The notes under the pieces: generated by a model
Databases searched by the model: none
What the model was told of the DNA's origin: nothing
What the model saw: only the letters and a program-made list of their open reading frames with translations
Assembly (NCBI RefSeq): GCF_034343125.1
Contig: NZ_CP139957.1
Span: 1,263,001 to 1,327,000, forward strand
DNA: 64,000 nt
Direction of reading: 5' to 3'
Source of the DNA: Caldicellulosiruptor danielii
GTDB lineage: Bacteria; Bacillota; Thermoanaerobacteria; Caldicellulosiruptorales; Caldicellulosiruptoraceae
Shown here: positions 1 through 64,000 of the stretch, piece after piece
Layout: the number at the start of each line of letters is the position of its first letter
Position numbering within the stretch: the stretch's first letter is position 1
Program-made: the position numbers and the translations under genes

Positions 1-229
1 GGACACAGTAGAGATAGAAGGGCTTCCTAAGGATATTCCTGAACACTTGGTAATTGACCTGATGAGTTATGAAAAGCCCACGGCTATAAAGCTTAAAGAT
101 ATAAAACTTCCAGAAGGAATCAAAATAACAGAAGATTTAGATGAGGTTGTCGCGGTAATTGATGTAAGCGAAATTACAGAAGAGCCAGAGGTAGAGGAGA
201 AGAAAGAAGAGACTTCTTCAAATGCATAA
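1..229 (+). CDS. rplY: 50S ribosomal protein L25/Ctc (3' part only)
   Basis: The reading frame is open from the left edge and ends at TAA 227-229, so only about 75 C-terminal residues are present. They match the C-terminal beta domain of the TL5/Ctc type of L25, which binds 5S rRNA: an EGLPKDIPEHLVIDL stretch, then a segment like KLPEGIKI. A very acidic Glu/Lys-rich tail follows, as is usual for this family. The start and the 5S-binding N-terminal domain lie outside the window. It is followed by a strong terminator shared with argH. The call rests on the C-terminal domain alone. Confidence 0.85.
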   Translation, partial: DTVEIEGLPKDIPEHLVIDLMSYEKPTAIKLKDIKLPEGIKITEDLDEVVAVIDVSEITEEPEVEEKKEETSSNA

Positions 230-272
230 TCTAACAGAAAGGATTAAAAAATAGGACATGTATGAAATTGCA

Positions 273-320
273 AAAAAGAAAGGTGGCAACAACAAATAAA
301 ATGTGCCACCTTTCTTTTTC
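273..320. terminator. Bidirectional rho-independent terminator between rplY and argH
   Basis: A 14-bp stem, AAAGAAAGGTGGCA (275-288) with its exact complement at 303-316, encloses a 14-nt loop. It is T-rich on the 3' side on both strands. It can end the L25 transcript from the left and the argGH transcript from the right. Confidence 0.85.
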
Positions 321-394
321 TATGATTTTCTACTTCAAAAATCAAATATTTACTATTAAGAGTTTGAAAAGTTATCCTTTTAAATATATTATTC

Positions 395-1768
395 TTATTT
401 TTTTAAAAAAAACTTTAGATTATCAATTTGTTTTCTTACACTCTCTATCGAAGTTCCGCCATAGCTTTTTCTCCGGTTTACGCAGGTTTCAATCTTTATA
501 AATTGATATACATCCTCTTGAATCTTCTCACAGAATCTTTTATATTCCTCTAACGATAAGTCTTCTAATATTTTCCCGCTTTCAATGCAGTACTTTACAA
601 TGTTTCCTACAATAAAATGTGCATCTCTAAAAGGAATGCCTTTTGTTACCAAATAATCTGCAAGGTCTGTTGCATTGATAAATCCAGATTTGCAAGAACG
701 CTCCATGTTTTCTTTGTTAATTTTGAGAGTTTTGAGTATTTCATTTATTATTACTAAACTCATTTCTACTGTTTCAATGGAATCAAATAAAAATTCTTTG
801 TCCTCCTGCAAATCCTTGTTATATGAAAGAGGCAGACCTTTTAGTACTGTTAAAAGTCCAATCAAGTTTGCATATATTCTTCCTGTCTTGCCGCGGATTA
901 GCTCCAAAGCATCAGGATTTTTCTTTTGTGGCATTATGCTGCTGCCTGAGCAAAAACTATCGTCAAGTTCAATAAATTTAAATTCATCAGTATTAAAAAT
1001 GATAAAATCTTCTGCAAGTCGAGAAAGATGCATTTGAATCATAGCAAGTGAGAATAACATATCAAGAATAAAATCCCTGTCAGAAACAGTGTCGATACTG
1101 TTTTCTGTCACATTTTCAAAACCAAGTTCACTTGCTACAAAAAATCTGTCTATTTCAAATGTTGTTCCTGCCAAAGCAGCGCTGCCAAGCGGGTTGTAAT
1201 TTGTCATGCTGTAGTTTTGTCTTAGTCTTAACAAATCTCTTTTTAGCATTTGAGCATATGCAAGAATATAATGAGAAAAAAGTATGGGCTGAGCCTTTTG
1301 AAGATGAGTAAACCCCGGCATAATTACATCAATATTTTCTTCGGCTAAGTTTACAATTGTGTTTATTAGCGTTTTTATCAGTTCTTGAAGATACAAATTC
1401 TTTTCACGACAAAATAGTCTCTCGTCAAGAGCAACTTGGTCGTTTCTGCTTCTGGCAGTATGAACTTTTTTGCCAACCTCTCCTATTCTCTTTATGAGCT
1501 CTTTTTCAATCAGCATGTGTACATCTTCATCAGAAATTTCATATTCAATTTTTCCTAATTTAAAGTCTTCTAATATTTGATAGAGACAATCTATGATGAG
1601 TTTTGCCTCATCCTCAAGGATAATATTATACTTTGCAAGCATTTTAACGTGGGCAACAGACCCAAGAACGTCGTATTCGAAAAGTTTTATATCAGTCATG
1701 ATAGAAGCATTAAAAAGGTCAAATATCTGCGCTGTAGACTTTGAAAATCTTCCTTCCCAGAGCTTCAG
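395..1768 (-). CDS. argH: Argininosuccinate lyase, probably starting at CTG
   Basis: Cleaves argininosuccinate to arginine and fumarate, the last step of arginine synthesis, in the cytosol. The lyase signature GSSIMPQKKNPD lies near residue 280 and carries the catalytic serine loop. The first ATG (1697-1699) would remove the conserved N-terminus. Upstream of it the frame encodes KLWEGRFSKS and FDLFNASI, the family's usual opening. No ATG, GTG or TTG codon lies in that stretch. CTG at 1766-1768 sits 9 nt after AAAGGAGG and 1 nt after the argG stop, giving 457 aa, the normal length. The product is certain; the CTG start is inferred from conservation and Shine-Dalgarno (SD) spacing. Confidence 0.95.
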   Translation of the reverse strand: MKLWEGRFSKSTAQIFDLFNASIMTDIKLFEYDVLGSVAHVKMLAKYNIILEDEAKLIIDCLYQILEDFKLGKIEYEISDEDVHMLIEKELIKRIGEVGKKVHTARSRNDQVALDERLFCREKNLYLQELIKTLINTIVNLAEENIDVIMPGFTHLQKAQPILFSHYILAYAQMLKRDLLRLRQNYSMTNYNPLGSAALAGTTFEIDRFFVASELGFENVTENSIDTVSDRDFILDMLFSLAMIQMHLSRLAEDFIIFNTDEFKFIELDDSFCSGSSIMPQKKNPDALELIRGKTGRIYANLIGLLTVLKGLPLSYNKDLQEDKEFLFDSIETVEMSLVIINEILKTLKINKENMERSCKSGFINATDLADYLVTKGIPFRDAHFIVGNIVKYCIESGKILEDLSLEEYKRFCEKIQEDVYQFIKIETCVNRRKSYGGTSIESVRKQIDNLKFFLKK

Positions 1769-1769
1769 T

Positions 1770-2981
1770 TTACTTATCCTCCTTTCTGTTCACCATTCCA
1801 AATACCTTCAAAGGTAAGCCAAACAGGTTAATGAATCCTTCTGCATCCTTTTGATTATACATCTGGTCTTCTTCAAAGGTTGCAAGGTCTTTGATATATA
1901 GCGAATTTGGTGATTTTAAACCAGCAGAGTAAATATTACCTCTGTACAGCACAAGTTTTACTGTGCCATTTACAACCTCTTGAGTTTTGTCAACAAATAC
2001 TGAAAGTGCTTCTCTTAACGGTGAAAACCAAAGCCCGTCATAAACAAGTTCAGCAAATCTAATTGCAACCATGTCTTTAAAATGCAAAGTAGCTCTGTCA
2101 AGGCAGAGATATTCCAATTCCCTGTGAGCATAATAAAGAATTGTTCCGCCAGGAGTTTCATATACGCCGCGCGATTTCATTCCAACAAGCCTGTTTTCAA
2201 CTATGTCAGCAATGCCAATTCCATGATTTGCACCTATTTTATTTAAAGTTTTCAAAAGTTCAACTCCATTCATCTTTTGTCCGTTTACTTTTACAGGAAT
2301 TCCTTTTTCAAATTCAATTTCCACAGTCTCTGGAGAGTCACTAAGTGAAAAAGGATTTTTTGTAATCTTCAATACCTTATCAAAGTCTGGCATGTTACAA
2401 GGATCTTCTAAGTCAAGTCCTTCGTGAGAAAGATGCCAGATGTTCCAATCTGTACTATAACTTTCTTCCCTTTTAAAGTGAATATCTATTCCTTTTTGGG
2501 CAAGGTAATTTAGTTCATCCTCGCGTGACTTTAAGTTCCATATTCGCCAAGGAGCTATTATCTTTATTTGTGGCATAAGCACCTTAATTGTTACTTCAAA
2601 TCTTACCTGATCGTTTCCTTTTCCCGTTGCTCCGTGTGCTATTGCATCAGCGTTTTCTTTTTTCGCAATATTAACCAGTTTCTTGGCAATTAAAGGTCTT
2701 GCCATTGATGTTCCAAGCAGATATTTTCCTTCATATATAGCTCCAGCTTTCAAAGTGGGGAATATATATTCATTCACAAACTCTTCTTTGGCATCTTCGA
2801 TATAAACTTTTGAGGCGCCAGTCTTGTAAGCTCTTTCTTTTATAGCTTCAAAGTCATCTTCCTGTCCAACATCAACAACCACGGCAATTACTTCACAGTC
2901 AAAGTTTTCTTTAAGCCAAGGAATAATAACTGAGGTATCAAGACCGCCTGAATATGCCAAAACCACTTTGTTTAGTCTCAT
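1770..2981 (-). CDS. argG: Argininosuccinate synthase
   Basis: Joins citrulline and aspartate with ATP to make argininosuccinate. The N-type ATP pyrophosphatase P-loop SGGLDTS is at residues 11-17. I chose the ATG at 2981, behind GGGGAG, giving 403 aa with the standard opening [13 protein letters not shown]; an upstream in-frame start would add 16 residues not typical of the family. It is first in an argGH operon, with argH starting 1 nt after its stop. The promoter region carries a near-perfect ARG box, so repression by an ArgR/AhrC regulator with arginine is likely. Confidence 0.96.
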
Positions 2982-3020
2982 TTTTTTATCTCCCCTCACA
3001 TGATTTATTGGTTTTATAAA

Positions 3021-3049
3021 ATTATACACCTAAATGAATAATTATGCAA
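3021..3049 (-). promoter_or_regulatory. argGH promoter
   Basis: Read on the - strand: -35 TTGCAT (3049-3044), a 17-nt spacer, and a perfect -10 TATAAT (3026-3021). It lies 40 nt upstream of the argG start and is overlapped by the ARG box. Confidence 0.7.
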
Positions 3050-3050
3050 T
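3033..3050. promoter_or_regulatory. ArgR/AhrC operator (ARG box)
   Basis: AATGAATAATTATGCAAT contains TGAATAATTATGCA, one base away from the perfect palindrome TGAATAATTATTCA recognised by ArgR family repressors. It covers the -35 box and most of the spacer of the argG promoter, the expected place for repression. The binding protein is not encoded in this window. Confidence 0.75.
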
Positions 3051-3094
3051 GATCTAACTCAAATTTTCTTGAGATTTAAAGGGATTTATTTTAT

Positions 3095-3100
3095 TATAAT
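3095..3100 (+). promoter_or_regulatory. Putative -10 box of the nadD operon
   Basis: A perfect TATAAT lies 36 nt upstream of the nadD start. The best -35 candidate, TTGAGA at 3069-3074, is 20 nt away, which is long, so only the -10 is reasonably supported. Confidence 0.45.
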
Positions 3101-3136
3101 ATCTTAGATATGAAGAATTTTTCAAGGAGTATGTAG

Positions 3137-3727
3137 ATGAAGGTGGCTCTCTTTGGTGGTACTTTCAATCCCATTCACGTTGGACATCTAATTATGGCTC
3201 AATATGTTTTGAATTTTTCACATGTGCAAAAGGTTATATTTGTCCCCAATGGACATCCTCCGCACAAGAATGAAGATGTAGCAGATGCGAGCGACAGGTT
3301 TGAAATGGTTAAGCTTTCAATAGAAGATAATCCATATTTTGATATAAGCGACTTTGAAATCAGAAAGAGTGGACCAAGCTGGACGATAGACACGCTAAAG
3401 TATTTTTCATCTATTTACGAAAAAGTATATTTCATTCTTGGAAGCGACAATCTTTCAGAGATAGTGAAGTGGTACAAGGCAGAAGAGATTTTAAGCAAAT
3501 ATCCTTTAATTGTTCTCCCGCGAGAAAGAGATTTGTGTGCAATAAAAAAGGAAATTGAAAAGCTTTCTTCTAAATATGCTCAAGAGATTACTTTGATTCA
3601 GATGCCTATTGTTGATATATCTTCAACAGAAATAAGAAAACTAATTCGCCAGAACAAAAGTATAAGATATATAGTTCATCCAAAGGTGGAAGAATATATT
3701 AAAAGAAAGGGGCTTTATAAAAAGTGA
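3137..3727 (+). CDS. nadD: Nicotinate-nucleotide adenylyltransferase
   Basis: Transfers AMP from ATP to nicotinate mononucleotide in NAD synthesis. The nucleotidyltransferase motif GGTFNPIHVGH is at residues 7-17, and the second signature ISSTEIR is at about 161-167. Its length of 196 aa is normal. The ATG is preceded by AAGGAG; the earlier ATG at 3131 is followed directly by a stop codon. It heads an operon with yqeK (4-nt GTGA overlap), an LCP gene, rsfS and leuS, a common order in Clostridia and Bacilli. Confidence 0.96.
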   Translation: MKVALFGGTFNPIHVGHLIMAQYVLNFSHVQKVIFVPNGHPPHKNEDVADASDRFEMVKLSIEDNPYFDISDFEIRKSGPSWTIDTLKYFSSIYEKVYFILGSDNLSEIVKWYKAEEILSKYPLIVLPRERDLCAIKKEIEKLSSKYAQEITLIQMPIVDISSTEIRKLIRQNKSIRYIVHPKVEEYIKRKGLYKK

Positions 3728-4302
3728 AAATTGAGTACATTAAAGAAAAACTAAGTGAACTTTTGGATGAAAAAAGGTATGTACATTCAATTGGAACAAT
3801 GGAGTATGCAGTAAAGCTTGCTGAAAGGTTTGGCGAAGATGCCCGAAAAGCAATGATTGCAGGTCTTGTTCATGATGTTGCAAAGTGCCTTGATAAGCAG
3901 CAGTTGTTGAATTGTGCTTTGAAATCTGGTATAGTTATAGATAACATTATGAAAAATCAAATAGAGCTTTTACATGGTCCTGCTGGAAGTTATTTGGCAA
4001 GAAAGCTCTTTGGAATAGAAGATGTTGACATCTTAAATGCTATTGCATATCATACAACGGGAAGAGAAAATATGTCAAAGTTAGAAATGATAATATATGT
4101 GGCGGATTTGATTGAGCCTTCAAGACAATTTGAACAGGTAGAAAGGCTGAGGAAAAAATCATTTGAAGATTTAGAGAAAGCAGTTGTGATGGCTATGGAC
4201 AACACTCTAAAGTATGTTATTGAACGTGGAGGCTTAATACATCCTAATACTATTTATGCAAGAAATTGGCTTATATTACAAGAAAGCGGGGAAGTAAGGT
4301 GA
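3724..4302 (+). CDS. yqeK: YqeK-type HD-domain hydrolase (Ap4A phosphohydrolase family)
   Basis: An HD-superfamily metal-dependent phosphohydrolase. Visible ligands are H21, the H50-D51 pair in GLVHDVAK, H84, H110 and D128 in YVADLIEPSR. Members studied in other Firmicutes split diadenosine tetraphosphate symmetrically to two ADP. Its 192 aa is the usual length. The GTG start overlaps the nadD stop by 4 nt, which suggests translational coupling. The yqeK-nadD pairing supports the call. Confidence 0.9.
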   Translation: MKIEYIKEKLSELLDEKRYVHSIGTMEYAVKLAERFGEDARKAMIAGLVHDVAKCLDKQQLLNCALKSGIVIDNIMKNQIELLHGPAGSYLARKLFGIEDVDILNAIAYHTTGRENMSKLEMIIYVADLIEPSRQFEQVERLRKKSFEDLEKAVVMAMDNTLKYVIERGGLIHPNTIYARNWLILQESGEVR

Positions 4303-5510
4303 AAAAGATACGAATCAAAAAAGAAGCAAAGGTGTTTTTAGCATCTTTTTTGGTTACTGTAGCAGTTATATTTTTGTTCATTGTTGCAACAGCTTTGTAT
4401 TACAAAAATACAAAGACACTTCCGCCAATATTAAATAGCCTTATTGAAAAGGTTACAAATACTGAGACAAGCGGGTTTGAAGATAAATTACCAATGAACA
4501 TTTTAGTTCTTGGAGGAGATGAAAAAGAAGGTGGAAGGTCAGATACTATAATGCTTGTTCATATCCAAAAAGATTTCCAACCTGTTATTATTTCTATTCC
4601 GAGAGATACAAGAGTAAAAATAGAAGGTATAAAAGGATATTCAAAAATCAATGCGGCATATTCTTATGGTAAATCAAGGCTTGCTATAAAGACTTTAGAA
4701 GACCTTCTGGGCATAAAAATTGACAGATATGTTGCCCTAAATTATGAAGCAGTCAAAAAAATTGTTGATGCAGTTGGCGGCGTGGATGTTGAAGTTCCTT
4801 TTCATTTATATTACAAAGATACAACACCAGGCAAAGAGCTTTTTATAGATATTCCTGCTGGTCTTCAACATTTGGACGGCGAAAAAGCAGTTGAGTTTTT
4901 GCGCTGGCGACATAACTCAAACGGCAAAGAGTATGGTAGAGGCGGGGATTTGGGCAGGATTGAGATGCAGAAAAAATTTGTGTTTGCTTTGATTGACAAG
5001 GTATTAAAACCACAAAATCTTATAAAACTTCCAAGTATTATTCAGACAGCAACAAAGTACGTTGACCACAATTTTACAAGAGATGAGATAGTCTGGTTTG
5101 TCCAGAATGCAGGCAAATTCAGTAGCCAAAATATAATGACAGCTGTACTACCGGGCTATCCTAAATATATTGATTATGTTTCTTACTATATATTGGATGA
5201 AGAGAAATGCAAACAGCTTGTTGAAGATTTAAATGAGCCAGAGATAATAAAGGAGAATATCAGAATTAAAGTGATAGGAGAAAGTGTTAGCGAAAAGGCA
5301 GCTTTGCTCAAAAGTGAACTTGAGTCGAAAGGATATGTAAATGTGGGGTTGGGAAATCAAAAGAGAATTCAAAATTCTACAATTGAGCTAAAGAGAATTA
5401 ATAAAAAATATCTTGAGCAATTAAGAGATGACATTGACCTTTCAACTTTTCAGGTGGTTTATTCACCGGACTATGGGGAATTGTACGATGTTTATATTAA
5501 AGTAAAATAA
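4299..5510 (+). CDS. LytR-CpsA-Psr family cell-wall glycopolymer transferase
   Basis: LCP proteins transfer lipid-linked glycopolymers onto peptidoglycan outside the membrane. The start is GTG at 4299, overlapping the yqeK stop by 4 nt, giving 403 aa. A basic N-terminus is followed by one membrane helix (about 10-34). The LCP domain shows GRSDTIML near 79-86, IPRDTRV near 100, and EFLRWRHN. A LytR_C domain makes up the C-terminus, with IRIKVIGES near its beginning. It sits inside the nadD-rsfS operon, a frequent arrangement. The family is certain; the polymer transferred is unknown. Confidence 0.88.
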   Translation: MKKIRIKKEAKVFLASFLVTVAVIFLFIVATALYYKNTKTLPPILNSLIEKVTNTETSGFEDKLPMNILVLGGDEKEGGRSDTIMLVHIQKDFQPVIISIPRDTRVKIEGIKGYSKINAAYSYGKSRLAIKTLEDLLGIKIDRYVALNYEAVKKIVDAVGGVDVEVPFHLYYKDTTPGKELFIDIPAGLQHLDGEKAVEFLRWRHNSNGKEYGRGGDLGRIEMQKKFVFALIDKVLKPQNLIKLPSIIQTATKYVDHNFTRDEIVWFVQNAGKFSSQNIMTAVLPGYPKYIDYVSYYILDEEKCKQLVEDLNEPEIIKENIRIKVIGESVSEKAALLKSELESKGYVNVGLGNQKRIQNSTIELKRINKKYLEQLRDDIDLSTFQVVYSPDYGELYDVYIKVK

Positions 5511-5532
5511 AAAAAGGGGTGAAAACAGCAAA

Positions 5533-5865
5533 TTGGAACAGAAAATATATGAGATTGTAAAACTCCTGTCTGAGAAAAAAGCCCAAGATATAGTGGTTTT
5601 GGACATTTCAAAACTAACCATAATAGCTGACTATTTTATTATATGCAGTGCATCAAATGTTCAGCACGTGAAAGCAATTGTAGATGAAATTGAGGAAAAA
5701 GAACCAGTGCATATATTGAGAGTTGAAGGAAAGGAAAGTTTCAGGTGGGTTGTTATAGATTTTGGTGATATAATTCTTCATATCTTCCACGAAAAAGAGA
5801 GAGAATTTTATAACCTTGAACGATTGTGGATAGATGCCAAAAAGGTTGAAATTGCAGCTTTATAG
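5533..5865 (+). CDS. rsfS: Ribosomal silencing factor RsfS
   Basis: Binds L14 on the 50S subunit and blocks subunit joining during starvation. The 110-aa protein is full length for the family, with the usual [11 protein letters not shown] and [10 protein letters not shown] strands and the [19 protein letters not shown] signature. The start is TTG after the purine-rich AAAAAGGGGTG. It lies 22 nt after the LCP gene and just before leuS, in the conserved nadD-yqeK-LCP-rsfS order. Confidence 0.95.
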
Positions 5866-5912
5866 TAGTAAGATTCATTATTCAAATGAAAAAATCATTG
5901 GGGGTAGGAGAA

Positions 5913-8366
5913 ATGGAATACAACTTTAGAGAGATTGAGAAAAAGTGGCAGCAAACATGGTTTTCACACAACAAGTACAAAGTGTCAGAGGACAGTTCAA
6001 AACCAAAATATTATGTCCTTGAGATGTTTCCATATCCTTCAGGAAAACTTCATATGGGGCATGTTAGGAACTATTCGATTGGCGATGTATTTGCTCGATT
6101 TATGAGATTAAAAGGCTACAATGTTTTGCATCCGATGGGCTGGGATGCGTTTGGTCTTCCCGCTGAAAATGCTGCTATAAAGCATGGAATTCATCCTTCT
6201 GACTGGACATGGTCAAACATTGAAAATATGAAAAGGCAGCTTATGGAACTTGGAATCAGCTATGATTGGGATAGAGAAGTAGCAACATGTCATCCAGATT
6301 ATTATAAATGGACCCAGTGGATGTTCTTGCAGTTTTATAAAGCTGGACTTGCTTATAGAAAAAGGTCATATGTAAACTGGTGCCCATCATGTGAGACAGT
6401 ACTTGCAAATGAACAGGTTGTAAATGGTAGATGTGAAAGGTGTAAATCACTTGTTGGGAAAAAAGATTTAGAGCAGTGGTTTTTCAGAATTACCAACTAT
6501 GCAGAAAGACTTCTTCGTGATATAGAGAAGCTTAATGGCTGGCCAGAAAAGGTAAAAATAATGCAAAAGAACTGGATTGGAAGAAGTGAAGGTGCAGAGA
6601 TTGAGTTTGAAATTGAAGGACTGAACAAAAAGATAAAAGTGTTCACAACAAGACCTGATACCCTTTTTGGTGTCACATACCTTGTTTTGGCTCCAGAACA
6701 TCCTCTAACAAAGGAAATAATAGCAGGAAAACCCCAGGAGAAAGAGTGCCTTGAGTTTATTGAAAAGATGCAATATTTAAATGAGATTGAAAGAACTTCT
6801 ACAGAGACAGAAAAAGAAGGAAGGTTTACGGGTGGATTTGCTATTCATCCTCTGACAGGTGAGAGAGTGCCAATATACATTGCAAACTATGTGCTGGTTG
6901 ATTATGGAACAGGGGCTGTAATGGGTGTTCCAGCTCATGACCAGAGAGACTTTGAGTTTGCAAAAAAATATAATCTTCCTATTAAAGTTGTAATAAAAGG
7001 TGAAGGTGTTGACATTGAAAATCTTCAGAGTGCTTATGAAGACGAAGGTATTTTGATTAATTCTGGGATTTTTGATGGACTTAAAAACACAGAGGCCATG
7101 AAAAAGATAACACAGTATCTGGAAAAGAACGGTGTTGGCAGGGCATGTGTAACCTATAAACTCAGAGACTGGTTAATATCAAGGCAACGTTATTGGGGAG
7201 CTCCAATTCCTATTGTATATTGTGATGAATGTGGGATTGTCCCTGTACCTGAGGAAGATCTGCCTGTTTTGCTACCTTACAATGTTGAGTTCAAGCCAAC
7301 AGGCCAGTCACCACTTTCTTACTGTGAAGAGTTTGTCAACACCACATGCCCAAAGTGCGGAAGACCTGCAAAGAGAGAAACTGATACCATGGACACATTT
7401 ATATGTTCATCATGGTATTATTTTAGGTATACAGACCCCAAAAATAGTCAAAAACCTTTTGAAAAGTCGCTTGTTTCTTACTGGCTTCCTGTTGACCAGT
7501 ATATTGGCGGGGTTGAACATGCTATATTGCATCTTCTATATTCGAGGTTCTTTACAAAGGTGCTATATGACCTTGGCTATGTACCTTTTGAAGAGCCATT
7601 TAAGAATCTTTTGACCCAAGGTATGGTGTTAAAAGATGGTGCAAAGATGTCAAAATCGCTTGGAAATATAGTCAGTCCTGAGGACATTGTAGAAAAGTAT
7701 GGAGCTGATACAGCAAGGCTGTTTATACTCTTTGCTGCACCACCAGAGAGAGATTTGGAGTGGTCAGACCAAGGAGTTGAAGGGTGTTTTAGATTTTTAA
7801 ATAGGCTGTGGAGACTTTATATAGAACTTAAAAGCAAACTTGCAGATGAGAGCCTACTTGGTAAATCTGAACTTGACGATGAACTGAAATATAGATTAAA
7901 CTATACGATTAAAAAGGTTACAGAGGATATAGAAGAGAGGTTCAACTTTAACACTGCTATCAGTACTATCATGGAACTTTTAAATTTCTTGTATGAATAT
8001 AAAGAGAATGAAAAATTAAACAAAGATTTGATTATAGATACACTCAGGAATTTATTAATATTAATTTATCCATTTACACCTCACATTGCATGTGAGTTAT
8101 GGGAGATTATGGGGTTTGGTGGGGACATTGAAGATGTAAGCTGGCCACAGTATGATGAAGCTGCTCTTGTTCGAAAGAATGTAGAGATTGCTATTCAGAT
8201 AAATGGCAAAGTGAGGTCAAGGATGAATATCTCTATAGATATGACAGAAGAAGAAGTAAAACAGGCAGTTTTGAATGACCAAAAACTGAAATCACTTTTG
8301 GAAGGGAAAGAAATAGTGAAGTTTGTCTACGTAAAAAATAGACTTATTAACATTGTGGTGAAATAA
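5913..8366 (+). CDS. leuS: Leucyl-tRNA synthetase
   Basis: Class Ia synthetase that charges tRNA-Leu. The HIGH-type motif is LHMGH near residue 48 and the KMSKS loop is near 577-581. The CP1 editing domain has the T-rich motif TTRPDTLFG, and a zinc module shows CPSC and CERC. I chose the ATG at 5913 behind GGAG; an in-frame ATG at 5886 would add nine atypical residues. The length, 817 aa, is standard. It is the last gene of the operon and is followed by a terminator. No T-box fits in the 47 nt before it. Confidence 0.97.
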
Positions 8367-8407
8367 AATAAAAGAGGGCAATATGAAGAGTGCCCTCTTT
8401 TATTTTA
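8364..8407. terminator. Bidirectional terminator between leuS and the D,D-carboxypeptidase gene
   Basis: A long A/T-flanked stem, AAAAGAGGGCA with TGCCCTCTTTT, encloses a roughly 10-nt loop, with T-rich tails on both strands. Its right arm overlaps the last codons of the convergent gene. Confidence 0.85.
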
Positions 8408-9755
8408 ATCTTCTGTTGTGCAGGTTTGAAAAGTCTATCGTTTTTGTTGCTCTGAGCTTAAGTCTGGCTCTTCTACGCTTGAATCTAATTATGGTTACCA
8501 TTGTGAAAAGAAGTACAAGTAAAATAGTTCCTACCAAAAGTTCTATCACTATTTTAGTACCCTTTATCAACCCTTTTTTTACATTCTGGAGAATTTTCTT
8601 TGCAGGCTGTATCTCATAACTCTCATATGATAACACAGGAATTGAGTTTATAAGATATCCCTTGCTGTATATATATACATTTCCAATTACTGTATCCCTG
8701 TATATAGGAATTTTAAGGTCTTTTGAAAAATCTATAGTATAAGTAAAATTGGATTCTGCTGGAGAATAAATATTTTGAAGAACATAAACAGGGGCTTTAA
8801 GATACCCATCAAGCCATTTTTGGTTTGTTTTATCTATTAATACCTTTCCAACAATCTGATTTTTTGAAAAAAGTTTTTCTCTTTTAAAGTTATTAAAACC
8901 ATAGTTAAACAGCTTAATTGCATCAGAAAAAGCATCTTCAGAAGAGAGAATAACAGCAATGAGTTCTATGTCGTCTTTTTTTGCTGAGGCAATTAAACAT
9001 CTTTTTGCCTGGACTGTATACCCTGTTTTTATTCCTGTTGCATATGGGTAATAATACTTAGAGTTTTTTCGCAGAAGCTTATTTATATTATAAATTATCT
9101 GCCATTCAGGTTTTTTATGCATTGAAGCAGTTGTTATTCTATATTCAACTGTAGAAAATATCTTTTTTAATATTTCATTTTGATAAGCCTGTCTTGCAAT
9201 AAGGCTTAAATCATAAGCAGTTGTATAATGCTGAGGCGAGTGAAGTCCGTTTGGATTTACAAAATTAGAATTTTTAGCTCCAATACTTTTGGCATATTCA
9301 TTCATTTTCTCTACAAATTCTGGGATACTACCTGCTATGTTTTCAGCAATCACGTTAGCTGCATCATTTGCAGATATCAAAAGCATTGCGTAAAGAAGGT
9401 CCTGAAAAGATATAGTCTCACCTGGATTTAAATAATAACTGCTACTTCCAGGTTCAATCATTGTTGCTTTTGAAGAAACTTTAAATATTTTGTTGAGGTT
9501 ATGTTCGTATGATATAGCAACCAATGCTGTGAGTACCTTGGTAGTACTTGCAGGAAAGCATCTTAAATTAGGGTTTTTTTCAAATAAAATCTGCCCTGTA
9601 TGCGCTTCAACTAAAATAGCTGACTTTGCACTCAAACTAAGTTTATCATTGGACTCTTGCTGTGAGTATGTATAAAAAGGGTATGTAAAAAATATTAAAG
9701 AGAAAAGTGCCGAGATAGTTAGATACAAAACTACCTTTTTTATAAATTGAGACAT
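8400..9755 (-). CDS. D-alanyl-D-alanine carboxypeptidase (peptidase S11, DacF-like)
   Basis: A low-molecular-mass penicillin-binding protein that trims the terminal D-Ala from peptidoglycan stem peptides outside the membrane. An N-terminal signal helix (about 7-28) is followed by SxxK at S70-K73 (STTK), SxN at S128-N130 (SAN) and KTG at 243-245. The S11 C-terminal beta domain follows, then a C-terminal membrane helix near 415-437 with an Arg/Lys-rich tail. Its 451 aa is normal. The SD AAAGGCGGTGA lies just before the ATG. It is a single gene, convergent with leuS and divergent from comEA. Its substrate stage (vegetative or spore) cannot be told from sequence. Confidence 0.93.
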   Translation of the reverse strand: MSQFIKKVVLYLTISALFSLIFFTYPFYTYSQQESNDKLSLSAKSAILVEAHTGQILFEKNPNLRCFPASTTKVLTALVAISYEHNLNKIFKVSSKATMIEPGSSSYYLNPGETISFQDLLYAMLLISANDAANVIAENIAGSIPEFVEKMNEYAKSIGAKNSNFVNPNGLHSPQHYTTAYDLSLIARQAYQNEILKKIFSTVEYRITTASMHKKPEWQIIYNINKLLRKNSKYYYPYATGIKTGYTVQAKRCLIASAKKDDIELIAVILSSEDAFSDAIKLFNYGFNNFKREKLFSKNQIVGKVLIDKTNQKWLDGYLKAPVYVLQNIYSPAESNFTYTIDFSKDLKIPIYRDTVIGNVYIYSKGYLINSIPVLSYESYEIQPAKKILQNVKKGLIKGTKIVIELLVGTILLVLLFTMVTIIRFKRRRARLKLRATKTIDFSNLHNRRLK

Positions 9756-9905
9756 TAAATACTGTCACCGCCTTTAAAAGTTTTGCGTGTATGTGATAAA
9801 ATAAGTATATATTATGAACATATTTTATGTCAATTGTTGGTCTTTGTGTGAAACTCTTTATTATACTATTGAGTGCTATAACTAAAAAGAAGAGGGTGAA
9901 ATAAG

Positions 9906-10565
9906 TTGGTTGCATTTTCTAAAAGAGAAAAGATTATGATTATAATAATTGTTATTCTCTTAGCACTCAATATATATCAGTATTTTACACATAATAGTTT
10001 TTCAGACAAAAGCTCCGGAGAAGTACTTACCTTTGAGTCACAAGAAGGCAACAATGATATTATAAACAGTGAAAATGAAAGAACAGCTGAGACAAATGTC
10101 CAAGGTTCTCAGCAAAAATATGCTGTCTATGTGTGCGGGAATGTAAAAAATCCAGGAGTTTATGAGCTTTTGCCAGGTAGCAGAATAAACGACGCATTGA
10201 ATATGGCGGGTGGAGCTTTACCTGGAAGTGACCTGAATTCAATTAATCTTGCTGAGAAAATCGCTGATGGGCAAAAGATTTATATTCCAAAGATAGGTGA
10301 AGTGCAGTTGCACAGTAGTTTGTCTTCTTCTACAGGTGGGACGGCACAAAATACTATGTCTGCAGGTGGTGGAAAAATAAACATCAATACTGCCACAAAA
10401 GAGGAGTTGAAAACTCTTGATAGAATTGGTGATAAACTTGCTGAGAGGATAATAGAATATAGACAAAAGCATGGTCCTTTTAAAAGTATTGAAGAGATAA
10501 AAAACGTAAACGGTATTGGTGAGAAGATATTCGAAAGTATCAAGGATTCCATTACAGTGCAATAA
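9906..10565 (+). CDS. comEA: ComEA-like DNA-binding protein (SLBB plus helix-hairpin-helix)
   Basis: ComEA is the membrane-anchored DNA receptor of competence. A single N-terminal helix (about 8-26) is followed by an acidic linker. A SLBB domain comes next, with KYAVYVCGNVKNPGVYEL and INDALNMAGG. A (HhH)2 module follows, with GKININTATKEELKTL and NVNGIGEKIFESIK. The start is TTG behind GAGGGTGA. At 219 aa it is typical. No comEB, comEC or other uptake gene is adjacent, so a role in transformation is inferred from the family only. Confidence 0.9.
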   Translation: MVAFSKREKIMIIIIVILLALNIYQYFTHNSFSDKSSGEVLTFESQEGNNDIINSENERTAETNVQGSQQKYAVYVCGNVKNPGVYELLPGSRINDALNMAGGALPGSDLNSINLAEKIADGQKIYIPKIGEVQLHSSLSSSTGGTAQNTMSAGGGKININTATKEELKTLDRIGDKLAERIIEYRQKHGPFKSIEEIKNVNGIGEKIFESIKDSITVQ

Positions 10566-10570
10566 ATCAA

Positions 10571-10599
10571 TTGACAAAACTCAAATAAAAGTTTATAAT
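10571..10599 (+). promoter_or_regulatory. Consensus housekeeping promoter for yceD-rpmF
   Basis: A perfect TTGACA (10571-10576), 17-nt spacer and perfect TATAAT (10594-10599), placed 31 nt before the yceD start. This is the strongest promoter match I found in the window. Confidence 0.85.
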
Positions 10600-10630
10600 A
10601 CAACCGTTATGATACGAGGTGACTGCAATT

Positions 10631-11152
10631 ATGAGATTAGATGTATCAAAATTAAAAACAAATGGTGATTCTGAAGAATTTGAATTTTGTGAATCTTGGG
10701 AAAAAATTGAGTTTAGAGGTGATATTTTATTTTTTGTTGAGCCTGTCTATTTTTATGGGGTTGCTACAAAGAAAGGAAGTTTAATTGAGGTCAGTGGCAA
10801 TGTAAAAACGAAACTAAAAACTATATGTTACCGATGTACAGATGATGCTTATGTTGAAGTTGATGTTCCTTTTTATGAAGAGTACTCCAACAGAGAAGAT
10901 ACTACAGATGATGAGGTAATTAGGTTTGAAGATGATGTCATTGAATTTGATGATAGCATAGTTGCAACAATTGTTCTGTATCTACCGATGAAATACCTAT
11001 GCAGGGAAGACTGCAAGGGGCTTTGTCCTATGTGTGGGACAAACCTAAATGTGAGCTCATGTTCATGTGAAAAAGATGATATTGATCCAAGACTGAGCAT
11101 TTTAAAAACCATTATCAATAGGCTTGATACAGATGAGAAAAAGGGGGTGTGA
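10631..11152 (+). CDS. yceD: YceD/DUF177 family protein
   Basis: The family is almost always encoded directly upstream of rpmF, as here, and is linked to 23S rRNA or 50S subunit accumulation. The start is ATG at 10631, 9 nt after GAGGTGA; an earlier in-frame start would include the SD. The C-terminal part holds the conserved cysteine clusters CREDCKGLCPMCG and SCSC, suggesting a metal site. Length is 173 aa. The biochemical function is not known; the family assignment is firm. Confidence 0.88.
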   Translation: MRLDVSKLKTNGDSEEFEFCESWEKIEFRGDILFFVEPVYFYGVATKKGSLIEVSGNVKTKLKTICYRCTDDAYVEVDVPFYEEYSNREDTTDDEVIRFEDDVIEFDDSIVATIVLYLPMKYLCREDCKGLCPMCGTNLNVSSCSCEKDDIDPRLSILKTIINRLDTDEKKGV

Positions 11153-11158
11153 AAGGAA

Positions 11159-11335
11159 ATGGCACAACCAAAAAGAAGATGGTCAAAACAAAGAACACAT
11201 AAACATAGAGCAAATTGGAAATTAGAAATTCCGAATCTTACAGAGTGTCCACAGTGTCATGAGATGAAACTTCCTCACAGGGTATGTCCAAATTGCGGGT
11301 ATTATAGAAATAGAAAAGTTGTAAACCAAGACTAA
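11159..11335 (+). CDS. rpmF: 50S ribosomal protein L32
   Basis: A small gene of 58 codons opening MAQPKRRWSKQRTHKHR, the L32 N-terminus, with a zinc ribbon of two CxxC pairs (CPQC near 30-33 and CPNC near 43-46). This is the zinc-binding form of L32, which in zinc-limited Firmicutes may be swapped for a cysteine-free paralogue. AAAGGAAAT precedes the start. It is cotranscribed with yceD from the consensus promoter and followed by a terminator. Confidence 0.97.
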   Translation: MAQPKRRWSKQRTHKHRANWKLEIPNLTECPQCHEMKLPHRVCPNCGYYRNRKVVNQD

Positions 11336-11336
11336 C

Positions 11337-11375
11337 AAAATAGCCCTGATTTATTTTCAGGGCTATTTTACTTTG
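11337..11375 (+). terminator. Terminator after rpmF
   Basis: A 13-bp stem, AAAATAGCCCTGA with TCAGGGCTATTTT (11337-11349 and 11357-11369), a 7-nt loop and a T-rich end. Confidence 0.85.
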
Positions 11376-11440
11376 AGTACATAAAAGGTATTTCAATTGT
11401 AATAAAAAAGTGATAAATTAATAGAAAAGGGTGATAAAAA

Positions 11441-12040
11441 CTGATCAAAAGAAAAATAAGGAAGATTATAGGAATCAGACGAAAATTAGTTGAACCAAGG
11501 AAAAAGTTATATCTTGATATACTGGCATACAGAAACCTAAAAAAATTTCTTTCAACCCTTGAGTTTCAAACCGTTTTTACTTATATGAGTCTTCCATATG
11601 AAGTTGATACCAAAAGAATTATTGAATATCTTATCAAAAAAAATAAAAAGCTCTGTATACCTAAGGTTGTAAATAATGTAGAAATGGTAGCATGTGAGTA
11701 CAAAAGAGAGGAAAAATTTCACAGAAATAAGTTGGGCATCTTAGAGCCGTCAAGCGCGCAGCAAGTACCTCCATCACAAATAGATGTCTGTATTGTACCC
11801 ATTGTTGCATTTGACAAGGATTTAAACAGAGTGGGATTTGGCAAAGGATACTATGATAGATTTTTGAAAGATGTAAGCCCATATTGTATAAAAGTTGGGG
11901 TTGCTTACCACTTTCAGAAGGTAAAAAGAATCAAAACAGAGGAACATGACGTAAAGCTTGATGTAATTGTGACTGACAGGCTTATCTTATTGCAAAAAAA
12001 TGAATATAGGGGAGAATATGATGAGAAGAATACTACTTAA
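11441..12040 (+). CDS. 5-formyltetrahydrofolate cyclo-ligase, probably starting at CTG
   Basis: Converts 5-formyl-THF to 5,10-methenyl-THF with ATP. The C-terminal substrate and ATP site GFGKGYYDRFL is present, as is PIVAFDKDLNRVGFG. The first ATG (11585) lies in the middle of the conserved TYMSLPYEVDT segment and would delete about 48 residues. Upstream the frame encodes the basic helix IKRKIRKIIGIRRKL typical of the family and runs back to a TAA at 11435. The only plausible start in that interval is CTG 11441, 7 nt after AAAAGGGTG. This gives 199 aa, close to the usual length. Confidence 0.9.
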   Translation: MIKRKIRKIIGIRRKLVEPRKKLYLDILAYRNLKKFLSTLEFQTVFTYMSLPYEVDTKRIIEYLIKKNKKLCIPKVVNNVEMVACEYKREEKFHRNKLGILEPSSAQQVPPSQIDVCIVPIVAFDKDLNRVGFGKGYYDRFLKDVSPYCIKVGVAYHFQKVKRIKTEEHDVKLDVIVTDRLILLQKNEYRGEYDEKNTT

Positions 12041-13091
12041 AAATGCAAAAGAAGGTATGGTGCTTGCACGGGATATATACAGTGAGGATGGAAAGGTATT
12101 AATTGCAAGTGGTCAGAAACTCACAAATAGTGTGATAAAAAGGTTAAAGGAATTTGGAGTTTATGACATTTACATTGTAGACGACAATACCGAGATTTAC
12201 ATAGAGGATGTTATAACTAAAGAGATAAAAGAAGAAGCGTTTGAGATTGTAAATGGTGTTTTTTCGTCAAAATATATAAATACACAAGAGATTACTCCGG
12301 AAATAAAGGAGCTTGTTAGCAAAATAATTTCTTCTCTTTTGAGCCAAAAAGAGGTTATCTTAAACCTGTGTGATATACGTACAGTTGGTAATTACACACT
12401 TTTTCATTCACTCAACACAACAGTCTTTTCAATTCTGATTGGGATTAAGCTGGGATATGATTTAGATAAACTCATGGTACTTGGTATGGGCACATTACTT
12501 CATGATATTGGTAAGATAAAAATTCCCAGAAATATTTTAAGCAAGAAAGGACCTCTTCAGGAAAAAGAATATGAAATAATAAAGATGCACACAATTGTTG
12601 GATATGATATCTTGAGCTCTGAGTACAAATTTGAACAGAATGTTGCAGAGATTGCGCTTTTCCATCACGAAAGATTAGATGGAAGTGGTTATCCTTTTGG
12701 CAAAACCAGAGATGAAATTCCGCAAATGGCCAAAATTGTAGCTGTGGCAGATGTGTTTGACGCTTTAGTTAGTGACAGAGAATTTAGAAAGAGATTAAAA
12801 CCTCACATGGCAATTGAATATCTGCTAAATTCATGTTCAACACATTTTGATAGTTATATAGTTTCCAAGTTTGTTACATTTATTTCTCTTTTTCAAATTG
12901 GAACGCCGGTTGTACTAAATACTCAAGAAAAAGGAATAGTTGTGCATAACAATCCCAAGTTTCCATCAAGACCAATTGTTAGAATATTTTATGACAGTGA
13001 AGGTAAAAAGCTTGCGTTTCGCAAGGATATAGATTTGGCCTTGAATTTCCACTATTATATAGTTGATGTATTGGATGACTTAGAGATATAA
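12021..13091 (+). CDS. HD-GYP domain protein, putative cyclic-di-GMP phosphodiesterase
   Basis: HD-GYP proteins hydrolyse cyclic di-GMP. Visible motifs are LLHDIGK at about 160-166 and HHERLDGSGYP from about residue 215, the full HD-GYP signature. The N-terminal 100 residues are a DUF3391-like segment, and the C-terminus may be a small beta domain. There is no membrane helix, so the protein is likely cytosolic. I chose the second ATG of ATGATG (12021), 6 nt after GGGGAG. The gene overlaps the end of the cyclo-ligase gene, so the two are probably coupled. Its target process is unknown. Confidence 0.88.
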   Translation: MRRILLKNAKEGMVLARDIYSEDGKVLIASGQKLTNSVIKRLKEFGVYDIYIVDDNTEIYIEDVITKEIKEEAFEIVNGVFSSKYINTQEITPEIKELVSKIISSLLSQKEVILNLCDIRTVGNYTLFHSLNTTVFSILIGIKLGYDLDKLMVLGMGTLLHDIGKIKIPRNILSKKGPLQEKEYEIIKMHTIVGYDILSSEYKFEQNVAEIALFHHERLDGSGYPFGKTRDEIPQMAKIVAVADVFDALVSDREFRKRLKPHMAIEYLLNSCSTHFDSYIVSKFVTFISLFQIGTPVVLNTQEKGIVVHNNPKFPSRPIVRIFYDSEGKKLAFRKDIDLALNFHYYIVDVLDDLEI

Positions 13092-13122
13092 AACCAGCAA
13101 AAAAGAAGGGTGCAAAAAAGAA

Positions 13123-16100
13123 ATGAGTTTTGTTCATCTTCACCTTCATACTGAATATAGTTTGTTGGACGGGGCTTGTAGGATAGATAGACTTTTTGAA
13201 AGAGTAAAAGATCTAAATATGAATGCTGTGGCAATAACTGACCACGGAGCAATGTATGGTGTTATAGATTTTTATAAAGCTGCTAAGGAAAATGGTATCA
13301 AACCTATAATTGGATGTGAGGTATATTTAGCTCCACGGACTCGCTTTGATAAAGAACCAAATATCGATAATGATATTCACCACCTTGTCCTTCTTGCTAT
13401 GGACAATGAAGGATACAAAAATCTTTCCAAGATAGTTTCAATTGGATTTATTGAAGGATTTTATTATAAACCAAGGGTTGACAGAGAAGTTTTGAGCAAG
13501 TATTCAAAAGGACTTATAGCTCTTACAAGTTGTCTTGCAGGGGAGGTTCCCAAGCTAATTTTGAGGGAGCAAAAGGAAAAACTGTATGATACAATTAGTT
13601 TTTACAAAGAGGTGTTTGGAGAGAACTTTTACTTTGAACTTCAATATCATTACATTGATGAGCAAAGGTTTGTAAATAATGAACTTATGAGGCTATCCAA
13701 AAAATATCAAATCCCACTGGTGGCAACAAATGATGTTCATTATTTGAAGAAAGAAGATAGAAACCTTCATGATATATTACTTTGCATTCAAACAGGAAAA
13801 ACTATAAGTGACTCTAACCGCATGGAGTTTCCAACTGATGAATTTTATCTCAAATCACCCGAAGAGATGCAACAACTTTTTGGTTACATTCCGGAAGCAC
13901 TGAAAAATACATTGGAGATTGCTGAAAAATGCAATGTTGAGTTTGAGTTTGGTAAGATTAACCTTCCGAAATTTCAACTGCCAGAAGGCAAAAATGACAC
14001 ATTTGAATACCTTAAAGAGTTAGCTTTAGAAGGATTTGTGAAAAGATATCCAAAAGACGACAAAACTGCATATGACAGGCTTATGATGGAGCTTCAAGTG
14101 ATAAAAGATATGGGATTTGTCGAATATTTTTTGATAGTTCAGGACTTTATAAACTATGCTAAACAAAACAACATAATGGTAGGTCCTGGTAGAGGTTCTG
14201 CAGCTGGGAGTATTGTTGCATACTGTTTGGGTATTACAAATGTTGACCCAATAAAGTATGACCTTCTTTTTGAGAGATTTTTAAATCCAGAAAGAATCTC
14301 TATGCCTGACATAGATATTGACTTTTGTTATCAAAGAAGACAAGAGGTGATTGACTATGTCACTCGCAAATATGGAGAAGATAGAGTAAGTCAGATAATA
14401 ACATTTGGAACAATGGCAGCAAGAGCTTCAATCAGAGATGTTGGAAGGGTTCTGGGAATTCCATATTCTCAGGTGGACGAAATTGCGAAGATGATTCCGT
14501 TTTCTCCTGGGATGACTATTGACAAGGCACTTGAGATAAACCATGAGCTTAAAAAGATCTATGAACAAAATGATACAGTAAGAAAAATAATTGACACAGC
14601 AAGAAATCTTGAAGGTATGCCAAGACATGCATCTGTTCATGCTGCTGGTGTTGTGATTTCAAGCTGTCCAATTACAGATTTAGTGCCGTTGGCAAGGACT
14701 GATGATGCTATTGTTACTCAGTTTCCAATGACAACTTTAGAAGAACTTGGGCTTTTGAAAATGGATTTTCTTGGTTTGAGAACACTGACTGTCATTCAAA
14801 ATACGTTGGAGCTTGTGAAGAAAAATAGAGGCATAGAGGTTGATTTAGATAGGATAGACTATAATGACAAAAATGTTTACGAGTTTATATCAGAAGGAAG
14901 CACAAATGGTGTATTCCAGCTTGAAAGCAGTGGAATGAAACAGTTTATGAAAGAGCTAAAACCTGAAAACTTGGAGGATATTATTGCAGGAATATCTTTA
15001 TTTAGACCTGGACCAATGGACCAGATTCCAGTTTATATCCAGAATAAGAATAACAGAGAGAAAATTGAATACCTCCATCCCAGCCTTGAACCAATTTTAA
15101 ATGTCACCTATGGATGTATTGTGTATCAAGAACAAGTTATGCAAATTTTCAGAACACTTGCTGGGTATTCGCTTGGGAGAGCTGATCTTGTGAGAAGAGC
15201 AATGGCCAAGAAAAAAGCCGACATTTTGATGGAAGAAAGGGATAGGTTTATTGAAGGAGCTATGGCAAATGGAATAAATAAAGAAACAGCTGAAAAGATT
15301 TTTGCCATTATAGAAGATTTTGCAAGCTATGCATTTAACAAATCACATGCTGCTGCATATGCTATATTAGCATATCAGACTGCGTATTTGAAAAAGTATT
15401 ATACCATAGAGTTTATGACAAGCTTAATTACAAGTGTTATGAATTCGAATGAGAAGGTTGGAATGTATATTGAAGAGTGCAGAAAATTTGGAATATCTAT
15501 TTTGCCGCCCGATATAAACAAAAGTAGTTATGACTTCACAATCGAAGGAAATAGTATAAGATTTGGACTAAGAGCTATAAAAAGCTTGGGAGAGAACGTC
15601 ATTTCCCACATCTTAAAAGAGAGAGAGGAAAAAGGTGAATTTAAGGATTTGTATGATTTTATAATGAGAGTTGACACAAATACTGTAAACAAAAGAATTA
15701 TTGATAATTTGATACGTTCGGGTGCATTTGACTTTACAGGTATCAACAGAAATTCGCTTTTAGCCTCAGTAGAAGATATTCTTGTGCTAAAACAAGCTAA
15801 AAAGAAGAATGCAAATCAGTTTAGTTTTTTTGAGATATCCGGCAACGAAAATGAAAGTTTTGAGTACAAAAATGTGCCTCAACCAACTGCTCAGCAGCTT
15901 TTGAAAATGGAAAAGGATACTATTGGAATATATATAAGCAGTCATCCACTTGAAAGGTACACAGAGGAAATTTCAAAATACAATATAACTCCTCTTTCTG
16001 AGATATCTACTATGTCCGAAGAAGATGAATACAAGTTTGAGCAAATACTTGTGTGCGGGATATTAAAAGAGGTAAAAGTAAAAATTACAAAAAACAATCA

Positions 16101-16545
16101 GACAATGGCATTTGCAAAGTTAGAAGATTTGACAGATTCGGTTGAGGTGTTGTTTTTCCCGGGCGTTTATGAAAAATATTCTCATCTAATAAAAGAAGAT
16201 ATGATTATATTAATTGAGGCAAAGGCAACTTTCAGAGAGGACGAGGGAGTAAAAGTTATTGCACAAAAAGTAGATAGGCTTGCCAGCGATAAATCTGAAG
16301 AAACTCAAAAAAACATAGAAAAAGCCATTGCAATAAGGGTAAGTGATGATACAATATTAAAGTCAAAAAAATTCTTAGCATTTGTAAAGTTTTTTGCAGG
16401 AAAGTCAAAAATAGTTCTTTATTATAACCAAAAAAGGCTAATTTCCAAGTCAAACTTGTGTATAGAAATAAATCCTACAGTAATTGAACAGCTCAAAGAG
16501 TGGTTTGGCGAGGAAAATGTTTGGATAGAAGATATAGATTCTTGA
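13123..16545 (+). CDS. dnaE: DNA polymerase III subunit alpha (DnaE type)
   Basis: A replicative DNA polymerase. The N-terminal PHP domain begins FVHLHLHTEYSLLDGA. The polymerase active site has GPGRGSAAGSIVAYCLG followed by the catalytic aspartates in MPDIDIDF (about 394-401). A C-terminal OB fold follows (about 970-1050), with CGILKEVKVKITKNNQTMA. At 1140 aa it matches DnaE1 enzymes and lacks the internal 3'-5' exonuclease of PolC. SD is GGGTGCAAAAAAG. A promoter for mtrB follows at once. Confidence 0.97.
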   Translation: MSFVHLHLHTEYSLLDGACRIDRLFERVKDLNMNAVAITDHGAMYGVIDFYKAAKENGIKPIIGCEVYLAPRTRFDKEPNIDNDIHHLVLLAMDNEGYKNLSKIVSIGFIEGFYYKPRVDREVLSKYSKGLIALTSCLAGEVPKLILREQKEKLYDTISFYKEVFGENFYFELQYHYIDEQRFVNNELMRLSKKYQIPLVATNDVHYLKKEDRNLHDILLCIQTGKTISDSNRMEFPTDEFYLKSPEEMQQLFGYIPEALKNTLEIAEKCNVEFEFGKINLPKFQLPEGKNDTFEYLKELALEGFVKRYPKDDKTAYDRLMMELQVIKDMGFVEYFLIVQDFINYAKQNNIMVGPGRGSAAGSIVAYCLGITNVDPIKYDLLFERFLNPERISMPDIDIDFCYQRRQEVIDYVTRKYGEDRVSQIITFGTMAARASIRDVGRVLGIPYSQVDEIAKMIPFSPGMTIDKALEINHELKKIYEQNDTVRKIIDTARNLEGMPRHASVHAAGVVISSCPITDLVPLARTDDAIVTQFPMTTLEELGLLKMDFLGLRTLTVIQNTLELVKKNRGIEVDLDRIDYNDKNVYEFISEGSTNGVFQLESSGMKQFMKELKPENLEDIIAGISLFRPGPMDQIPVYIQNKNNREKIEYLHPSLEPILNVTYGCIVYQEQVMQIFRTLAGYSLGRADLVRRAMAKKKADILMEERDRFIEGAMANGINKETAEKIFAIIEDFASYAFNKSHAAAYAILAYQTAYLKKYYTIEFMTSLITSVMNSNEKVGMYIEECRKFGISILPPDINKSSYDFTIEGNSIRFGLRAIKSLGENVISHILKEREEKGEFKDLYDFIMRVDTNTVNKRIIDNLIRSGAFDFTGINRNSLLASVEDILVLKQAKKKNANQFSFFEISGNENESFEYKNVPQPTAQQLLKMEKDTIGIYISSHPLERYTEEISKYNITPLSEISTMSEEDEYKFEQILVCGILKEVKVKITKNNQTMAFAKLEDLTDSVEVLFFPGVYEKYSHLIKEDMIILIEAKATFREDEGVKVIAQKVDRLASDKSEETQKNIEKAIAIRVSDDTILKSKKFLAFVKFFAGKSKIVLYYNQKRLISKSNLCIEINPTVIEQLKEWFGEENVWIEDIDS

Positions 16546-16568
16546 TTTTTAGGCCGTTTTGTTATAAT
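16542..16568 (+). promoter_or_regulatory. Putative promoter for the mtrB-pfkA-pyk group
   Basis: TTGATT (16542-16547), a short 15-nt spacer and TATAAT (16563-16568), beginning at the dnaE stop. The -10 is perfect; the spacing is suboptimal. Confidence 0.5.
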
Positions 16569-16593
16569 ATTTGAAAAGAGGTGAGATTGAGAT

Positions 16594-16842
16594 ATGGAAA
16601 ATGAAAATGTATACGAATACAAAAATGGTGACTATATAGTAGTCAAGGCACTTGAAAACGGAGTAAATGTGATAGGGCTGACAAGAGGCAAGGACACAAA
16701 ACTTCATCACACAGAAAAACTTGATAGTGGTGAAGTTTTACTTGCTCAATTTACTGAAGTTACGTCGGCAATTAAGGTAAGAGGTAGGGCAGAGATCTAT
16801 ACAAAATTTGGGCTTATTGTTTCAGAGTCCCAGAATAAATGA
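16594..16842 (+). CDS. mtrB: TRAP, tryptophan-activated RNA-binding attenuation protein
   Basis: An 82-aa protein that aligns almost without gaps with Bacillus [29 protein letters not shown] and [18 protein letters not shown] forms an 11-subunit ring that binds GAG/UAG repeats in trp leader RNAs when loaded with tryptophan. The RNA-contact residues equivalent to Bacillus K37, K56 and R58 are K42, K61 and R63. The tryptophan-contact residues Q47, T49 and S53 correspond to Q52, T54 and S58. SD is AAGAGGTGAG. No trp gene or anti-TRAP gene is in the window, so its target is elsewhere. Confidence 0.93.
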
Positions 16843-16861
16843 AAGTGTAGAAGGTGTTTTT

Positions 16862-17053
16862 ATGTGGGAAGTTGTATATATAACCTCCAATAGTGAAATT
16901 GCCAACAGAATCAAAGAGGAGCTTGAGAAGGTAGGGATTCTTGCAAAAGTCAAATCTATTTCTCAGGAAGGCAAAGAAGGTTATTTTGAAATAATAGTGC
17001 CAGAAACAGAGGTCAATGAAGCACACAACATAATAATCGAAAAAGGCTTTTAA
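16862..17053 (+). CDS. Small conserved protein, DUF2007-like
   Basis: A 63-aa protein with an alpha/beta pattern: MWEVVYITSNSEIANRIKEE, then a glycine-containing turn and an EIIVPETEVNEAHNII segment. The shape resembles DUF2007/putative signal-transducing domains, which have a ferredoxin-like fold. I chose the ATG at 16862 behind GAAGGTG. It lies between mtrB and pfkA with 27 nt to pfkA. I recall similar small proteins before pfkA in thermophilic Clostridia. No function can be assigned. Confidence 0.7.
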   Translation: MWEVVYITSNSEIANRIKEELEKVGILAKVKSISQEGKEGYFEIIVPETEVNEAHNIIIEKGF

Positions 17054-17079
17054 ACTAAAAAGAAAGGGGTACAAAATAT

Positions 17080-18048
17080 ATGCCAGAAGTGAGAACTATT
17101 GGTGTCTTGACAAGTGGTGGAGATGCACCAGGAATGAACGCCGCTATACGTGCTGTTGTGAGAACTGGTATATACTATGGGTTTAGAGTAATGGGAATAA
17201 GACGCGGGTATAATGGGCTTATTGAAGGCGACATTTTTGAGATGAACTTAAGGTCTGTTTCAGATATAATCCAGCGTGGTGGAACAATACTTTTGACTGC
17301 AAGGTCTCCTGAGTTTATGACAGAAAATGGGCTCAAAAAAGCTGCTTCAATGTGCAAAATCTTTAAGATTGATGCTCTTGTTGTAATTGGCGGAGATGGG
17401 TCTTTCAGAGGAGCAAGAGACTTGAGTAAGTTTGGTATAAATGTTGTTGGAATTCCAGGAACCATCGATAATGATATTGCATGTACAGATTACACCATAG
17501 GGTTTGACACAGCATTGAATACTGTACAAGATGCAATAAACAAGATAAGAGACACAGCAACCTCTCATGAAAGAGTTAGCATCCTTGAAGTAATGGGACG
17601 GCATGCAGGGTATATTGCCCTTTATAGTGGTATTGCAGGTGGTGCTGAGTCAATTGTGATTCCCGAAAAAGGTCTTGACAAGGATGAGATAATCAGAAGA
17701 ATAATTGACGGCAAAAACAAAGGAAAGCTTCATAACTTGATTATATTGGCTGAGGGAATTGGTGGAGCAACAGAGCTTGCAAAGGAGATTGAAGAAGCAA
17801 CAGGAATAGAGACAAGAGCCACCATTCTTGGGTATATCCAGAGAGGTGGTTCACCAACTGCATATGACAGAGTGGTTGCAAGTTTGATGGGGGCAAAAGC
17901 TGTTGAGGTTATCAAGGAAGGTAAGCAGAACAGGATAATTGCAATGAAGGATGGTAAGATTGTTGATTATGATATTGACGAAGCACTTTCTATGCAAAAG
18001 ACAATTGATGAATACATGTACAACTTAGCTACTATTCTTTCTTTATAA
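17080..18048 (+). CDS. pfkA: ATP-dependent 6-phosphofructokinase
   Basis: Phosphorylates fructose 6-phosphate, the committed step of glycolysis. Motifs: [17 protein letters not shown] (ATP site), [17 protein letters not shown] with the catalytic aspartate, [12 protein letters not shown] and [14 protein letters not shown]. The glycine in GGDGS indicates ATP rather than pyrophosphate as donor. Length is 322 aa, standard for bacterial PfkA. The start is ATG behind AAAGGGG. It is 21 nt upstream of pyk, the classic pfkA-pyk pair. Confidence 0.97.
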
Positions 18049-18069
18049 CCTTTTGTGGAGGGTTTGAGT

Positions 18070-19827
18070 TTGAGAAAAACAAAAATAATTTGTACATTGG
18101 GTCCAGCGACTGACTCAGAGGAGATAATAAGAAAGCTTGTTGAAAATGGAATGGATGTTGCGAGATTAAATTTTTCTCATGGTACTCATGAAGAGCATAA
18201 GAAAAAGATTGACATGGTAAAAAAAATAAGAGAAGAACTTGACAAGCCTATTCCCATTTTGCTTGATACCAAAGGGCCAGAAATAAGAATAGGCTTTTTT
18301 AAGGATGACAAAGTAGAACTAAAAGAGGGTCAGAAATTTGTGTTGACTGTAGAAGAAATCTTGGGAAATGAGGAGATTGTGAGTATAACTTATAAAGAAC
18401 TTGTTGAGGATGTAAAACAAGGTGATAAAATCCTGATAGATGATGGACTTATTGAGCTTATTGTTGAGGACAAGACAGAAAAGAATATAATCTGCAAGGT
18501 AAAAAATGGAGGAGTTTTAACCAACCAGAAAGGGGTAAATGTTCCGGGTATACCCATAAGACTTCCTGCACTTACCCAGAAAGATAAAGAGGATATTCTG
18601 TTTGGAATAGAAAATGATGTAGATTTTATAGCAGCCTCATTTATAAGAAAGGCAAGTGACGTTGTTGAAATCAGAGAGTTTCTGAACAAAAATGGAGGAA
18701 AGGACATTTTAATAATTGCAAAGATAGAAACTCAAGAAGGTGTTGCCAACTGCGACGAAATAATAAGGGTTGCAGACGGAATTATGGTTGCAAGAGGAGA
18801 TTTAGGGGTAGAACTTCCTTTTGAGGAAGTGCCCCTTGTTCAAAAAATGCTCATTGAAAAGTGCTACAAAGCAGGAAAGCCTGTCATAACAGCAACACAG
18901 ATGCTTGAATCCATGATACGAAATCCAAGACCTACCAGGGCAGAGGTTAGCGATATTGCTAATGCCATATTTGATGGCACTTCTGCAATAATGCTCTCTG
19001 GCGAGACGGCAATGGGCAAATACCCCGTTGAAAGTGTTGCTACAATGGCAAAAATTGCAGAGAGAGTGGAAAATCAAATTGATTATATCAAGAGATTTCA
19101 GTCTCAGGTATTTGATATGCCTGTCAATGTCACAAATGCTATCTCGCATGCAACTTGTACAACCGCACATGACCTTGGCGCAAAGGCTATTATAACTGTG
19201 ACGAAGTCAGGTAACACTGCAAGAATGGTGTCAAAATTCAGACCTGCTTGTCCGATTATTGCAACCACACCTTGTGAGAAGGTAAGAAGACAGTTGAATC
19301 TGTCATGGGGTGTGTATCCATTTTTGGCAGAGTACAAGAGTTCTACCGATGATATATTTGACCATGCTGTTGAGATAGCTGTGAAATCCAAGATTGTGAA
19401 AAATGGAGATTTGGTTGTCATTACTGCTGGAGTTCCTGTTGGTGTGAGTGGAACAACAAATATACTTAAAGTTCATGCTGTAGGACATGTTCTGGTTGAA
19501 GGGCGAGGTTGGGGAAGTGGAAAGGTGACAAGCAGGGTATGCGTTGTGAAAAATATTAATGAGCTCAAGCAGAATTTTGAAGATGGAGATATAATAGTTA
19601 CAAGCCAAACAAATAATGAGTTTATACCTTACATGAAAAGGGCTTCGGGAATTATCACAGAAGAGGGTGGACAGAACTCTCATGCAGTAATTGTAGGTGC
19701 TGCACTTGATATCCCTGTAATCACAGATGCCAAAAATGCATTGGAGATATTAAAAACAGGGATTGTGGTTACAATTGATACTCAAAAAGGAATAGTATTT
19801 AGTGGAGAGCAGAAGACAGAAGAATAA
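18070..19827 (+). CDS. pyk: Pyruvate kinase with C-terminal PEP-utiliser domain
   Basis: Makes pyruvate and ATP from phosphoenolpyruvate and ADP. The barrel has LDTKGPEIR, the catalytic IIAKIETQEG and the MVARGDLGVE and ATQMLESMI signatures. The C-terminal 110 residues are an extra swivelling domain with EEGGQNSHAVI, as in Bacillus and Geobacillus enzymes (about 585 aa). That domain keeps the histidine position but is not known to carry phosphate in this family. I chose TTG 18070, 7 nt after GTGGAGGG; TTG 18064 is too near the SD. Confidence 0.96.
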   Translation: MRKTKIICTLGPATDSEEIIRKLVENGMDVARLNFSHGTHEEHKKKIDMVKKIREELDKPIPILLDTKGPEIRIGFFKDDKVELKEGQKFVLTVEEILGNEEIVSITYKELVEDVKQGDKILIDDGLIELIVEDKTEKNIICKVKNGGVLTNQKGVNVPGIPIRLPALTQKDKEDILFGIENDVDFIAASFIRKASDVVEIREFLNKNGGKDILIIAKIETQEGVANCDEIIRVADGIMVARGDLGVELPFEEVPLVQKMLIEKCYKAGKPVITATQMLESMIRNPRPTRAEVSDIANAIFDGTSAIMLSGETAMGKYPVESVATMAKIAERVENQIDYIKRFQSQVFDMPVNVTNAISHATCTTAHDLGAKAIITVTKSGNTARMVSKFRPACPIIATTPCEKVRRQLNLSWGVYPFLAEYKSSTDDIFDHAVEIAVKSKIVKNGDLVVITAGVPVGVSGTTNILKVHAVGHVLVEGRGWGSGKVTSRVCVVKNINELKQNFEDGDIIVTSQTNNEFIPYMKRASGIITEEGGQNSHAVIVGAALDIPVITDAKNALEILKTGIVVTIDTQKGIVFSGEQKTEE

Positions 19828-19848
19828 AAGTTTTAGGGGTAACAAATA

Positions 19849-20268
19849 ATGATAGAAATAGAATTAATAGTCAGATATGCTGAAACAGATAGAATGGGTG
19901 TTGCACATCACTCAAATTATTTTGTGTGGTTTGAAGCAGCTCGTACAGAGCTTATAAAAAAGGTGGGTATCTGTTATTCGCAGATTGAAAATGAGCTTGG
20001 AGTGTATCTGCCACTTATAAGCTGTTCTTGCGATTTTAAGAGAGCTTGCTTTTACGAAGATAAGATAATCGTGAGTGCAAGCGTTAATAATTTAACGCCT
20101 ACGAGAATAAAATTTTACTATGAAGTTAAAAGAGATGGGGTTTTATGTGCAATAGGTTTTACAGAACATGCCTTTGTTGATAAAAATTTTAAACCAATAA
20201 ATCTGCAGAAAAAAAACAAGGATTTGTTTTTGAATTTTGAAAAGCTGTGGGCGGAAGACAAATTGTAA
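19849..20268 (+). CDS. YbgC/4-hydroxybenzoyl-CoA-type acyl-CoA thioesterase
   Basis: Hot-dog fold thioesterase of 139 aa. The family signature is RYAETDRMGVAHHSNYF (residues 9-25), with the catalytic aspartate D14 and conserved H20-H21, followed by WFEAARTELIKKVG. Such enzymes hydrolyse short or medium acyl-CoA or acyl-ACP; the substrate cannot be predicted here. It follows pyk by 21 nt and is probably cotranscribed. SD is AGGGGTAAC. Confidence 0.85.
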   Translation: MIEIELIVRYAETDRMGVAHHSNYFVWFEAARTELIKKVGICYSQIENELGVYLPLISCSCDFKRACFYEDKIIVSASVNNLTPTRIKFYYEVKRDGVLCAIGFTEHAFVDKNFKPINLQKKNKDLFLNFEKLWAEDKL

Positions 20269-20281
20269 TGTTTAAAATTGT

Positions 20282-20311
20282 TTGACATATCTTAAATAAG
20301 TGAGTTATAAT
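20282..20311 (+). promoter_or_regulatory. Promoter for rpsU-yqeY
   Basis: Perfect TTGACA (20282-20287), an 18-nt spacer and perfect TATAAT (20306-20311), 56 nt before rpsU. Confidence 0.8.
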
Positions 20312-20366
20312 AATACCATAGTCCTGAGGTAGTGTTTTTGAGCCTGGTTTGAGGGGAGGGAAATTG

Positions 20367-20543
20367 ATGTCAGAAGTAAGAGTGGGTGAGAACGAATCAC
20401 TCGATAGTGCCCTCAGAAGATTTAAAAAGAAATGTGCAGAAGCTGGGGTTTTAGCTGAGCTCAGAAAAAGAGAGCACTATGAAAGCCCAAGCGTCAGAAG
20501 AAAGAAAAAGTCAGAAGCTGCACGTAGGAGAAAGCGCAGATAA
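20367..20543 (+). CDS. rpsU: 30S ribosomal protein S21
   Basis: A 58-aa basic protein with the S21 opening [20 protein letters not shown] and the Arg/Lys-rich end ARRRKRR. S21 helps mRNA pairing on the 30S platform. I chose the ATG at 20367 after GAGGGGAGGG; an upstream in-frame start at 20349 would place the SD inside the gene. It has its own strong promoter and is followed by yqeY, the usual partner. Confidence 0.97.
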
Positions 20544-20562
20544 GGATTAGGAGGCGTTTTTG

Positions 20563-21009
20563 TTGAGTCTCAAAGATAAGCTCCTTGAAGATTATAAAAC
20601 TGCTATGAAAGAAAAGGATGTTGTCAGAAAAAATGTTGTTGGTATGGTGAGAGCTGCTATATTGCAGTTTGAAAAGGACAACAAGGTGGTTCTTGACGAC
20701 AGTGGAGTGTTGAATGTTATCGCAAAGGAGATTAAAAAGAGAAAAGACAGTTTACCTGAATATATAAAAAGTGGCAGACAGGATTTGATTGATGAGTTAA
20801 ATAGAGAGATTGAAATTTTGAACTCTTACCTTCCCCCCATGCTTAGTGAAGAACAAATAGAGCAGCTTGTAAAGGAAACTATAGAAGTTATAAAACCTAA
20901 TGGAATGAAAGATATGGGGAAGGTAATGCAAGAGGTTATGAAAAGGGTAAGTGGAAGAGCAGAAGGAAAGGTTGTTAGTGAGATTGTTAAAAAATATTTG
21001 CAACAGTAA
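20563..21009 (+). CDS. yqeY: YqeY/GatB-tail domain protein
   Basis: A helical protein of 148 aa resembling the C-terminal tRNA-binding tail of GatB. Segments such as LKDKLLEDYKTAMKEKD, EIEILNSYLPPMLSEEQIE and GMKDMGKVMQEVMKRVSGRA are typical. The family is often encoded after rpsU and is proposed to bind tRNA; its role is not settled. Of two adjacent TTG codons I chose the second (20563), 8 nt after AGGAGG. Confidence 0.9.
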   Translation: MSLKDKLLEDYKTAMKEKDVVRKNVVGMVRAAILQFEKDNKVVLDDSGVLNVIAKEIKKRKDSLPEYIKSGRQDLIDELNREIEILNSYLPPMLSEEQIEQLVKETIEVIKPNGMKDMGKVMQEVMKRVSGRAEGKVVSEIVKKYLQQ

Positions 21010-21029
21010 ATAGAATAGTTGAAAAATTG

Positions 21030-21075
21030 AAAGTGGCCTTCTTGGTGCAAAAACAGAAGGTCACTTTTTTATTTT
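21030..21075 (+). terminator. Terminator after yqeY
   Basis: Stem AAAGTGGCCTTCT (21030-21042) with AGAAGGTCACTTT (21055-21067), one G-T pair, 12-nt loop, followed by TTTATTTT. Confidence 0.85.
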
Positions 21076-21144
21076 GGAATAAGTTATAAAAAAATTTGAG
21101 GAAAAATAAAATAGAGGTGAACCTTAATTTTATATAAGACCTTT

Positions 21145-21447
21145 ATGCTAAAGATGTCAAAGAAAAATTTAAGAGAGTTTGCTTTGCTATCTCAGCTTCC
21201 CCGAGAAGTTATGACAGACCAGCCGAGAATTACTTTGATAGCTGACCAGGAGATTGTTGTTGAGAACCATAAAGGACTCATTTGTTATGAAGATACTTTT
21301 GTAAAAGTAAACACAAATATCTCTCCTCTTGCAATTGAGGGAGATAAACTTGTAATTGAAAGAATGGACAGCGAAACAATTTTTATAAGAGGAAGAATAA
21401 AGTCAGTAAAATATTTTTTCGATCCCGCACAAGGGAGAAGTGATTGA
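21145..21447 (+). CDS. yqfC: Sporulation protein YqfC
   Basis: A 100-aa protein of the YqfC family, expressed in the mother cell in Bacillus. The core is LPREVMTDQPRITLIADQEI followed by VENHKGLICYED. It directly precedes yqfD and phoH, the conserved order. The start is uncertain: neither ATG (21145, 21154) has a good SD, while a strong GAGGTGA at 21114-21120 is 6 nt before an in-frame ATT at 21127. I annotate the first ATG. The exact function is unknown even in model species. Confidence 0.87.
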   Translation: MLKMSKKNLREFALLSQLPREVMTDQPRITLIADQEIVVENHKGLICYEDTFVKVNTNISPLAIEGDKLVIERMDSETIFIRGRIKSVKYFFDPAQGRSD

Positions 21448-21450
21448 AAG

Positions 21451-22596
21451 GTGTGCAGTGGAAGACTTGTTTTAAAAGTAGAAGGAGAGAATCTAAATAA
21501 ATTTTTGAATATGCTTATTTTCAATAAGATTTTACTTAAATTGTATTCCAAACAGGACAATACTATTATTATAGGTGTCTCAACCAAAGATTTTAAAAAA
21601 GTAATAAAGATAGCAAAAAGAATAAAGTGCAGAATGAACATTTTAGAGAAAAATGGAATATATTTCTATTTAAAGGAGCTAACGTTATGGAAAGTAATTA
21701 TAGTTGGAGTATGTGTTTTTATTTTAATAGTTTTTAATCAGTTTATTTTTGACATAGCTATTTCAAGCCATGGTTCTGCAGACATGTTGTTGAATGAAAA
21801 AATAAAAGAAAAACTTTACCAGTACAATATAAAGCCTTTTATGCTGAAAAATAAAATTGATGAAAAAATACTTGAAAGCAAACTTCTTGCTGATTTGGGT
21901 GATTTGATGTGGGTAAAGGTGAAAAAAGAAGGTGCTCGTCTGTTTGTGGAGTATGTAAAAAGAGAAACGGCAGAAATTGAGAACAAGAAAGGACGAATAT
22001 TTGCAGCAAGTAGCGGAGTTATAAAAAAAATAATCTTAAAATCAGGAAATTTACTTGTCAAAGAAGGTGATACTGTAGTATGCGGACAGCTTCTTGTAGA
22101 TAATAAAGTAACTTCCAAAGATGGAATTGAGTATTACGAAGATGCAAATGCCCAAATTGAGGCAATCACATTTTATACCATTCCTGCAGCTTTTACTATT
22201 CCTTTATATCAAAAAGAATACATTTCAAAAGCAACAGTTCCATACATAAAAGTTGGTAATTATGAAATTAAACTTAAAAATATAGTTACTAAGAACGAGA
22301 ATTGTGATAAAATTAAAATAAAAGAGTATAAACTTTCACCTTTGGCTATTTGGGTGGGAACATATGAAATTAAAAGATACAAGCTGAAAAGTTTTGTACC
22401 TACGCTTGTTCAAATAAAAGAAAAGGTTAAAAAAGAATGTGACCAAAAGTTTATGGCACTTACGAAAAATAAAAAGATAATAAACGTTTTGTCAGTTCGC
22501 ACACATATAAAAATGATAAAGAAAAAAGGTGACATAAGGATAATTGAATGCCAAAGAAATTATGAATGCTTAGAAGAGATTGGCATAAAAAAATAA
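21451..22596 (+). CDS. yqfD: Sporulation protein YqfD
   Basis: A 381-aa membrane protein of the YqfD family, needed for efficient sporulation in Bacillus. The N-terminal 85 residues are cytosolic. One membrane helix follows (about 87-110, VIIVGVCVFILIVF), then a large extracytoplasmic domain with LADLGDLMWVKVKKEGARL and a biotin-lipoyl-like hairpin near VKEGDTVVCGQLL. It starts GTG, 3 nt after yqfC. No enzymatic motif is visible. Confidence 0.88.
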   Translation: MCSGRLVLKVEGENLNKFLNMLIFNKILLKLYSKQDNTIIIGVSTKDFKKVIKIAKRIKCRMNILEKNGIYFYLKELTLWKVIIVGVCVFILIVFNQFIFDIAISSHGSADMLLNEKIKEKLYQYNIKPFMLKNKIDEKILESKLLADLGDLMWVKVKKEGARLFVEYVKRETAEIENKKGRIFAASSGVIKKIILKSGNLLVKEGDTVVCGQLLVDNKVTSKDGIEYYEDANAQIEAITFYTIPAAFTIPLYQKEYISKATVPYIKVGNYEIKLKNIVTKNENCDKIKIKEYKLSPLAIWVGTYEIKRYKLKSFVPTLVQIKEKVKKECDQKFMALTKNKKIINVLSVRTHIKMIKKKGDIRIIECQRNYECLEEIGIKK

Positions 22597-22618
22597 AATC
22601 ATAGGAGGTCAGAAATAT

Positions 22619-23596
22619 TTGGAAGAAAGACTTATTTCAACTTTAAACATTGAAGACACCAAAGAACTTTGGAATATATTTGGTGAGTTTGATTCTAAGG
22701 TAAGGACGTTGGAAGAGCTTTTGAATGTAAATATTGTTTTTAGAGACAATGGTATAAAAATAATAGGCAGTAGTCCAGAAAATATAACCAAGGCTGAAAA
22801 GACAATAAAAATATTACATGACATGGAGAAGAAAAAATTAGATATTGATGAACATACCATCCGCTATATAGTAGAAACCTTAGAAGATGAAGAAATAAGA
22901 AGCTTAGAAAATGATGTTATCTTTATAACTCATAGAGGCAAACAGGTAAAACCTAAAACTCTTGGGCAAAAGCGATATATAAACGCAATTATGAACAATA
23001 CAATTGTGTTTGGCATTGGACCTGCAGGTACAGGAAAGACTTATCTGGCTATGGCAATGGCTATTCATTACCTCAAAAAGAAAGAAGTAAGCAAGATTAT
23101 TCTCACAAGACCGGCTGTTGAGGCAGGTGAAAAATTAGGATTTTTGCCTGGAGATTTGCAAACAAAGGTAGACCCATACTTGCGACCAATTTATGATGCA
23201 CTGCATGACCTAATTGGCACAGAAACTTACCAGCGGTATATGGAAAGAGGAGTAATTGAGGTTGCACCGCTTGCATACATGCGCGGAAGGACATTAGATG
23301 ATGCTTTTATAATCTTAGATGAGGCTCAAAACACAACTTCAGAACAGATGAAGATGTTTTTGACAAGGCTTGGTTTTGGTTCAAAGGCAGTGGTAACTGG
23401 TGATATTACTCAGATTGACTTGCCAAGTGGTGTTGAGTCGGGTCTTGTCCAGGTAACAAAAATACTGAGAGATATTGAAGGAATAGAATTTGTTTTTTTG
23501 ACATATCAGGATGTTGTTCGTCATCAGCTGGTTCAGAAAATTATAAATGCTTACAACAGGTATGAAGAAAAAAGAAAGGAGAAACAAAAGGTATAG
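22619..23596 (+). CDS. phoH: PhoH family ATPase (PhoH-L)
   Basis: A 325-aa P-loop ATPase related to RNA helicases. The N-terminal KH-like segment is followed by Walker A FGIGPAGTGKTYLAM and Walker B FIILDEAQNTT, with TRPAVEAGEKLGFLPGD and VVTGDITQIDLP between and after. PhoH next to ybeY is a widely conserved pairing linked to rRNA processing. The start is TTG, 10 nt after AGGAGG. Confidence 0.95.
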   Translation: MEERLISTLNIEDTKELWNIFGEFDSKVRTLEELLNVNIVFRDNGIKIIGSSPENITKAEKTIKILHDMEKKKLDIDEHTIRYIVETLEDEEIRSLENDVIFITHRGKQVKPKTLGQKRYINAIMNNTIVFGIGPAGTGKTYLAMAMAIHYLKKKEVSKIILTRPAVEAGEKLGFLPGDLQTKVDPYLRPIYDALHDLIGTETYQRYMERGVIEVAPLAYMRGRTLDDAFIILDEAQNTTSEQMKMFLTRLGFGSKAVVTGDITQIDLPSGVESGLVQVTKILRDIEGIEFVFLTYQDVVRHQLVQKIINAYNRYEEKRKEKQKV

Positions 23597-23598
23597 TT

Positions 23599-25110
23599 AT
23601 GTTTAAAAACTTTGGACGATGGCATGAAAAAAAGAAGATATATTTTTATCGATTTATTCTTTTTTGCTCTTTTTTTGGGACCTCGTTGCTATTGATAGCA
23701 CTGTCTAAAAGAAAAGAAACACCTATAATTTGGGATAAAATCTTTCGATTTTTTAATCCTGATATAAAATATTCTAAATTTAGAATAGCCGGTGATTTGT
23801 CAGCTGCCATTTTATTAATTTTGATACTTTCTCTAATAATGGGAGTGTATTTTTATCTTTTTGAAAAAAAATTTTTAGACAGCTGCAGGGATATGGCAGC
23901 AACAAGCGCTATTATAGTTTTAAGTCTTCTGTTAATAAAGTTTCTTCTTCCCATACCAACATATGCTGTGCCGGCTTTTGTTGGAGTTATTTTGATTTCT
24001 CTTTTGGTTGACGTTAGAGTTTCAATTATTTTTAATATGGTACTCTCAATTGTAACCTTGCTAATTGTGGGGACGGATAACCTCAGTTTTGCTCTTCATC
24101 TTTTTGTTACAGGAAGTTTATGCGCAATTGTATCACATAGTATTCATAACAGACTACAATTTTTATCTCACGGTTTTTTGGCCAGTTTAATATCCTCGCT
24201 TTTTGTTTTATCAACTGAACTGGTATTTAAAATAAATGGAGCTGAGGTGTTAACCACTTTAGCAAATTCTTTTATTGGAACGGCGCTTTCGTTTATTATT
24301 GCGTATGGAACTCTACCTGTGTGGGAGTACTTGTTTGATTTTACAACCCCGATTAGACTTATGGAGCTTTCTAATCCCAACCATCCGCTGTTAAAAAAAC
24401 TTTTACTTGAAGCTCCAGGTACTTACCATCACAGTTTAATAGTAGGAAATTTAGCTGAGATTGCATGTGAGGCAGTCGGCGGAAACTATCTTCTTGCACG
24501 CATAGGTGCTTATTATCACGACATAGGAAAATTAAAAAGACCTTTTTATTTTAAAGAAAACCAGATTCTTGAAGAAGACCCTCACAACAGGATAACTCCT
24601 ACTCTTTCAGCTCTAATAATAATTTCACATACAAAAGATGGGGTGGAGATTGGGAAGGAATACAGGCTACCGAGACAAGTTCTTGATATTATAAAACAAC
24701 ATCATGGTACTACTAAGGTGGCATTTTTTTATGGAAAAGCGCTAAGTCAAAATCAGCAAGTGAGCGAAGAAAAGTTTAGGTATGATGGACCAATTCCTCA
24801 GAGTAAAGAAGCTGCAATTGTTATGTTGGCTGACTCTGTTGAAGCAGCTGTCAGGGCTCTTTCTTCTCCGACGCCTCAACTGATTGAGGCTTCTATAAGA
24901 AATGTTATACAAGAAAAGCTTCTGGATGGGCAGCTAAATAACAGCGATTTGACGTTTAGAGAGCTGGAGGTTATATCTGAAAGTTTCATCAAAGTTTTAA
25001 CTGGTGTTTTTCACAAGAGGGTTAGTTATAACATATATGAAGATTCTTCAAACAAAGCAGATGAGGTGATAGTGAGAAGTGAAAATATTCATTCAAAATC
25101 AGCAGGATAA
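23599..25110 (+). CDS. pgpH: PgpH/YqfF-type membrane HD-domain phosphodiesterase, short form
   Basis: PgpH hydrolyses cyclic di-AMP at the membrane. The HD domain shows LEAPGTYHHSLIVGNLAE, YYHDIGKLKRP and IKQHHGTTKVAFFY with the expected metal ligands. Several membrane helices precede it, from about 70 to 250. The usual 700-aa protein has a large extracytoplasmic 7TMR-HDED domain between the first helix (here about 14-36) and the rest. Here only some 30 residues stand in its place, giving 503 aa, so this form lacks the external sensor. It sits in the conserved phoH-pgpH-ybeY order. Confidence 0.88.
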   Translation: MFKNFGRWHEKKKIYFYRFILFCSFFGTSLLLIALSKRKETPIIWDKIFRFFNPDIKYSKFRIAGDLSAAILLILILSLIMGVYFYLFEKKFLDSCRDMAATSAIIVLSLLLIKFLLPIPTYAVPAFVGVILISLLVDVRVSIIFNMVLSIVTLLIVGTDNLSFALHLFVTGSLCAIVSHSIHNRLQFLSHGFLASLISSLFVLSTELVFKINGAEVLTTLANSFIGTALSFIIAYGTLPVWEYLFDFTTPIRLMELSNPNHPLLKKLLLEAPGTYHHSLIVGNLAEIACEAVGGNYLLARIGAYYHDIGKLKRPFYFKENQILEEDPHNRITPTLSALIIISHTKDGVEIGKEYRLPRQVLDIIKQHHGTTKVAFFYGKALSQNQQVSEEKFRYDGPIPQSKEAAIVMLADSVEAAVRALSSPTPQLIEASIRNVIQEKLLDGQLNNSDLTFRELEVISESFIKVLTGVFHKRVSYNIYEDSSNKADEVIVRSENIHSKSAG

Positions 25111-25555
25111 GGTTGATGTTAACCAGCACATTTCGAAGATAATTGAAGAGTCGGTAGTAAATACCATTAAGGTTTTCTTGGAAGAAGAGAACTTTGAAAT
25201 AAGCGTACTCATAGTTGACAACAACTTCATAAAGGAACTCAATAGAAATTATAGGAATGTCAATAAAGAAACAGATGTACTATCTTTTCCTATATTTGAA
25301 TTCAAAAATGGGAAGCTTTTAGAAGATATAGTAATTATGGAGGATGAAATTCCGCTTGGTGACATTGTAATTTCAATCGAAAAGGCAGCACAGCAGGCGA
25401 AAGAATTTGGTCACTCATTGGAAAGAGAGGTTGCTTATTTGACTGTGCATTCTGTGTTGCATCTTTTGGGTTTTGATCACATAGAAGAAGATGATAGAAA
25501 AGTGATGAGAGAGTATGAAGAGCAAATTTTACAGAGTATGGGGTTGACAAGATGA
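25079..25555 (+). CDS. ybeY: Endoribonuclease YbeY (16S rRNA maturation)
   Basis: A zinc metalloprotein of 158 aa needed for 16S rRNA 3' processing and ribosome quality control. The zinc motif HSVLHLLGFDH has the three ligand histidines, and NRNYRNVNKETDVLSFP is the conserved substrate-side segment. The start is GTG 25079, inside the last 32 nt of pgpH, 9 nt after GAGGTGA, so the two are coupled. It overlaps the next gene by 4 nt (ATGA). Confidence 0.95.
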   Translation: MKIFIQNQQDKVDVNQHISKIIEESVVNTIKVFLEEENFEISVLIVDNNFIKELNRNYRNVNKETDVLSFPIFEFKNGKLLEDIVIMEDEIPLGDIVISIEKAAQQAKEFGHSLEREVAYLTVHSVLHLLGFDHIEEDDRKVMREYEEQILQSMGLTR

Positions 25556-26250
25556 ACAAAAGAAGGACCTTGCTGGAGAGCTTTGACAATGCAATAAACG
25601 GGATAATAATTGCATTTAAAACTCAGAGGAATATGAAGATTCATTTTATAATAACTTTTGCAATTCTTTTTTTGACTATTCTCTTCAAACTTAACAAGAT
25701 TGAGACTATATTAGTACTAATTTGTATTGGTTTAGTTATCACAACAGAACTTATAAATACCGCAATAGAAAATGCTATAGACCTTATTGCGAAAGAGTTT
25801 AAACCAAAAGCAAAGATTGCAAAAGATGTGGCAGCAGGGGCTGTGTTGGTGTCTGCCTTGATGTCATTGACTATAGGGTATTTTCTTTTTTATGATAAAA
25901 TAAAGTTGCCAATGGAGTTAACACTTAAACATATAAGAGGTATTTCTTTTCATGTAGTGTTTTTATCCCTAATAATTGTTGCAATGGTCATAATAGTTGT
26001 AAAAGCTATTACAAATAGAACAAAGTTCATGCAGGGCGGAATGCCAAGCGGTCATACTGCTTTGGCTTTTGCTGCGGCAACTTCTATTTTAATGCTCACA
26101 AACAACCTCATAATAGTATCGCTTGCTCTTTTTTTGGCTCTATTAGTACTTGAGAGCAGGATAGAGGCAAAGATTCATACAGTTTGGGAGACTGTTGTAG
26201 GCGCAATTATTGGAGTTCTTGTAACCCTTTTGATATTCAAGATAAAATGA
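25552..26250 (+). CDS. dgkA: DgkA-type undecaprenol/diacylglycerol kinase fused to a PAP2 phosphatase domain
   Basis: Residues 1-120 are a DgkA family kinase: SFDNAINGIIIAFKTQRNM, and the conserved TTELINTAIENAIDLI. Residues 125-232 are a PAP2-type domain with PSGHTA, then SRIEAKIH followed by a Glu four residues on, where Asp is more usual. In this family the kinase phosphorylates undecaprenol and PAP2 enzymes dephosphorylate undecaprenyl pyrophosphate, so the fusion could recycle the cell-wall lipid carrier. It starts ATG with a 4-nt overlap with ybeY. Both domains are membrane embedded. The domain calls are firm; the joint role is inference. Confidence 0.88.
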   Translation: MNKRRTLLESFDNAINGIIIAFKTQRNMKIHFIITFAILFLTILFKLNKIETILVLICIGLVITTELINTAIENAIDLIAKEFKPKAKIAKDVAAGAVLVSALMSLTIGYFLFYDKIKLPMELTLKHIRGISFHVVFLSLIIVAMVIIVVKAITNRTKFMQGGMPSGHTALAFAAATSILMLTNNLIIVSLALFLALLVLESRIEAKIHTVWETVVGAIIGVLVTLLIFKIK

Positions 26251-26263
26251 AGGAGGGACCTTT

Positions 26264-27331
26264 ATGAAAAACAAAAAAGGAGTTTATTTAAAAAAGATTT
26301 TATCGCTTATAATAATAGCAACGATAATTTTTTCTTTGTCAGCATGTGGCAAAAAGGAGAGTAAGAATGAAATCTCAAAAACAAGTAAAACATTGGAAAC
26401 AGATAAAAAAGAAGAAAAAGGCAATAGTCAAACTCAGCAGTTTGACTATCTTTGCAGATTCACTGGAGATGCCATTTACCAAAAAGATGAACATCAAATA
26501 ATAGCAGTTATGATTAATAATGAACCTGGTGCAATTCCTCAATCCTCGTTAAATCAGGCTGAGTACCTTTATGAAGCTTTGATTGAGGGTGGAGCAACAC
26601 GAATTATGGCAATATATCACCATACATATCCTAAAAAAGTAGGTCCTATAAGAAGTGCAAGACCGTATTTTATGCAGATAGCAAAATCGCTTAATGCTTA
26701 CTTTGTACATTGTGGCGGGAGTCCACAAGCTTACAGGCTTTTCAAACAGAATTTTATACCCCACATTGATGCTATATACACAGGTGGCGGAATTTTTTTC
26801 AGGACCTCAGATAGAAAAGCACCCCATAATCTCTATTCTTCTATGGAGAAGCTTACAGCTTTTTTTGATAAAAAGGGTTACAAAATGCAGAGATCTTATA
26901 AAACATATCCTTTAACAGATAAAGTTAGTAATAAATGGAATTCAGAAAACACAAAGATAAAAATTACTTTTTCAGGATGGTATTATGTTAGGTATGAATA
27001 TGATGCTCAGAAAAAAGTTTACAAAAGGTTTATTAAAGAAAAACCTCATCTTGACAAAGAGACAGGTACTGTACTGACTGCAAAAAACTTAGTAATAATA
27101 TTTGCTCACTATGATACAATAAAAAATGATGACAAAGGTAGACAGGAAGTGGATTTTTCAAAAGGGAAAGGGTATGTTCTGCAAATGGGAAAAACTATTC
27201 CAATCACTTATGAATTTAATATGAAAAATTCATTTATATTGAAAGATGAAAATGGACAAGAGATTAAGCTTTTAAAAGGAAACACATGGTTTGAGATTGT
27301 GCCACAGTATGGTAAGGTTAAGATTGAATGA
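26264..27331 (+). CDS. DUF3048 (YerB-like) lipoprotein
   Basis: A 355-aa exported protein with a lipobox LSAC near residue 27, so it is probably anchored to the outer face of the membrane by a lipidated cysteine. A Lys/Glu-rich linker follows. The DUF3048 core has IIAVMINNEPGAIPQSSLNQ, EGGATRIMAIYHH and GPIRSARPYF. A second conserved part ends with GNTWFEIVPQYG. YerB-like proteins have no settled function. SD GGAGGG precedes the ATG by 9 nt. Confidence 0.88.
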   Translation: MKNKKGVYLKKILSLIIIATIIFSLSACGKKESKNEISKTSKTLETDKKEEKGNSQTQQFDYLCRFTGDAIYQKDEHQIIAVMINNEPGAIPQSSLNQAEYLYEALIEGGATRIMAIYHHTYPKKVGPIRSARPYFMQIAKSLNAYFVHCGGSPQAYRLFKQNFIPHIDAIYTGGGIFFRTSDRKAPHNLYSSMEKLTAFFDKKGYKMQRSYKTYPLTDKVSNKWNSENTKIKITFSGWYYVRYEYDAQKKVYKRFIKEKPHLDKETGTVLTAKNLVIIFAHYDTIKNDDKGRQEVDFSKGKGYVLQMGKTIPITYEFNMKNSFILKDENGQEIKLLKGNTWFEIVPQYGKVKIE

Positions 27332-27346
27332 GAGGAGAGTGAAAAT

Positions 27347-28969
27347 TTGAAGATAACGTTTATAGGTGGAGCTCAGAGTGTGACAGGTTCATGCTACCTT
27401 TTTGAGCTTGAAGAAAAAAAATTTCTGGTAGATTGTGGTATGTTTCAAGGTGGTTTAACTGAAGAACTTCTTAACTATGAATCATTTCCTTTTAATCCGT
27501 CGGAAATTGAATTTGTCATCCTTTCTCACGCCCATATTGACCACAGTGGAAGAATCCCCAAACTCTATAAAGATGGCTTTAGAGGAGTAATTTTCGCAAC
27601 AGATGCGACAATGGACCTGTGTAGTATTATGTTGCCAGATAGCGCTCATATTCAGGAAAATGAAATTGAGTGGAAGAATAGAAAAAGGAAAAGAGAAGGG
27701 AAAGAGCAGCTGCTGCCGCTTTATACTTTAGAAGATGCCGAAAATGTCTTGAAACATTTCAGAGGCGTAAAATATGGTCAGAAAATTCAAATAGACAAAA
27801 ATTTGAGTTTTATTTTTAAAGATGCAGGACACATGCTTGGTTCAGCTATAGTTGAGCTTTATATAAAAGAAAATGATAAGGAGTACAAACTTGTTTTTTC
27901 TGGTGATTTAGGGAATAGAAATGTTCCTATTTTGAAGGACCCTGCCATAATAGATGGTTGTGATTATCTCTTCATTGAAAGTACTTACGGTAATAGGCTT
28001 CATGTAGATGTTGAAAACAAATCTAAGAAACTTATAGATATCATCAGTACAACTATTTCAAATGGCGGAAAGGTTATAATTCCATCTTTTGCAGTTGGAA
28101 GAACACAGGAAATATTATATGAGATTGCAAAAGAAATTAGTACTGATTCTGCAGAGGCTAAAATTATAAGAAATGTAGAGATTTTTGTTGACAGCCCGCT
28201 TGCAACTTCTGCAACTACCATCTACAAAAAACATATAGATTATTTTGATGCAGAGGCAGCTATGTTTATAAAAAATGGTATATATCCTCTTGAACCACCT
28301 AATTTGAAGTTTATAAAATCTGTTGATGAGTCTAAGTGGTTAAATGAGTATGATAAAAGCTGTATAATAATCTCTTCAAGCGGGATGTGTGAAGCAGGAA
28401 GGATAAAACATCATCTTAAGCATAATTTGTGGAATGAGAAAAACACTGTGCTTTTTGTTGGATATCAGGCACCAAACACGCTTGGGAGAAAGATTTTAGA
28501 TGGTCAGAAAAAAGTAAAGATATTTGGTGAAGAAGTAGAAGTAAAGGCCAAGATAGAGTATATCGAGGCATATTCTGGTCATGCAGACAAAGGTGGGCTT
28601 TTTTCTTGGATTGAACAGATGAGCGAAAAACCAAAGAAGATTTTTGTGGTCCATGGCGAAAAGGAAGTTCAGCTCGAATTTGCAAAAGAGCTCCAAAACC
28701 AGTTTAACACAGATGTTATTGTTCCTGCGCGTGGCGAGATGTACGAAATTGCACCTGAGTATGTTGCGCCAAGTGAAAGGTTGTTCTCAGAACTTCCTCC
28801 ATTTATCAATCTTTCAGTACTTGCTCAAATTGAAGAGATTGAATATGAACTTGACAGGCTAAAAGAAGGTATAAAAAACTCTACTATTTCTTCAGAAAGG
28901 CTATTTGCTCTCAATTCGAATTTAGAAGAGTTAAGGTACCTTCTCAGCCTTGTGTTGAATGATTACTAA
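27347..28969 (+). CDS. Metallo-beta-lactamase/beta-CASP family ribonuclease
   Basis: A 540-aa protein of the RNA-processing beta-CASP group (CPSF-73/YSH1-like in bacteria). The metal motif is LSHAHIDHSGRIP. Further signatures are GDLG in the fourth motif, DSPLATSAT of the beta-CASP domain, SSSGMCEAGRIKHHL and the C-terminal YSGHADKGGL and FVVHGEKE. The C-terminal 60 residues look helical. The start is TTG after AGGAGAGTG. It is distinct from RNase J by domain pattern. The substrate is unknown. Confidence 0.9.
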   Translation: MKITFIGGAQSVTGSCYLFELEEKKFLVDCGMFQGGLTEELLNYESFPFNPSEIEFVILSHAHIDHSGRIPKLYKDGFRGVIFATDATMDLCSIMLPDSAHIQENEIEWKNRKRKREGKEQLLPLYTLEDAENVLKHFRGVKYGQKIQIDKNLSFIFKDAGHMLGSAIVELYIKENDKEYKLVFSGDLGNRNVPILKDPAIIDGCDYLFIESTYGNRLHVDVENKSKKLIDIISTTISNGGKVIIPSFAVGRTQEILYEIAKEISTDSAEAKIIRNVEIFVDSPLATSATTIYKKHIDYFDAEAAMFIKNGIYPLEPPNLKFIKSVDESKWLNEYDKSCIIISSSGMCEAGRIKHHLKHNLWNEKNTVLFVGYQAPNTLGRKILDGQKKVKIFGEEVEVKAKIEYIEAYSGHADKGGLFSWIEQMSEKPKKIFVVHGEKEVQLEFAKELQNQFNTDVIVPARGEMYEIAPEYVAPSERLFSELPPFINLSVLAQIEEIEYELDRLKEGIKNSTISSERLFALNSNLEELRYLLSLVLNDY

Positions 28970-28978
28970 AAAGAAAGT

Positions 28979-29494
28979 TTATCTTATATCAACGTTTTTT
29001 AGAGTAAACAGTTTACCTTCAAATTTAAAGTAGATATTTATTGTAATAATACCATGTGGCAATGGTTGAAATTTAGCGTAGAATTTTGCTTTATACAACA
29101 GAGGTTGGTCTTGAGGAAAGTTTTCTATCTCAAAATAAGGAATTGGATAGTATTTTTGTTTTGTGGTTGTATCTTCAATGTAGATATATTCAAAGGCAGC
29201 CTTATTAATCTTCTTTTCTTCTAAATTTTCTATAATAAGTGTTAAACCAAGGTAACTTTGATTTCCAGTAACCTGTGAGTATGTGATATAAAATTTTTCT
29301 TTTGTCACTTTTTCAAGACTTACTTTTAAATTTTGCGCTATCACTGAGTATTGTGATTCTCCATAGCGGATAGATAAATTGGAAGGTTCATGGTATACGT
29401 ATATATGTTTATCTGAATTTTTAATGATAAATATGCTTAAAATTATATAAACCGCTAATAATGTGAAGAGTATATGAACAAGTCTTTTTTTCAT
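28979..29494 (-). CDS. Membrane-anchored protein of unknown function
   Basis: A 171-aa protein with a basic N-terminus and one hydrophobic helix (about 5-25, HILFTLLAVYIILSIFII). The rest is a beta-rich extracytoplasmic part with many aromatics and a segment like LGLTLIIENLEEKKINKAAF. That pattern resembles immunoglobulin-like domains of the DUF4352 or FxLYD type, but no residue is diagnostic. SD AAAGAAAAG is weak. It is convergent with the nuclease gene (9 nt apart) and divergent from aroC. I do not recognise the family. Confidence 0.65.
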   Translation of the reverse strand: MKKRLVHILFTLLAVYIILSIFIIKNSDKHIYVYHEPSNLSIRYGESQYSVIAQNLKVSLEKVTKEKFYITYSQVTGNQSYLGLTLIIENLEEKKINKAAFEYIYIEDTTTKQKYYPIPYFEIENFPQDQPLLYKAKFYAKFQPLPHGIITINIYFKFEGKLFTLKNVDIR

Positions 29495-29597
29495 CTTTTC
29501 TTTCTACTAAAAAACAATAATGTTTAGTATATTATCATTATATGTGAGAAGAATAATTTGTTTAGTACAAAAAAACAAAAGAAACTGAGGTGAAACA

Positions 29598-30749
29598 ATG
29601 AGATTTTTAGACGCTGGTGAGACACATGGAAAAGCTCTAATAGCCATAGTAGAAGGATTTCCTGCACATGTAAAAATAGACATAGAAAATATAAACCGTA
29701 TTTTACAACTGCGCCAGAGAGGTTATGGCAGAGGAAAACGAATGGAAATAGAAAAGGACAGAGTAACAATTTTATCAGGAATCAGAAATTCTTTTACCAC
29801 AGGAGCCCCCATTACATTGATGATTGAAAATAGAGACTATGAAAACTGGAAAAGTTTTATGGATGCAATGCAGTGTGATGTAGATACCAAAAAAGTGACA
29901 GTTCCACGGCCTGGTCATGCAGATTTGGCTGGCTGTTTAAAATATGAGTTTGATGATGCAAGAAATGTATTGGAAAGAGCCAGTGCAAGAGAAACTGCTA
30001 TAAGGGTAGCAGTTGGAGCTCTTTGTGAAGAACTTTTAAAAATGTTTGGCATTAAACTTTACAACCACGTTGTTGAAATTGGGAGGGTGCGGCTTACAAA
30101 ATCATATTCATTTGATGACACAGAACTTTTTGAACATGCTTTATCTTCTTCAGAGCTATTTTGTATTGACAAAGAAGCTGAAATACAAATGAAGCAGGAG
30201 ATTGATATAGCAAGACAAATAGGTGACAGCGTAGGTGGGGTTGCTGAGGTAATTTGCAAAAATGTTCCATACGGTCTTGGCAGCCATGTTCACTGGGACA
30301 GAAGGCTTGATGCGCAAATTGCTCAGGCAGTTATGAGTATTCAGTCTGTCAAAGGTGTTGAAATTGGTTTGGGTTTTGAAGCAGCAAGGCGGTTTGGTTC
30401 TGAAGTTCATGATGAAATTTATTATGATGATAAGATAGGTTTTTATCGAAAGACAAACAATGCAGGTGGTATAGAAGGCGGAATCTCAAATGGCATGGAT
30501 ATTGTTGTTCGGGCTGCTTTCAAGCCAATTCCAACGCTCTATAAGCCTCTCAAAAGTGTAGATATAAGAACTTTTCAACCTGCTGAGGCAGCCGTTGAAA
30601 GGTCTGACATATGTGCTGTGCCGGCAGGAAGTATTGTCATGAGAGCGGCAGTTGCATATGTTCTGGCAAATGTTTTAATTGAACGATTAGGAGGAGATTC
30701 TGCCAAGACTATGTTAGAGACTTTCAAAAGAATTTATAATAAAGAGTAA
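29598..30749 (+). CDS. aroC: Chorismate synthase
   Basis: Converts EPSP to chorismate using reduced FMN, the last step of the shikimate pathway. Signatures: RFLDAGETHGKALIAIVEGFP at the N-terminus (GETHG in place of the usual GxSHG), LQLRQRGYGRGKRM, the ASARETAIRVAVG segment and the FMN loop NNAGGIEGGISNG. Length is 383 aa. SD GAGGTGAAAC. It is isolated from other aro genes here. Chorismate also feeds tryptophan synthesis, but no link to mtrB is visible. Confidence 0.97.
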   Translation: MRFLDAGETHGKALIAIVEGFPAHVKIDIENINRILQLRQRGYGRGKRMEIEKDRVTILSGIRNSFTTGAPITLMIENRDYENWKSFMDAMQCDVDTKKVTVPRPGHADLAGCLKYEFDDARNVLERASARETAIRVAVGALCEELLKMFGIKLYNHVVEIGRVRLTKSYSFDDTELFEHALSSSELFCIDKEAEIQMKQEIDIARQIGDSVGGVAEVICKNVPYGLGSHVHWDRRLDAQIAQAVMSIQSVKGVEIGLGFEAARRFGSEVHDEIYYDDKIGFYRKTNNAGGIEGGISNGMDIVVRAAFKPIPTLYKPLKSVDIRTFQPAEAAVERSDICAVPAGSIVMRAAVAYVLANVLIERLGGDSAKTMLETFKRIYNKE

Positions 30750-30760
30750 AAATACATATT

Positions 30761-30810
30761 ACCCTCACATCCATGGGTATACTAAGTGGATGTGGGGGTG
30801 TTCTTTTTGT
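30761..30810 (+). terminator. Terminator-like hairpin between aroC and the downstream dac gene
   Basis: A 13-bp stem (one G-T pair), ACCCTCACATCCA (30761-30773) with TGGATGTGGGGGT (30787-30799), a 13-nt loop, then TTCTTTTTGTT. The right arm contains the only plausible SD of the next gene, so the hairpin could also limit its translation. Confidence 0.7.
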
Positions 30811-30811
30811 T

Positions 30812-31936
30812 ATGAGAGTAAGGGTGTTTGCTCAGATATTTGTAATAGTAGTAACCATAACATTTTGTAAGGCATGCTATGCACATGAAAAAAGGAATTT
30901 ACCCCAGGTAAGCTCTAAATCTGCCGTAGCCATTGAGTGGATAACAGGAAAGATTCTCTTTGAAAAAAACATGGATTTAAAACTTCCGATGGCAAGTACA
31001 ACCAAAATAATGACAGCAATTTTGGTGTTAGAAAACTGTGATGTAAACAAAGAAATTGAAATTCCTCCACAGGCTGTGGGAGTTCCAGGCTCATCTATGT
31101 ACCTTGAAAAAGGGGAAAAACTAAAAATATTAGACCTTTTATATGGACTTATGCTTTCTTCTGGGAATGATGCTGCTGTTGCCTTGGCAATTGTAACAGC
31201 CGGTGATGTAAAAAGATTTGTTAATCGTATGAACATGAAAGCAAAAGAGCTTGGACTTTCAAACACTGTATTTTCGTCTCCTCATGGCTTAGAACAAGGT
31301 CAGCACTTTACAACAGCTCATGACCTGGCAAGACTTGCTGCATATGCCATGAAGAATCCAATCTTTAGACAGATTGTAAAGACCACAGAAAAGGAAGTAC
31401 CATGGACAACAAGACCCTACAATAGAATACTGAGAAATAAAAACAAAATGTTAAAGTTATATCCTGGTGCTGAAGGTATAAAGACTGGATTTACAAGAAA
31501 GGCTGGCAGGTGTCTCGTCACTTCTGCTTGCAGAGATGATTTTAGAGTCATATGTGTGGTTTTAAATGCTCCGGATATGTGGAATGATACAAGAAAGATT
31601 CTCGACTATTGTTATAGCAATTTTAAAGTTGTAAAGCTTCTACCTTGCGAAATAGGGTATGTAAAAGTTAAAAATGGAAAAAGTGATTGGGTAAAAGTTG
31701 GAACAACATATCAACGATACTGGATAGTAGAATCAAGTTGTCTGCCCAAATTGGAAGTACTTTTGCAGACAGCAGAGGCACCTATTGAAAAAAACAAGGT
31801 GGTTGGTAGGTTGAATGTATATCTCAAAAATGAAAAACAGAGCATCCCACTTGTAGCATTGCAAGAATGCTCAAGAAAATCTTTATGGGATAAAATAAAA
31901 GAAAAATTGTTTGAAAAGAGGATGAGACAAAAATAA
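30812..31936 (+). CDS. D-alanyl-D-alanine carboxypeptidase (peptidase S11, DacB/DacF-like)
   Basis: A second S11 carboxypeptidase in the window, 374 aa from ATG 30812. It has a signal peptide (about 1-24), SxxK as STTK at residues 62-65, SxN as SGN at 117-119 and KTG in AEGIKTGFTRKAGR. A C-terminal S11 beta domain follows, ending in a basic amphipathic stretch rather than a clear membrane helix. The SD GGGGGTG, 12 nt upstream, is buried in the preceding hairpin. Spore-cortex or vegetative use cannot be decided. Confidence 0.9.
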   Translation: MRVRVFAQIFVIVVTITFCKACYAHEKRNLPQVSSKSAVAIEWITGKILFEKNMDLKLPMASTTKIMTAILVLENCDVNKEIEIPPQAVGVPGSSMYLEKGEKLKILDLLYGLMLSSGNDAAVALAIVTAGDVKRFVNRMNMKAKELGLSNTVFSSPHGLEQGQHFTTAHDLARLAAYAMKNPIFRQIVKTTEKEVPWTTRPYNRILRNKNKMLKLYPGAEGIKTGFTRKAGRCLVTSACRDDFRVICVVLNAPDMWNDTRKILDYCYSNFKVVKLLPCEIGYVKVKNGKSDWVKVGTTYQRYWIVESSCLPKLEVLLQTAEAPIEKNKVVGRLNVYLKNEKQSIPLVALQECSRKSLWDKIKEKLFEKRMRQK

Positions 31937-31978
31937 ATTTAGCGTGGACTTAAATCCACGCTAAATTTATTTATTTTT
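31934..31978. terminator. Bidirectional terminator
   Basis: A 14-bp stem, AAATTTAGCGTGGA with TCCACGCTAAATTT, around a short loop, with a T-rich tail on the + strand. It separates the converging carboxypeptidase and HPr-like genes. Confidence 0.85.
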
Positions 31979-31982
31979 ACTT

Positions 31983-32213
31983 TTATTTTTCCATAAACGG
32001 TTCGAGCTCTTTGAGTAAGTCGTCGCAATTGTCTGAGTGAATCTCTACCTTGATAGGTTTGCTGAGGTCTAAACTGAATATTCCCATGATAGATTTTGCG
32101 TCAACAACATACCTTCCTGATGTAAGGTCAATATCAAACGGGTACTTGCTAACAATGTTGACAAAATTCTTGACGGCATCGATTGTGTTCAGCTTTACTG
32201 TTACTGTTTTCAT
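31983..32213 (-). CDS. HPr-like protein without the phospho-acceptor histidine
   Basis: A 76-aa protein with the HPr fold pattern. The Ser46 region is intact (VDAKSIMGIFSLDL), as is the following KVEIHSDNCDDLL. The active-site loop GxHARPA is replaced by NTIDAVKNFV, so there is no residue equivalent to His15; my alignment places threonine there. It cannot act as a normal phosphotransferase carrier but could be a target of HPr kinase, like Bacillus Crh, which has glutamine at this position. GGGAGGAATTT precedes the ATG. It is a single gene, divergent from mtaB. Confidence 0.85.
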   Translation of the reverse strand: MKTVTVKLNTIDAVKNFVNIVSKYPFDIDLTSGRYVVDAKSIMGIFSLDLSKPIKVEIHSDNCDDLLKELEPFMEK

Positions 32214-32355
32214 TTTAAATTCCTCCCTTCACAACAAAAATAATACTTGTTATTTATCATATCATGTTTATGAGCTTTAAATCAATTAACTTCTTACACA
32301 TTTTCTATACCCTTTTTTCATAGAAAAATAACAATTGTAGATAAATTTTTAGCTC

Positions 32356-32384
32356 TTCACTAATTGGCTACTAAATATTATAAT
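32356..32384 (+). promoter_or_regulatory. Promoter for mtaB-pheST-pcrA
   Basis: TTCACT (32356-32361), 17-nt spacer and perfect TATAAT (32379-32384), 31 nt before the mtaB start. Confidence 0.6.
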
Positions 32385-32415
32385 ATAACTTAAATGTGGA
32401 GGTGAACAAATTAAA

Positions 32416-33720
32416 TTGAAGATTGCTTTTTATACACTTGGATGTAAGGTCAACCAGTATGAAACCCAAGCAGTAGCTGAACTTTTTAAAGAAAACGGGT
32501 TTGAGATTGTCGACTTTGACAGCAAGGCAGACGTGTACGTGATAAATACCTGTACAGTTACCAACATAAGCGATAGAAAGTCAAGACAGGCAATAAAAAA
32601 GGCTAAAAAACTTTCTCCGCAAAGTATTGTAGTTGTGATGGGATGCTATCCGCAAGTGTATCCCAAAGAGGTTGAAAAGATAGAAGATGTAGATATCATA
32701 ATTGGAACCAAAGATAGACAAAGAATTGTTGATTATGTTAGACAATATTTGGAAGACAAAAAGAAAATTGTAGCAATAGATGGAGAATACAAAAGAGAAG
32801 CATTTGAAGAGCTTAAGATATCAGAATTTAATGATCGCAGTCGTGCTTTTATAAAGATAGAAGAAGGTTGTGACCAGTTTTGTTCTTATTGTATAATCCC
32901 ATATGCAAGGGGGGCGGTTAGAAGTAGAAGTTTAAAGAGCATAGAAGAAGAGGTCAGAAGGCTTGTTCAGAAAGGATATAAAGAGTTTGTCATGACAGGA
33001 ATTAATATCTCAGCTTATGGGAAGGATTTGGAGGGGAAGGTAACACTTATAGATGTTATTGAGAAAGTAAATGGGATTGAAGGTGTTAAGAGAATTAGAC
33101 TAAGTTCTCTCGAGCCGGTTATAATGAATGATGAGTTTATAGAAAGGTTGCTTGGTTTTGACAAACTATGCCATCATTTACATCTTTCCCTTCAGAGTGG
33201 CAGCGATAAAATATTGAAACTTATGAACAGGCATTATACTACAGACCAGTACCGAAGCATAGTAGAAAGAGTAAGACAAAAATGGGATGATGTTGCATTT
33301 ACTACCGATATCATAGTGGGATTTCCTGGTGAGACAGAAGAAGATTTTAATGATACAGTAAAGTTTGTGCAGACAATTGGTTTTTCACGAATTCACGTGT
33401 TTAGATTTTCACCAAAGAAAGGTACCAAAGCTTATGAGATGTCAAACCAGGTAGATAACAAAGAGAAAGAAAGACGAAGCAAGATAATGAAAGAAGTGGC
33501 AAAAGACCTTTCATATCAATTTCACAGAAAGTTTGTAGACAACACATTAGAGGTTTTAATTGAACAGGATTCTGATTTTGACGGATATTATGAAGGATAT
33601 TCAGGAAATTATATTCGTACGTTAATAAGAAAAAGTCATATGATAGTACCTGGTGAAATTTACAAAGTTAAAATTATACAGGCTTATGAACAATATGTCA
33701 AAGGAGAAATAATCCAATAA
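32416..33720 (+). CDS. mtaB: tRNA (N6-threonylcarbamoyladenosine-37) methylthiotransferase MtaB
   Basis: A radical-SAM methylthiotransferase that turns t6A37 into ms2t6A in tRNA. The N-terminal UPF0004 domain begins with TLGCKVNQYETQAVAELF and has its three cysteines. The radical SAM motif is GCDQFCSYCIIPYARG. A C-terminal TRAM domain supports tRNA binding. The wording TLGCKVNQYE identifies MtaB rather than MiaB. Length is 434 aa. The start is TTG after GGAGGTGAAC. Confidence 0.95.
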   Translation: MKIAFYTLGCKVNQYETQAVAELFKENGFEIVDFDSKADVYVINTCTVTNISDRKSRQAIKKAKKLSPQSIVVVMGCYPQVYPKEVEKIEDVDIIIGTKDRQRIVDYVRQYLEDKKKIVAIDGEYKREAFEELKISEFNDRSRAFIKIEEGCDQFCSYCIIPYARGAVRSRSLKSIEEEVRRLVQKGYKEFVMTGINISAYGKDLEGKVTLIDVIEKVNGIEGVKRIRLSSLEPVIMNDEFIERLLGFDKLCHHLHLSLQSGSDKILKLMNRHYTTDQYRSIVERVRQKWDDVAFTTDIIVGFPGETEEDFNDTVKFVQTIGFSRIHVFRFSPKKGTKAYEMSNQVDNKEKERRSKIMKEVAKDLSYQFHRKFVDNTLEVLIEQDSDFDGYYEGYSGNYIRTLIRKSHMIVPGEIYKVKIIQAYEQYVKGEIIQ

Positions 33721-33745
33721 AAATACAAAAAGGTGGTGTAAAGTA

Positions 33746-34768
33746 TTGAACACTGACATAACAAATTTGAAAAACCAATGTATGGAAGAACTATTAAAAA
33801 TCAGAAGTTTGCAAGAACTTGAAGAATTTCAGGTGAAGTACTTGGGTAAAAAGGGTGTTTTGAAAAATGAACTGAAAAAGCTTTCTTCACTTGAACCAGA
33901 AATCCGCTCTAAAATTGGGAAAGAATTAAATAGTTTGAGAGAGTACCTTGAGGAAAATATTGTTACCCTGCGAAAAAGGTTTTTGGAGGAAGAGAAACAA
34001 AAAAGAATACAAAGTGAACGCATTGATGTTACTATACCTGGCAAAAGAGTGGAGATAGGCGCCATTCACATTCTCTCTCAAGTTCAAAATGAAATAGCAG
34101 AAATCTTTCTGAACATGGGATATGAAATTGCAGAAGGCCCTGAAGTAGAACTTGATTATTACAACTTTGAAGCACTAAATATTCCTGCTGACCATCCTGC
34201 AAGAGATACACAGGATACTTTTTATATTTCTGACGATGTGCTTTTAAGGACGCATACTTCCCCTGTTCAAATCAGGGTCATGAAAAGTAAAAAACCCCCA
34301 ATTAAGATAATTTCCCCAGGAAGGGTATACAGGTCAGACGAGGTAGATAGCACACACTCTCCAATTTTTCACCAAATAGAAGGACTGTTTGTTGACAAAG
34401 GGGTTACAATGGCTGATTTGAAAGGGACACTTGAAGTATTTGCAAAGAGATTTTTCGGTGAACAGACGAAGGTCAGGTTTAGACCGCACCATTTTCCGTT
34501 TACTGAACCGTCGGCCGAGGTTGATATTTCATGTATCTTCTGTGGAGGGAAAGGATGCAGAACATGTAAGGGTGAAGGCTGGATAGAAATCCTTGGTGCA
34601 GGAATGGTTCACAGAAAGGTCCTTTTGAACTGTGGAATTGACCCAGATGTATTTACTGGTTTTGCGTTTGGTATGGGAGTTGAAAGAATAGCGCTTTTGA
34701 AATATGAGATTGAAGATATCAGACTCTTTTACGAAAATGATTTAAGGTTTTTGAAACAATTCAGATAA
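33746..34768 (+). CDS. pheS: Phenylalanyl-tRNA synthetase alpha subunit
   Basis: Catalytic subunit of the alpha2-beta2 enzyme that charges tRNA-Phe. It has an N-terminal coiled-coil, class II motif 2 (GRVYRSDEVDSTHSPIFHQ), RFRPHHFPFTEPSAEVDI and motif 3 with GFAFGMGVERIALLKY. A CxxC pair of clusters (CIFCGGKGCRTC) is also present. 340 aa is standard. The start is TTG behind AGGTGGTG. pheT follows 32 nt on. No T-box leader is present. Confidence 0.97.
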   Translation: MNTDITNLKNQCMEELLKIRSLQELEEFQVKYLGKKGVLKNELKKLSSLEPEIRSKIGKELNSLREYLEENIVTLRKRFLEEEKQKRIQSERIDVTIPGKRVEIGAIHILSQVQNEIAEIFLNMGYEIAEGPEVELDYYNFEALNIPADHPARDTQDTFYISDDVLLRTHTSPVQIRVMKSKKPPIKIISPGRVYRSDEVDSTHSPIFHQIEGLFVDKGVTMADLKGTLEVFAKRFFGEQTKVRFRPHHFPFTEPSAEVDISCIFCGGKGCRTCKGEGWIEILGAGMVHRKVLLNCGIDPDVFTGFAFGMGVERIALLKYEIEDIRLFYENDLRFLKQFR

Positions 34769-34800
34769 AAAAACTTAATCCAAAAAAGGAGTGAAAAATA

Positions 34801-37176
34801 TTGAAGGTTTCATTGGAATGGTTAAAAAGCTTTGTTGACATAGAGTGTTCGGTGGATGAGCTTGTTGACAAACTTACTATGAGCGGAACAAAGGTGGAGG
34901 GATATGAAAAAAGACTTGAAAATATTAAGAATGTAGTGGTGGGCAAAGTTTTAGAAATCTCTTTGCACCCTCACAACCAAAATCTCTTTGTTTGCAAAGT
35001 AGATACAAGAGATAAAATACTTACAATAATAACTGCAGCAAAGAATGTAACGCCAGGCTCGTATGTCCCTGTGGCAAAGCCAGGAGCTGTCTTGGCAAAT
35101 GGCAAAACAATTGATGCTCTTGAGTTCAAAGGGATAGTATCCGAAGGTATGTTGTGTTCGTTAGAGGAGCTTGGACTTACCCGCGGTGAGTTTTCATATG
35201 CTGATGAGAATGGCATATTTATCCTTGAGGATATGAATGACAGCATGATAGGGAATGACATAAAGATTGCACTTGGAATAGATGATGTGATAATTGATTT
35301 TGAAATAACTTCAAACAGGCCCGACTGTTTTAGCGTTTTGGGTATTGCAAGAGAGATAGCTGCTATTTTGAACAAACCTCTTAAATTTCCAAGTTTAAGT
35401 TTCAAAGAGACGGATGAACCTGTAAAAAATTATATAGATGGTATTGAAATTCAAAACAAAAAGATTTGTAGAAGATATATGGGAAGAGTGATAAAAAACG
35501 TAAAAATTGAGGAGTCGCCTCTGTGGCTAAGAAGAAGACTAGTAGCTTGCGGTATAAGACCAATAAATAATATTGTCGACGTGACAAATTATGTAATGCT
35601 TGAGATGGGTCAACCTCTTCACGCATTTGACCTCAACAAGATTTGTGGCAGAAACGTTTTTGTAAGACTTGCAAGCGATGGCGAAAAGATTGTAACTCTT
35701 GATGGAGCAGAGAGGATTTTGCGGTCATCTGACATTGTTATTGCAGATGAGAAGAGGGCTATAGCAGTTGCAGGAGTGATGGGTGGCTTAGACACTGAGG
35801 TTGACGATGCTACAACACTTGTACTATTAGAGTCTGCAACTTTTAATCCTGCAATGGTAAGAAGGACAGCACGATATTTAGGGCTTAGAACAGAGGCTTC
35901 AAATAGGTTTGAAAAAGGTTTGAGCCCATACTTTGCAGAGGTTGCAATTAAAAGAGCATGTGCTCTCATTGAACAAATAGGAGCAGGCGAGGTTGTAAAA
36001 GGAGCTGTGGATACGTATGTTGACCCATGGCAGCAAGTAGAAGTAAAAGCTGATTTTTCATATATAGAGAAGCTTCTTGGTCTTAGGATTGAAAAAGGTG
36101 AGGTTTTGGATATTCTTAGCAGGCTTGAAATAAAGTATGATGAAGAGAAAAAAGTATTTATAATACCACCTTTTAGGACTGACATTGAAGATATGGCCGA
36201 CATCTCTGAAGAAGTGATAAGAATATATGGGTATGATAAACTACCTTCAAGGGTTTTCATGGGAAATGCTATATCTTCAGGTCTTACCCAAAAGCAAAAA
36301 ATGATAAATAGTATAAAGAATTTCCTTGCCAATAGTGGTTATTACGAAATTTATTCATATTCATTTGAATCGCCAAAGGTTTATGATGTTTTAAAAGGGT
36401 ATAACTTGGATGATGCTGTCAAGATATCAAATCCACTCGGTGAAGATTTTTCTATCATGCGAATGCAGCTTTTGTCTTCCATATTAAAAACAATCTATCT
36501 CAATATATCGAGAAATATAAAAGATGTAAAAATATTTGAGTTATCTACAGTATTTAGAAAGTCAGCTGAAAAACTTCCGTATGAAAAACTTGTTTTAGCA
36601 GTAGGAAGTTCGGCTCAGGATTTTTATTCTCTAAAGGGTGTACTTGAAAATCTTTTTGACATGCTGAGAATAAAAGATGTGAAGTTTTCATCGCAACATA
36701 AAAATCCAAATATGCATCCTACACGTTCAGCAAAGATTTATACCAAGGAAAGTTTTCTCATAGGCTACATTGGCGAAGTCCATCCGGATATATTAGAAAG
36801 GTTTGAAGTACCCACCAGAGTTGTATATGCAGAACTTTTTATTGATGAGTTGCTTGAAGCTGAGAAGAAAGAAAAGAGATATGCTCCGCTTCCAAAATAT
36901 CCTGCTGTTGAGAGAGACTACGCATTTGTTGTGCCAGATGATGTAGAAAGCAGGGTAATTGAAGAAATTTTCAAGAAATATAGCTCTGACATTTTAGAAG
37001 AGTTTCGTCTGTTTGACGTGTACAAAGGACAACAAATAAAGCCAGGTTTCAAAAGCTATGCATATAAAGCAGTTTTTAGGTCAAAATCAAAAACACTGTC
37101 AGATAGTGATATTAACCAGATTCAAGAAAAAATCTTAGATGAGCTTAAAAACTACAATATAGGTTTGCGGGAGTAG
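34801..37176 (+). CDS. pheT: Phenylalanyl-tRNA synthetase beta subunit
   Basis: Non-catalytic partner of PheS with editing and tRNA-binding roles. Domains in order: the EMAP-like tRNA-binding domain near 40-150, B3/B4 editing domain with RRRLVACGIRPINNIVDV and NYVMLEMGQPLHAFDLN, B5, a catalytic-like core, and the C-terminal FDX-ACB domain starting near KYPAVERDYAFVV. Length is 791 aa. The start is TTG behind AAGGAGTG. Confidence 0.97.
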   Translation: MKVSLEWLKSFVDIECSVDELVDKLTMSGTKVEGYEKRLENIKNVVVGKVLEISLHPHNQNLFVCKVDTRDKILTIITAAKNVTPGSYVPVAKPGAVLANGKTIDALEFKGIVSEGMLCSLEELGLTRGEFSYADENGIFILEDMNDSMIGNDIKIALGIDDVIIDFEITSNRPDCFSVLGIAREIAAILNKPLKFPSLSFKETDEPVKNYIDGIEIQNKKICRRYMGRVIKNVKIEESPLWLRRRLVACGIRPINNIVDVTNYVMLEMGQPLHAFDLNKICGRNVFVRLASDGEKIVTLDGAERILRSSDIVIADEKRAIAVAGVMGGLDTEVDDATTLVLLESATFNPAMVRRTARYLGLRTEASNRFEKGLSPYFAEVAIKRACALIEQIGAGEVVKGAVDTYVDPWQQVEVKADFSYIEKLLGLRIEKGEVLDILSRLEIKYDEEKKVFIIPPFRTDIEDMADISEEVIRIYGYDKLPSRVFMGNAISSGLTQKQKMINSIKNFLANSGYYEIYSYSFESPKVYDVLKGYNLDDAVKISNPLGEDFSIMRMQLLSSILKTIYLNISRNIKDVKIFELSTVFRKSAEKLPYEKLVLAVGSSAQDFYSLKGVLENLFDMLRIKDVKFSSQHKNPNMHPTRSAKIYTKESFLIGYIGEVHPDILERFEVPTRVVYAELFIDELLEAEKKEKRYAPLPKYPAVERDYAFVVPDDVESRVIEEIFKKYSSDILEEFRLFDVYKGQQIKPGFKSYAYKAVFRSKSKTLSDSDINQIQEKILDELKNYNIGLRE

Positions 37177-37182
37177 AAAAAG

Positions 37183-39327
37183 ATGGAATGGTTAAAAGAA
37201 CTAAATGAGCAGCAAAAAGAGGCGGTTCTTTCCACAGAAGGGCCGCTTTTAGTATTGGCTGGTGCAGGTTCAGGTAAAACTCGTGTCATAACATATAGAA
37301 TAGCATATATATTGAATATGGGGTTAGCAAATCCGGGCAATATCCTTGCAATTACCTTTACAAACAAAGCCGCTGATGAGATGAAAGAAAGAATAAAAAG
37401 GCTTGTTAGCACCCAGTCCTTTTCAGAGATGTGGGTATCTACTTTTCATGCTGCGTGTGCAAGGATTTTGAGAATGGAAGCTCATAATATAGGATTTTCA
37501 AACAGCTTTGTAATATTTGATACACAGGATAGACAGCAGCTTTTAAAGGAGTGCTTTGAACGGCTGAATATCGATTCAGAGAGGCTCGATATTAAATATG
37601 TGTCAAGGCAGATTAGCAATTTCAAAAATCAGCTAATTGGGCCTTCTGATGTATACAGATATGGTGAGGTTGATAGCCATGTTGTTGAAGTGTATAAACT
37701 TTACAATAAACTTTTAAAAGAATACAATGCGTTTGATTTTGATGACCTTCTGTATTACACTGTAGTTCTTTTTGAAAAAAACCCTGACATTCTGGAAAAG
37801 TATCAGAATAAGTTTAAATACATCTTGGTAGATGAGTATCAGGACACAAATCATGCTCAGTTTTATTTTATTTATTTACTTTCACAAAAACACAGAAATG
37901 TCTGTGTTGTTGGTGATGACGATCAGAGTATATACAGTTTCAGAGGAGCAAATATAAAAAATATTTTGGAATTTGAAAAGGTTTTTAGCGATGCCAAGGT
38001 AATAAAATTAGAAAAAAACTACAGGTCTACAAGGACAATACTCTCGGCTGCAAATGAGGTTATAAAACACAACCATTATAGAAAATCTAAAAGGTTGTGG
38101 ACAGACAACCTTGAGGGTGAAAAGATTTTTTTATACTCAGCTTTTGATGAAGTAAATGAAGCAGAGTTTGTTGCATCAAGCGTGAAGAACCTCATTGAAA
38201 GCGGATTTGTACCATCCGGTATAGGAGTGCTCTACCGAACAAATGCTCAGTCTGTAAACTTTGAGAATGCACTTTCGGCTTATTCTGTGCCATACAAAGT
38301 TGTAGGTGCTTTGCGATTTTATGAAAGAAAAGAAATAAAAGATATTATTGCTTATTTGAGACTTATCACAAATCCGCATGACGATTTGAGTTTATTTAGG
38401 ATTATCAATGTTCCCAAAAGGGGTATAGGAAACAGCACAATAGAGAAAATAAAAGTTTTGAGTGAAAAGTATGGCATTTCAGCGTATACAGTTTTACTCG
38501 AACGAGCAAAGTTTGATTTTGACAAAAAGACATATGAAAAGCTAAATAACTTTATATCTCTGATAGGAGATTTAAAAGCTGAGGCAGAAAATTTGTCTGT
38601 AACCCAGACCATCAAACTTGTGCTTGACAAGACAGGGTATTTAGAAAGCTTGCTCAGTAGCAAAAGTGAAGAAGAGTTTCAGAGAGCTAAAAATATAGAG
38701 CAGCTTATAAGCTCTGCAGCTATTTTTGAAGAAGAAAACGAAGAGCCAACATTGCAAAACTTTTTGAATTCTATTACTTTGAGTTCTGAAGAAGATGATA
38801 ATCAAAAAGAAGAAAAAGTTTCGCTTATGACAGTTCATGCTGCAAAAGGATTGGAATTTGAAGTTGTTTTTCTCACAGGGTTAGAAGAAGGACTGTTTCC
38901 GCTTGTTAGGGCAGAAGAGCCTCTTGAGGCTGAAAAGGAACTTGAAGAAGAAAGAAGACTGTGTTATGTAGCAATTACAAGAGCCAAAAAGCTTCTTGTT
39001 CTGACATATGCTAACAATCGAAGAGTATTTGGCAGGTTTTCTTCACGACAAAAGTCATGTTTCATTGAGGAGATTCCTCAAGAATACATTCAAGTTGTTT
39101 ACAATCCTATTACTAAAACTTACCAAACATTTTCTGCCAAGATTAATCAAACTGAAGATGCTTCTATTAGCAATCTGCAAATTGGAAACAAGGTCCAGCA
39201 TAGAAAGTTTGGAGTTGGAAAAATTATCTGGCTTTCAGATGATATGAAAGAGGTAGTAGTAGATTTTGAAAAGATTGGCCAGAAAAGGCTAATTCTGTCC
39301 TATGCAAATCTTAAAAGGATTGGTTGA
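37183..39327 (+). CDS. pcrA: ATP-dependent DNA helicase PcrA/UvrD
   Basis: Superfamily 1A 3'-5' helicase of repair and replication. Motifs: QQKEAVLSTEGPLLVLAG with Walker A GAGSGKT, ITFTNKAADEMKER, LVDEYQDTNHAQ (Walker B), VVGDDDQSIYSFRGA, EKNYRST and VSLMTVHAAKGLEFEVVFL. A C-terminal Tudor-like module reads GNKVQHRKFGVGKI, which in PcrA contacts RNA polymerase. 714 aa. It lies 6 nt after pheT. Confidence 0.96.
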   Translation: MEWLKELNEQQKEAVLSTEGPLLVLAGAGSGKTRVITYRIAYILNMGLANPGNILAITFTNKAADEMKERIKRLVSTQSFSEMWVSTFHAACARILRMEAHNIGFSNSFVIFDTQDRQQLLKECFERLNIDSERLDIKYVSRQISNFKNQLIGPSDVYRYGEVDSHVVEVYKLYNKLLKEYNAFDFDDLLYYTVVLFEKNPDILEKYQNKFKYILVDEYQDTNHAQFYFIYLLSQKHRNVCVVGDDDQSIYSFRGANIKNILEFEKVFSDAKVIKLEKNYRSTRTILSAANEVIKHNHYRKSKRLWTDNLEGEKIFLYSAFDEVNEAEFVASSVKNLIESGFVPSGIGVLYRTNAQSVNFENALSAYSVPYKVVGALRFYERKEIKDIIAYLRLITNPHDDLSLFRIINVPKRGIGNSTIEKIKVLSEKYGISAYTVLLERAKFDFDKKTYEKLNNFISLIGDLKAEAENLSVTQTIKLVLDKTGYLESLLSSKSEEEFQRAKNIEQLISSAAIFEEENEEPTLQNFLNSITLSSEEDDNQKEEKVSLMTVHAAKGLEFEVVFLTGLEEGLFPLVRAEEPLEAEKELEEERRLCYVAITRAKKLLVLTYANNRRVFGRFSSRQKSCFIEEIPQEYIQVVYNPITKTYQTFSAKINQTEDASISNLQIGNKVQHRKFGVGKIIWLSDDMKEVVVDFEKIGQKRLILSYANLKRIG

Positions 39328-39334
39328 GGGAAAG

Positions 39335-39781
39335 ATGAAAGAGGTTGTGTTAGAGATTTTAAAGAATAAGGCGCTTGAGGTTGGTGTTGTCAGCTGGTTT
39401 GCTGCACAGTTTTTAAAGATTGTGATAGCGTTTATTATGACACGAAAAGTTGACCTCAAATGGTTCATAAGCTCTGGAGGGATGCCGAGTTCTCATTCAG
39501 CTTTTGCAAGTGGGCTTTCAACTGCTGTGGGGCTTATAGATGGCTTTAGCTCAACCAATTTTGCTATTTCATTAACATTTACTTTAATTGTGATGTACGA
39601 TGCGGCAGGAGTAAGAAGAGAGGCTGGAAAACAAGCACAGACTTTAAACGAGATAATTGAGATGTATTTTTCGCCACATTATAAGCCTCAATATAAACTA
39701 AAAGAGCTCATAGGTCACAAACCTACAGAAGTCTTTGCAGGAGCTGTAGTTGGAATATTAATTGCCACAATAATGATTTGA
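39335..39781 (+). CDS. DUF212 divergent PAP2 family membrane protein
   Basis: A membrane protein of 148 aa from ATG 39335 (AGGGAAAG upstream, just after the pcrA stop). Signatures of the divergent PAP2 family are SSGGMPSSHSAFASGL, DAAGVRREAGKQAQ and ELIGHKPTEVFAG. Acid-phosphatase activity is suggested by the family name but has not been settled. Its stop overlaps the -35 of the OLE RNA promoter. Confidence 0.88.
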   Translation: MKEVVLEILKNKALEVGVVSWFAAQFLKIVIAFIMTRKVDLKWFISSGGMPSSHSAFASGLSTAVGLIDGFSSTNFAISLTFTLIVMYDAAGVRREAGKQAQTLNEIIEMYFSPHYKPQYKLKELIGHKPTEVFAGAVVGILIATIMI

Positions 39782-39806
39782 TGCAAAACAAAAGCTGTGA
39801 TATAAT
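39778..39806 (+). promoter_or_regulatory. Promoter of the OLE RNA transcript
   Basis: TTGATG (39778-39783), 17-nt spacer, and extended -10 TGATATAAT ending at 39806. The start would be near 39813, about 30 nt before the closing helix of the RNA. Confidence 0.65.
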
Positions 39807-39840
39807 ATTATTCTGAAAACTGAATAATCAAGAATGTTAA

Positions 39841-40460
39841 GATGGGATAGGGTGATGCAGTATCCTAGTCAGAGTGGCTGCTTTCGAAGGCGGGCCTAAA
39901 AATCCGCCAAAGGGCACACCGATGAAGTTCCTGGTTTCGGCTTCTGACGCCCAGTCAGGGGTTGAAGCTGGGAGTAAGGGTTAAGGGAGTCCTGCAATGG
40001 CATGCAGGATGCAACCCTTTTCCCGTGGAGGCTAACGCACAAAAAGAAAGAAGCTTTTTGTGCGTTAGTAAAACCTACCGCCAGGTGCGTCCTTTTTGAG
40101 AAAGGATGTGCTTGGGGTAGTGTAGCCTGCCTTGAGCGGAATAGACGGATGGCCGAATTTCTGGCCTTCCTAAAAATAGGGCCCGTTTTTAGGAAGGTCT
40201 TGAGGCCTGAAATCTATTTCGCAAAAGAGGCTAGAAAGCATGCCCTCTGTCGAGGAAAGCTCCTAGGCTGTGCCATGTATTGGCTTTACGAAGGGGATTA
40301 AAGTGCGGACTAAGTGGCGATCTGGTTGTGTGTTGGGCAACCGCACACCCAAACTTTTAAAGGGAAACCGCCTTCTGGCGACGGGAGGTAAGTTTGGGGG
40401 AAATCCTACCAGACCTTAAGCCGCAAAATTTACCCTTCGTAAAATCACCCTATCCCAATA
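39841..40460 (+). ncRNA. ole: OLE RNA (ornate, large, extremophilic RNA)
   Basis: About 617 nt without a credible gene, much richer in G+C than its surroundings, as in structured RNA of an A+T-rich organism. The ends form a perfect 14-bp helix (39843-39856 with 40444-40457). Internal hairpins include a 15-bp perfect stem (40032-40046 with 40054-40068) and a 12-bp stem (40165-40176 with 40186-40197). OLE RNAs are about 610 nt, occur in extremophilic and anaerobic Firmicutes, and lie beside oapA and isoprenoid genes such as dxs, exactly as here. OLE forms a membrane ribonucleoprotein with OapA and other Oap proteins. I identified it from size, terminal pairing and neighbours, not from a covariance search. 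Confidence 0.93.
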
Positions 40461-40501
40461 AATTTATATATTTTTTAAAAGTGTGTTTTGGGAGATGAAA
40501 A

Positions 40502-41053
40502 ATGAAGAATAAGAAAAAAATGCAGAATAAAAAGCGAGAATATTTCAAATGGACACTAATATTGTTTATTTTATCGTTTTTACTATCAGCTACTCTAAAC
40601 TACATTTCAAGCTATGTATCAGAAAGATTGCCTGTGACAATTTCATTCATTCTTTTATTTTGCATAATTTTATTGGGAATAATCTTTGACATAATTGGTA
40701 TTGCTACAACTGCAGCTGATGAGATCCCTTTTCACGCAATGGCTGCAAAAAAAGTAAAAGGTGCAAAGGTGAGTGTATGGCTCATAAAAAATGCAAGCAA
40801 AGTATCTTCTATTTGCAACGATGTTATAGGAGATATATGTGGAATATTGAGTGGAGCCCTTTCTGCAAGTATTGTATTTTATATAACAAAAAATAGCAAA
40901 GCCAATCCTATTTTTCTTTCCATACTTCTGACTGCAGTGGTTGCTGCTATAACAATATCTGGCAAGTCAATCGGAAAATATTTTGCTATCAAAAAGAGTA
41001 ATGAGATTGTAAAAATAAGTGGGAAGATACTTGGAATATTTTTAAAAATGTAA
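40502..41053 (+). CDS. oapA: OLE-associated protein OapA (membrane protein)
   Basis: A 183-aa membrane protein. It has a very basic N-terminus (residues 1-17) that could touch RNA, then hydrophobic helices near 18-35, 47-69, 113-130 and 136-153. Acidic residues lie in or near the helices: D63, D73, and a DxxxD motif at D107-D111 (DVIGD). OapA proteins are small multi-pass membrane proteins encoded beside OLE RNA, bind it and place it at the membrane. The call rests on position after the OLE RNA, topology and the DxxxD motif. SD GGGAG is 7 nt before the ATG. dxs follows 18 nt on. Confidence 0.88.
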   Translation: MKNKKKMQNKKREYFKWTLILFILSFLLSATLNYISSYVSERLPVTISFILLFCIILLGIIFDIIGIATTAADEIPFHAMAAKKVKGAKVSVWLIKNASKVSSICNDVIGDICGILSGALSASIVFYITKNSKANPIFLSILLTAVVAAITISGKSIGKYFAIKKSNEIVKISGKILGIFLKM

Positions 41054-41071
41054 CTTGGGAAGTGAGAGGTA

Positions 41072-42922
41072 TTGGGTATATTAGAAAAGGTGAACTATCC
41101 TGAAGATGTAAAAAGATTGAGTTTATCCGAACTTTATGAACTTGCTGAAGAGATAAGAGAATTTATGTTGTATAACATCGCTAATACAGGTGGACACTTG
41201 GCGGCAAATTTAGGGGTTGTTGAGCTTACCCTTGCGCTTTTAAAGGTTTTTGACCCACCAAAAGATAAAATTGTGTGGGATGTAGGGCATCAGTGCTATG
41301 TTTACAAGATATTGACAGGACGAAAGCAAAAGTTCAATACCTTGAGAAAATTTGGTGGTTTGAGCGGTTTTCCAAAGTCAAAAGAGAGTATTTATGACTC
41401 GTTTGATACTGGACACAGTTCTACTTCTATTTCTGTTGCACTGGGATTTGCGGTTGCACGTGACCTTAAAAAGGAAAACCACAATGTGATTGCGGTAATA
41501 GGAGATGGAGCTTTAACTGGAGGACTTGCGTATGAAGGACTTAACAACGCAGGAAGGTACAATGGTAAGTTTCTTGTCATTTTGAATGACAATGACATGT
41601 CAATCTCTAAAAATGTTGGTGCGATTGCAAAATATCTATCAAAGGTACGAACAAAACCACGTTACTTCAAATTGAAAAAAGCTGCTGATAGCTTAGTAGA
41701 AGGAATTCCGGTTGTTGGAAAAAACTTGAACAAGTTTGTGAGAAAGTTAAAGGGAAGTCTAAAATATTTTTTCTTTCCTGGGACTTTGTTTGAAGCGCTT
41801 GGATTTGAATATTATGGACCTATTGACGGTCATGACATAGAAAAACTTTGTGAAGTATTTGAAAGTGTTAAAGACTTTGAAAGACCTGTTTTGGTTCATG
41901 TGGTTACACAAAAGGGTAAAGGATATGAACATGCTGAAAGGTTTCCAGAGAAATTCCATGGTGTTCCGCCATTTGACATAGAAACTGGGAACCATTTATC
42001 TGACAATACTTCAAAAACATTTTCTGAAGTTTTGGGTGATAAACTTTGCGAACTTGCCAAGCGCAATCCAAAAATATTAGCAATTACCGCTGCAATGCCT
42101 GATGGTACTGGTCTTAGTAAGTTTGCAAAAATTCATTCTCAAAGGTTCTTTGATGTTGGAATAGCAGAGGAACATGCGGTCACTTTTGCGGGTGCTCTTG
42201 CCAAAGAAGGATTTAAACCGTTTGTTGCCATATATTCAACCTTCCTACAAAGAGCTTTTGACCAGATTATTCATGATGTATGTCTTCAAAATTTGAATGT
42301 GGTCTTCTGTGTAGACAGAGCAGGCCTTGTTGGTGAGGATGGAGAGACACACCATGGAAGTTTTGATATATCGTATTTGAGCCTAATTCCAAACTTGACA
42401 TTGATGGTGCCAAAGGATACAAAGGAATTTGAAATGATGCTGGAATTTGCAGCTTTTTACCAGGATGGACCTATTGCGATAAGATATCCGCGCGGAAGCT
42501 GCAAACAGGTAGGTTTTTATGATGAAATTAAACTTTCTGAACCAGAGATATTAAAAGAAGGAAAGAATCTGGCCATATTTTCTATTGGAAGACATGTTTC
42601 AATGTTGTATGATATTATTAGTAAAAACAAGTTGGATGTAACACTGGTAAATGTAAGATTTATAAAACCTTTGAATATCGAAATTATAAAAAGAATAGTA
42701 AATGCACATCGAAAGATTTTAATTGTAGAGGACAACAGTATTATCGGAGGGCTTGGTGAAAAAATAAAAAGTATTATAGGCGAAGAAAAATCAGCAGAGA
42801 TCAAGCACGTAGCTATACCTGATAAATTTATTCCTCATGGTTCTATTTCTCAGCTTTATTCCATGCTTGGAATGGACAGAGAAAACTTAACAAAAGTAAT
42901 TATGGAGTTGATAGAAAGTTGA
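41072..42922 (+). CDS. dxs: 1-deoxy-D-xylulose-5-phosphate synthase
   Basis: Thiamine-diphosphate enzyme that condenses pyruvate and glyceraldehyde 3-phosphate, the first step of the MEP isoprenoid route. Motifs: GGHLAANLGVVELTLAL, DTGHSSTSISVALG, the TPP motif GDGALTGGLAYEGLNNAG, IAEEHAVTFAGALA and VFCVDRAGLVGEDGETHHG. Length is 616 aa. The start is TTG behind GTGAGAGG. dxs next to OLE and oapA is a known arrangement. Its last codons overlap tlyA. Confidence 0.97.
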   Translation: MGILEKVNYPEDVKRLSLSELYELAEEIREFMLYNIANTGGHLAANLGVVELTLALLKVFDPPKDKIVWDVGHQCYVYKILTGRKQKFNTLRKFGGLSGFPKSKESIYDSFDTGHSSTSISVALGFAVARDLKKENHNVIAVIGDGALTGGLAYEGLNNAGRYNGKFLVILNDNDMSISKNVGAIAKYLSKVRTKPRYFKLKKAADSLVEGIPVVGKNLNKFVRKLKGSLKYFFFPGTLFEALGFEYYGPIDGHDIEKLCEVFESVKDFERPVLVHVVTQKGKGYEHAERFPEKFHGVPPFDIETGNHLSDNTSKTFSEVLGDKLCELAKRNPKILAITAAMPDGTGLSKFAKIHSQRFFDVGIAEEHAVTFAGALAKEGFKPFVAIYSTFLQRAFDQIIHDVCLQNLNVVFCVDRAGLVGEDGETHHGSFDISYLSLIPNLTLMVPKDTKEFEMMLEFAAFYQDGPIAIRYPRGSCKQVGFYDEIKLSEPEILKEGKNLAIFSIGRHVSMLYDIISKNKLDVTLVNVRFIKPLNIEIIKRIVNAHRKILIVEDNSIIGGLGEKIKSIIGEEKSAEIKHVAIPDKFIPHGSISQLYSMLGMDRENLTKVIMELIES

Positions 42923-43728
42923 AAAAGAGGGCTGATATACTTCTTGTTGAAAAGGGACTGGCAGAATCACGTGAAAAGGCAAAAGCATTAATTTTGAGCG
43001 GCAACGTGTATGTGAATAATCAAAAAATAGAAAAAGCAGGAGAAATGATAGATGAAAACAGCCAGATAATAATAAAAGAGCCACTAAAATATGTCAGCAG
43101 AGGTGGTCTTAAACTTGAAAAAGCTTTAGAGTTTTTTAAAATTTCTGTTGAAGGTAAAATTGCCCTTGACATTGGTGCTTCAACAGGAGGTTTTACAGAC
43201 TGTTTGCTCCAACATGGTGCCAAGAAGGTCTACTGTGTGGATGTTGGGTATGGTCAGCTTGCATGGAAGTTGAGAGAAGACCCGAGAGTAGTAAATTTTG
43301 AAAAGACTAATTTTAGATACTTTGATAGAAAAAGTATTCAGGATAAGATTGATATTATAGTATGTGATGTCTCTTTTATTTCTTTGAATCTAATTTCGGA
43401 AAAGATAAAAGAGTTTATGGAAAATGGTACAGAAGGTGTTTTGCTGATAAAACCGCAGTTTGAGGCGGGAAGAAAGGAGGTTGGGAAAAGAGGAGTTGTA
43501 AAGTCTAAGGAAACTCATAAAAATGTGATCAAAAAGGTAATTGTTCATTATTTTTCGCTCGGAATCTCAATCAAGGGTCTGACATATTCGCCAATCACAG
43601 GGCCAGAGGGGAATATAGAGTATCTACTCTATATTAAAATGGAAGATGAGGCCAAAAACAACATGGTTGACGTTTCAATAGAAGAAGTTGTCAACCAAGC
43701 TTTTGAAACATTGGGTGAAAAAAAGTAA
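42919..43728 (+). CDS. tlyA: TlyA family rRNA 2'-O-methyltransferase/hemolysin A
   Basis: Methylates ribose in 16S and/or 23S rRNA in characterised members. An N-terminal S4 RNA-binding domain (about 1-60, KKRADILLVEKGLAESREKA) is followed by an FtsJ-like methyltransferase with the SAM motif ALDIGASTGGFTDCLLQ and later CDVSFISL and KPQFEAGR. 269 aa. The start is TTG in a 4-nt overlap with the dxs stop. Confidence 0.93.
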   Translation: MKKRADILLVEKGLAESREKAKALILSGNVYVNNQKIEKAGEMIDENSQIIIKEPLKYVSRGGLKLEKALEFFKISVEGKIALDIGASTGGFTDCLLQHGAKKVYCVDVGYGQLAWKLREDPRVVNFEKTNFRYFDRKSIQDKIDIIVCDVSFISLNLISEKIKEFMENGTEGVLLIKPQFEAGRKEVGKRGVVKSKETHKNVIKKVIVHYFSLGISIKGLTYSPITGPEGNIEYLLYIKMEDEAKNNMVDVSIEEVVNQAFETLGEKK

Positions 43729-43743
43729 TAATTTGGAGGTTAT

Positions 43744-43761
43744 TTGTTATGAAATTAACAA
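43744..43761. promoter_or_regulatory. Rex-like operator over the start of the first DRTGG gene
   Basis: TTGTTATGAAATTAACAA matches the Rex consensus TTGTTAANNNNTTAACAA at 13 of 14 fixed positions. It overlaps the ATG at 43749. Rex family repressors sense the NADH/NAD+ ratio and commonly control fermentation and hydrogenase genes in Clostridia. Part of the match is coding sequence, so chance is possible. Confidence 0.5.
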
Positions 43762-44102
43762 GAATAAAAGAGCTTTTAAACTGTAAGGTTTATTTCGAGC
43801 CGGAAGAGGTAAACAGCGAAGAATTTTTAAATGCATGTGGTTCTGATCTTATGAGCGACGTTTTGGCATTTGTAAAAGAAAAGGTGATTTTATTGACAGG
43901 TCTTGTAAATCCTCAAGTGATAAGGACTGCAGAGATGATGGATATAAAAGCTGTTATAATTGTTCGAGGCAAACAACCATCTGAAGAGATGTTAAAGCTT
44001 GCAAAAGAAAAGTGTATAGCTCTTCTTGGAACCGATTATCCAATGTTTCAGGCATGTGGGATACTTTATGAGAACGGACTTGGGAAAGAAAGGTGCTGCT
44101 GA
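43749..44102 (+). CDS. DRTGG-domain protein 1 (hydrogenase-linked)
   Basis: A 117-aa protein of the DRTGG fold, a small alpha/beta domain named after a motif in phosphotransacetylase-linked proteins. Visible core: VYFEPEEVNSEEFLNACGSDLMSDVLAF, LTGLVNPQVIRTAEMMDIKAVIIVRG and CIALLGTDYPMFQACGILYE. The literal DRTGG motif is absent. SD TTGGAGG. It opens a run of small genes leading to hydABC. The second DRTGG gene (45891) looks like a distant paralogue. It is probably regulatory, binding a ligand or partner; this is inference. Confidence 0.78.
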   Translation: MKLTRIKELLNCKVYFEPEEVNSEEFLNACGSDLMSDVLAFVKEKVILLTGLVNPQVIRTAEMMDIKAVIIVRGKQPSEEMLKLAKEKCIALLGTDYPMFQACGILYENGLGKERCC

Positions 44103-44527
44103 GAAAGATGTTGCTTGAACTGGAATTTGAGATTGAACCAGGCAATTTTATGTTAGCAGGTGAAGCTTCTTCTAAGATTAAAGAGACTTTAAAGAAACTT
44201 GGTGTAAAACCAGAGGTACTCAAAAAAGTTGCCATAGTCTCTTATGAAGCGGAGATGAACATCGTTATACATTCTGTTGGTGGGATTTTGAAAGCCATAA
44301 TTTCAAAGGACAAAATTGAAGTAATAGCTCAAGACAAAGGACCTGGGATTGAAGATATAGAGCTTGCAATGAAAGAAGGGTATTCCACCGCTCCCGAAGA
44401 GATAAGAAACTTGGGATTTGGAGCGGGTATGGGTCTTCCAAACATGAAGAAGTACTCAGATTATTTTGAGATTGATTCACAAAAAGGCAAAGGTACAAGA
44501 GTGTATATGATTATTTACAATAAATGA
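44093..44527 (+). CDS. GHKL ATPase, RsbW/SpoIIAB-like
   Basis: A 144-aa histidine-kinase-type ATPase domain without a phospho-acceptor histidine domain. The N box is SYEAEMNIVIHS, the G1 box is AQDKGPGIEDIELAM, and the G2 box is FGAGMGLPNMKKYSDYFEI. This resembles anti-sigma-factor serine kinases such as RsbW. No sigma factor or RsbV-type antagonist is adjacent. I give the GTG at 44093; ATG 44108 is an alternative. It overlaps the DRTGG gene by 10 nt and precedes the H-cluster-like gene, so a role in redox or hydrogen signalling is likely. Confidence 0.82.
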   Translation: MLLRKMLLELEFEIEPGNFMLAGEASSKIKETLKKLGVKPEVLKKVAIVSYEAEMNIVIHSVGGILKAIISKDKIEVIAQDKGPGIEDIELAMKEGYSTAPEEIRNLGFGAGMGLPNMKKYSDYFEIDSQKGKGTRVYMIIYNK

Positions 44528-44559
44528 GCACCTTTGAAATGTAGGGAAGTGAATTATAA

Positions 44560-45891
44560 ATGAAAAATTTACATTCTATAATGCTTGACAAAGAGAAATG
44601 TAAAGGGTGTACAAACTGTATTAAAAGATGTCCGACTGAAGCTATTAGAGTTCGAAACTCAAAAGCAAGGATTATTGACCAAAGGTGTATAGACTGCGGG
44701 GAATGTATAAGGACATGTCCATACCACGCAAAATATGCTATTACTAACAGTTTAGAAGAAATCAATAGATTTCAATATAAGATTGCATTGCCTGCACCTT
44801 CGTTTTACGCCCAATTTGAGGTTGATGATGTAAATAAGCTACTGTATGCTTTGCTTGAACTTGGATTTGATGATGTATTTGAGGTAGCAAAAGCAGCTGA
44901 AATAGTAACCCACTTTACAAAGCAGTTTATTTTATCTGAGAAAAACAAAAAACCAATAATTTCCTCTGCTTGTCCGGCAGTTGTCAGGCTTGTCCAGACA
45001 AAATTTCCAGACCTAATAGAGAATATCTTGCCAATTGCCTCGCCTATGGAAGTTGCTGCATATATTGCTAAGAAAAAGACACAAAGAGAAAAAAGGATTG
45101 AAGAAGACAAAATAGGAGCTTTTTTTATATCTCCATGTGCAGCAAAGATGACATATGTAAATAGTCCACTTGGTTTTGAGCGTTCATATGTTGATGGGGT
45201 AATAGCAATAAAGGACGTTTATGGACTTGTAAGAAGCAAGCTCAGAGAGATAAAAGATGTAAAGTCTCTTTCGATTGCCTCAGGCAAAGGTATTGGGTGG
45301 GCAGCTTCAGGCGGTGAAAGCTTGGCATTGGAAGTTGAAGAGTATGTTAATGTAGATGGTATTCACAACGTGGCAAGAGTTTTAGAGGAGATTGAAAATG
45401 GCAAACTCAAAGACATCATATATTTTGAAGGTCTTGCTTGCAGTGGTGGGTGTGTTGGAGGACCTCTTGCAGTAGAAAATCCATATGTTGCCAAAAATCG
45501 TATTAAAAGATTGTGTTCTAACTTAAAAGACAAAGAAGAGAGTCTTTCAGCATGGACAGAGGAGATTATTAATAGTTTTTCTCTCAAGCTTAGGGATGTT
45601 ATTTTTGAAAAAGAATTAGAAACAAATCCTGTGCTTGAACTTGACTCTGACATTGAAAGAGCTATGGAAAAGTTTGAAAAGGTAAATAATATACTCAGTA
45701 TGTTGCCGGGTTTGGACTGTGGTGCTTGTGGTTCACCTACATGCAAAACTCTTGCCGAGGACATAGTGCGTGGTTTTGCTAATGACACAGATTGTATCTT
45801 CGTTCTCAGAGAAAACATAAAAGAGCTTGCAAACAAGATGGTTGAGCTTTCGAATAAACTGCCACCATCACTTGAAAGGAATGATGAGTAG
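44560..45891 (+). CDS. [FeFe]-hydrogenase-like iron-sulfur protein, putative H2/redox sensor
   Basis: 443 aa. The N-terminus has two 4Fe-4S motifs (CKGCTNCIKRC and CIDCGECIRTC). The centre is an H-cluster domain with all four cluster cysteines: C138 in SSACPAVV, C193 in SPCAAKM, and C294 and C298 in GLACSGGCVGGP. It departs from catalytic HydA: TSCxPGW becomes SACPAVV, the MPCxxK motif becomes SPCAAK, and the later GGGxP is shortened. The C-terminal FeS domain has GLDCGACGSPTC. There is no PAS domain. Such group C/D-type proteins are proposed sensors. SD AGGGAAGTG. It is distinct from hydA at 50335. Confidence 0.85.
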   Translation: MKNLHSIMLDKEKCKGCTNCIKRCPTEAIRVRNSKARIIDQRCIDCGECIRTCPYHAKYAITNSLEEINRFQYKIALPAPSFYAQFEVDDVNKLLYALLELGFDDVFEVAKAAEIVTHFTKQFILSEKNKKPIISSACPAVVRLVQTKFPDLIENILPIASPMEVAAYIAKKKTQREKRIEEDKIGAFFISPCAAKMTYVNSPLGFERSYVDGVIAIKDVYGLVRSKLREIKDVKSLSIASGKGIGWAASGGESLALEVEEYVNVDGIHNVARVLEEIENGKLKDIIYFEGLACSGGCVGGPLAVENPYVAKNRIKRLCSNLKDKEESLSAWTEEIINSFSLKLRDVIFEKELETNPVLELDSDIERAMEKFEKVNNILSMLPGLDCGACGSPTCKTLAEDIVRGFANDTDCIFVLRENIKELANKMVELSNKLPPSLERNDE

Positions 45892-46241
45892 TGCATAGCA
45901 TTTTGGATTTAAGCAGGTATTTTGAATTGGCAAATGGGATTGTAAAGGATGAGCAGTATGAAAATGTGTACATTGGAGATGTTTTAAGTTTCGCGATATC
46001 GCATATTAAGGACAACAGTATATGGATTACCATTCAAAACAATGTGAATGTGGTTGCCATAGCAACTCTCAGAGAAGTAAAAGCAATAATCTTGACAGAA
46101 GGGGTAAAACCTGACCCTGATATGTTTCAAAAATCAATAGAGCAGCAAATTCCGATTTTTACAACAGAACTTTCACATTTTGAAACAGCAAGGCTTTTGA
46201 TTCTCAAAGAAAAGGAAGATAAAAATGAGGCTTTATTATGA
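45891..46241 (+). CDS. DRTGG-domain protein 2 (hydrogenase-linked)
   Basis: A 116-aa protein with the same secondary-structure order as the DRTGG protein at 43749: an N-terminal SRYFELANGIVKDEQYE segment, GDVLSFAISHIKDNSIWIT, a repeat like VAIATLREVKAIILTEGV, and the final IPIFTTELSHFETARLLI. Sequence identity between the two is low. The GTG start overlaps the preceding TAG by one base, so the genes are tightly coupled. Its 3' end overlaps the PHP gene by 17 nt. The ligand or partner is unknown. Confidence 0.75.
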   Translation: MHSILDLSRYFELANGIVKDEQYENVYIGDVLSFAISHIKDNSIWITIQNNVNVVAIATLREVKAIILTEGVKPDPDMFQKSIEQQIPIFTTELSHFETARLLILKEKEDKNEALL

Positions 46242-46926
46242 CCTTCATATTCATTCGTTGCTCTCTCCGTGTGCAGACAATGATATGACGCCGCATAATA
46301 TTATAAATATGGCTAAGTTAAAGGGATTGGACGTTATATCAATAACAGACCATAACTGCACCTTAAACCTTGAAAGTTTTTTAAAAGTGGCAAATTTACT
46401 TGACATTCTTTTTATACCTGGAGTTGAGATTGAAACAGAAGAGGAGATTCATGTTCTGCTGTATTTTAAGCATAAAGATGTTTCAATTATAAGAGAATTT
46501 CAGAGCATTATTGACAAACATCTGCCTTTTGTAACGCTCAGAGAAGACATTTTTGGTAATCAATATATTGTTGATACACAGGACAATATAATCGGAAGCT
46601 ATGAAAAACTTCTTCTTCAACCACTTACTCTAAACTTAAAACAGATTTATGAGGTTTCCAAATTCTACAATATGATTTTTGTTCCTGCCCACATAAACAG
46701 ACAATCATTTGGTGTAATTGGAAGGCTTGGTTTTTTGCCTGAAGAGCTATCTGATTTGACCTTTTTCGAGGTATCTAAGACCGCTGAAATAGAATTTGCA
46801 AAGTTTATTCCTCAAAACAGAGATTATATTTTTCTCCACTCCTCAGATGCTCATCGTCTGTGGGAAATAAACGAAAGAGAGTTTTTTATTGAAAGTGATA
46901 TACTGTATACAATATTTTTCGATTAA
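46225..46926 (+). CDS. PHP-domain phosphoesterase
   Basis: A 233-aa stand-alone PHP domain. Metal-binding motifs are YDLHIHSLLSPCAD (HxH near residues 8-10), ITDHNC, GVEIETEEEIHVLLYF, PAHINR and HSSDAH. The family includes phosphatases such as YciV/TrpH-type nucleases. The substrate here is unknown. It is the last gene before the hydC promoter and overlaps the second DRTGG gene. TrpH-type proteins act on short RNA or on 3',5'-nucleoside bisphosphate, but nothing here fixes that choice. Confidence 0.85.
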   Translation: MRLYYDLHIHSLLSPCADNDMTPHNIINMAKLKGLDVISITDHNCTLNLESFLKVANLLDILFIPGVEIETEEEIHVLLYFKHKDVSIIREFQSIIDKHLPFVTLREDIFGNQYIVDTQDNIIGSYEKLLLQPLTLNLKQIYEVSKFYNMIFVPAHINRQSFGVIGRLGFLPEELSDLTFFEVSKTAEIEFAKFIPQNRDYIFLHSSDAHRLWEINEREFFIESDILYTIFFD

Positions 46927-46944
46927 ATTCTTCAAAATTTATAC

Positions 46945-46973
46945 TTCATTTATAACCCTTTGTATGTTACAAT
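46945..46973 (+). promoter_or_regulatory. Putative promoter of the hydC-hydA operon
   Basis: TTCATT (46945-46950), a 17-nt spacer and TACAAT (46968-46973), about 60 nt before hydC. The match is moderate. Its -10 lies inside a Rex-like operator. Confidence 0.5.
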
Positions 46974-46980
46974 ATTAACA
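46965..46980. promoter_or_regulatory. Rex-like operator 1 upstream of hydC
   Basis: TGTTACAATATTAACA fits the Rex core TGTTAANNNNTTAACA with one mismatch in 12 fixed positions. It covers the -10 of the putative hyd promoter. Confidence 0.65.
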
Positions 46981-46997
46981 GTAGTTTTAACTCAGTA

Positions 46998-47013
46998 TGT
47001 TAAATTTCTAACA
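46998..47013. promoter_or_regulatory. Rex-like operator 2 upstream of hydC
   Basis: TGTTAAATTTCTAACA fits the Rex core with one mismatch in 12 positions and is followed by the consensus A. Its centre is 33 bp from that of operator 1, close to three helical turns, which suits cooperative repression downstream of the promoter. Confidence 0.65.
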
Positions 47014-47034
47014 ATAGAAGGGGGATGCAGATTT

Positions 47035-47517
47035 ATGTCTTGTTGTCAGGGAAAGAATCTGACCGAAGAGAATTTTAAAAAGCTTGATGAGATTATTGAA
47101 AAGAATAAATCAAGAAGAGGAGCCTTAATTCCAGTTTTGCATGAGGCACAAGAACTTTTTGGATACCTGCCATATGAAGTTCAAAAGAGAATAGCAGAAG
47201 GTCTTAATATACCCATGGCAGAGGTTTACGGTGTTGCAACATTTTATACACGTTTTACATTAAAGCCGACAGGAGACCATAAGATAAGTGTATGCATGGG
47301 TACAGCTTGCTATGTTAAGGGTGCTGATAAGATTTTGGATAAGTTAAAAGAACTTTTAAAGATTGATGTAGGTGAAACAACAGAAGATGGTAAATTTTCA
47401 ATTGAAGCGACAAGATGTTTGGGAGCTTGTGGATTGGCACCAGTCGTTGTGATTGACAATACTGTTTACGGGAAATTGAGTGTGGATGATGTTGAAGATA
47501 TTTTGTCAAGATATTAA
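47035..47517 (+). CDS. hydC: NADH-dependent [FeFe] hydrogenase subunit HydC (NuoE-like)
   Basis: A 160-aa thioredoxin-like 2Fe-2S protein, homologous to NuoE. Cluster ligands are C87 and C92 (CMGTAC) and C128 and C132 (CLGAC), with the helical N-terminal domain LIPVLHEAQELFGYLP before it. I chose ATG 47035 behind AAGGGGGA; the open frame upstream covers the operator region. With hydB and hydA it forms a trimeric hydrogenase that in relatives oxidises NADH and ferredoxin together to make H2. Confidence 0.94.
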   Translation: MSCCQGKNLTEENFKKLDEIIEKNKSRRGALIPVLHEAQELFGYLPYEVQKRIAEGLNIPMAEVYGVATFYTRFTLKPTGDHKISVCMGTACYVKGADKILDKLKELLKIDVGETTEDGKFSIEATRCLGACGLAPVVVIDNTVYGKLSVDDVEDILSRY

Positions 47518-47557
47518 CTTAACAAATTGACAACGGTGAAAATATAAGGTGATATAA

Positions 47558-48115
47558 TTGAACGAGCTTTCGCTTTATATTCTTGACCTTGTGCAAAATT
47601 CGATAGAAGCAGGTGCAAGTTTGGTTAAAATTGAGATTGCCGAAGATTTGAAAGAGGACCTTTTTACCATTACAATAGAAGATAACGGCAGAGGAATTCC
47701 ACAGGATGTTATTGATAAAGTAACAGACCCTTTTTACACCACAAGAAAAACGCGAAAAGTAGGACTTGGTCTTTCTTTAGCAAAACAACTTGCAATGGAC
47801 TGTGAGGGAAGTTTTACTATTGAAAGGCTTGAAAAAGGCACTAAAATAGTGCTTAAGATGAAACATTCTCATATAGACAGACCTCCTCTTGGAAATATAA
47901 CCGAAACCTTACTTGCACTTATAAACGGTGCACCAGATTTGGATTTTAAGTTTTGTTATAAAAAAGACCGAAACGAGTTTATATTTGACACAAGAAGCAT
48001 CCGGGACATTCTGGGTGATGATATTCCTTTAAATACTCTGAGCGTTCTTGACTTTATTCGTGGTCAGTTAGAAAGTGGTTTATCAAATTTAACCGGAGGT
48101 GTAAATAATAGATGA
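47558..48115 (+). CDS. GHKL ATPase within the hyd operon
   Basis: A 185-aa histidine-kinase-type ATPase domain with no dimerisation or phospho-acceptor domain. N box DLVQNSIEAGAS (N14), G1 box DNGRGIPQDVIDK, F-box-like DPFYTT and G2 box GLGLSLAK. A unique 75-residue C-terminus follows. It lies between hydC and the next iron-sulfur gene, overlapping the latter by 4 nt, so it is made together with the hydrogenase. It starts TTG. It may be a sensor or a protein kinase; the partner is unknown. Confidence 0.85.
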   Translation: MNELSLYILDLVQNSIEAGASLVKIEIAEDLKEDLFTITIEDNGRGIPQDVIDKVTDPFYTTRKTRKVGLGLSLAKQLAMDCEGSFTIERLEKGTKIVLKMKHSHIDRPPLGNITETLLALINGAPDLDFKFCYKKDRNEFIFDTRSIRDILGDDIPLNTLSVLDFIRGQLESGLSNLTGGVNNR

Positions 48116-48501
48116 TTAAGTCTATTCAAGAGCTTGAAGAAATAAGGAAAAAGGCGTTAGAAGAACTTGAGTTCAGAAAACAACACGGTGAAGGTATAAG
48201 AATTGTTGTTGGAATGGCAACATGTGGAATAGCAGCAGGCGCAAGACCTGTTATGCTCAAGTTTGTTGAAGAGATTCAAAAAAGGAATTTAAAAAACGTC
48301 ACAGTTGTTCAGACGGGTTGTATTGGACTTTGTAAGTATGAACCAATTGTGGAGGTTTATGAACCAAATAAAGAAAAGGTCACTTATGTCAAAATGACTC
48401 CTGAAAAGGTTTTAAAGGTTGTTGCAGAGCATTTGGTCAATGGAAAACCAGTGTATGAATACACAATTGGCTATGAAGAAAATAAAGAGGCAAATAACTA
48501 A
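48112..48501 (+). CDS. Thioredoxin-like [2Fe-2S] protein (NuoE/HydB N-domain type)
   Basis: A 129-aa single-domain protein. It resembles the 2Fe-2S domain at the N-terminus of HydB, with [13 protein letters not shown] and [19 protein letters not shown]. Cysteines C38, C70 and C74 are present, but the second cysteine of the usual first pair is replaced in GIAAGA, so only three of the four common ligands are visible. Proteins of this kind are found between the NuoE-like and NuoF-like genes in Thermoanaerobacter and Thermotoga hydrogenase operons. It may carry electrons or bind the HydB subunit. SD GGAGGTG. Confidence 0.85.
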
Positions 48502-48518
48502 AAGGAGGGAAGGCTAAC

Positions 48519-50315
48519 ATGCCATTGTACAGATCGCACGTTCTTGTATGCGGTGGGACAGGTTGTACATCAGGTGGGTCAGATAGAATATATGATGCAT
48601 TTTTAAAAGAGATTGAAGCTCAGAATTTAAAAGATGAGGTTCAGGTAATTCGTACAGGTTGTTTTGGACTTTGTGCAGAAGGTCCAATTGTGATTGTTTA
48701 TCCAGAAGGAGCATTTTACAGCAAGGTTGCAGACTCTGATGTAAAAGAGATTGTTGAAGAGCATCTTTTAAAAGGAAGAATAGTAAAAAGACTTTTATAT
48801 AAAGAGTCGATAGAAGAAGGTCAGATCAAATCGTTAAATGAAGTCAAATTCTATAAAAAACAGATGCGAATTGCTCTCAGAAACTGCGGTGTTATAAATC
48901 CAGAAAATATCGAAGAATATATCGCGTATGATGGTTACAAGGCTTTAGCAAAGGTACTTACAGAGATGACACCTGAACAAGTGATTGATTGGGTAAAAAG
49001 GTCAGGTCTTAGAGGAAGAGGTGGCGGTGGTTTCCCAACAGGACTCAAATGGGAGTTTGCAGCAAAAGCTCCGGGTGATGTTAAGTATGTTGTTTGCAAC
49101 GCAGACGAAGGTGACCCAGGTGCGTACATGGACAGAAGCATCTTAGAAGGCGACCCGCATTCTGTAATTGAAGCAATGGCTATCGCTGGATATGCTATTG
49201 GTTCAAAGCAAGGTTATGTGTATGTCAGAGCAGAGTATCCATTGGCAGTAAAAAGACTTGAAGTTGCCATAGAGCAGGCAAGGCAGTACGGGCTTTTGGG
49301 CAAGAATATATTGGGTACAAACTTTGAATTTGATATCGAAATAAGGCTTGGTGCTGGAGCATTTGTTTGTGGTGAGGAAACAGCGCTAATGACATCAATT
49401 GAAGGACACAGAGGAGAACCACGCCCAAGGCCACCATTCCCAGCTGTAAAAGGTCTGTGGGGAAAACCTACTTTACTTAATAACGTTGAGACATACGCAA
49501 ACATTCCAGTAATAATTCTAAAGGGTCCAGAGTGGTTTGCATCAATTGGAACAGAGAAGAGCAAAGGAACAAAAGTTTTTGCACTTGTTGGAAAGGTTAA
49601 TAATACAGGACTTATTGAGGTTCCAATGGGAACAACTGTAAGAGAGATAGTTGAGGATATTGGTGGCGGAATTCCTGGCGGCAAAAAATTTAAGGCGGTT
49701 CAAACAGGTGGACCATCAGGTGGATGTATCCCAGCATCGCTAATGGACACACCAATTGACTTTGATTCTTTGACTGCACTTGGTACAATGATGGGATCTG
49801 GCGGAATGATTGTGATGGATGAAGACACCTGTATGGTTGACATAGCAAAGTTCTTCTTAGAATTTACAGTTGATGAGTCATGCGGAAAATGTCCACCATG
49901 TAGAATAGGGACAAGAAGAATGCTTGAAATTTTGCAGAAGATAACAAGCGGAAATGGTACAGAAGAAGATTTAGAAAAGTTAGAAGAACTTGCATACTCA
50001 ATAAAAGACAGTGCTCTTTGTGGACTTGGTCAGACTGCACCAAATCCTGTTTTGAGTACACTAAGATACTTTAGAGATGAGTATGAGGCACATGTAAAAG
50101 AAAAGAGATGTCCTGCAGGTGCTTGCAAGGCACTACTCAGAATTGTGATAGACAAAGAACTTTGTAAAGGCTGTGGCATATGTGCTAAGAACTGTCCTGC
50201 AAATGCTATTACAGGCCAAATCAAAAAGCCTTTTGAGATTGACCAAAGCAAATGTATCAAATGCGGCGTTTGCATAGAGAAGTGTCCGTTTAAAGCAATC
50301 TCCAAGAAGGCATAA
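48519..50315 (+). CDS. hydB: NADH-dependent [FeFe] hydrogenase subunit HydB (NuoF-like)
   Basis: 598 aa, the flavin subunit of the trimeric hydrogenase. Domains in order: a thioredoxin-like 2Fe-2S domain (CGGTGC and TGCFGLC), the FMN and NADH site with [16 protein letters not shown] and [13 protein letters not shown], a SLBB domain, the NuoF 4Fe-4S motif [13 protein letters not shown], and a C-terminal pair of 4Fe-4S motifs ([11 protein letters not shown] and [11 protein letters not shown]). This set is that of bifurcating HydB. SD AAAGGAGGG. Confidence 0.96.
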
Positions 50316-50334
50316 TCAAGGGAGGGTATGACAA

Positions 50335-52074
50335 ATGGAAATGGTTAATATAACAATAGATGGCAAGAAGATTCAGGTGCCAAAGGATTATACAGTGCTT
50401 CAGGCAGCACGCGAAGCAGGAGTTGAGATTCCAACTCTTTGTTATCTCAAAGGTATAAACGAAATTGGTGCTTGCAGAATGTGTGTTGTTGAAGTAAAAG
50501 GGGCAAGAAGTTTACAAGCTGCTTGTGTCTACCCTGTGTCAGAAGGCATGGAAGTAATCACAAACAGTGAAAGGGTAAGAAGAGCAAGAAAGGTTAATCT
50601 TGAGCTTATTCTTTCGAATCATGACAGAAGCTGCTTGACATGCGTTAGAAGCGGAAATTGTGAACTTCAAAAGCTTGCAGAAGATTTAAATGTTAAGCAA
50701 ATTAGATATGAAGGCGAAAATATAAGAAGACCTCTTGATGATTTTTCACCTTCTGTTGTAAGAGACCCCAATAAGTGTATACTTTGTAAAAGATGTATAA
50801 ATGTCTGCAGGAATGTTCAAGAGGTTGGAGTTATAAACGCAAATTACAGAGGTTTCAAAACAGTTATATCCACTGCGTTTGACAGAAGTCTAAATGATGT
50901 TGCATGTACAATGTGTGGTCAATGTATTCAGGCTTGCCCAGTTGGAGCTTTAAGAGAAAAAGATTCAACAGATATTGTGTGGAAGGCACTCGCTGACAAT
51001 AACAAATATGTGGTTGTTCAAACAGCTCCAGCTGTCAGAGTTGCACTTGGTGAAGAGTTTGGACTTCCAATTGGTACAAGAGTTACCGGCAAGATGGTAA
51101 CTGCTCTCAAGATGCTCGGATTTGACAAGGTATTTGATACAGACACAGGTGCAGACCTTACAATAATGGAAGAAGGTACAGAGCTGATAAATAGAATCAA
51201 AAATGGTGGTAAACTTCCTCTTATTACTTCTTGTTCTCCGGGATGGATTAAGTTCTGTGAACACTACTTCCCAGAATTTTTAGATAATTTATCTACCTGC
51301 AAATCACCACATGAGATGTTTGGTGCTATTTTAAAAACATACTTTGCTCAGAAAATGGGAATTGACCCTGCAAACATGTTTGTTGTCTCTGTCATGCCAT
51401 GTACTGCTAAGAAATTCGAAGCTCAAAGAGAAGAACTTGCTGCAAGTGGATATCCGGACGTTGATGCAGTTTTGACAACAAGAGAGCTCGCAAGAATGAT
51501 AAAAGAAGCGGGAATTGACTTTGTGAACTTGCCAGATAGTCATTTTGACGATCCAATGGGAGATGCAACAGGTGCAGGTGTCATCTTTGGAACAACAGGT
51601 GGTGTAATGGAAGCAGCACTGCGAACTGTATATGAAGTGATGACAGGAAAAACCCTTGAAAATGTTGAAATTACCCAAGTTCGTGGCCTTGAAGGAATAA
51701 GAGAGGCTGAGATTGACGTCGGTAGTATGAAGATTAAAGCAGCTGTTGCACATGGTCTTGCAAACGCTAAAAAACTTCTTGAGATGGTCAAAAACGGTGA
51801 AAAAGAATATCACTTTATAGAAATCATGGCATGCCCTGGCGGATGCATAATGGGTGGAGGTCAGCCAATTGTTCCTGCAAAGGTAAAAGAAAAAGTAGAT
51901 GTTGCAAAACTCAGAGCAAGTGCAATATACGATGAGGATAGGTCCCTGCCAATAAGAAAGTCTCATGAAAACCCTGCTATAAAAAGATTATATGAAGAGT
52001 TCTTAGGTCATCCAAATAGCGAAAAAGCTCATCATATTCTGCATACACACTATAAGAAAAGACCACTGTACTGA
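50335..52074 (+). CDS. hydA: [FeFe] hydrogenase catalytic subunit HydA
   Basis: 579 aa. N-terminal 2Fe-2S ferredoxin domain (CRMC within GACRMCVVEVKG), the His-ligated 4Fe-4S motif (HDRSCLTCVRSGNC), two 4Fe-4S motifs (CILCKRCINVC, CTMCGQCIQAC), then the H-cluster domain with all three signatures: TSCSPGW (C300), MPCTAKKFE (C356) and EIMACPGGCIMGGGQP (C500, C504). A small-subunit-like C-terminus ends HTHYKKRPLY. This is a typical group A M3 enzyme. SD GGGAGGG. It is followed by a terminator. Maturases HydEFG are not in the window. Confidence 0.97.
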   Translation: MEMVNITIDGKKIQVPKDYTVLQAAREAGVEIPTLCYLKGINEIGACRMCVVEVKGARSLQAACVYPVSEGMEVITNSERVRRARKVNLELILSNHDRSCLTCVRSGNCELQKLAEDLNVKQIRYEGENIRRPLDDFSPSVVRDPNKCILCKRCINVCRNVQEVGVINANYRGFKTVISTAFDRSLNDVACTMCGQCIQACPVGALREKDSTDIVWKALADNNKYVVVQTAPAVRVALGEEFGLPIGTRVTGKMVTALKMLGFDKVFDTDTGADLTIMEEGTELINRIKNGGKLPLITSCSPGWIKFCEHYFPEFLDNLSTCKSPHEMFGAILKTYFAQKMGIDPANMFVVSVMPCTAKKFEAQREELAASGYPDVDAVLTTRELARMIKEAGIDFVNLPDSHFDDPMGDATGAGVIFGTTGGVMEAALRTVYEVMTGKTLENVEITQVRGLEGIREAEIDVGSMKIKAAVAHGLANAKKLLEMVKNGEKEYHFIEIMACPGGCIMGGGQPIVPAKVKEKVDVAKLRASAIYDEDRSLPIRKSHENPAIKRLYEEFLGHPNSEKAHHILHTHYKKRPLY

Positions 52075-52093
52075 GCTTGATTTAAATCTTAGG

Positions 52094-52133
52094 AAAAGAA
52101 GCTGGTCTATAAATTTGCCAGCTTCTTTTTTTA
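52094..52133 (+). terminator. Terminator after hydA
   Basis: Stem GAAGCTGG with CCAGCTTC, extended by A-T pairs, 12-nt loop, followed by TTTTTTTAT. Confidence 0.88.
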
Positions 52134-52163
52134 TCAAAAGTTATTTTTTTTGTAACATATTAA

Positions 52164-52172
52164 TGATATAAT
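52164..52172 (+). promoter_or_regulatory. Extended -10 element, putative promoter of maf-mre
   Basis: TGATATAAT with a perfect -10 TATAAT at 52167-52172. There is no good -35 at 17 nt (a T tract). It lies about 80 nt upstream of maf. Confidence 0.5.
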
Positions 52173-52252
52173 AGAATATCAGAGAGCCAAGAAAGACTAC
52201 ACAAAATTTACATTCAAAACACAGTGTATGAAAGGAGATAGATTTAACAAAA

Positions 52253-52852
52253 TTGAGAAGAGTAATTCTTGCATCTTCATCACCCAGAAGAATAGAACTT
52301 TTAAAGCAGTTTGGCATTAAGTTTGAAGTAATTCCATCAAACGTTAATGAAAGTATAAATCAAAATCTGTCGGTTGAAGAAAATGTAATGCAGCTTGCTA
52401 AAAAGAAAGCTCAAGAGGTTTTTAATAAACTTGGGGAAGATAGTAAACAAAGTTTAGTTATTGCAGCTGACACTGTGGTGTTTGTTGAAGGAATCACTCT
52501 TGGAAAGCCCTTAAATGAAGATGAAGCTTTCTGGATGCTCAGAAAAATAAGCGGTAAGTGGCATAGTGTTTACACTGGTGTATGTATAATAGATGGACCA
52601 AGGGAAAGAATTTTGGTGGAATACGAAAAAAGTAACGTTTATATAAAGCATATGTCCGATGAGGAGATATTAAGATATATCTCAACAAAAGAACCTTTTG
52701 ATAAAGCAGGGGCGTATGCTATTCAAGGCTTTGGAAGCTTAATTGTTGAAAGGATAGAGGGCTGTTTTTACAATGTAGTTGGTCTTCCCTTGTACAGACT
52801 AAACATCATGCTACAAAAACTTGGATATGACTTAATGAAAGGAGAGTTGTGA
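52253..52852 (+). CDS. maf: Maf family nucleotide pyrophosphatase
   Basis: Hydrolyses dTTP, UTP and related non-canonical nucleotides, and is linked to septum control. The N-terminal signature is [20 protein letters not shown]; further on are [12 protein letters not shown] and [13 protein letters not shown], and [14 protein letters not shown] near the end. 199 aa. The TTG start is 15 nt from the SD GGAG, longer than usual; the true start may be a few codons upstream. maf directly before mreB is a common order. Its TGA overlaps the mreB ATG by one base. Confidence 0.93.
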
Positions 52853-53883
52853 TGGGACTTTTAAAATCACTCTACAGAGATTTGGGGATTGATTTGGGCA
52901 CTGCAAACACTCTTGTGCACTTGCGTGGAAAGGGCATTGTTGTAAATGAACCATCTGTTGTGGCTGTTCAAAAAGACACTGGAAAGATTTTGGCAGTCGG
53001 GAATGAAGCAAAAGAGATGATCGGACGAACACCTGGCAACATTGTGGCAATAAGACCATTAAAAGATGGGGTTATTGCTGATTTTTATACAACTCAAGTC
53101 ATGTTAAAGTATTTTATGGAAAAAGCATATAAAAAATCATTTCTTGGTTTAAGACCGAGAGTTGTGATATGTGTTCCGTCAGGTGTAACAGAAGTTGAGA
53201 GAAGGGCTGTGGAAGAGTCGGCTTACAAGGCAGGAGCTAAAGAGGTTTATATAATGGAAGAACCTATGGCAGCAGCTATTGGTGCAGGACTTCCTGTTGA
53301 TGAGCCGTCTGGCAGCATGGTGGTAGATATTGGTGGAGGTACGTCAGAGGTTGCTGTAATATCCTTAGGTGGAATTGTCACCAGTAAATCCCTTAGAATT
53401 GCTGGTGATGAGTTTGATGAAGCAATTTCAAACTATATAAAGAAGGAATACAACTTAATGATAGGCGACAGAACCGCAGAAGAAATAAAAATAAACATTG
53501 GGTCTGCATATCCACTTGAAAAGGAAGAATGGTATGAAATAAAAGGGAGAGATCTTATAACAGGTCTTCCAAAGACTATAAAGGTCTCATCCACAGAAAT
53601 AAGAGATGCTTTAAAAGAACCTGTTATGGCAATAGTTGATGCGATAAAACAAACTCTTGAAAAAACTCCACCAGAGCTTGCAGCAGACATTATGGAAAGA
53701 GGTATTATGCTGACAGGCGGTGGAGCGCTTTTAAAAGGGCTTGACAAACTTATAAGCAAAGAGACGGGTCTTCCTGTACACATAGCTGAAAGGCCTCTTG
53801 ATTGTGTTGCACTGGGTGCTGGAAAAGCGCTGGAGGAAATTGAAACCTTGCAAAAGGTAATGATTAACAGGAGCTCAAGGTAG
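52852..53883 (+). CDS. mreB: Rod shape-determining protein MreB
   Basis: Actin-like filament that positions lateral wall synthesis. Phosphate-binding loops [15 protein letters not shown] and [15 protein letters not shown], and adenosine motif [14 protein letters not shown]. 343 aa from ATG 52852, 7 nt after AAGGAG. First of mreBCD. Confidence 0.97.
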
Positions 53884-53899
53884 TGGAGGATGAAATATT

Positions 53900-54751
53900 T
53901 TGAAAAGAAACATTTTATTAACTATTATTGTTTTGTTCGCATTTTTATTTAGTGTAGTTGCAACTGTAATATCCCTCAGAAACTACGATTCAAATATTGT
54001 CTCGAGAAAATTGAAAGAGGGTTATGTTCCTGCAAATTCCCAAGTAGTTAAGATTATAAGAGATATAAGAGAATATATAAACGGAATATTTCATCTCAAC
54101 CAAATCATTGCTGAGAACAAGCGATTAAAAGAAGAGCTGAACAAATTAAATACAGATAAAATTACCATTGAAGAGATTAAAAGTGAAAACGCAAAATTAA
54201 AAGAACTTTTGGGACTTAAAGAACAAATTGGATTGGCTGCAAATTTTGAAATTGCCAGAGTTGTTCAGAGGTCTCAAGAAGCCTGGCTTAGTTTTTTTAT
54301 CATCGACAAGGGAGTAAAAAACGGCGTTAAGAAAAACATGGTTGTTATCAACAATCAAGGACTGATAGGATATGTTGTAGATGCGGGAACAAACTGGGCA
54401 AAAGTGGTAACACTGCTTGACCCGGATTTTTCAGCATCTGCTATGGTTGTGCGAACAAGAGAAATTGGTGTTGTAAGAGGGAGTGTCAATCTTTTGTCAA
54501 AAAGGTTATGTGAAATGAGGTATATCTCGAAAGATTCTAAGATTAAACTTAATGATATTGTTATAACCTCTGGGATGGGAGAGATATTTCCAAAAGGAAT
54601 TGCCATTGGTAAAGTGGTTCAAATAAAAAACGATAAGTTTGAGCTTACCAAAAACATTTTGATAGAACCTTTAGTTGACATCGAAAATGTTGAATATGTG
54701 ATGGTAATTAAGCAAGTAAAAGATATAAATTTGTCGGTAGGTGTTAAATAA
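53900..54751 (+). CDS. mreC: Rod shape-determining protein MreC
   Basis: A 283-aa single-pass protein linking MreB to the extracytoplasmic wall machinery. N-terminal helix about 4-25, coiled coil about 65-95 (IIAENKRLKEELNKLNTDK), then the MreC beta domains with WLSFFIIDKGVKNGVKKNM and VVTLLDPDFSASAMV and ITSGMGEIFPKGIAIGKV. The start is TTG after GTGGAGGATG. Confidence 0.95.
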   Translation: MKRNILLTIIVLFAFLFSVVATVISLRNYDSNIVSRKLKEGYVPANSQVVKIIRDIREYINGIFHLNQIIAENKRLKEELNKLNTDKITIEEIKSENAKLKELLGLKEQIGLAANFEIARVVQRSQEAWLSFFIIDKGVKNGVKKNMVVINNQGLIGYVVDAGTNWAKVVTLLDPDFSASAMVVRTREIGVVRGSVNLLSKRLCEMRYISKDSKIKLNDIVITSGMGEIFPKGIAIGKVVQIKNDKFELTKNILIEPLVDIENVEYVMVIKQVKDINLSVGVK

Positions 54752-55277
54752 ATTGCTTAAAAACAAGCTAATTTTGCACGGGATAAACATTGTTTATACA
54801 ATTTTTTTTCAAACAATAATTCAAGAGATTATTCAAGTAAAGGGAAATACTGTATTACTATTTATTCCGCTTGTTGTTAGCAATACAATATTTTTTGAGT
54901 TTTCGGATGCGATGATATTTAATCTACTTATCGTTTTTGTTTTTTGTTTTTTGTTTACAGATAATTTCTACTTAAATCTTTTTTTAACAGTTATCCTTAT
55001 ATTTATTTCAAATAAACTAAAAGAGAAAGTTTATCTACAAAGAGTTGAAATATTTTTGTTGTTTCTTTTAATGTACATCTTCACTTTGAATTTATTGCAG
55101 TATATCACTGTTGGTCTTGCTTATAAAGAAATTCCTGTACCCTCAGTATTTTTGAGTAATTCTGTCATTCAGTTTATTCTTGACTCAGTATTTGGGATAT
55201 TCATTTATTTTGCAGTGTCTAAAGAAAGCAAATACCTACTTAAACTCAAAAAGGGGAGAAATTTGAAAGAAGAATGA
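54741..55277 (+). CDS. mreD: Rod shape-determining protein MreD
   Basis: A 178-aa hydrophobic protein with five or six membrane helices, poorly conserved in sequence as usual for MreD. The call rests on position between mreC and a PBP2 gene, on size and on topology. GTG 54741 overlaps mreC by 11 nt; TTG 54753, about 10 nt after AGGTG, is an alternative start. It overlaps the PBP2 gene by 4 nt. Confidence 0.85.
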   Translation: MLNKLLKNKLILHGINIVYTIFFQTIIQEIIQVKGNTVLLFIPLVVSNTIFFEFSDAMIFNLLIVFVFCFLFTDNFYLNLFLTVILIFISNKLKEKVYLQRVEIFLLFLLMYIFTLNLLQYITVGLAYKEIPVPSVFLSNSVIQFILDSVFGIFIYFAVSKESKYLLKLKKGRNLKEE

Positions 55278-57376
55278 AGATATTGTTTATAGAAAAGTTA
55301 AGAGAAAAAAACGTTTTTAATAGGTGGACTTTTTTGTACATACTTTTTATATGCCTTGTGTTAATTTTAATTGTGCGCTTGAGTTATTTACAGCTTGTAA
55401 AGGGAGATTATTACTATGAACTTTCTGAAAAGAAGTTGATGCAAAAAGCAAATCTGGAAGCGCCAAGGGGTATTATTTACGATAAAAATGGTAGACCACT
55501 TGCCGACAATAGACCTGCCTATGTTCTCCAGATTATGAAAACTCAGCAGCTTCGTTCTGAAAGTCAGAAAAGAGAGTTTACCAAAAAGATAATAGAAATT
55601 GTGAAAATTCTAAATAAAAACGGAGACAAAATTATAAATCAATTTAAAATTGACATAAATCCTATTAGATTTAACTTTGGTATTGCAGACAAGAAACTTG
55701 CAAAAAAAGTAGAAATACAATGGAAAAAAGATAGAGACATTCCTTCGAACTTTTCTGCGCAGCAAGCTTTTGAGTTTTTGAGAAAGAAATTTTATATTCC
55801 AGAAAATCTTGACCTGCAAACTACTCTTCAGGTAATGGCCATTGAAGATATGCTATTTTATAACTATTATCAAATGTATCAACCTGTTACAATTGCAATT
55901 GACATTTCCATGAAAACTATTGCTGAGATTGAAGAAAGGCGTAGAGATTTTTCGTTTGTAAACATAGAAGCAAAAGCAGTAAGAGTTTATAAGGATGCAA
56001 TATACAACGCCTTCGTGGTAGGAAGGATAGGTAAAATAACTCAAGAACAATATGAAAAGCTAAAAGACAAAGGATATTCTCAAGATAGTTTAATTGGTGT
56101 TGAGGGAGTTGAAAAAAGGTGCGAAGATTATTTGCGTGGCAAAGACGGACTTCAGATCATCGAAGTTGACAAGTTTGGAAGGATAAATGATGTTAAGATA
56201 GAAAAACAACCAACAAAGGGTGCAAATGTCTATCTGACCATAGATTCTAAGCTTCAAAAAGTTGCTTATGAGTCGCTCAAAAAAATTTTAGAAAAGATAA
56301 GAAATGGTGATTATGGTGAGAAATTTCCAAAAGCAAACAGTGGTGCTGCAGTAGTAATTGATGTAAAAACAGGCAATGTTCTTACTCTCACAAGTTATCC
56401 TTCATACAATCCTAACATATTTATAAAAGGTATCACTACCAGCGAATGGTATAAGCTGATTAATGACCCCACAAGACCAATGTTTAACAGGGCGATTGCC
56501 GGGGCTTATCCACCTGGTTCAACTTTTAAGATACTCACAGCAATTGCAGGTCTTCAGGAAGGGGTCATCAAACCAGACGAAAAAATATTGGACACAGGTA
56601 GATATATGTATTACGCAAAATCAGGGTTTACTCCTGCCTGCTGGCTATGGAATAGATATCGAACCACGCATGGCTGGCTAAATGTTGTTGATGCTCTTAA
56701 AGTTTCTTGTAACGTATTTTTCTATGAAACAGGAAGAAGACTTGGAATAGAAACAATTGACAGATATGCAACTCTATTTGGGCTTGGTGGAAAAACTGGG
56801 GTTCAGCTTGATGGTGAATCAAACGGTATACTTGCAAATGAAGAGAATAAAAAGAAGATCTTTAATCAACCTTGGTATCCTGGTGATACAGTTTTAGCAG
56901 CTATTGGTCAGTCTATAAATGCATTTACACCTATCCAAATGGCAAGTTTTATTGCAACTGTTGCAAATGGTGGGACAAGATATCAGGTGAACCTTATAGA
57001 CAAGATTGTGGATGCCAATGGAAAAGTAATCTATAAGTCTGTGCCAAAAGTGCTCAGCAGGGTAAAGATGTATGAATCAACAAAAAAAGCAGTTTTTGAA
57101 GGAATGAAAAGTGTTACAACTGAAGAGGGAGGAACAGCAAGACAAGCATTTAAGGATTTGCCATTTACTGTAGCAGGAAAAACGGGAACCTCGCAGTATT
57201 CGAATTCATCGGCTGCTCATGCCTGGTTTGTTGGTTTTGCACCTTATGATAATCCCCAGATTGCCTTTGCTATTGTTTTAGAAAATGGTGGACATGGTTC
57301 ATATGCCGCGTATGTTGCAAGGGAAATAATAGATGCATATTTTAATTTGCCTTTGCAAAAAGAAGAGAAGCCATAA
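55274..57376 (+). CDS. mrdA: Penicillin-binding protein 2 (elongasome transpeptidase)
   Basis: A class B PBP of 700 aa that cross-links lateral wall peptidoglycan with RodA. Membrane helix about 20-40, PBP dimerisation domain with LEAPRGIIYDKNGRPLADN, then the transpeptidase with SxxK in PPGSTFKILTA, SxN in SCNVFFYE and KTG in VAGKTGTSQYS. Its place between mreD and minCDE and with rodA nearby fits PBP2 rather than SpoVD or FtsI. Confidence 0.94.
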   Translation: MKILFIEKLREKNVFNRWTFLYILFICLVLILIVRLSYLQLVKGDYYYELSEKKLMQKANLEAPRGIIYDKNGRPLADNRPAYVLQIMKTQQLRSESQKREFTKKIIEIVKILNKNGDKIINQFKIDINPIRFNFGIADKKLAKKVEIQWKKDRDIPSNFSAQQAFEFLRKKFYIPENLDLQTTLQVMAIEDMLFYNYYQMYQPVTIAIDISMKTIAEIEERRRDFSFVNIEAKAVRVYKDAIYNAFVVGRIGKITQEQYEKLKDKGYSQDSLIGVEGVEKRCEDYLRGKDGLQIIEVDKFGRINDVKIEKQPTKGANVYLTIDSKLQKVAYESLKKILEKIRNGDYGEKFPKANSGAAVVIDVKTGNVLTLTSYPSYNPNIFIKGITTSEWYKLINDPTRPMFNRAIAGAYPPGSTFKILTAIAGLQEGVIKPDEKILDTGRYMYYAKSGFTPACWLWNRYRTTHGWLNVVDALKVSCNVFFYETGRRLGIETIDRYATLFGLGGKTGVQLDGESNGILANEENKKKIFNQPWYPGDTVLAAIGQSINAFTPIQMASFIATVANGGTRYQVNLIDKIVDANGKVIYKSVPKVLSRVKMYESTKKAVFEGMKSVTTEEGGTARQAFKDLPFTVAGKTGTSQYSNSSAAHAWFVGFAPYDNPQIAFAIVLENGGHGSYAAYVAREIIDAYFNLPLQKEEKP

Positions 57377-57393
57377 AAGGGGGAGGATTTGGT

Positions 57394-58041
57394 TTGAATG
57401 AACCTGTTGTATTAAAAGGCTTTGGGAAAGGAATTGCTGTCATTTTGGATAACAATTGTGATTTTGAGACAATCTGTGATTACTTTAAGCAAAAAGTTAT
57501 AAACGGCAAAAATTTTTTTTCAGGATATGAGATTCCTATCCAGTTTATAGGAAGGAAGCTTAACAGTTATGAACTTCAAAAGCTAATAGAGATAATGAAG
57601 ACATTTGGAGGAGTACATGATATAATATTTCCGTGGGACGAGATTAGTTTTCATAGTCTTATTTCAACTTCAGAAGAACGAGTTGAAAATATAAAAGAAG
57701 AGAACCTTAATGCAAAGGTGCACAAAGGTACTCTGCGTTCAGGACAAGTTATAACCTCGGAGTCTGATTTGATAATTATAGGGGATGTAAATCCCGGAGC
57801 AGAGGTGATATCCAAAAATAACATTATTGTCCTTGGAGCGCTCAGAGGAATTGCGCATGCAGGCATTTCTGGGAACAAAGATGCTGTCGTTTTTGCGCTT
57901 GAGATGGACCCTGTTCAAATCAGGATTGCCAATATAATTGCAAGGGCTCCTGATGAGGAAAATAAACGTGAAAAGTCAGTTGCTGAGATAGCATATATAG
58001 AAAATGAAACAATAGTTGTTAAACCTATTACGCAATTTTAA
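57394..58041 (+). CDS. minC: Septum site-determining protein MinC
   Basis: Inhibits FtsZ assembly away from midcell. The N-terminal FtsZ-binding domain is about 1-100. The C-terminal beta-helix domain has HKGTLRSGQVITSESDLIIIGDVNPGAEVIS in part, and ALRGIAHAGISGNKDAVV. 215 aa. TTG start behind GGGGGAGGA. First of minCDE, which is complete. Confidence 0.95.
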   Translation: MNEPVVLKGFGKGIAVILDNNCDFETICDYFKQKVINGKNFFSGYEIPIQFIGRKLNSYELQKLIEIMKTFGGVHDIIFPWDEISFHSLISTSEERVENIKEENLNAKVHKGTLRSGQVITSESDLIIIGDVNPGAEVISKNNIIVLGALRGIAHAGISGNKDAVVFALEMDPVQIRIANIIARAPDEENKREKSVAEIAYIENETIVVKPITQF

Positions 58042-58069
58042 AATAACGAAAAAAGGAGAGTTTTAGAAA

Positions 58070-58870
58070 ATGGGCGAGGTTTATGTAATTACATCTGGTA
58101 AAGGTGGAGTTGGAAAGACAACAACCACTGCAAATGTAGGAACATATTTGAGCGTTTTGGGAAAAAGAGTACTTTTGATTGATGCTGATATAGGTCTTAG
58201 GAATTTAGATGTTGTTATGGGACTTGAGAACAGAATTGTGTTTGACATTGTGGATGTTGTTGAGGGAAGATGCAAGCCAAAACAGGCACTAATTAAAGAT
58301 AAAAGATTTGATGGGCTTTATTTGCTTCCTGCTGCTCAATCAAAAGACAAAACTGCTGTTTCACCTGAGCAGATGAAAGCTTTGTGCGAACAATTGAAGG
58401 ACGATTTTGATTTTATCTTGATTGACTGTCCTGCGGGGATTGAGCAAGGTTTTAAAAATGCAATTGCAGGTGCACAAAAAGCAATAGTGGTAACAACCCC
58501 GGAAGTTTCTGCTGTACGTGACGCCGACAGGATTATTGGTCTTTTGGAAGCATATGAGCTGCACAATCCTAAGCTCATCATAAACAGAATAAGGTTTGAT
58601 ATGGTAAAGCGTGGAGATATGATGGACATTGATGATATTTTAGAAATTCTTTCAATAGAACTTCTTGGGATAATTCCTGATGATGAAAAGATTATAATCT
58701 CCACCAATAAAGGAGAACCTGTGGTAATGGATGAAAAATCAAAGGCGGGGCAAGAGTATAGAAATATTGCAAGAAGAATTCTGGGTGAGAATATTCCCAT
58801 TTTGGGCGAGGAAGAAAATTCAGGTTTTTTGAGCAGGCTAAAAAAGCTTTTGGGGTTAAATAATTCGTAG
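58070..58870 (+). CDS. minD: Septum site-determining ATPase MinD
   Basis: Walker-type ATPase that recruits MinC to the membrane. Deviant Walker A SGKGGVGKTTTTANVG near 9-24, LLIDADIGLRNLD, DFILIDCPAGIEQGF, and a C-terminal amphipathic helix for membrane binding (FLSRLKKLLGL). 266 aa. SD AAAGGAGAG. Confidence 0.97.
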   Translation: MGEVYVITSGKGGVGKTTTTANVGTYLSVLGKRVLLIDADIGLRNLDVVMGLENRIVFDIVDVVEGRCKPKQALIKDKRFDGLYLLPAAQSKDKTAVSPEQMKALCEQLKDDFDFILIDCPAGIEQGFKNAIAGAQKAIVVTTPEVSAVRDADRIIGLLEAYELHNPKLIINRIRFDMVKRGDMMDIDDILEILSIELLGIIPDDEKIIISTNKGEPVVMDEKSKAGQEYRNIARRILGENIPILGEEENSGFLSRLKKLLGLNNS

Positions 58871-58881
58871 GAGGAATAAAG

Positions 58882-59184
58882 ATGTTTGAATTCTTTAACA
58901 AGTTCTTTAACAAACCATCTTCGAAAGACATTGCAAAGGAGAGGCTAAAACTTGTTATTATTCACGACAGGGCAAACGTGTCTCCAGAACTTTTAGAGAT
59001 GATAAAAAATGAGATTTTGAAGGCTATACAAAAATACATAGTGATTGATGACAAGCTCTTAGAAATTCAAATAACCAGAACACCGTCTGAGCAGAAAGGT
59101 GAATTTGTTCCTGCACTTATTGCCAATATTCCTATAAAGTCTGTAAAGAAAACTGAGATTTTGAGCAACGAGGCTGACAATTAA
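58882..59184 (+). CDS. minE: Cell division topological specificity factor MinE
   Basis: 100 aa. The N-terminal amphipathic segment FEFFNKFFNK is followed by the MinD-contact region KDIAKERLKLVIIHDRANVS and the C-terminal dimer domain. MinE drives pole-to-pole Min oscillation, so this organism has the MinCDE type rather than the DivIVA-only type. SD TAGGAGG. Confidence 0.95.
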   Translation: MFEFFNKFFNKPSSKDIAKERLKLVIIHDRANVSPELLEMIKNEILKAIQKYIVIDDKLLEIQITRTPSEQKGEFVPALIANIPIKSVKKTEILSNEADN

Positions 59185-59185
59185 A

Positions 59186-60295
59186 ATGATGGTCAAAAAC
59201 GAACAAACCATAAAAAAAAGGTTCAATGTTTTTATAACCATTTTAATGATAATTCTTTGTCTTACTGGTTTTATTCTAATTGCAAGTGCGACTAATGTTC
59301 TGGAGACAGGAAAATATAAATTGGTCATTTCGCAAGTCATCTGGTTTTGTCTGGGACTGAGCTTGTACTTCGTTTTTTCATTAATTGACTATAGAATATT
59401 TGCAAACTTTTATGTTATTATTTATATGATAATGGTTATTCTGCTTTTGTATGTAGACATAAAAGGTATAAATGTGCTTGGTGGTCAGAGATGGATAAAA
59501 GTTGGACCATTTTCGTTTCAGCCGTCTGAGATTTCTAAATTGCTCATGGTAGTGTTTTTTGCCAAAGTTGTTACGATGCAGGAAAATATTAATAAATTCA
59601 AAACGTTGGTCAAAGTATTAATTTTCGCTGCGATTCCTATAGTTCTTGTTTTAAAACAACCTGACTTGGGAACAGCTTCTGTCTTTGTTGCTATAATTGC
59701 TACAATTTTATTTGTTGCAGGGTTAGACTTGAGATATTTCTATGCAGCAATTGGTGCTCTTTTAGTGTTTATACCTATTGCATGGGAATTTGTTCTTCAT
59801 GAATACCAAAAAGATAGAATAAGAATATTTTTAAATCCTCAGCTTGACCCGATGGGAAAAGGATGGCAGGTAATATACTCACAGATAGCTATAGGGTCAG
59901 GAAAAGTATTCGGCAAAGGCTTATTTATGGGAACAATCAACAGGCTTGATTATCTTCCTGTGAAAGAATCTGACTTTATATTTGGTGTAGCAGGTGAAGA
60001 ACTTGGGTTTGTAGGATGTACAATTATAATAGTTGTATATGCACTGCTTTTGCTGAGTCTTATTAGAATAGCTTCCACTTGCAAAGACAAACTTGGTTCT
60101 TACATTATTGCAGGGATTGCGGGAATGTTTGGTTTTCAGATGTTTGTCAATATTGCAATGACTCTTGGTATAATGCCGGTAACAGGAATTCCTTTGCCCT
60201 TTGTAAGTTATGGTGGAAGTTCTATGCTTACTTCCATGGCATCACTTGGAATTGTGCAAAGCATTTATAGGGAAAATATAAAAACTATGTTTTGA
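59186..60295 (+). CDS. rodA: RodA/FtsW family peptidoglycan glycosyltransferase
   Basis: A SEDS polymerase of 369 aa with about ten membrane helices. Signatures: [21 protein letters not shown] split over the loop, [18 protein letters not shown], the conserved aspartate region before [15 protein letters not shown], and [18 protein letters not shown]. Its place beside PBP2 and Min genes favours RodA over FtsW. Starts two nt after minE. Confidence 0.93.
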
Positions 60296-60305
60296 GGTGA
60301 AGAGA

Positions 60306-60731
60306 ATGAATATAGCACTTATTGCCCACGACAAGAAAAAAGAACTTATGGTTCAGTTTGCAATAGCATACAAGTTTATATTGTCAAAACACACATTATA
60401 TGCAACAGGAACTACTGGAAGGTTAATTCAGGAAGCAACAGGACTTGAAGTTCATAGATTCCTTCCAGGTCCACTCGGGGGGGACCAGCAGATAGGGTCT
60501 TTGATTGCATACAATCAGATTGACATGGTGATATTTTTGAGAGACCCTCTTACAGCTCAGTCTCATGAACCAGATGTAAATGCACTTTTGCGTCTTTGTG
60601 ATGTCCATAATATTCCTCTTGCAACAAACATTGCAACAGCAGAACTTTTGATAAAAGCCCTTGATAGAGGAGACTTATCATGGCGTGAAATTGTAAATCC
60701 AAAACTGCAAAAAAATAAGAGTGATAAGTGA
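60306..60731 (+). CDS. mgsA: Methylglyoxal synthase
   Basis: Converts dihydroxyacetone phosphate to methylglyoxal and phosphate. Motifs: [15 protein letters not shown] at the N-terminus, [26 protein letters not shown] with the phosphate site, and [15 protein letters not shown] with the catalytic aspartates. 141 aa from ATG 60306, 6 nt after GAGGTGA; the GTG at 60297 lies inside that SD. Its place in a cell-shape operon is unusual but is seen in some Clostridia. Confidence 0.95.
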
Positions 60732-61846
60732 TGATAAAAGGCAAGGTAAAAATTGATAGAAGGACTAAGAACTTAGTTAAAAGACTAAGACCAGGGGAGA
60801 TACCTGTCATATTGCACGAGGATATTGATGAGGTAGCTGCATATTCTCTCTTAGAAAAGAAAGTAAAGGTGGTAATCAACTGTGCCAAGTCTTTTACGGG
60901 GAAGTTTCCAGCAGTTGGTGCGAAAATTCTTCTTTCACATGATGTGATTATAATTGATAATTTAGGAGAAGATGTATTTAATCGAATAAGAGAAGGGGAC
61001 ATCATAGAAATCAAAGATGATAAGATATTTTTAAACAGCAATTATCTTTGTGACGCAAAGTATCTTTCTAAAGAAGAAGTTGAATCTTTTTATCAAAAGA
61101 GTTTCAAAAAAATGGAAAATCTTTTGGAAGATTTTATAGAAAACACCTTAGAGTATGCTAAAAAAGAAAAGGGATTTATCTTGGGACAATTTGAAATGCC
61201 TGATATTTCAACCAAGATAGCTGGGAGACACGTACTTGTTGTTACAAGAGGAAGCAGTTTTAAAAAAGATATAAAAGCAATCAAAGGTTATATAACCGAG
61301 GTAAAACCGGTAGTGATTGCGGTTGATGGTGCTGCTGACGCATTGCTTGAGGAAAAGATAAGACCAAACATTATAATTGGGGATATGGACAGTGTTTCAG
61401 AGGAAAGTCTTTATAAATGTGATGAGATAATTGTTCATTCGTATCCTAACGGATATGCACCAGGACTTAAAAAAGTAGAGGCTTTAGGACTTACTGCAAA
61501 AATAGTAGCATGTCCTGGCACAAGTGAAGATGTAGCTTTGCTTTTGGCTTATGAAAAGGGAGCAGAACTAATAGTTTCGGTTGGTTCTCACAGCAGTATG
61601 CTTGATTTTTTAGAGAAAGGTCGAAAAGGAATGTCAAGCACTTTTCTGGTCAGACTAAAAATAGGTTCAAAACTTGTGGATGCAAGAGGTGTGTCCAAGC
61701 TTTATACAGAAAAGGTAAGTTTCAAATATATTGGGGTTTTGTTGTTTTCTGCACTTATTCCTATACTTGCAATCCTTATGGTTACTCCGCCTTTTCAATA
61801 CTTTTTCTATTTAATTCAACTAAAACTGAGAGTAATCTTGAGGTAG
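60728..61846 (+). CDS. SteA-like protein (TPPK-fold domain with C-terminal membrane helix)
   Basis: 372 aa. The N-terminal region has [22 protein letters not shown] and [14 protein letters not shown]. The centre resembles the thiamin pyrophosphokinase fold with [20 protein letters not shown] and [13 protein letters not shown]. One membrane helix lies near 333-355. This pattern matches SteA, a septal protein in actinobacteria that works with SteB. The next gene resembles SteB, which supports the pair. It overlaps mgsA by 4 nt. Function in Clostridia is untested. Confidence 0.82.
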
Positions 61847-61852
61847 GAAAAA

Positions 61853-62797
61853 ATGAATGGAGTTAGTATAAAATATTTTGTTATTACTATTGCTTCTATC
61901 TTTGTTGCTCTTGGAGTTGGGATTCTTATTGGATTTTCTGTAAATAGCGAAAAATTTGTTCAAAAACAGTTTCAGCAGCAGCTGAGTATTATAGATAAGA
62001 ATTTGGTTGAGTTAAAAAAAGAAAATGACAGGCTTTTAAAAGAGATTGATGAGTACAAATCACAGATAAATCAACTGGAAAAAATAAATGATACTCTTGT
62101 AAATGCATACCTAAAAACATGTAAAAGTAATGCAGTTGTAAGTCTTATTGTGACCTCAACAGATTATTCATACAACGATTTAATGGATTTTTTGAGAAAA
62201 AAACAAATAAGGTTAGCAAGAATTGTAAAAGTAAAAAGAACGTTTGTAGATGTTTTGAATAACAAGATAAACGAATTTCCAGAATATAAAATTCCAGAAG
62301 ACATAATAAATGCTTTAGCGTTGTACGCGGTATTTGACATGAATAGCAAGCTCTTGACGAAATTAACAGAAAAAAGATATATAGAAATAAATGGACTATC
62401 AGGAGAAATTGCCGATACAATTTTAATAGCAGGTGGCAATACTCTTCAAAACGATACTTTTAACGCAGTTGATAGAAGATTTATTGAAAAATTGAAAAAT
62501 ATAAACGATCTCAATATTGTTGGAGTTGAGCAATCGTACAGTGAACTAAACTATTGTGAAAAGTACAAAAGCATGGGCTTAGATACTGTTGATAACGTCG
62601 ATGAACTGACTGGAAAAATTTCACTTATAGAACTTATAAGAGGCGGAAATGGCAATTTTGGGACTAAAAAAGAGGCAAACCTCTTGATGCCTAATACCTT
62701 TACAAGCATTGAGGTTTCTGAAAATTTATTGAAAAAGAGAAGAGAAAGTTTGCTTGAGCAATATCAAAATATACAATATACAAACGTTATGCCATAA
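61853..62797 (+). CDS. SteB/MctB-like membrane protein (copper-transporter family name)
   Basis: 314 aa. One N-terminal membrane helix (about 7-29) with VALGVGILIGFSVNSEKFV, a coiled coil near 40-82, then an extracytoplasmic alpha/beta domain. This matches the MctB/DUF3186 family, called copper transporter in mycobacteria, and also SteB. No copper-binding cysteine or methionine cluster is visible. Pairing with the SteA-like gene and Rod/Min context favour an envelope or division role. Confidence 0.8.
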   Translation: MNGVSIKYFVITIASIFVALGVGILIGFSVNSEKFVQKQFQQQLSIIDKNLVELKKENDRLLKEIDEYKSQINQLEKINDTLVNAYLKTCKSNAVVSLIVTSTDYSYNDLMDFLRKKQIRLARIVKVKRTFVDVLNNKINEFPEYKIPEDIINALALYAVFDMNSKLLTKLTEKRYIEINGLSGEIADTILIAGGNTLQNDTFNAVDRRFIEKLKNINDLNIVGVEQSYSELNYCEKYKSMGLDTVDNVDELTGKISLIELIRGGNGNFGTKKEANLLMPNTFTSIEVSENLLKKRRESLLEQYQNIQYTNVMP

Positions 62798-62838
62798 AGG
62801 TTTGGTTTTACAAACTTTTTATGAGAGGAAGAAAACAA

Positions 62839-63507
62839 TTGAATATTGTTGTGGTAATTCCTGTATACAATCCTCCACAATCTTTTGAAAAGCTTCTTCT
62901 GGACTTATCTAACATAGAGTTTATAAAAAATATACTTGTTATTGATGATGGTTCTAAGAAAAAGATTTTACTTAAGTGTGTTAAGTGCACCATACTAAGA
63001 CATGATAAAAACAAAGGCAAGGGCGCGGCTCTAAAAACAGCATTTGAATATCTCAAAGAAATGTTATTTGACAGGATAATACTTCTGGATGGTGACTTAA
63101 AGGTAGAAAAAGAAGAGCTGCAAGCATTTTGCGAGAAAGCTTTTATTCTAAACGATAAACAAGTGGTAATTGGTTATCCTATAAAAGTGAGAAAAAAGGG
63201 TTTTGGAGTTGTGAAAAAGTTTGCTAAATTTGTGGTGAAAATTTATACCAGAAAAGAGGTTGAGCATTGTCTCAGCGGTCAGAGGATAGTTCCATTTTCT
63301 GTTTTAAAAAATATTAAGCACATTCCTGATAGATATGGGGTAGACATTTCAATGTTAATTGATTTTATTAAGATGGGTTGTGAAATAAAAGAGGTTGAGT
63401 TTGATTTTTCACACGACGAAAAGGGAAAGAGTTTGAAAGATATATTACATAAAATTCGACAGATGAAGGATATATTTTGTGTCTTTATTACCAAATGGAG
63501 GGCGTGA
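62839..63507 (+). CDS. Family 2 glycosyltransferase
   Basis: A GT-A fold transferase of 222 aa. NIVVVIPVYNPPQ opens the domain, VIDDGSKKK is the nucleotide-sugar site, and ILLDGDLKVEKEEL supplies the DxD-type metal motif. SGQRIVPF and YGVDISMLIDF follow. There is no membrane helix. I chose TTG 62839, 7 nt after AGAGGAAG; ATG 62821 is an alternative without a clear SD. It overlaps the next gene by 4 nt. Donor and acceptor are unknown, but the lipid-sugar transferase next door suggests envelope polysaccharide. Confidence 0.82.
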   Translation: MNIVVVIPVYNPPQSFEKLLLDLSNIEFIKNILVIDDGSKKKILLKCVKCTILRHDKNKGKGAALKTAFEYLKEMLFDRIILLDGDLKVEKEELQAFCEKAFILNDKQVVIGYPIKVRKKGFGVVKKFAKFVVKIYTRKEVEHCLSGQRIVPFSVLKNIKHIPDRYGVDISMLIDFIKMGCEIKEVEFDFSHDEKGKSLKDILHKIRQMKDIFCVFITKWRA

Positions 63508-64000
63508 AAAATCTGATAAGAGAGTATTTAATTTCTTGTGGATTCGAAATAGGAGTGCTAATTCTTTCCACTTTTTATTTAAGAAAATACAATCTTTTGT
63601 TGAAAGAGAATTTTAGAGGTAAAAAAATTCCGTGTTGCATGGGGATTGTTTTGTCGCTGAGCTGGGTAATATACTTGTTGCAGATGTTTTTTCGTACTTC
63701 AAATGCAAAATGGTTAGTTGTGGCTATTTCGATGTGGTGCATATCCTTTATAGGTTTGTTGGACGACATTTTTGGTAACAATAAAAGCAAAGGTTTTAAA
63801 GGACATGTTATAAGATTTATAAAAAGCGGAGAATTTTCAACTGGACTGTTAAAGATGGTGTCAGTGCCAGCTGTGATTTTTATCTCAAGTATGATTTTGC
63901 ACAAAGAAGTAGCTCAGTCACTTTTTTATGCTATTTTGGGTTCGCTGTGTGTTAATCTCTTTAACCTATTTGACCTTCGACCTGGCAGATGCATAAAGGT
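63504..64000 (+). CDS. MraY/WecA-like phosphoglycosyltransferase (cut by window end)
   Basis: The frame opens with GTG 63504 in a 4-nt overlap with the glycosyltransferase and stays open to the window end (165 codons). Hydrophobic helices alternate with short loops. GLLDDIFG is the conserved aspartate motif of the family (DD near residue 91-92), and NLFNLFDLRPGRCIK is the second site. Such enzymes join a sugar phosphate to undecaprenyl phosphate. The sequence is divergent from true MraY. The 3' end is missing. Confidence 0.8.
   Translation, partial: MKNLIREYLISCGFEIGVLILSTFYLRKYNLLLKENFRGKKIPCCMGIVLSLSWVIYLLQMFFRTSNAKWLVVAISMWCISFIGLLDDIFGNNKSKGFKGHVIRFIKSGEFSTGLLKMVSVPAVIFISSMILHKEVAQSLFYAILGSLCVNLFNLFDLRPGRCIK

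What the first reader, a model, noticed from the sequence alone, without database searches (positions are those of the whole stretch)
11429..11587. Cyclo-ligase gene also appears to start at CTG
The frame is open from a TAA at 11435 and has no standard start until the internal ATG 11585, which would delete about 48 conserved residues. CTG 11441 is the first codon but one after the stop and follows AAAAGGGTG at 7 nt. A second CTG start in 64 kb suggests that this organism uses CTG initiation more than usual. Automatic annotation would give a broken-looking gene.
Basis: partly seen in the sequence, partly recalled or inferred. Interest (0 to 1): 0.52.

Follow-up and report, generated by a model that had tools for sequence, protein, structure and literature searches.

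The report
Folate-enzyme gene starting at CTG
The gene for a folate-recycling enzyme (5-formyltetrahydrofolate cyclo-ligase) in this bacterium very probably begins at the rare start codon CTG, and so do its counterparts in seven related species, but the organism does not appear to use CTG starts unusually often.

Summary
The frame is a full-length 5-formyltetrahydrofolate cyclo-ligase (TIGR02727, 159.9 bits, cut-off 84.9). Comparison strongly supports CTG as the start. Of 12 same-genus genomes, 8 of 8 in one clade have CTG at this position, an in-frame TGA four codons before, and the same SD; 4 of 4 in the other clade have TTG; the same-family outgroup has ATG. Residues 2-48 evolve like protein (pN/pS 0.23); downstream standard codons are not shared and pair weakly with anti-SD. 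The window's other CTG start is argH; its start position is CTG or ATT in 13 of 13 family genomes. Unusual CTG use is not supported: a comparative scan of 379 orthologous ORFs found no CTG start among 313 outside the window, and a strong SD precedes CTG no more often than CTA or CTC. Initiator tRNA looks normal. No protein evidence was available. A well-conserved new example of a known rare phenomenon.

The parts
11441..12040 (+). 5-formyltetrahydrofolate cyclo-ligase CDS, 199 codons from CTG plus stop
   Evidence: PF01812 133 bits and TIGR02727 159.9 bits over nearly the whole profile; orthologues in 11 other same-genus genomes
11441..11443 (+). CTG start codon
   Evidence: CTG in 8 of 8 clade-A genomes, TTG in 4 of 4 clade-B, ATG in the same-family outgroup G012
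11425..11433 (+). Shine-Dalgarno AAAAGGGTG, 7 nt before CTG
   Evidence: anti-SD duplex -9.9 kcal/mol; AAAGGGTGA shared by 12 of 12 same-genus genomes
11432..11437 (+). two in-frame stop codons TGA TAA just before the start
   Evidence: the TGA is in frame in 8 of 8 clade-A genomes (read from the rows)
11411..11419 (+). putative extended -10 promoter element TGATAAATT; would give a leader of roughly 15 nt (inferred)
   Evidence: invariant in 13 of 13 aligned genomes. The consensus scan did not call a + strand promoter here, so function is inferred from conservation only
11334..11372 (+). terminator-like hairpin after rpmF, separating it from the cyclo-ligase gene
   Evidence: one search lists the stem on the - strand; the T-run reading on the + strand is mine; stem sequence conserved
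11585..11587 (+). internal ATG (codon 49), first standard start codon; judged not to be the start
   Evidence: no SD (-0.3 kcal/mol); would remove 48 residues of the protein, nearly all of them inside the family profile
395..1768 (-). argH (argininosuccinate lyase), second CTG start in the window, CTG at 1768-1766, SD AAAGGAGG, argG stop TAA 1 nt before CTG
   Evidence: PF00206 and PF14698; start position CTG in 6 and ATT in 7 of 13 family genomes, ATG in 5 of 5 outgroups

Best explanation
Translation of the cyclo-ligase gene starts at CTG 11441. The SD 11425-11433 places the codon in the ribosomal P site and initiator fMet-tRNA reads it by two of three base pairs, as for GTG and TTG, giving a 199-residue protein. 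The likely history is ATG or TTG in the family ancestor and a single T-to-C change (TTG to CTG) in the ancestor of one clade of the genus, kept in all eight descendants examined. Shown here: position, SD, in-frame stops, conservation of NTG at this site, coding-type evolution of residues 2-48. Inferred: use of fMet, low initiation efficiency, that low output is tolerated or favoured for this enzyme, and the direction of the codon change.
For: 8 of 8 clade-A genomes have CTG here while codons 2, 4, 7 and 9 vary among them; 4 of 4 clade-B genomes have TTG; G012 has ATG. An in-frame TGA four codons upstream in 8 of 8 excludes any in-frame upstream start. SD duplex -9.9 to -10.0 kcal/mol in clade A; next standard codons differ between genomes (ATG49, TTG28, ATG20, TTG16) with weaker SD pairing of -0.3 to -6.0. 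pN/pS over codons 2-48 is 0.23 within clade A and 0.30 between clades, like the rest of the gene. Residue 2 aligns with residue 2 of solved structure 1sou, and the Pfam and NCBIfam profiles begin at residue 3.
Against: No peptide, N-terminal or ribosome-profiling evidence was available. In E. coli CUG is reported to give 0.86% of AUG output (PMC11497404, passages), so expression would be low. A toeprinted CUG upstream of Caulobacter dnaA proved not to be used in vivo (PMC8443254, passages). In G001, TTG at codon 16 has SD pairing of -6.0 kcal/mol.
Confidence: 0.93

Rival explanations
1. The protein starts at an internal standard codon (ATG 11585 in this genome) and is about 48 residues shorter.
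For: It is the first standard start codon in the frame, and the one an annotation limited to ATG/GTG/TTG would pick (inference).
Against: Residues 2-48 are under purifying selection like the rest; the family profile covers them; no SD before 11585; other clade-A genomes have different first standard codons.
Confidence: 0.03
2. Initiation at another near-cognate codon a few codons in (for example ATC codon 2 or ATA codon 6).
For: ATA at codon 6 is present in 12 of 12 same-genus genomes.
Against: Codon 2 is GTC in 7 of 8 clade-A genomes and CAA in clade B; codon 6 lies 22 nt from the SD, too far; clade B and G012 have TTG and ATG exactly at codon 1.
Confidence: 0.02
3. Translation begins at the GTG inside the SD (11431, another frame) and shifts frame into the cyclo-ligase.
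For: In clade B this GTG is in frame with the gene (frame 0), and in 7 of 8 clade-A genomes its frame is open for 20 codons.
Against: In G003 its frame closes after 2 codons, upstream of the CTG; no SD of its own was apparent on reading the sequence.
Confidence: 0.01
4. This organism initiates at CTG unusually often because its initiation machinery is lax (a claim about the organism, not exclusive of the best explanation).
For: Two CTG starts (cyclo-ligase, argH) in 64 kb; 2 of 379 ORFs is above the published 0.024% (P = 0.004), but the sample was built around these two genes and the published figure counts annotations.
Against: 0 of 313 ORFs outside the window (upper 95% limit 0.95%); SD score of at least 6.5 precedes CTG 0.13%, CTA 0.13%, CTC 0.13% of the time against ATG 0.57% and TTG 0.29%; initiator tRNA has the normal three G-C pairs.
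Confidence: 0.05

Closest known systems
5-formyltetrahydrofolate cyclo-ligase (MTHFS, TIGR02727 / PF01812)
   Same: Full-length match above both cut-offs
   Different: Start codon CTG instead of ATG/GTG/TTG
[quoted passage not shown] 2012, as cited in PMC4607533, one passage read)
   Same: A bacterial gene with a reported CUG start
   Different: Unrelated gene; the original paper was not read
infC (IF3) with a non-standard start codon
   Same: SD-preceded near-cognate start; in G000, G007 and G008 the likely infC start is ATA
   Different: infC is known for autocontrol through AUU (reference titles seen in PMC9845219); nothing here links cyclo-ligase to IF3 control

Membership tests
5-formyltetrahydrofolate cyclo-ligase (TIGR02727) | Score above the curated cut-off of 84.9 bits | tested here: met
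   159.9 bits, profile positions 1-181 of 182
5-formyltetrahydrofolate cyclo-ligase (TIGR02727) | Enzyme activity (ATP-dependent conversion of 5-formyl-THF) | not testable with these tools
   No assay
Bacterial genes initiating at CTG | No standard start codon that could serve, with SD at normal spacing before CTG | tested here: met
Bacterial genes initiating at CTG | CTG conserved as the start position across relatives | tested here: met
   CTG 8 of 8 clade A, TTG 4 of 4 clade B, ATG in G012
Bacterial genes initiating at CTG | Protein N-terminus or ribosome footprint at CTG | not testable with these tools
Regulated weak starts (infC type) | Weak start retained by selection | tested here: inconclusive
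   argH start position never ATG/GTG/TTG in 13 of 13 family genomes, but 10 of 13 have an in-frame ATG/GTG three codons upstream; for cyclo-ligase clade B has TTG

The most novel reading that the evidence does not exclude
In this family a small set of genes (infC at ATA, argH at ATT or CTG, cyclo-ligase at CTG) keeps weak start codons under selection, so that output responds to initiation fidelity (for example IF3 level). argH appears to switch between ATT and CTG without settling on ATG, GTG or TTG.
Probability: 0.12. Interest if true: 0.6.

Novelty: new member of a known kind. Interest (0 to 1): 0.3.

Why it matters
It is a clean, phylogenetically supported CTG start in bacteria, where CUG is put at 0.024% of annotated start codons (PMC11497404 and PMC9845219, passages) and gene finders limited to ATG/GTG/TTG would truncate the protein by 48 residues. 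Together with argH it gives a small test set for how near-cognate starts persist over species divergence.

Tried and rejected
Genome-wide excess of CTG starts: tested by comparative scans and by SD enrichment; rejected. One search tested 290 and 89 ORFs and flagged 8 and 3. I accept 3 (infC, argH, cyclo-ligase) and dismissed 8 on reading: positions inside a conserved protein (724, 510, 969, 1736, 747), or a standard ATG adjacent to the flagged codon (412, 818, 349). The scan sees only ORFs with an orthologue in the G008 stretches and can miss a CTG start with a usable standard codon close by; it recovered infC, a known kind of non-standard start, as a positive control.

Control in another family (G014 against G023): 88 ORFs, 1 flagged and dismissed (an ATG adjacent to an ATA), 0 CTG; too small to compare rates. 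In the same call G007 against G008 (275 ORFs) flagged 9, again with only argH and cyclo-ligase as believable CTG starts; a tenth-kilobase-from-the-end CTG/CTG flag (G007 ORF 318) was dismissed as internal to a short conserved ORF.

Lax initiator tRNA as a cause: the single exact match in the genome has the normal GGG/CCC anticodon stem; rejected as far as sequence shows. IF3 carries both Pfam domains; its residues were not examined further.

Papers: and listings gave nothing on this gene or genus; searches returned 0 papers for Caldicellulosiruptor with alternative start codon, argH with non-AUG and start codon, and cyclo-ligase with CTG start codon. These searches cover the open-licence PMC library only. 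The search for related loci gave only two distant loci. The SD table was not specific enough to use. The trees have poorly supported and conflicting branches, so the number of argH codon switches is not counted. One search read a wrong frame and was not used. Structure prediction was not run.

Full report
Observation. The sequence at 11420-11450 reads AATAGAAAAGGGTGATAAAAACTGATCAAAA. In the gene's frame two stops, TGA 11432 and TAA 11435, precede AAA and then CTG 11441. AAAAGGGTG ends 7 nt before CTG. The first standard start codon is ATG 11585. Every coordinate in the finding is right. Only 13 of 10373 CTG triplets in the surrounding 400 kb have as good an SD.

What the gene is. Read from CTG, the 199-residue protein matches PF01812 (133 bits, cut-off 27) from profile position 1 and TIGR02727 (159.9 bits, cut-off 84.9) over 1-181 of 182. 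In the phmmer alignment to the solved structure 1sou, residue 2 pairs with residue 2. It follows yceD and rpmF and a terminator-like hairpin, and precedes an HD-domain gene.

Relatives. A search of 41 genomes (own plus 40 relatives) found the gene in 18: 12 of the same genus, including the window's own, one other genus of the family (G012), and five more distant ones, which were not used for the start-codon counts. Loci from this tool keep the record's orientation; a first script overlooked that and was repeated correctly. At the start position the genus splits in two: CTG in 8 of 8 (clade A: G000, G001, G002, G003, G005, G007, G009, G010) and TTG in 4 of 4 (clade B: G004, G006, G008, G011). 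G012 has ATG. The TG of the codon is invariant in all 13, while codons 2, 4, 7 and 9 vary within the CTG clade. An in-frame TGA lies four codons before CTG in all 8. The SD block AAAGGGTGA is common to all 12 same-genus genomes, and G012 has AAAGAGGT in the same place. The upstream element TGATAAATT is invariant in 13 of 13 and may be an extended -10 promoter element; the consensus scan did not report a + strand promoter there.

Alternatives. Residues 2-48 have pN 0.035 and pS 0.153 (ratio 0.23) within the CTG clade, against 0.22 for codons 50-180, and 0.30 between clades, so they are translated protein. The next standard codon differs: ATG 49 (G000), TTG 28 (five genomes), ATG 20 (G009), TTG 16 (G001), with weaker SD pairing of -0.3 to -6.0 kcal/mol compared with about -9.9 for CTG. 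Starting at the GTG inside the SD and shifting frame is excluded in G003, where that frame closes after two codons.

The second CTG start. On the minus strand, argH (PF00206, PF14698) begins with CTG at 1768, behind AAAGGAGG and 1 nt after the argG stop (the upstream gene's name, argG, is recalled from the usual gene order and was not tested). The start position is CTG in G000, G001, G002, G003, G007 and G010 and ATT in G004, G005, G006, G008, G009, G011 and G012, 13 of 13 non-standard; 5 of 5 outgroups have ATG. A caution: 10 of the 13 have an in-frame ATG or GTG three codons upstream, abutting the SD; G000 and G010 lack it, and in G006 a stop follows it. So the non-standard start is compelled in three genomes and likely, by homology of the SD and the outgroup ATG, in the other ten. 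In ATT genomes the upstream gene's stop can overlap the ATT, read from the junction rows (clear in G005, G006 and G009; I did not work through the others).

Is CTG used more than usual? I compared stop-to-stop ORFs in 800 kb of this genome with 800 kb of G008, scoring any in-frame codon by SD in both genomes and by the boundary of protein conservation. Of 379 ORFs tested, 66 begin in the window. By my reading the only genuine non-standard starts were infC (ATA), argH and cyclo-ligase; 0 of 313 outside the window are CTG. The contrast of 2 of 66 with 0 of 313 (Fisher P 0.03) is what selection of the window by its reader would give. A strong SD precedes CTG (0.13%) no more often than CTA (0.13%) or CTC (0.13%), and less than TTG (0.29%) or ATG (0.57%). 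The initiator tRNA keeps the three G-C pairs whose disruption is reported to reduce discrimination against CUG (PMC11497404, passages).

Literature. CUG is reported as 0.024% of bacterial start codons (passages of PMC11497404 and PMC9845219) and as giving 0.86% of AUG output (PMC11497404). In 36 genome triplets, 1 of 2468 ancestral UUG and 2 of 61358 ancestral AUG starts became CUG (PMC5622118, passages). C. jejuni selD is cited as having a CUG start (PMC4607533, one passage). A CUG upstream of Caulobacter dnaA is a warning: seen in vitro, not used in vivo (PMC8443254, passages).

Identity.

Verdict. The CTG start is real to the limit of sequence evidence (0.93). It is a well-conserved new case of a known rare kind; the wider claim about the organism is not supported.

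Noticed in passing
window 1768-395 (-): argH start position is CTG or ATT in 13 of 13 family genomes and ATG in 5 of 5 outgroups.
   Followed up: partly
L029 about 7230 (G000:1222230), outside the window: infC appears to start at ATA behind AGGAGGTG in G000, G007 and G008.
   Followed up: partly
G000:1344997-1346657 (window coordinate about 81997-83657, outside the window): A gene resembling recN (name from recall) is split over two frames in this genome, while G007 has one ORF of 554 codons: sequencing error or broken gene.
   Followed up: no
window 16594-16836 (+): Tryptophan RNA-binding attenuation protein (TRAP, PF02081, 131.5 bits) shortly after the large ORF that I take for dnaE.
   Followed up: no
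genomes G014-G026 and G028-G036 (same class): No cyclo-ligase match at E <= 0.001 with this query in any of these 22 class relatives; absence or divergence was not separated.
   Followed up: no

What the first reader, a model, noticed from the sequence alone, without database searches (positions are those of the whole stretch)
44560..45891. H-cluster protein with conserved cysteines but altered signatures: probable sensor
All four H-cluster cysteines (C138, C193, C294, C298) are kept, but the residues around them differ from catalytic HydA: SACPAVV for TSCxPGW and SPCAAK for MPCTAKK. The bifurcating enzyme HydA with full signatures is encoded only 6 kb away. Retained ligands with changed second-sphere residues are expected of a slow or non-turnover sensor. 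Unlike known HydS types it has no PAS domain; it ends instead in a further 4Fe-4S domain.
Basis: partly seen in the sequence, partly recalled or inferred. Interest (0 to 1): 0.72.

Follow-up and report, generated by a model that had tools for sequence, protein, structure and literature searches.

The report
Group D hydrogen-sensor hydrogenase HydS
The gene encodes a known kind of slow, probably hydrogen-sensing iron hydrogenase (group D, like TamHydS of Thermoanaerobacter mathranii), and the new information is that it travels in a strongly conserved small signalling cassette whose genes are sometimes fused to it.

Summary
The ORF at 44560-45891(+) is real: 443 aa, conserved at 79-96% in 11 other genomes of the genus. 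It has two N-terminal [4Fe-4S] sites, an H-domain with all four H-cluster cysteines (C138, C193, C294, C298) and a C-terminal Cx2Cx4Cx16C cluster. It groups with Thermoanaerobacter-type group D (M2e) [FeFe] hydrogenases (support 100), not catalytic group A (p-AU 0.0014). It keeps the group D marks published for TamHydS: Ala for the proton-relay Cys299, Ser/Leu for Met353/Met497, and the group D proton path. The observation and the sensor idea are largely right. The claim that it differs from known HydS types is wrong: no PAS and an extra C-terminal cluster are what defines group D. TamHydS also turns over reversibly, so 'non-turnover' is not expected. Beyond what I found published: in 42 loci the gene always adjoins, or is fused to, a SpoIIAB/RsbW-like GHKL ATPase; in 40 it adjoins or is fused to a DRTGG protein; in 38 a PHP phosphoesterase lies nearby. 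HydABC is linked on the same strand in only 27. Fusions (HydS-DRTGG, GHKL-HydS, DRTGG-GHKL) suggest these are its signalling partners.

The parts
43749..44102 (+). DRTGG-domain protein 1, first gene of the sensor cassette
   Evidence: Pfam DRTGG E 3e-5, just under its curated cut-off; position conserved in 37 of 42 loci
44093..44527 (+). SpoIIAB/RsbW-like GHKL ATPase (putative serine kinase or binding switch)
   Evidence: HATPase_c_2; anti-sigma F profile below its cut-off; N-box E-x3-N and G1/G2 boxes at least 90% conserved in 42 proteins
44560..45891 (+). HydS, group D (M2e) [FeFe] hydrogenase
44578..44730 (+). N-terminal two-[4Fe-4S] ferredoxin domain (residues 7-57; C14,17,20,24,43,46,49,53)
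   Evidence: Fer4_10; cysteines invariant in 57 group D proteins
44971..44973 (+). C138, H-cluster ligand; A137 before it replaces the group A proton-relay cysteine (CpI C299)
   Evidence: invariant Cys; position 137 is Ala in 48 of 57, never Cys
45136..45138 (+). C193, H-cluster ligand; S191 replaces CpI M353
   Evidence: position 191 is S or T in all 57 proteins
45307..45357 (+). group D proton-path residues S250, E253, D266 (TamHydS S249, E252, D265)
   Evidence: E 55/57, D 55/57, S/T 39/57; path from PMC10407848
45427..45453 (+). E290 (TamHydS E289), L292 (for CpI M497), C294 and C298 H-cluster ligands
   Evidence: E290, C294, C298 invariant in 57
45703..45801 (+). C-terminal FeS domain, Cx2Cx4Cx16C (C387, C390, C395, C412)
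   Evidence: PF04060 E 6.5e-12; cysteines invariant in 57
45891..46241 (+). DRTGG-domain protein 2; its counterpart is fused to HydS in two genomes
   Evidence: Pfam DRTGG E 7.5e-9; next to or fused to HydS in 40 of 42 loci
46225..46926 (+). PHP-domain phosphoesterase
   Evidence: PHP E 1e-8; metal-site H, D and E residues at least 90% conserved in 38 proteins
46960..47517 (+). HydC (NuoE-like), first gene of the catalytic operon; a likelier start is the ATG at 47035
   Evidence: 2Fe-2S_thioredx E 3e-54; ribosome-binding site before 47035
47558..48115 (+). second GHKL ATPase, between HydC and the thioredoxin-like gene
   Evidence: HATPase_c E 1e-18
48112..48501 (+). thioredoxin-like [2Fe-2S] protein
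   Evidence: 2Fe-2S_thioredx E 7e-5, just under its cut-off
48519..50315 (+). HydB (NuoF-like)
50335..52074 (+). HydA, catalytic group A (bifurcating/NADH-linked) hydrogenase
   Evidence: NF040763 group A6, 960 bits against cut-off 765; group A clade 100

Best explanation
This is a group D (M2e) [FeFe] hydrogenase, an ortholog of TamHydS. It binds an H-cluster (inferred) and reacts slowly and reversibly with H2 through a group-D-specific proton path (residues shown; activity inferred from TamHydS). Its job is most likely to report H2 or redox state rather than carry flux. [quoted passage not shown] That change would be relayed through direct partners encoded beside it, a DRTGG protein and a SpoIIAB/RsbW-like GHKL ATPase, with a PHP phosphoesterase downstream, to adjust H2/NADH/ferredoxin metabolism such as the adjacent HydABC hydrogenase (inferred from gene order and fusions).
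For: Tree: group D clade of 57 rows at 100, group A 51 rows at 100, query inside D; query with group A rejected, p-AU 0.0014. Of eight Thermoanaerobacter-type proteins, seven match all 20 TamHydS residues taken from the papers and one matches 19; the query keeps those that define group D. AlphaFold model (pLDDT 90) matches [FeFe] hydrogenases at Z up to 37. The maturases HydF and HydG are in the genome. GHKL ATPase adjacent or fused in 42/42 loci, DRTGG in 40/42, PHP in 38/42, HydABC same-strand in 27/42. Fusions: HydS-DRTGG, GHKL-HydS and DRTGG-GHKL. In one family HydS sits instead with a histidine kinase, a response regulator, CheW and an H-domain/MCP fusion, without HydABC.
Against: No group D protein has been shown to sense H2 in a cell. 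TamHydS turns over reversibly, and its C-terminal cluster does not change redox state with H2 (PMC13104023). No sigma factor, anti-anti-sigma factor or DNA-binding protein is encoded in the cassette. The window's protein itself has not been assayed, as far as I found.
Confidence: 0.8

Rival explanations
1. A slow redox valve or accessory electron-transfer enzyme: it exchanges electrons between H2 and ferredoxin at low rate and has no signalling role.
For: Complete ferredoxin domain and proton path; TamHydS is catalytically active in both directions (PMC8163306); some loci sit beside rnf genes (L183).
Against: Low activity of TamHydS; universal association with a GHKL ATPase and near-universal association with DRTGG and PHP genes; HydABC or rnf linkage is less constant.
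Confidence: 0.12
2. A regulatory or structural subunit, or an assembly factor, of HydABC itself.
For: Encoded directly upstream of HydABC in 27 of 42 loci.
Against: Nine of 42 loci have the sensor gene with no HydABC genes nearby, and two more have HydABC on the opposite strand. No solved chain in the PDB sequence search is a close HydS relative, although HydABC complexes are solved.
Confidence: 0.06
3. A catalytic group A hydrogenase with drifted motifs.
For: Same fold and the same four ligand-cysteine positions.
Against: Rejected by the tree and by conservation of the altered residues across 57 proteins.
Confidence: 0.02

Closest known systems
TamHydS, group D / M2e putatively sensory [FeFe] hydrogenase of Thermoanaerobacter mathranii (PMC8163306, PMC10407848, PMC13104023)
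   Same: Same domain order, same C299A, M353S and M497L exchanges, same proton-path residues, same C-terminal cluster, same position upstream of a group A bifurcating hydrogenase; about 55% identity to the Thermoanaerobacter-type proteins.
   Different: TamHydS E122 and K126 are Q and S here, positions that vary across group D. The 2020 paper calls a flanking gene an AraC regulator; in the Thermoanaerobacter-type locus read here the flanking genes are a GHKL ATPase and DRTGG proteins without an AraC domain.
TmHydS, group C (M2f) PAS-type sensory [FeFe] hydrogenase of Thermotoga maritima (PMC10055695)
   Same: Two N-terminal clusters, H-domain without Cys299, C-terminal FeS domain.
   Different: Group C proteins continue into PAS and output domains (sigma-54 activator, MCP and others) and lie elsewhere in the tree; here the next gene is a DRTGG protein, occasionally fused to HydS.
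Group A bifurcating/NADH-linked HydA (window 50335-52074)
   Same: H-domain fold and the MPCxAK and CxxxC ligand motifs.
   Different: Lacks the C-terminal FeS domain, keeps Met at the 353 and 497 positions and Cys at the 299 position; separate clade.

Membership tests
group D (M2e) [FeFe] hydrogenase | four H-cluster cysteines in an H-domain | tested here: met
   C138, C193, C294, C298; invariant in 57
group D (M2e) [FeFe] hydrogenase | two N-terminal [4Fe-4S] motifs and a C-terminal Cx2Cx4Cx16C motif, no PAS | tested here: met
group D (M2e) [FeFe] hydrogenase | Cys299 lost, Met353 to Ser/Thr, group D proton path E252/E289/D265 | tested here: met
   A137, S191, E253, E290, D266
group D (M2e) [FeFe] hydrogenase | phylogenetic placement with group D | tested here: met
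   100 SH-aLRT; no record named T. mathranii was fetched, so the Thermoanaerobacter-type rows were recognised by the published residue numbering
group D (M2e) [FeFe] hydrogenase | low, reversible H2 turnover and CO tolerance | not testable with these tools
   needs purified, matured protein
group C (M2f) sensory hydrogenase | C-terminal PAS or other fused output domain | tested here: not met
   no PAS hit; the protein ends 31 residues after the last cluster cysteine
group A catalytic hydrogenase | placement in group A | tested here: not met
   p-AU 0.0014
H2 sensor (function) | H2-dependent signal to a regulatory output | not testable with these tools
   gene context only

The most novel reading that the evidence does not exclude
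Group D HydS is the input subunit of a dedicated signalling cassette, DRTGG - GHKL ATPase - HydS - DRTGG - PHP, in which DRTGG takes the relay role that PAS plays in group C and a SpoIIAB/RsbW-like kinase or partner switch is the output. This would be an H2-sensing route unlike the known HoxJ-type or PAS-fused types.
Probability: 0.55. Interest if true: 0.62.

Novelty: new member of a known kind. Interest (0 to 1): 0.38.

Why it matters
The protein adds a well-placed ortholog to a class whose H2-sensing role has been assumed since 2020 without a known signalling partner. The conserved cassette and the three kinds of gene fusion name concrete partners (DRTGG protein, GHKL ATPase) that can be tested by pull-down or phosphotransfer, and would explain how a sensor without a PAS domain passes its signal on.

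Tried and rejected
Group A membership: rejected by the tree and AU test. PAS domain: none found. AraC regulator beside HydS: in the Thermoanaerobacter-type locus only DRTGG is found. A named T. mathranii record: the single genome-contig scan returned only two loci, so Thermoanaerobacter-type rows were recognised by reproducing published residue numbers. Rex operators: a palindrome at 46997-47014 fits the Rex site reported upstream of the Hyd genes in C. bescii (PMC6391272), but matches at that stringency are no more frequent than chance in the window. Structure matches cover residues 1-360; the C-terminal cluster domain was hardly tested structurally. The 2010 paper that defined M2e (Calusinska et al., cited in the papers read) was not read here, so the cassette or parts of it may already be shown there.

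Full report
Observation. The ORF 44560-45891(+) begins with ATG and encodes 443 aa. Pfam gives Fe_hyd_lg_C (E 6e-38), two Fer4 sites and FeS PF04060 at 382-414, and no PAS. All 12 other genomes of the family carry the protein at 68-96% identity. AlphaFold with 41 sequences gives mean pLDDT 90 and pTM 0.87. The model aligns with solved [FeFe] hydrogenases at Z up to 37 over about 350 residues.

Which group. I collected 153 H-domain sequences from genomes of the same phylum, with group labels set by motif and position of the H-domain before the tree was built. Group D (57 rows with the query) is one side of a branch with support 100; so is group A (51 rows, including the window's HydA). Group B has 97, and the PAS/sigma-54/MCP-type group C rows lie elsewhere. 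In a thinned tree of 59 rows, forcing the query together with group A costs 55.7 log-likelihood units and is rejected (p-AU 0.0014). The order of groups A-D relative to each other is not claimed.

Residues. The papers on TamHydS give numbered residues (PMC8163306, PMC10407848, PMC13104023). Of eight rows of one genus in this class, counted from a methionine start, seven match all 20 residues checked and one matches 19, which identifies them as Thermoanaerobacter-type HydS. Against that numbering the query keeps A137 (for CpI Cys299), S191 (Met353), L292 (Met497), the proton path S250/E253/D266/E290, the N-terminal R30, R32, K35, R42 and K58, and D386 and D411 beside the C-terminal cluster cysteines. 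Across 57 group D proteins the H-cluster and accessory cysteines are invariant; E290 is invariant, E253 and D266 occur in 55, and position 137 is never Cys.

Correction on HydA. Its L1 motif is TSCSPGW, not TSCCPGW: in an ungapped alignment the second cysteine, the cubane ligand in CpI, is Ser. The same motif occurs in 50 of 57 group A proteins here and in the solved A. woodii HydA1, so it is a common form of the bifurcating type.

Neighbourhood. In the window the order is DRTGG - GHKL - HydS - DRTGG - PHP, then HydC - GHKL - thioredoxin-like - HydB - HydA. Several genes of the first block overlap by a few bases. I read 42 loci (the window, L073 and 40 others picked for spread of families, not at random). 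The GHKL ATPase lies next to HydS or is fused to it in all 42. A DRTGG gene follows HydS or is fused to it in 40, a PHP gene is present in 38, and a DRTGG gene precedes or is fused to the GHKL gene in 37. HydABC follows on the same strand in 27; it is on the opposite strand in two; nine loci have none nearby; four are partial or cut off by the end of the stretch. The core therefore follows HydS more closely than HydABC does. Fusions confirmed by Pfam: HydS-DRTGG in L056 and L184, GHKL-HydS in L167 and DRTGG-GHKL in L098. The GHKL proteins keep the N-box E-x3-N and glycine boxes, and the PHP proteins keep their metal-site residues, so both look enzymatically competent. One family (L105, L106) has a different setting: histidine kinase, OmpR-type regulator, CheW, GHKL, HydS and an H-domain protein ending in an MCP signalling domain, without HydABC (domains checked in L105).

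What is published. Group D is described as putatively sensory, with TamHydS as the model member. It turns over slowly and reversibly, H2 reduces the H-cluster and one N-terminal cluster but not the C-terminal one, and H2 induces a secondary-structure change. [quoted passage not shown] PMC3608648 notes the upstream kinase and group D-like hydrogenase in Thermoanaerobacter; PMC3492117 mentions upstream regulatory elements in C. thermocellum. I found no paper in this library describing the DRTGG/GHKL/PHP cassette or the fusions, but the library lacks most subscription papers.

Mechanism. Shown by sequence: group D placement, intact H-cluster ligands, intact group D proton path, cassette and fusions. 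Inferred from TamHydS: H-cluster assembly, slow reversible H2 chemistry, H2-induced conformational change. Inferred from context only: relay through DRTGG and the GHKL ATPase, and regulation of H2 metabolism. Maturases HydF and HydG are in the genome; HydE was not searched.

Verdict. An ordinary, well-conserved member of a known but poorly understood class.

Noticed in passing
L165:5397-7274(-) (window genome, C1 about 1603397-1605274): A third H-cluster-type protein of the same genome: all four ligand cysteines, a C-terminal FeS domain and an MCP signalling domain (626 aa), resembling the putative chemotactic C2 type of HydDB.
   Followed up: partly
window 50335-52074: Catalytic HydA has TSCSPGW: Ser at the position of the CpI cubane ligand Cys300, Cys at the Cys299 position; 50 of 57 group A proteins examined share this.
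   Followed up: partly
window 43744-43761: TTGTTATGAAATTAACAA, an exact TTGTTA-N6-TAACAA palindrome over the start codon of DRTGG1, the only exact match in the genome; it resembles a Rex operator but overlaps coding sequence, and the reversed control pattern had 5 matches.
   Followed up: partly
window 46997-47014: Rex-like palindrome ATGTTAAATTTCTAACAA just upstream of the likely HydC start (ATG 47035), consistent with the Rex site reported for the Hyd genes of C. bescii; it hints that the sensor cassette and HydABC have separate promoters.
   Followed up: partly
L183:130-7792 and L073: Group D HydS cassette beside rnf genes instead of HydABC in some lineages (RnfC confirmed in L183; L073 by profile hits only).
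   Followed up: partly
L105:5937-15373: HydS next to a Cache-GAF-PAS histidine kinase, an OmpR-type regulator, CheW and an H-domain/MCP fusion protein.
   Followed up: partly
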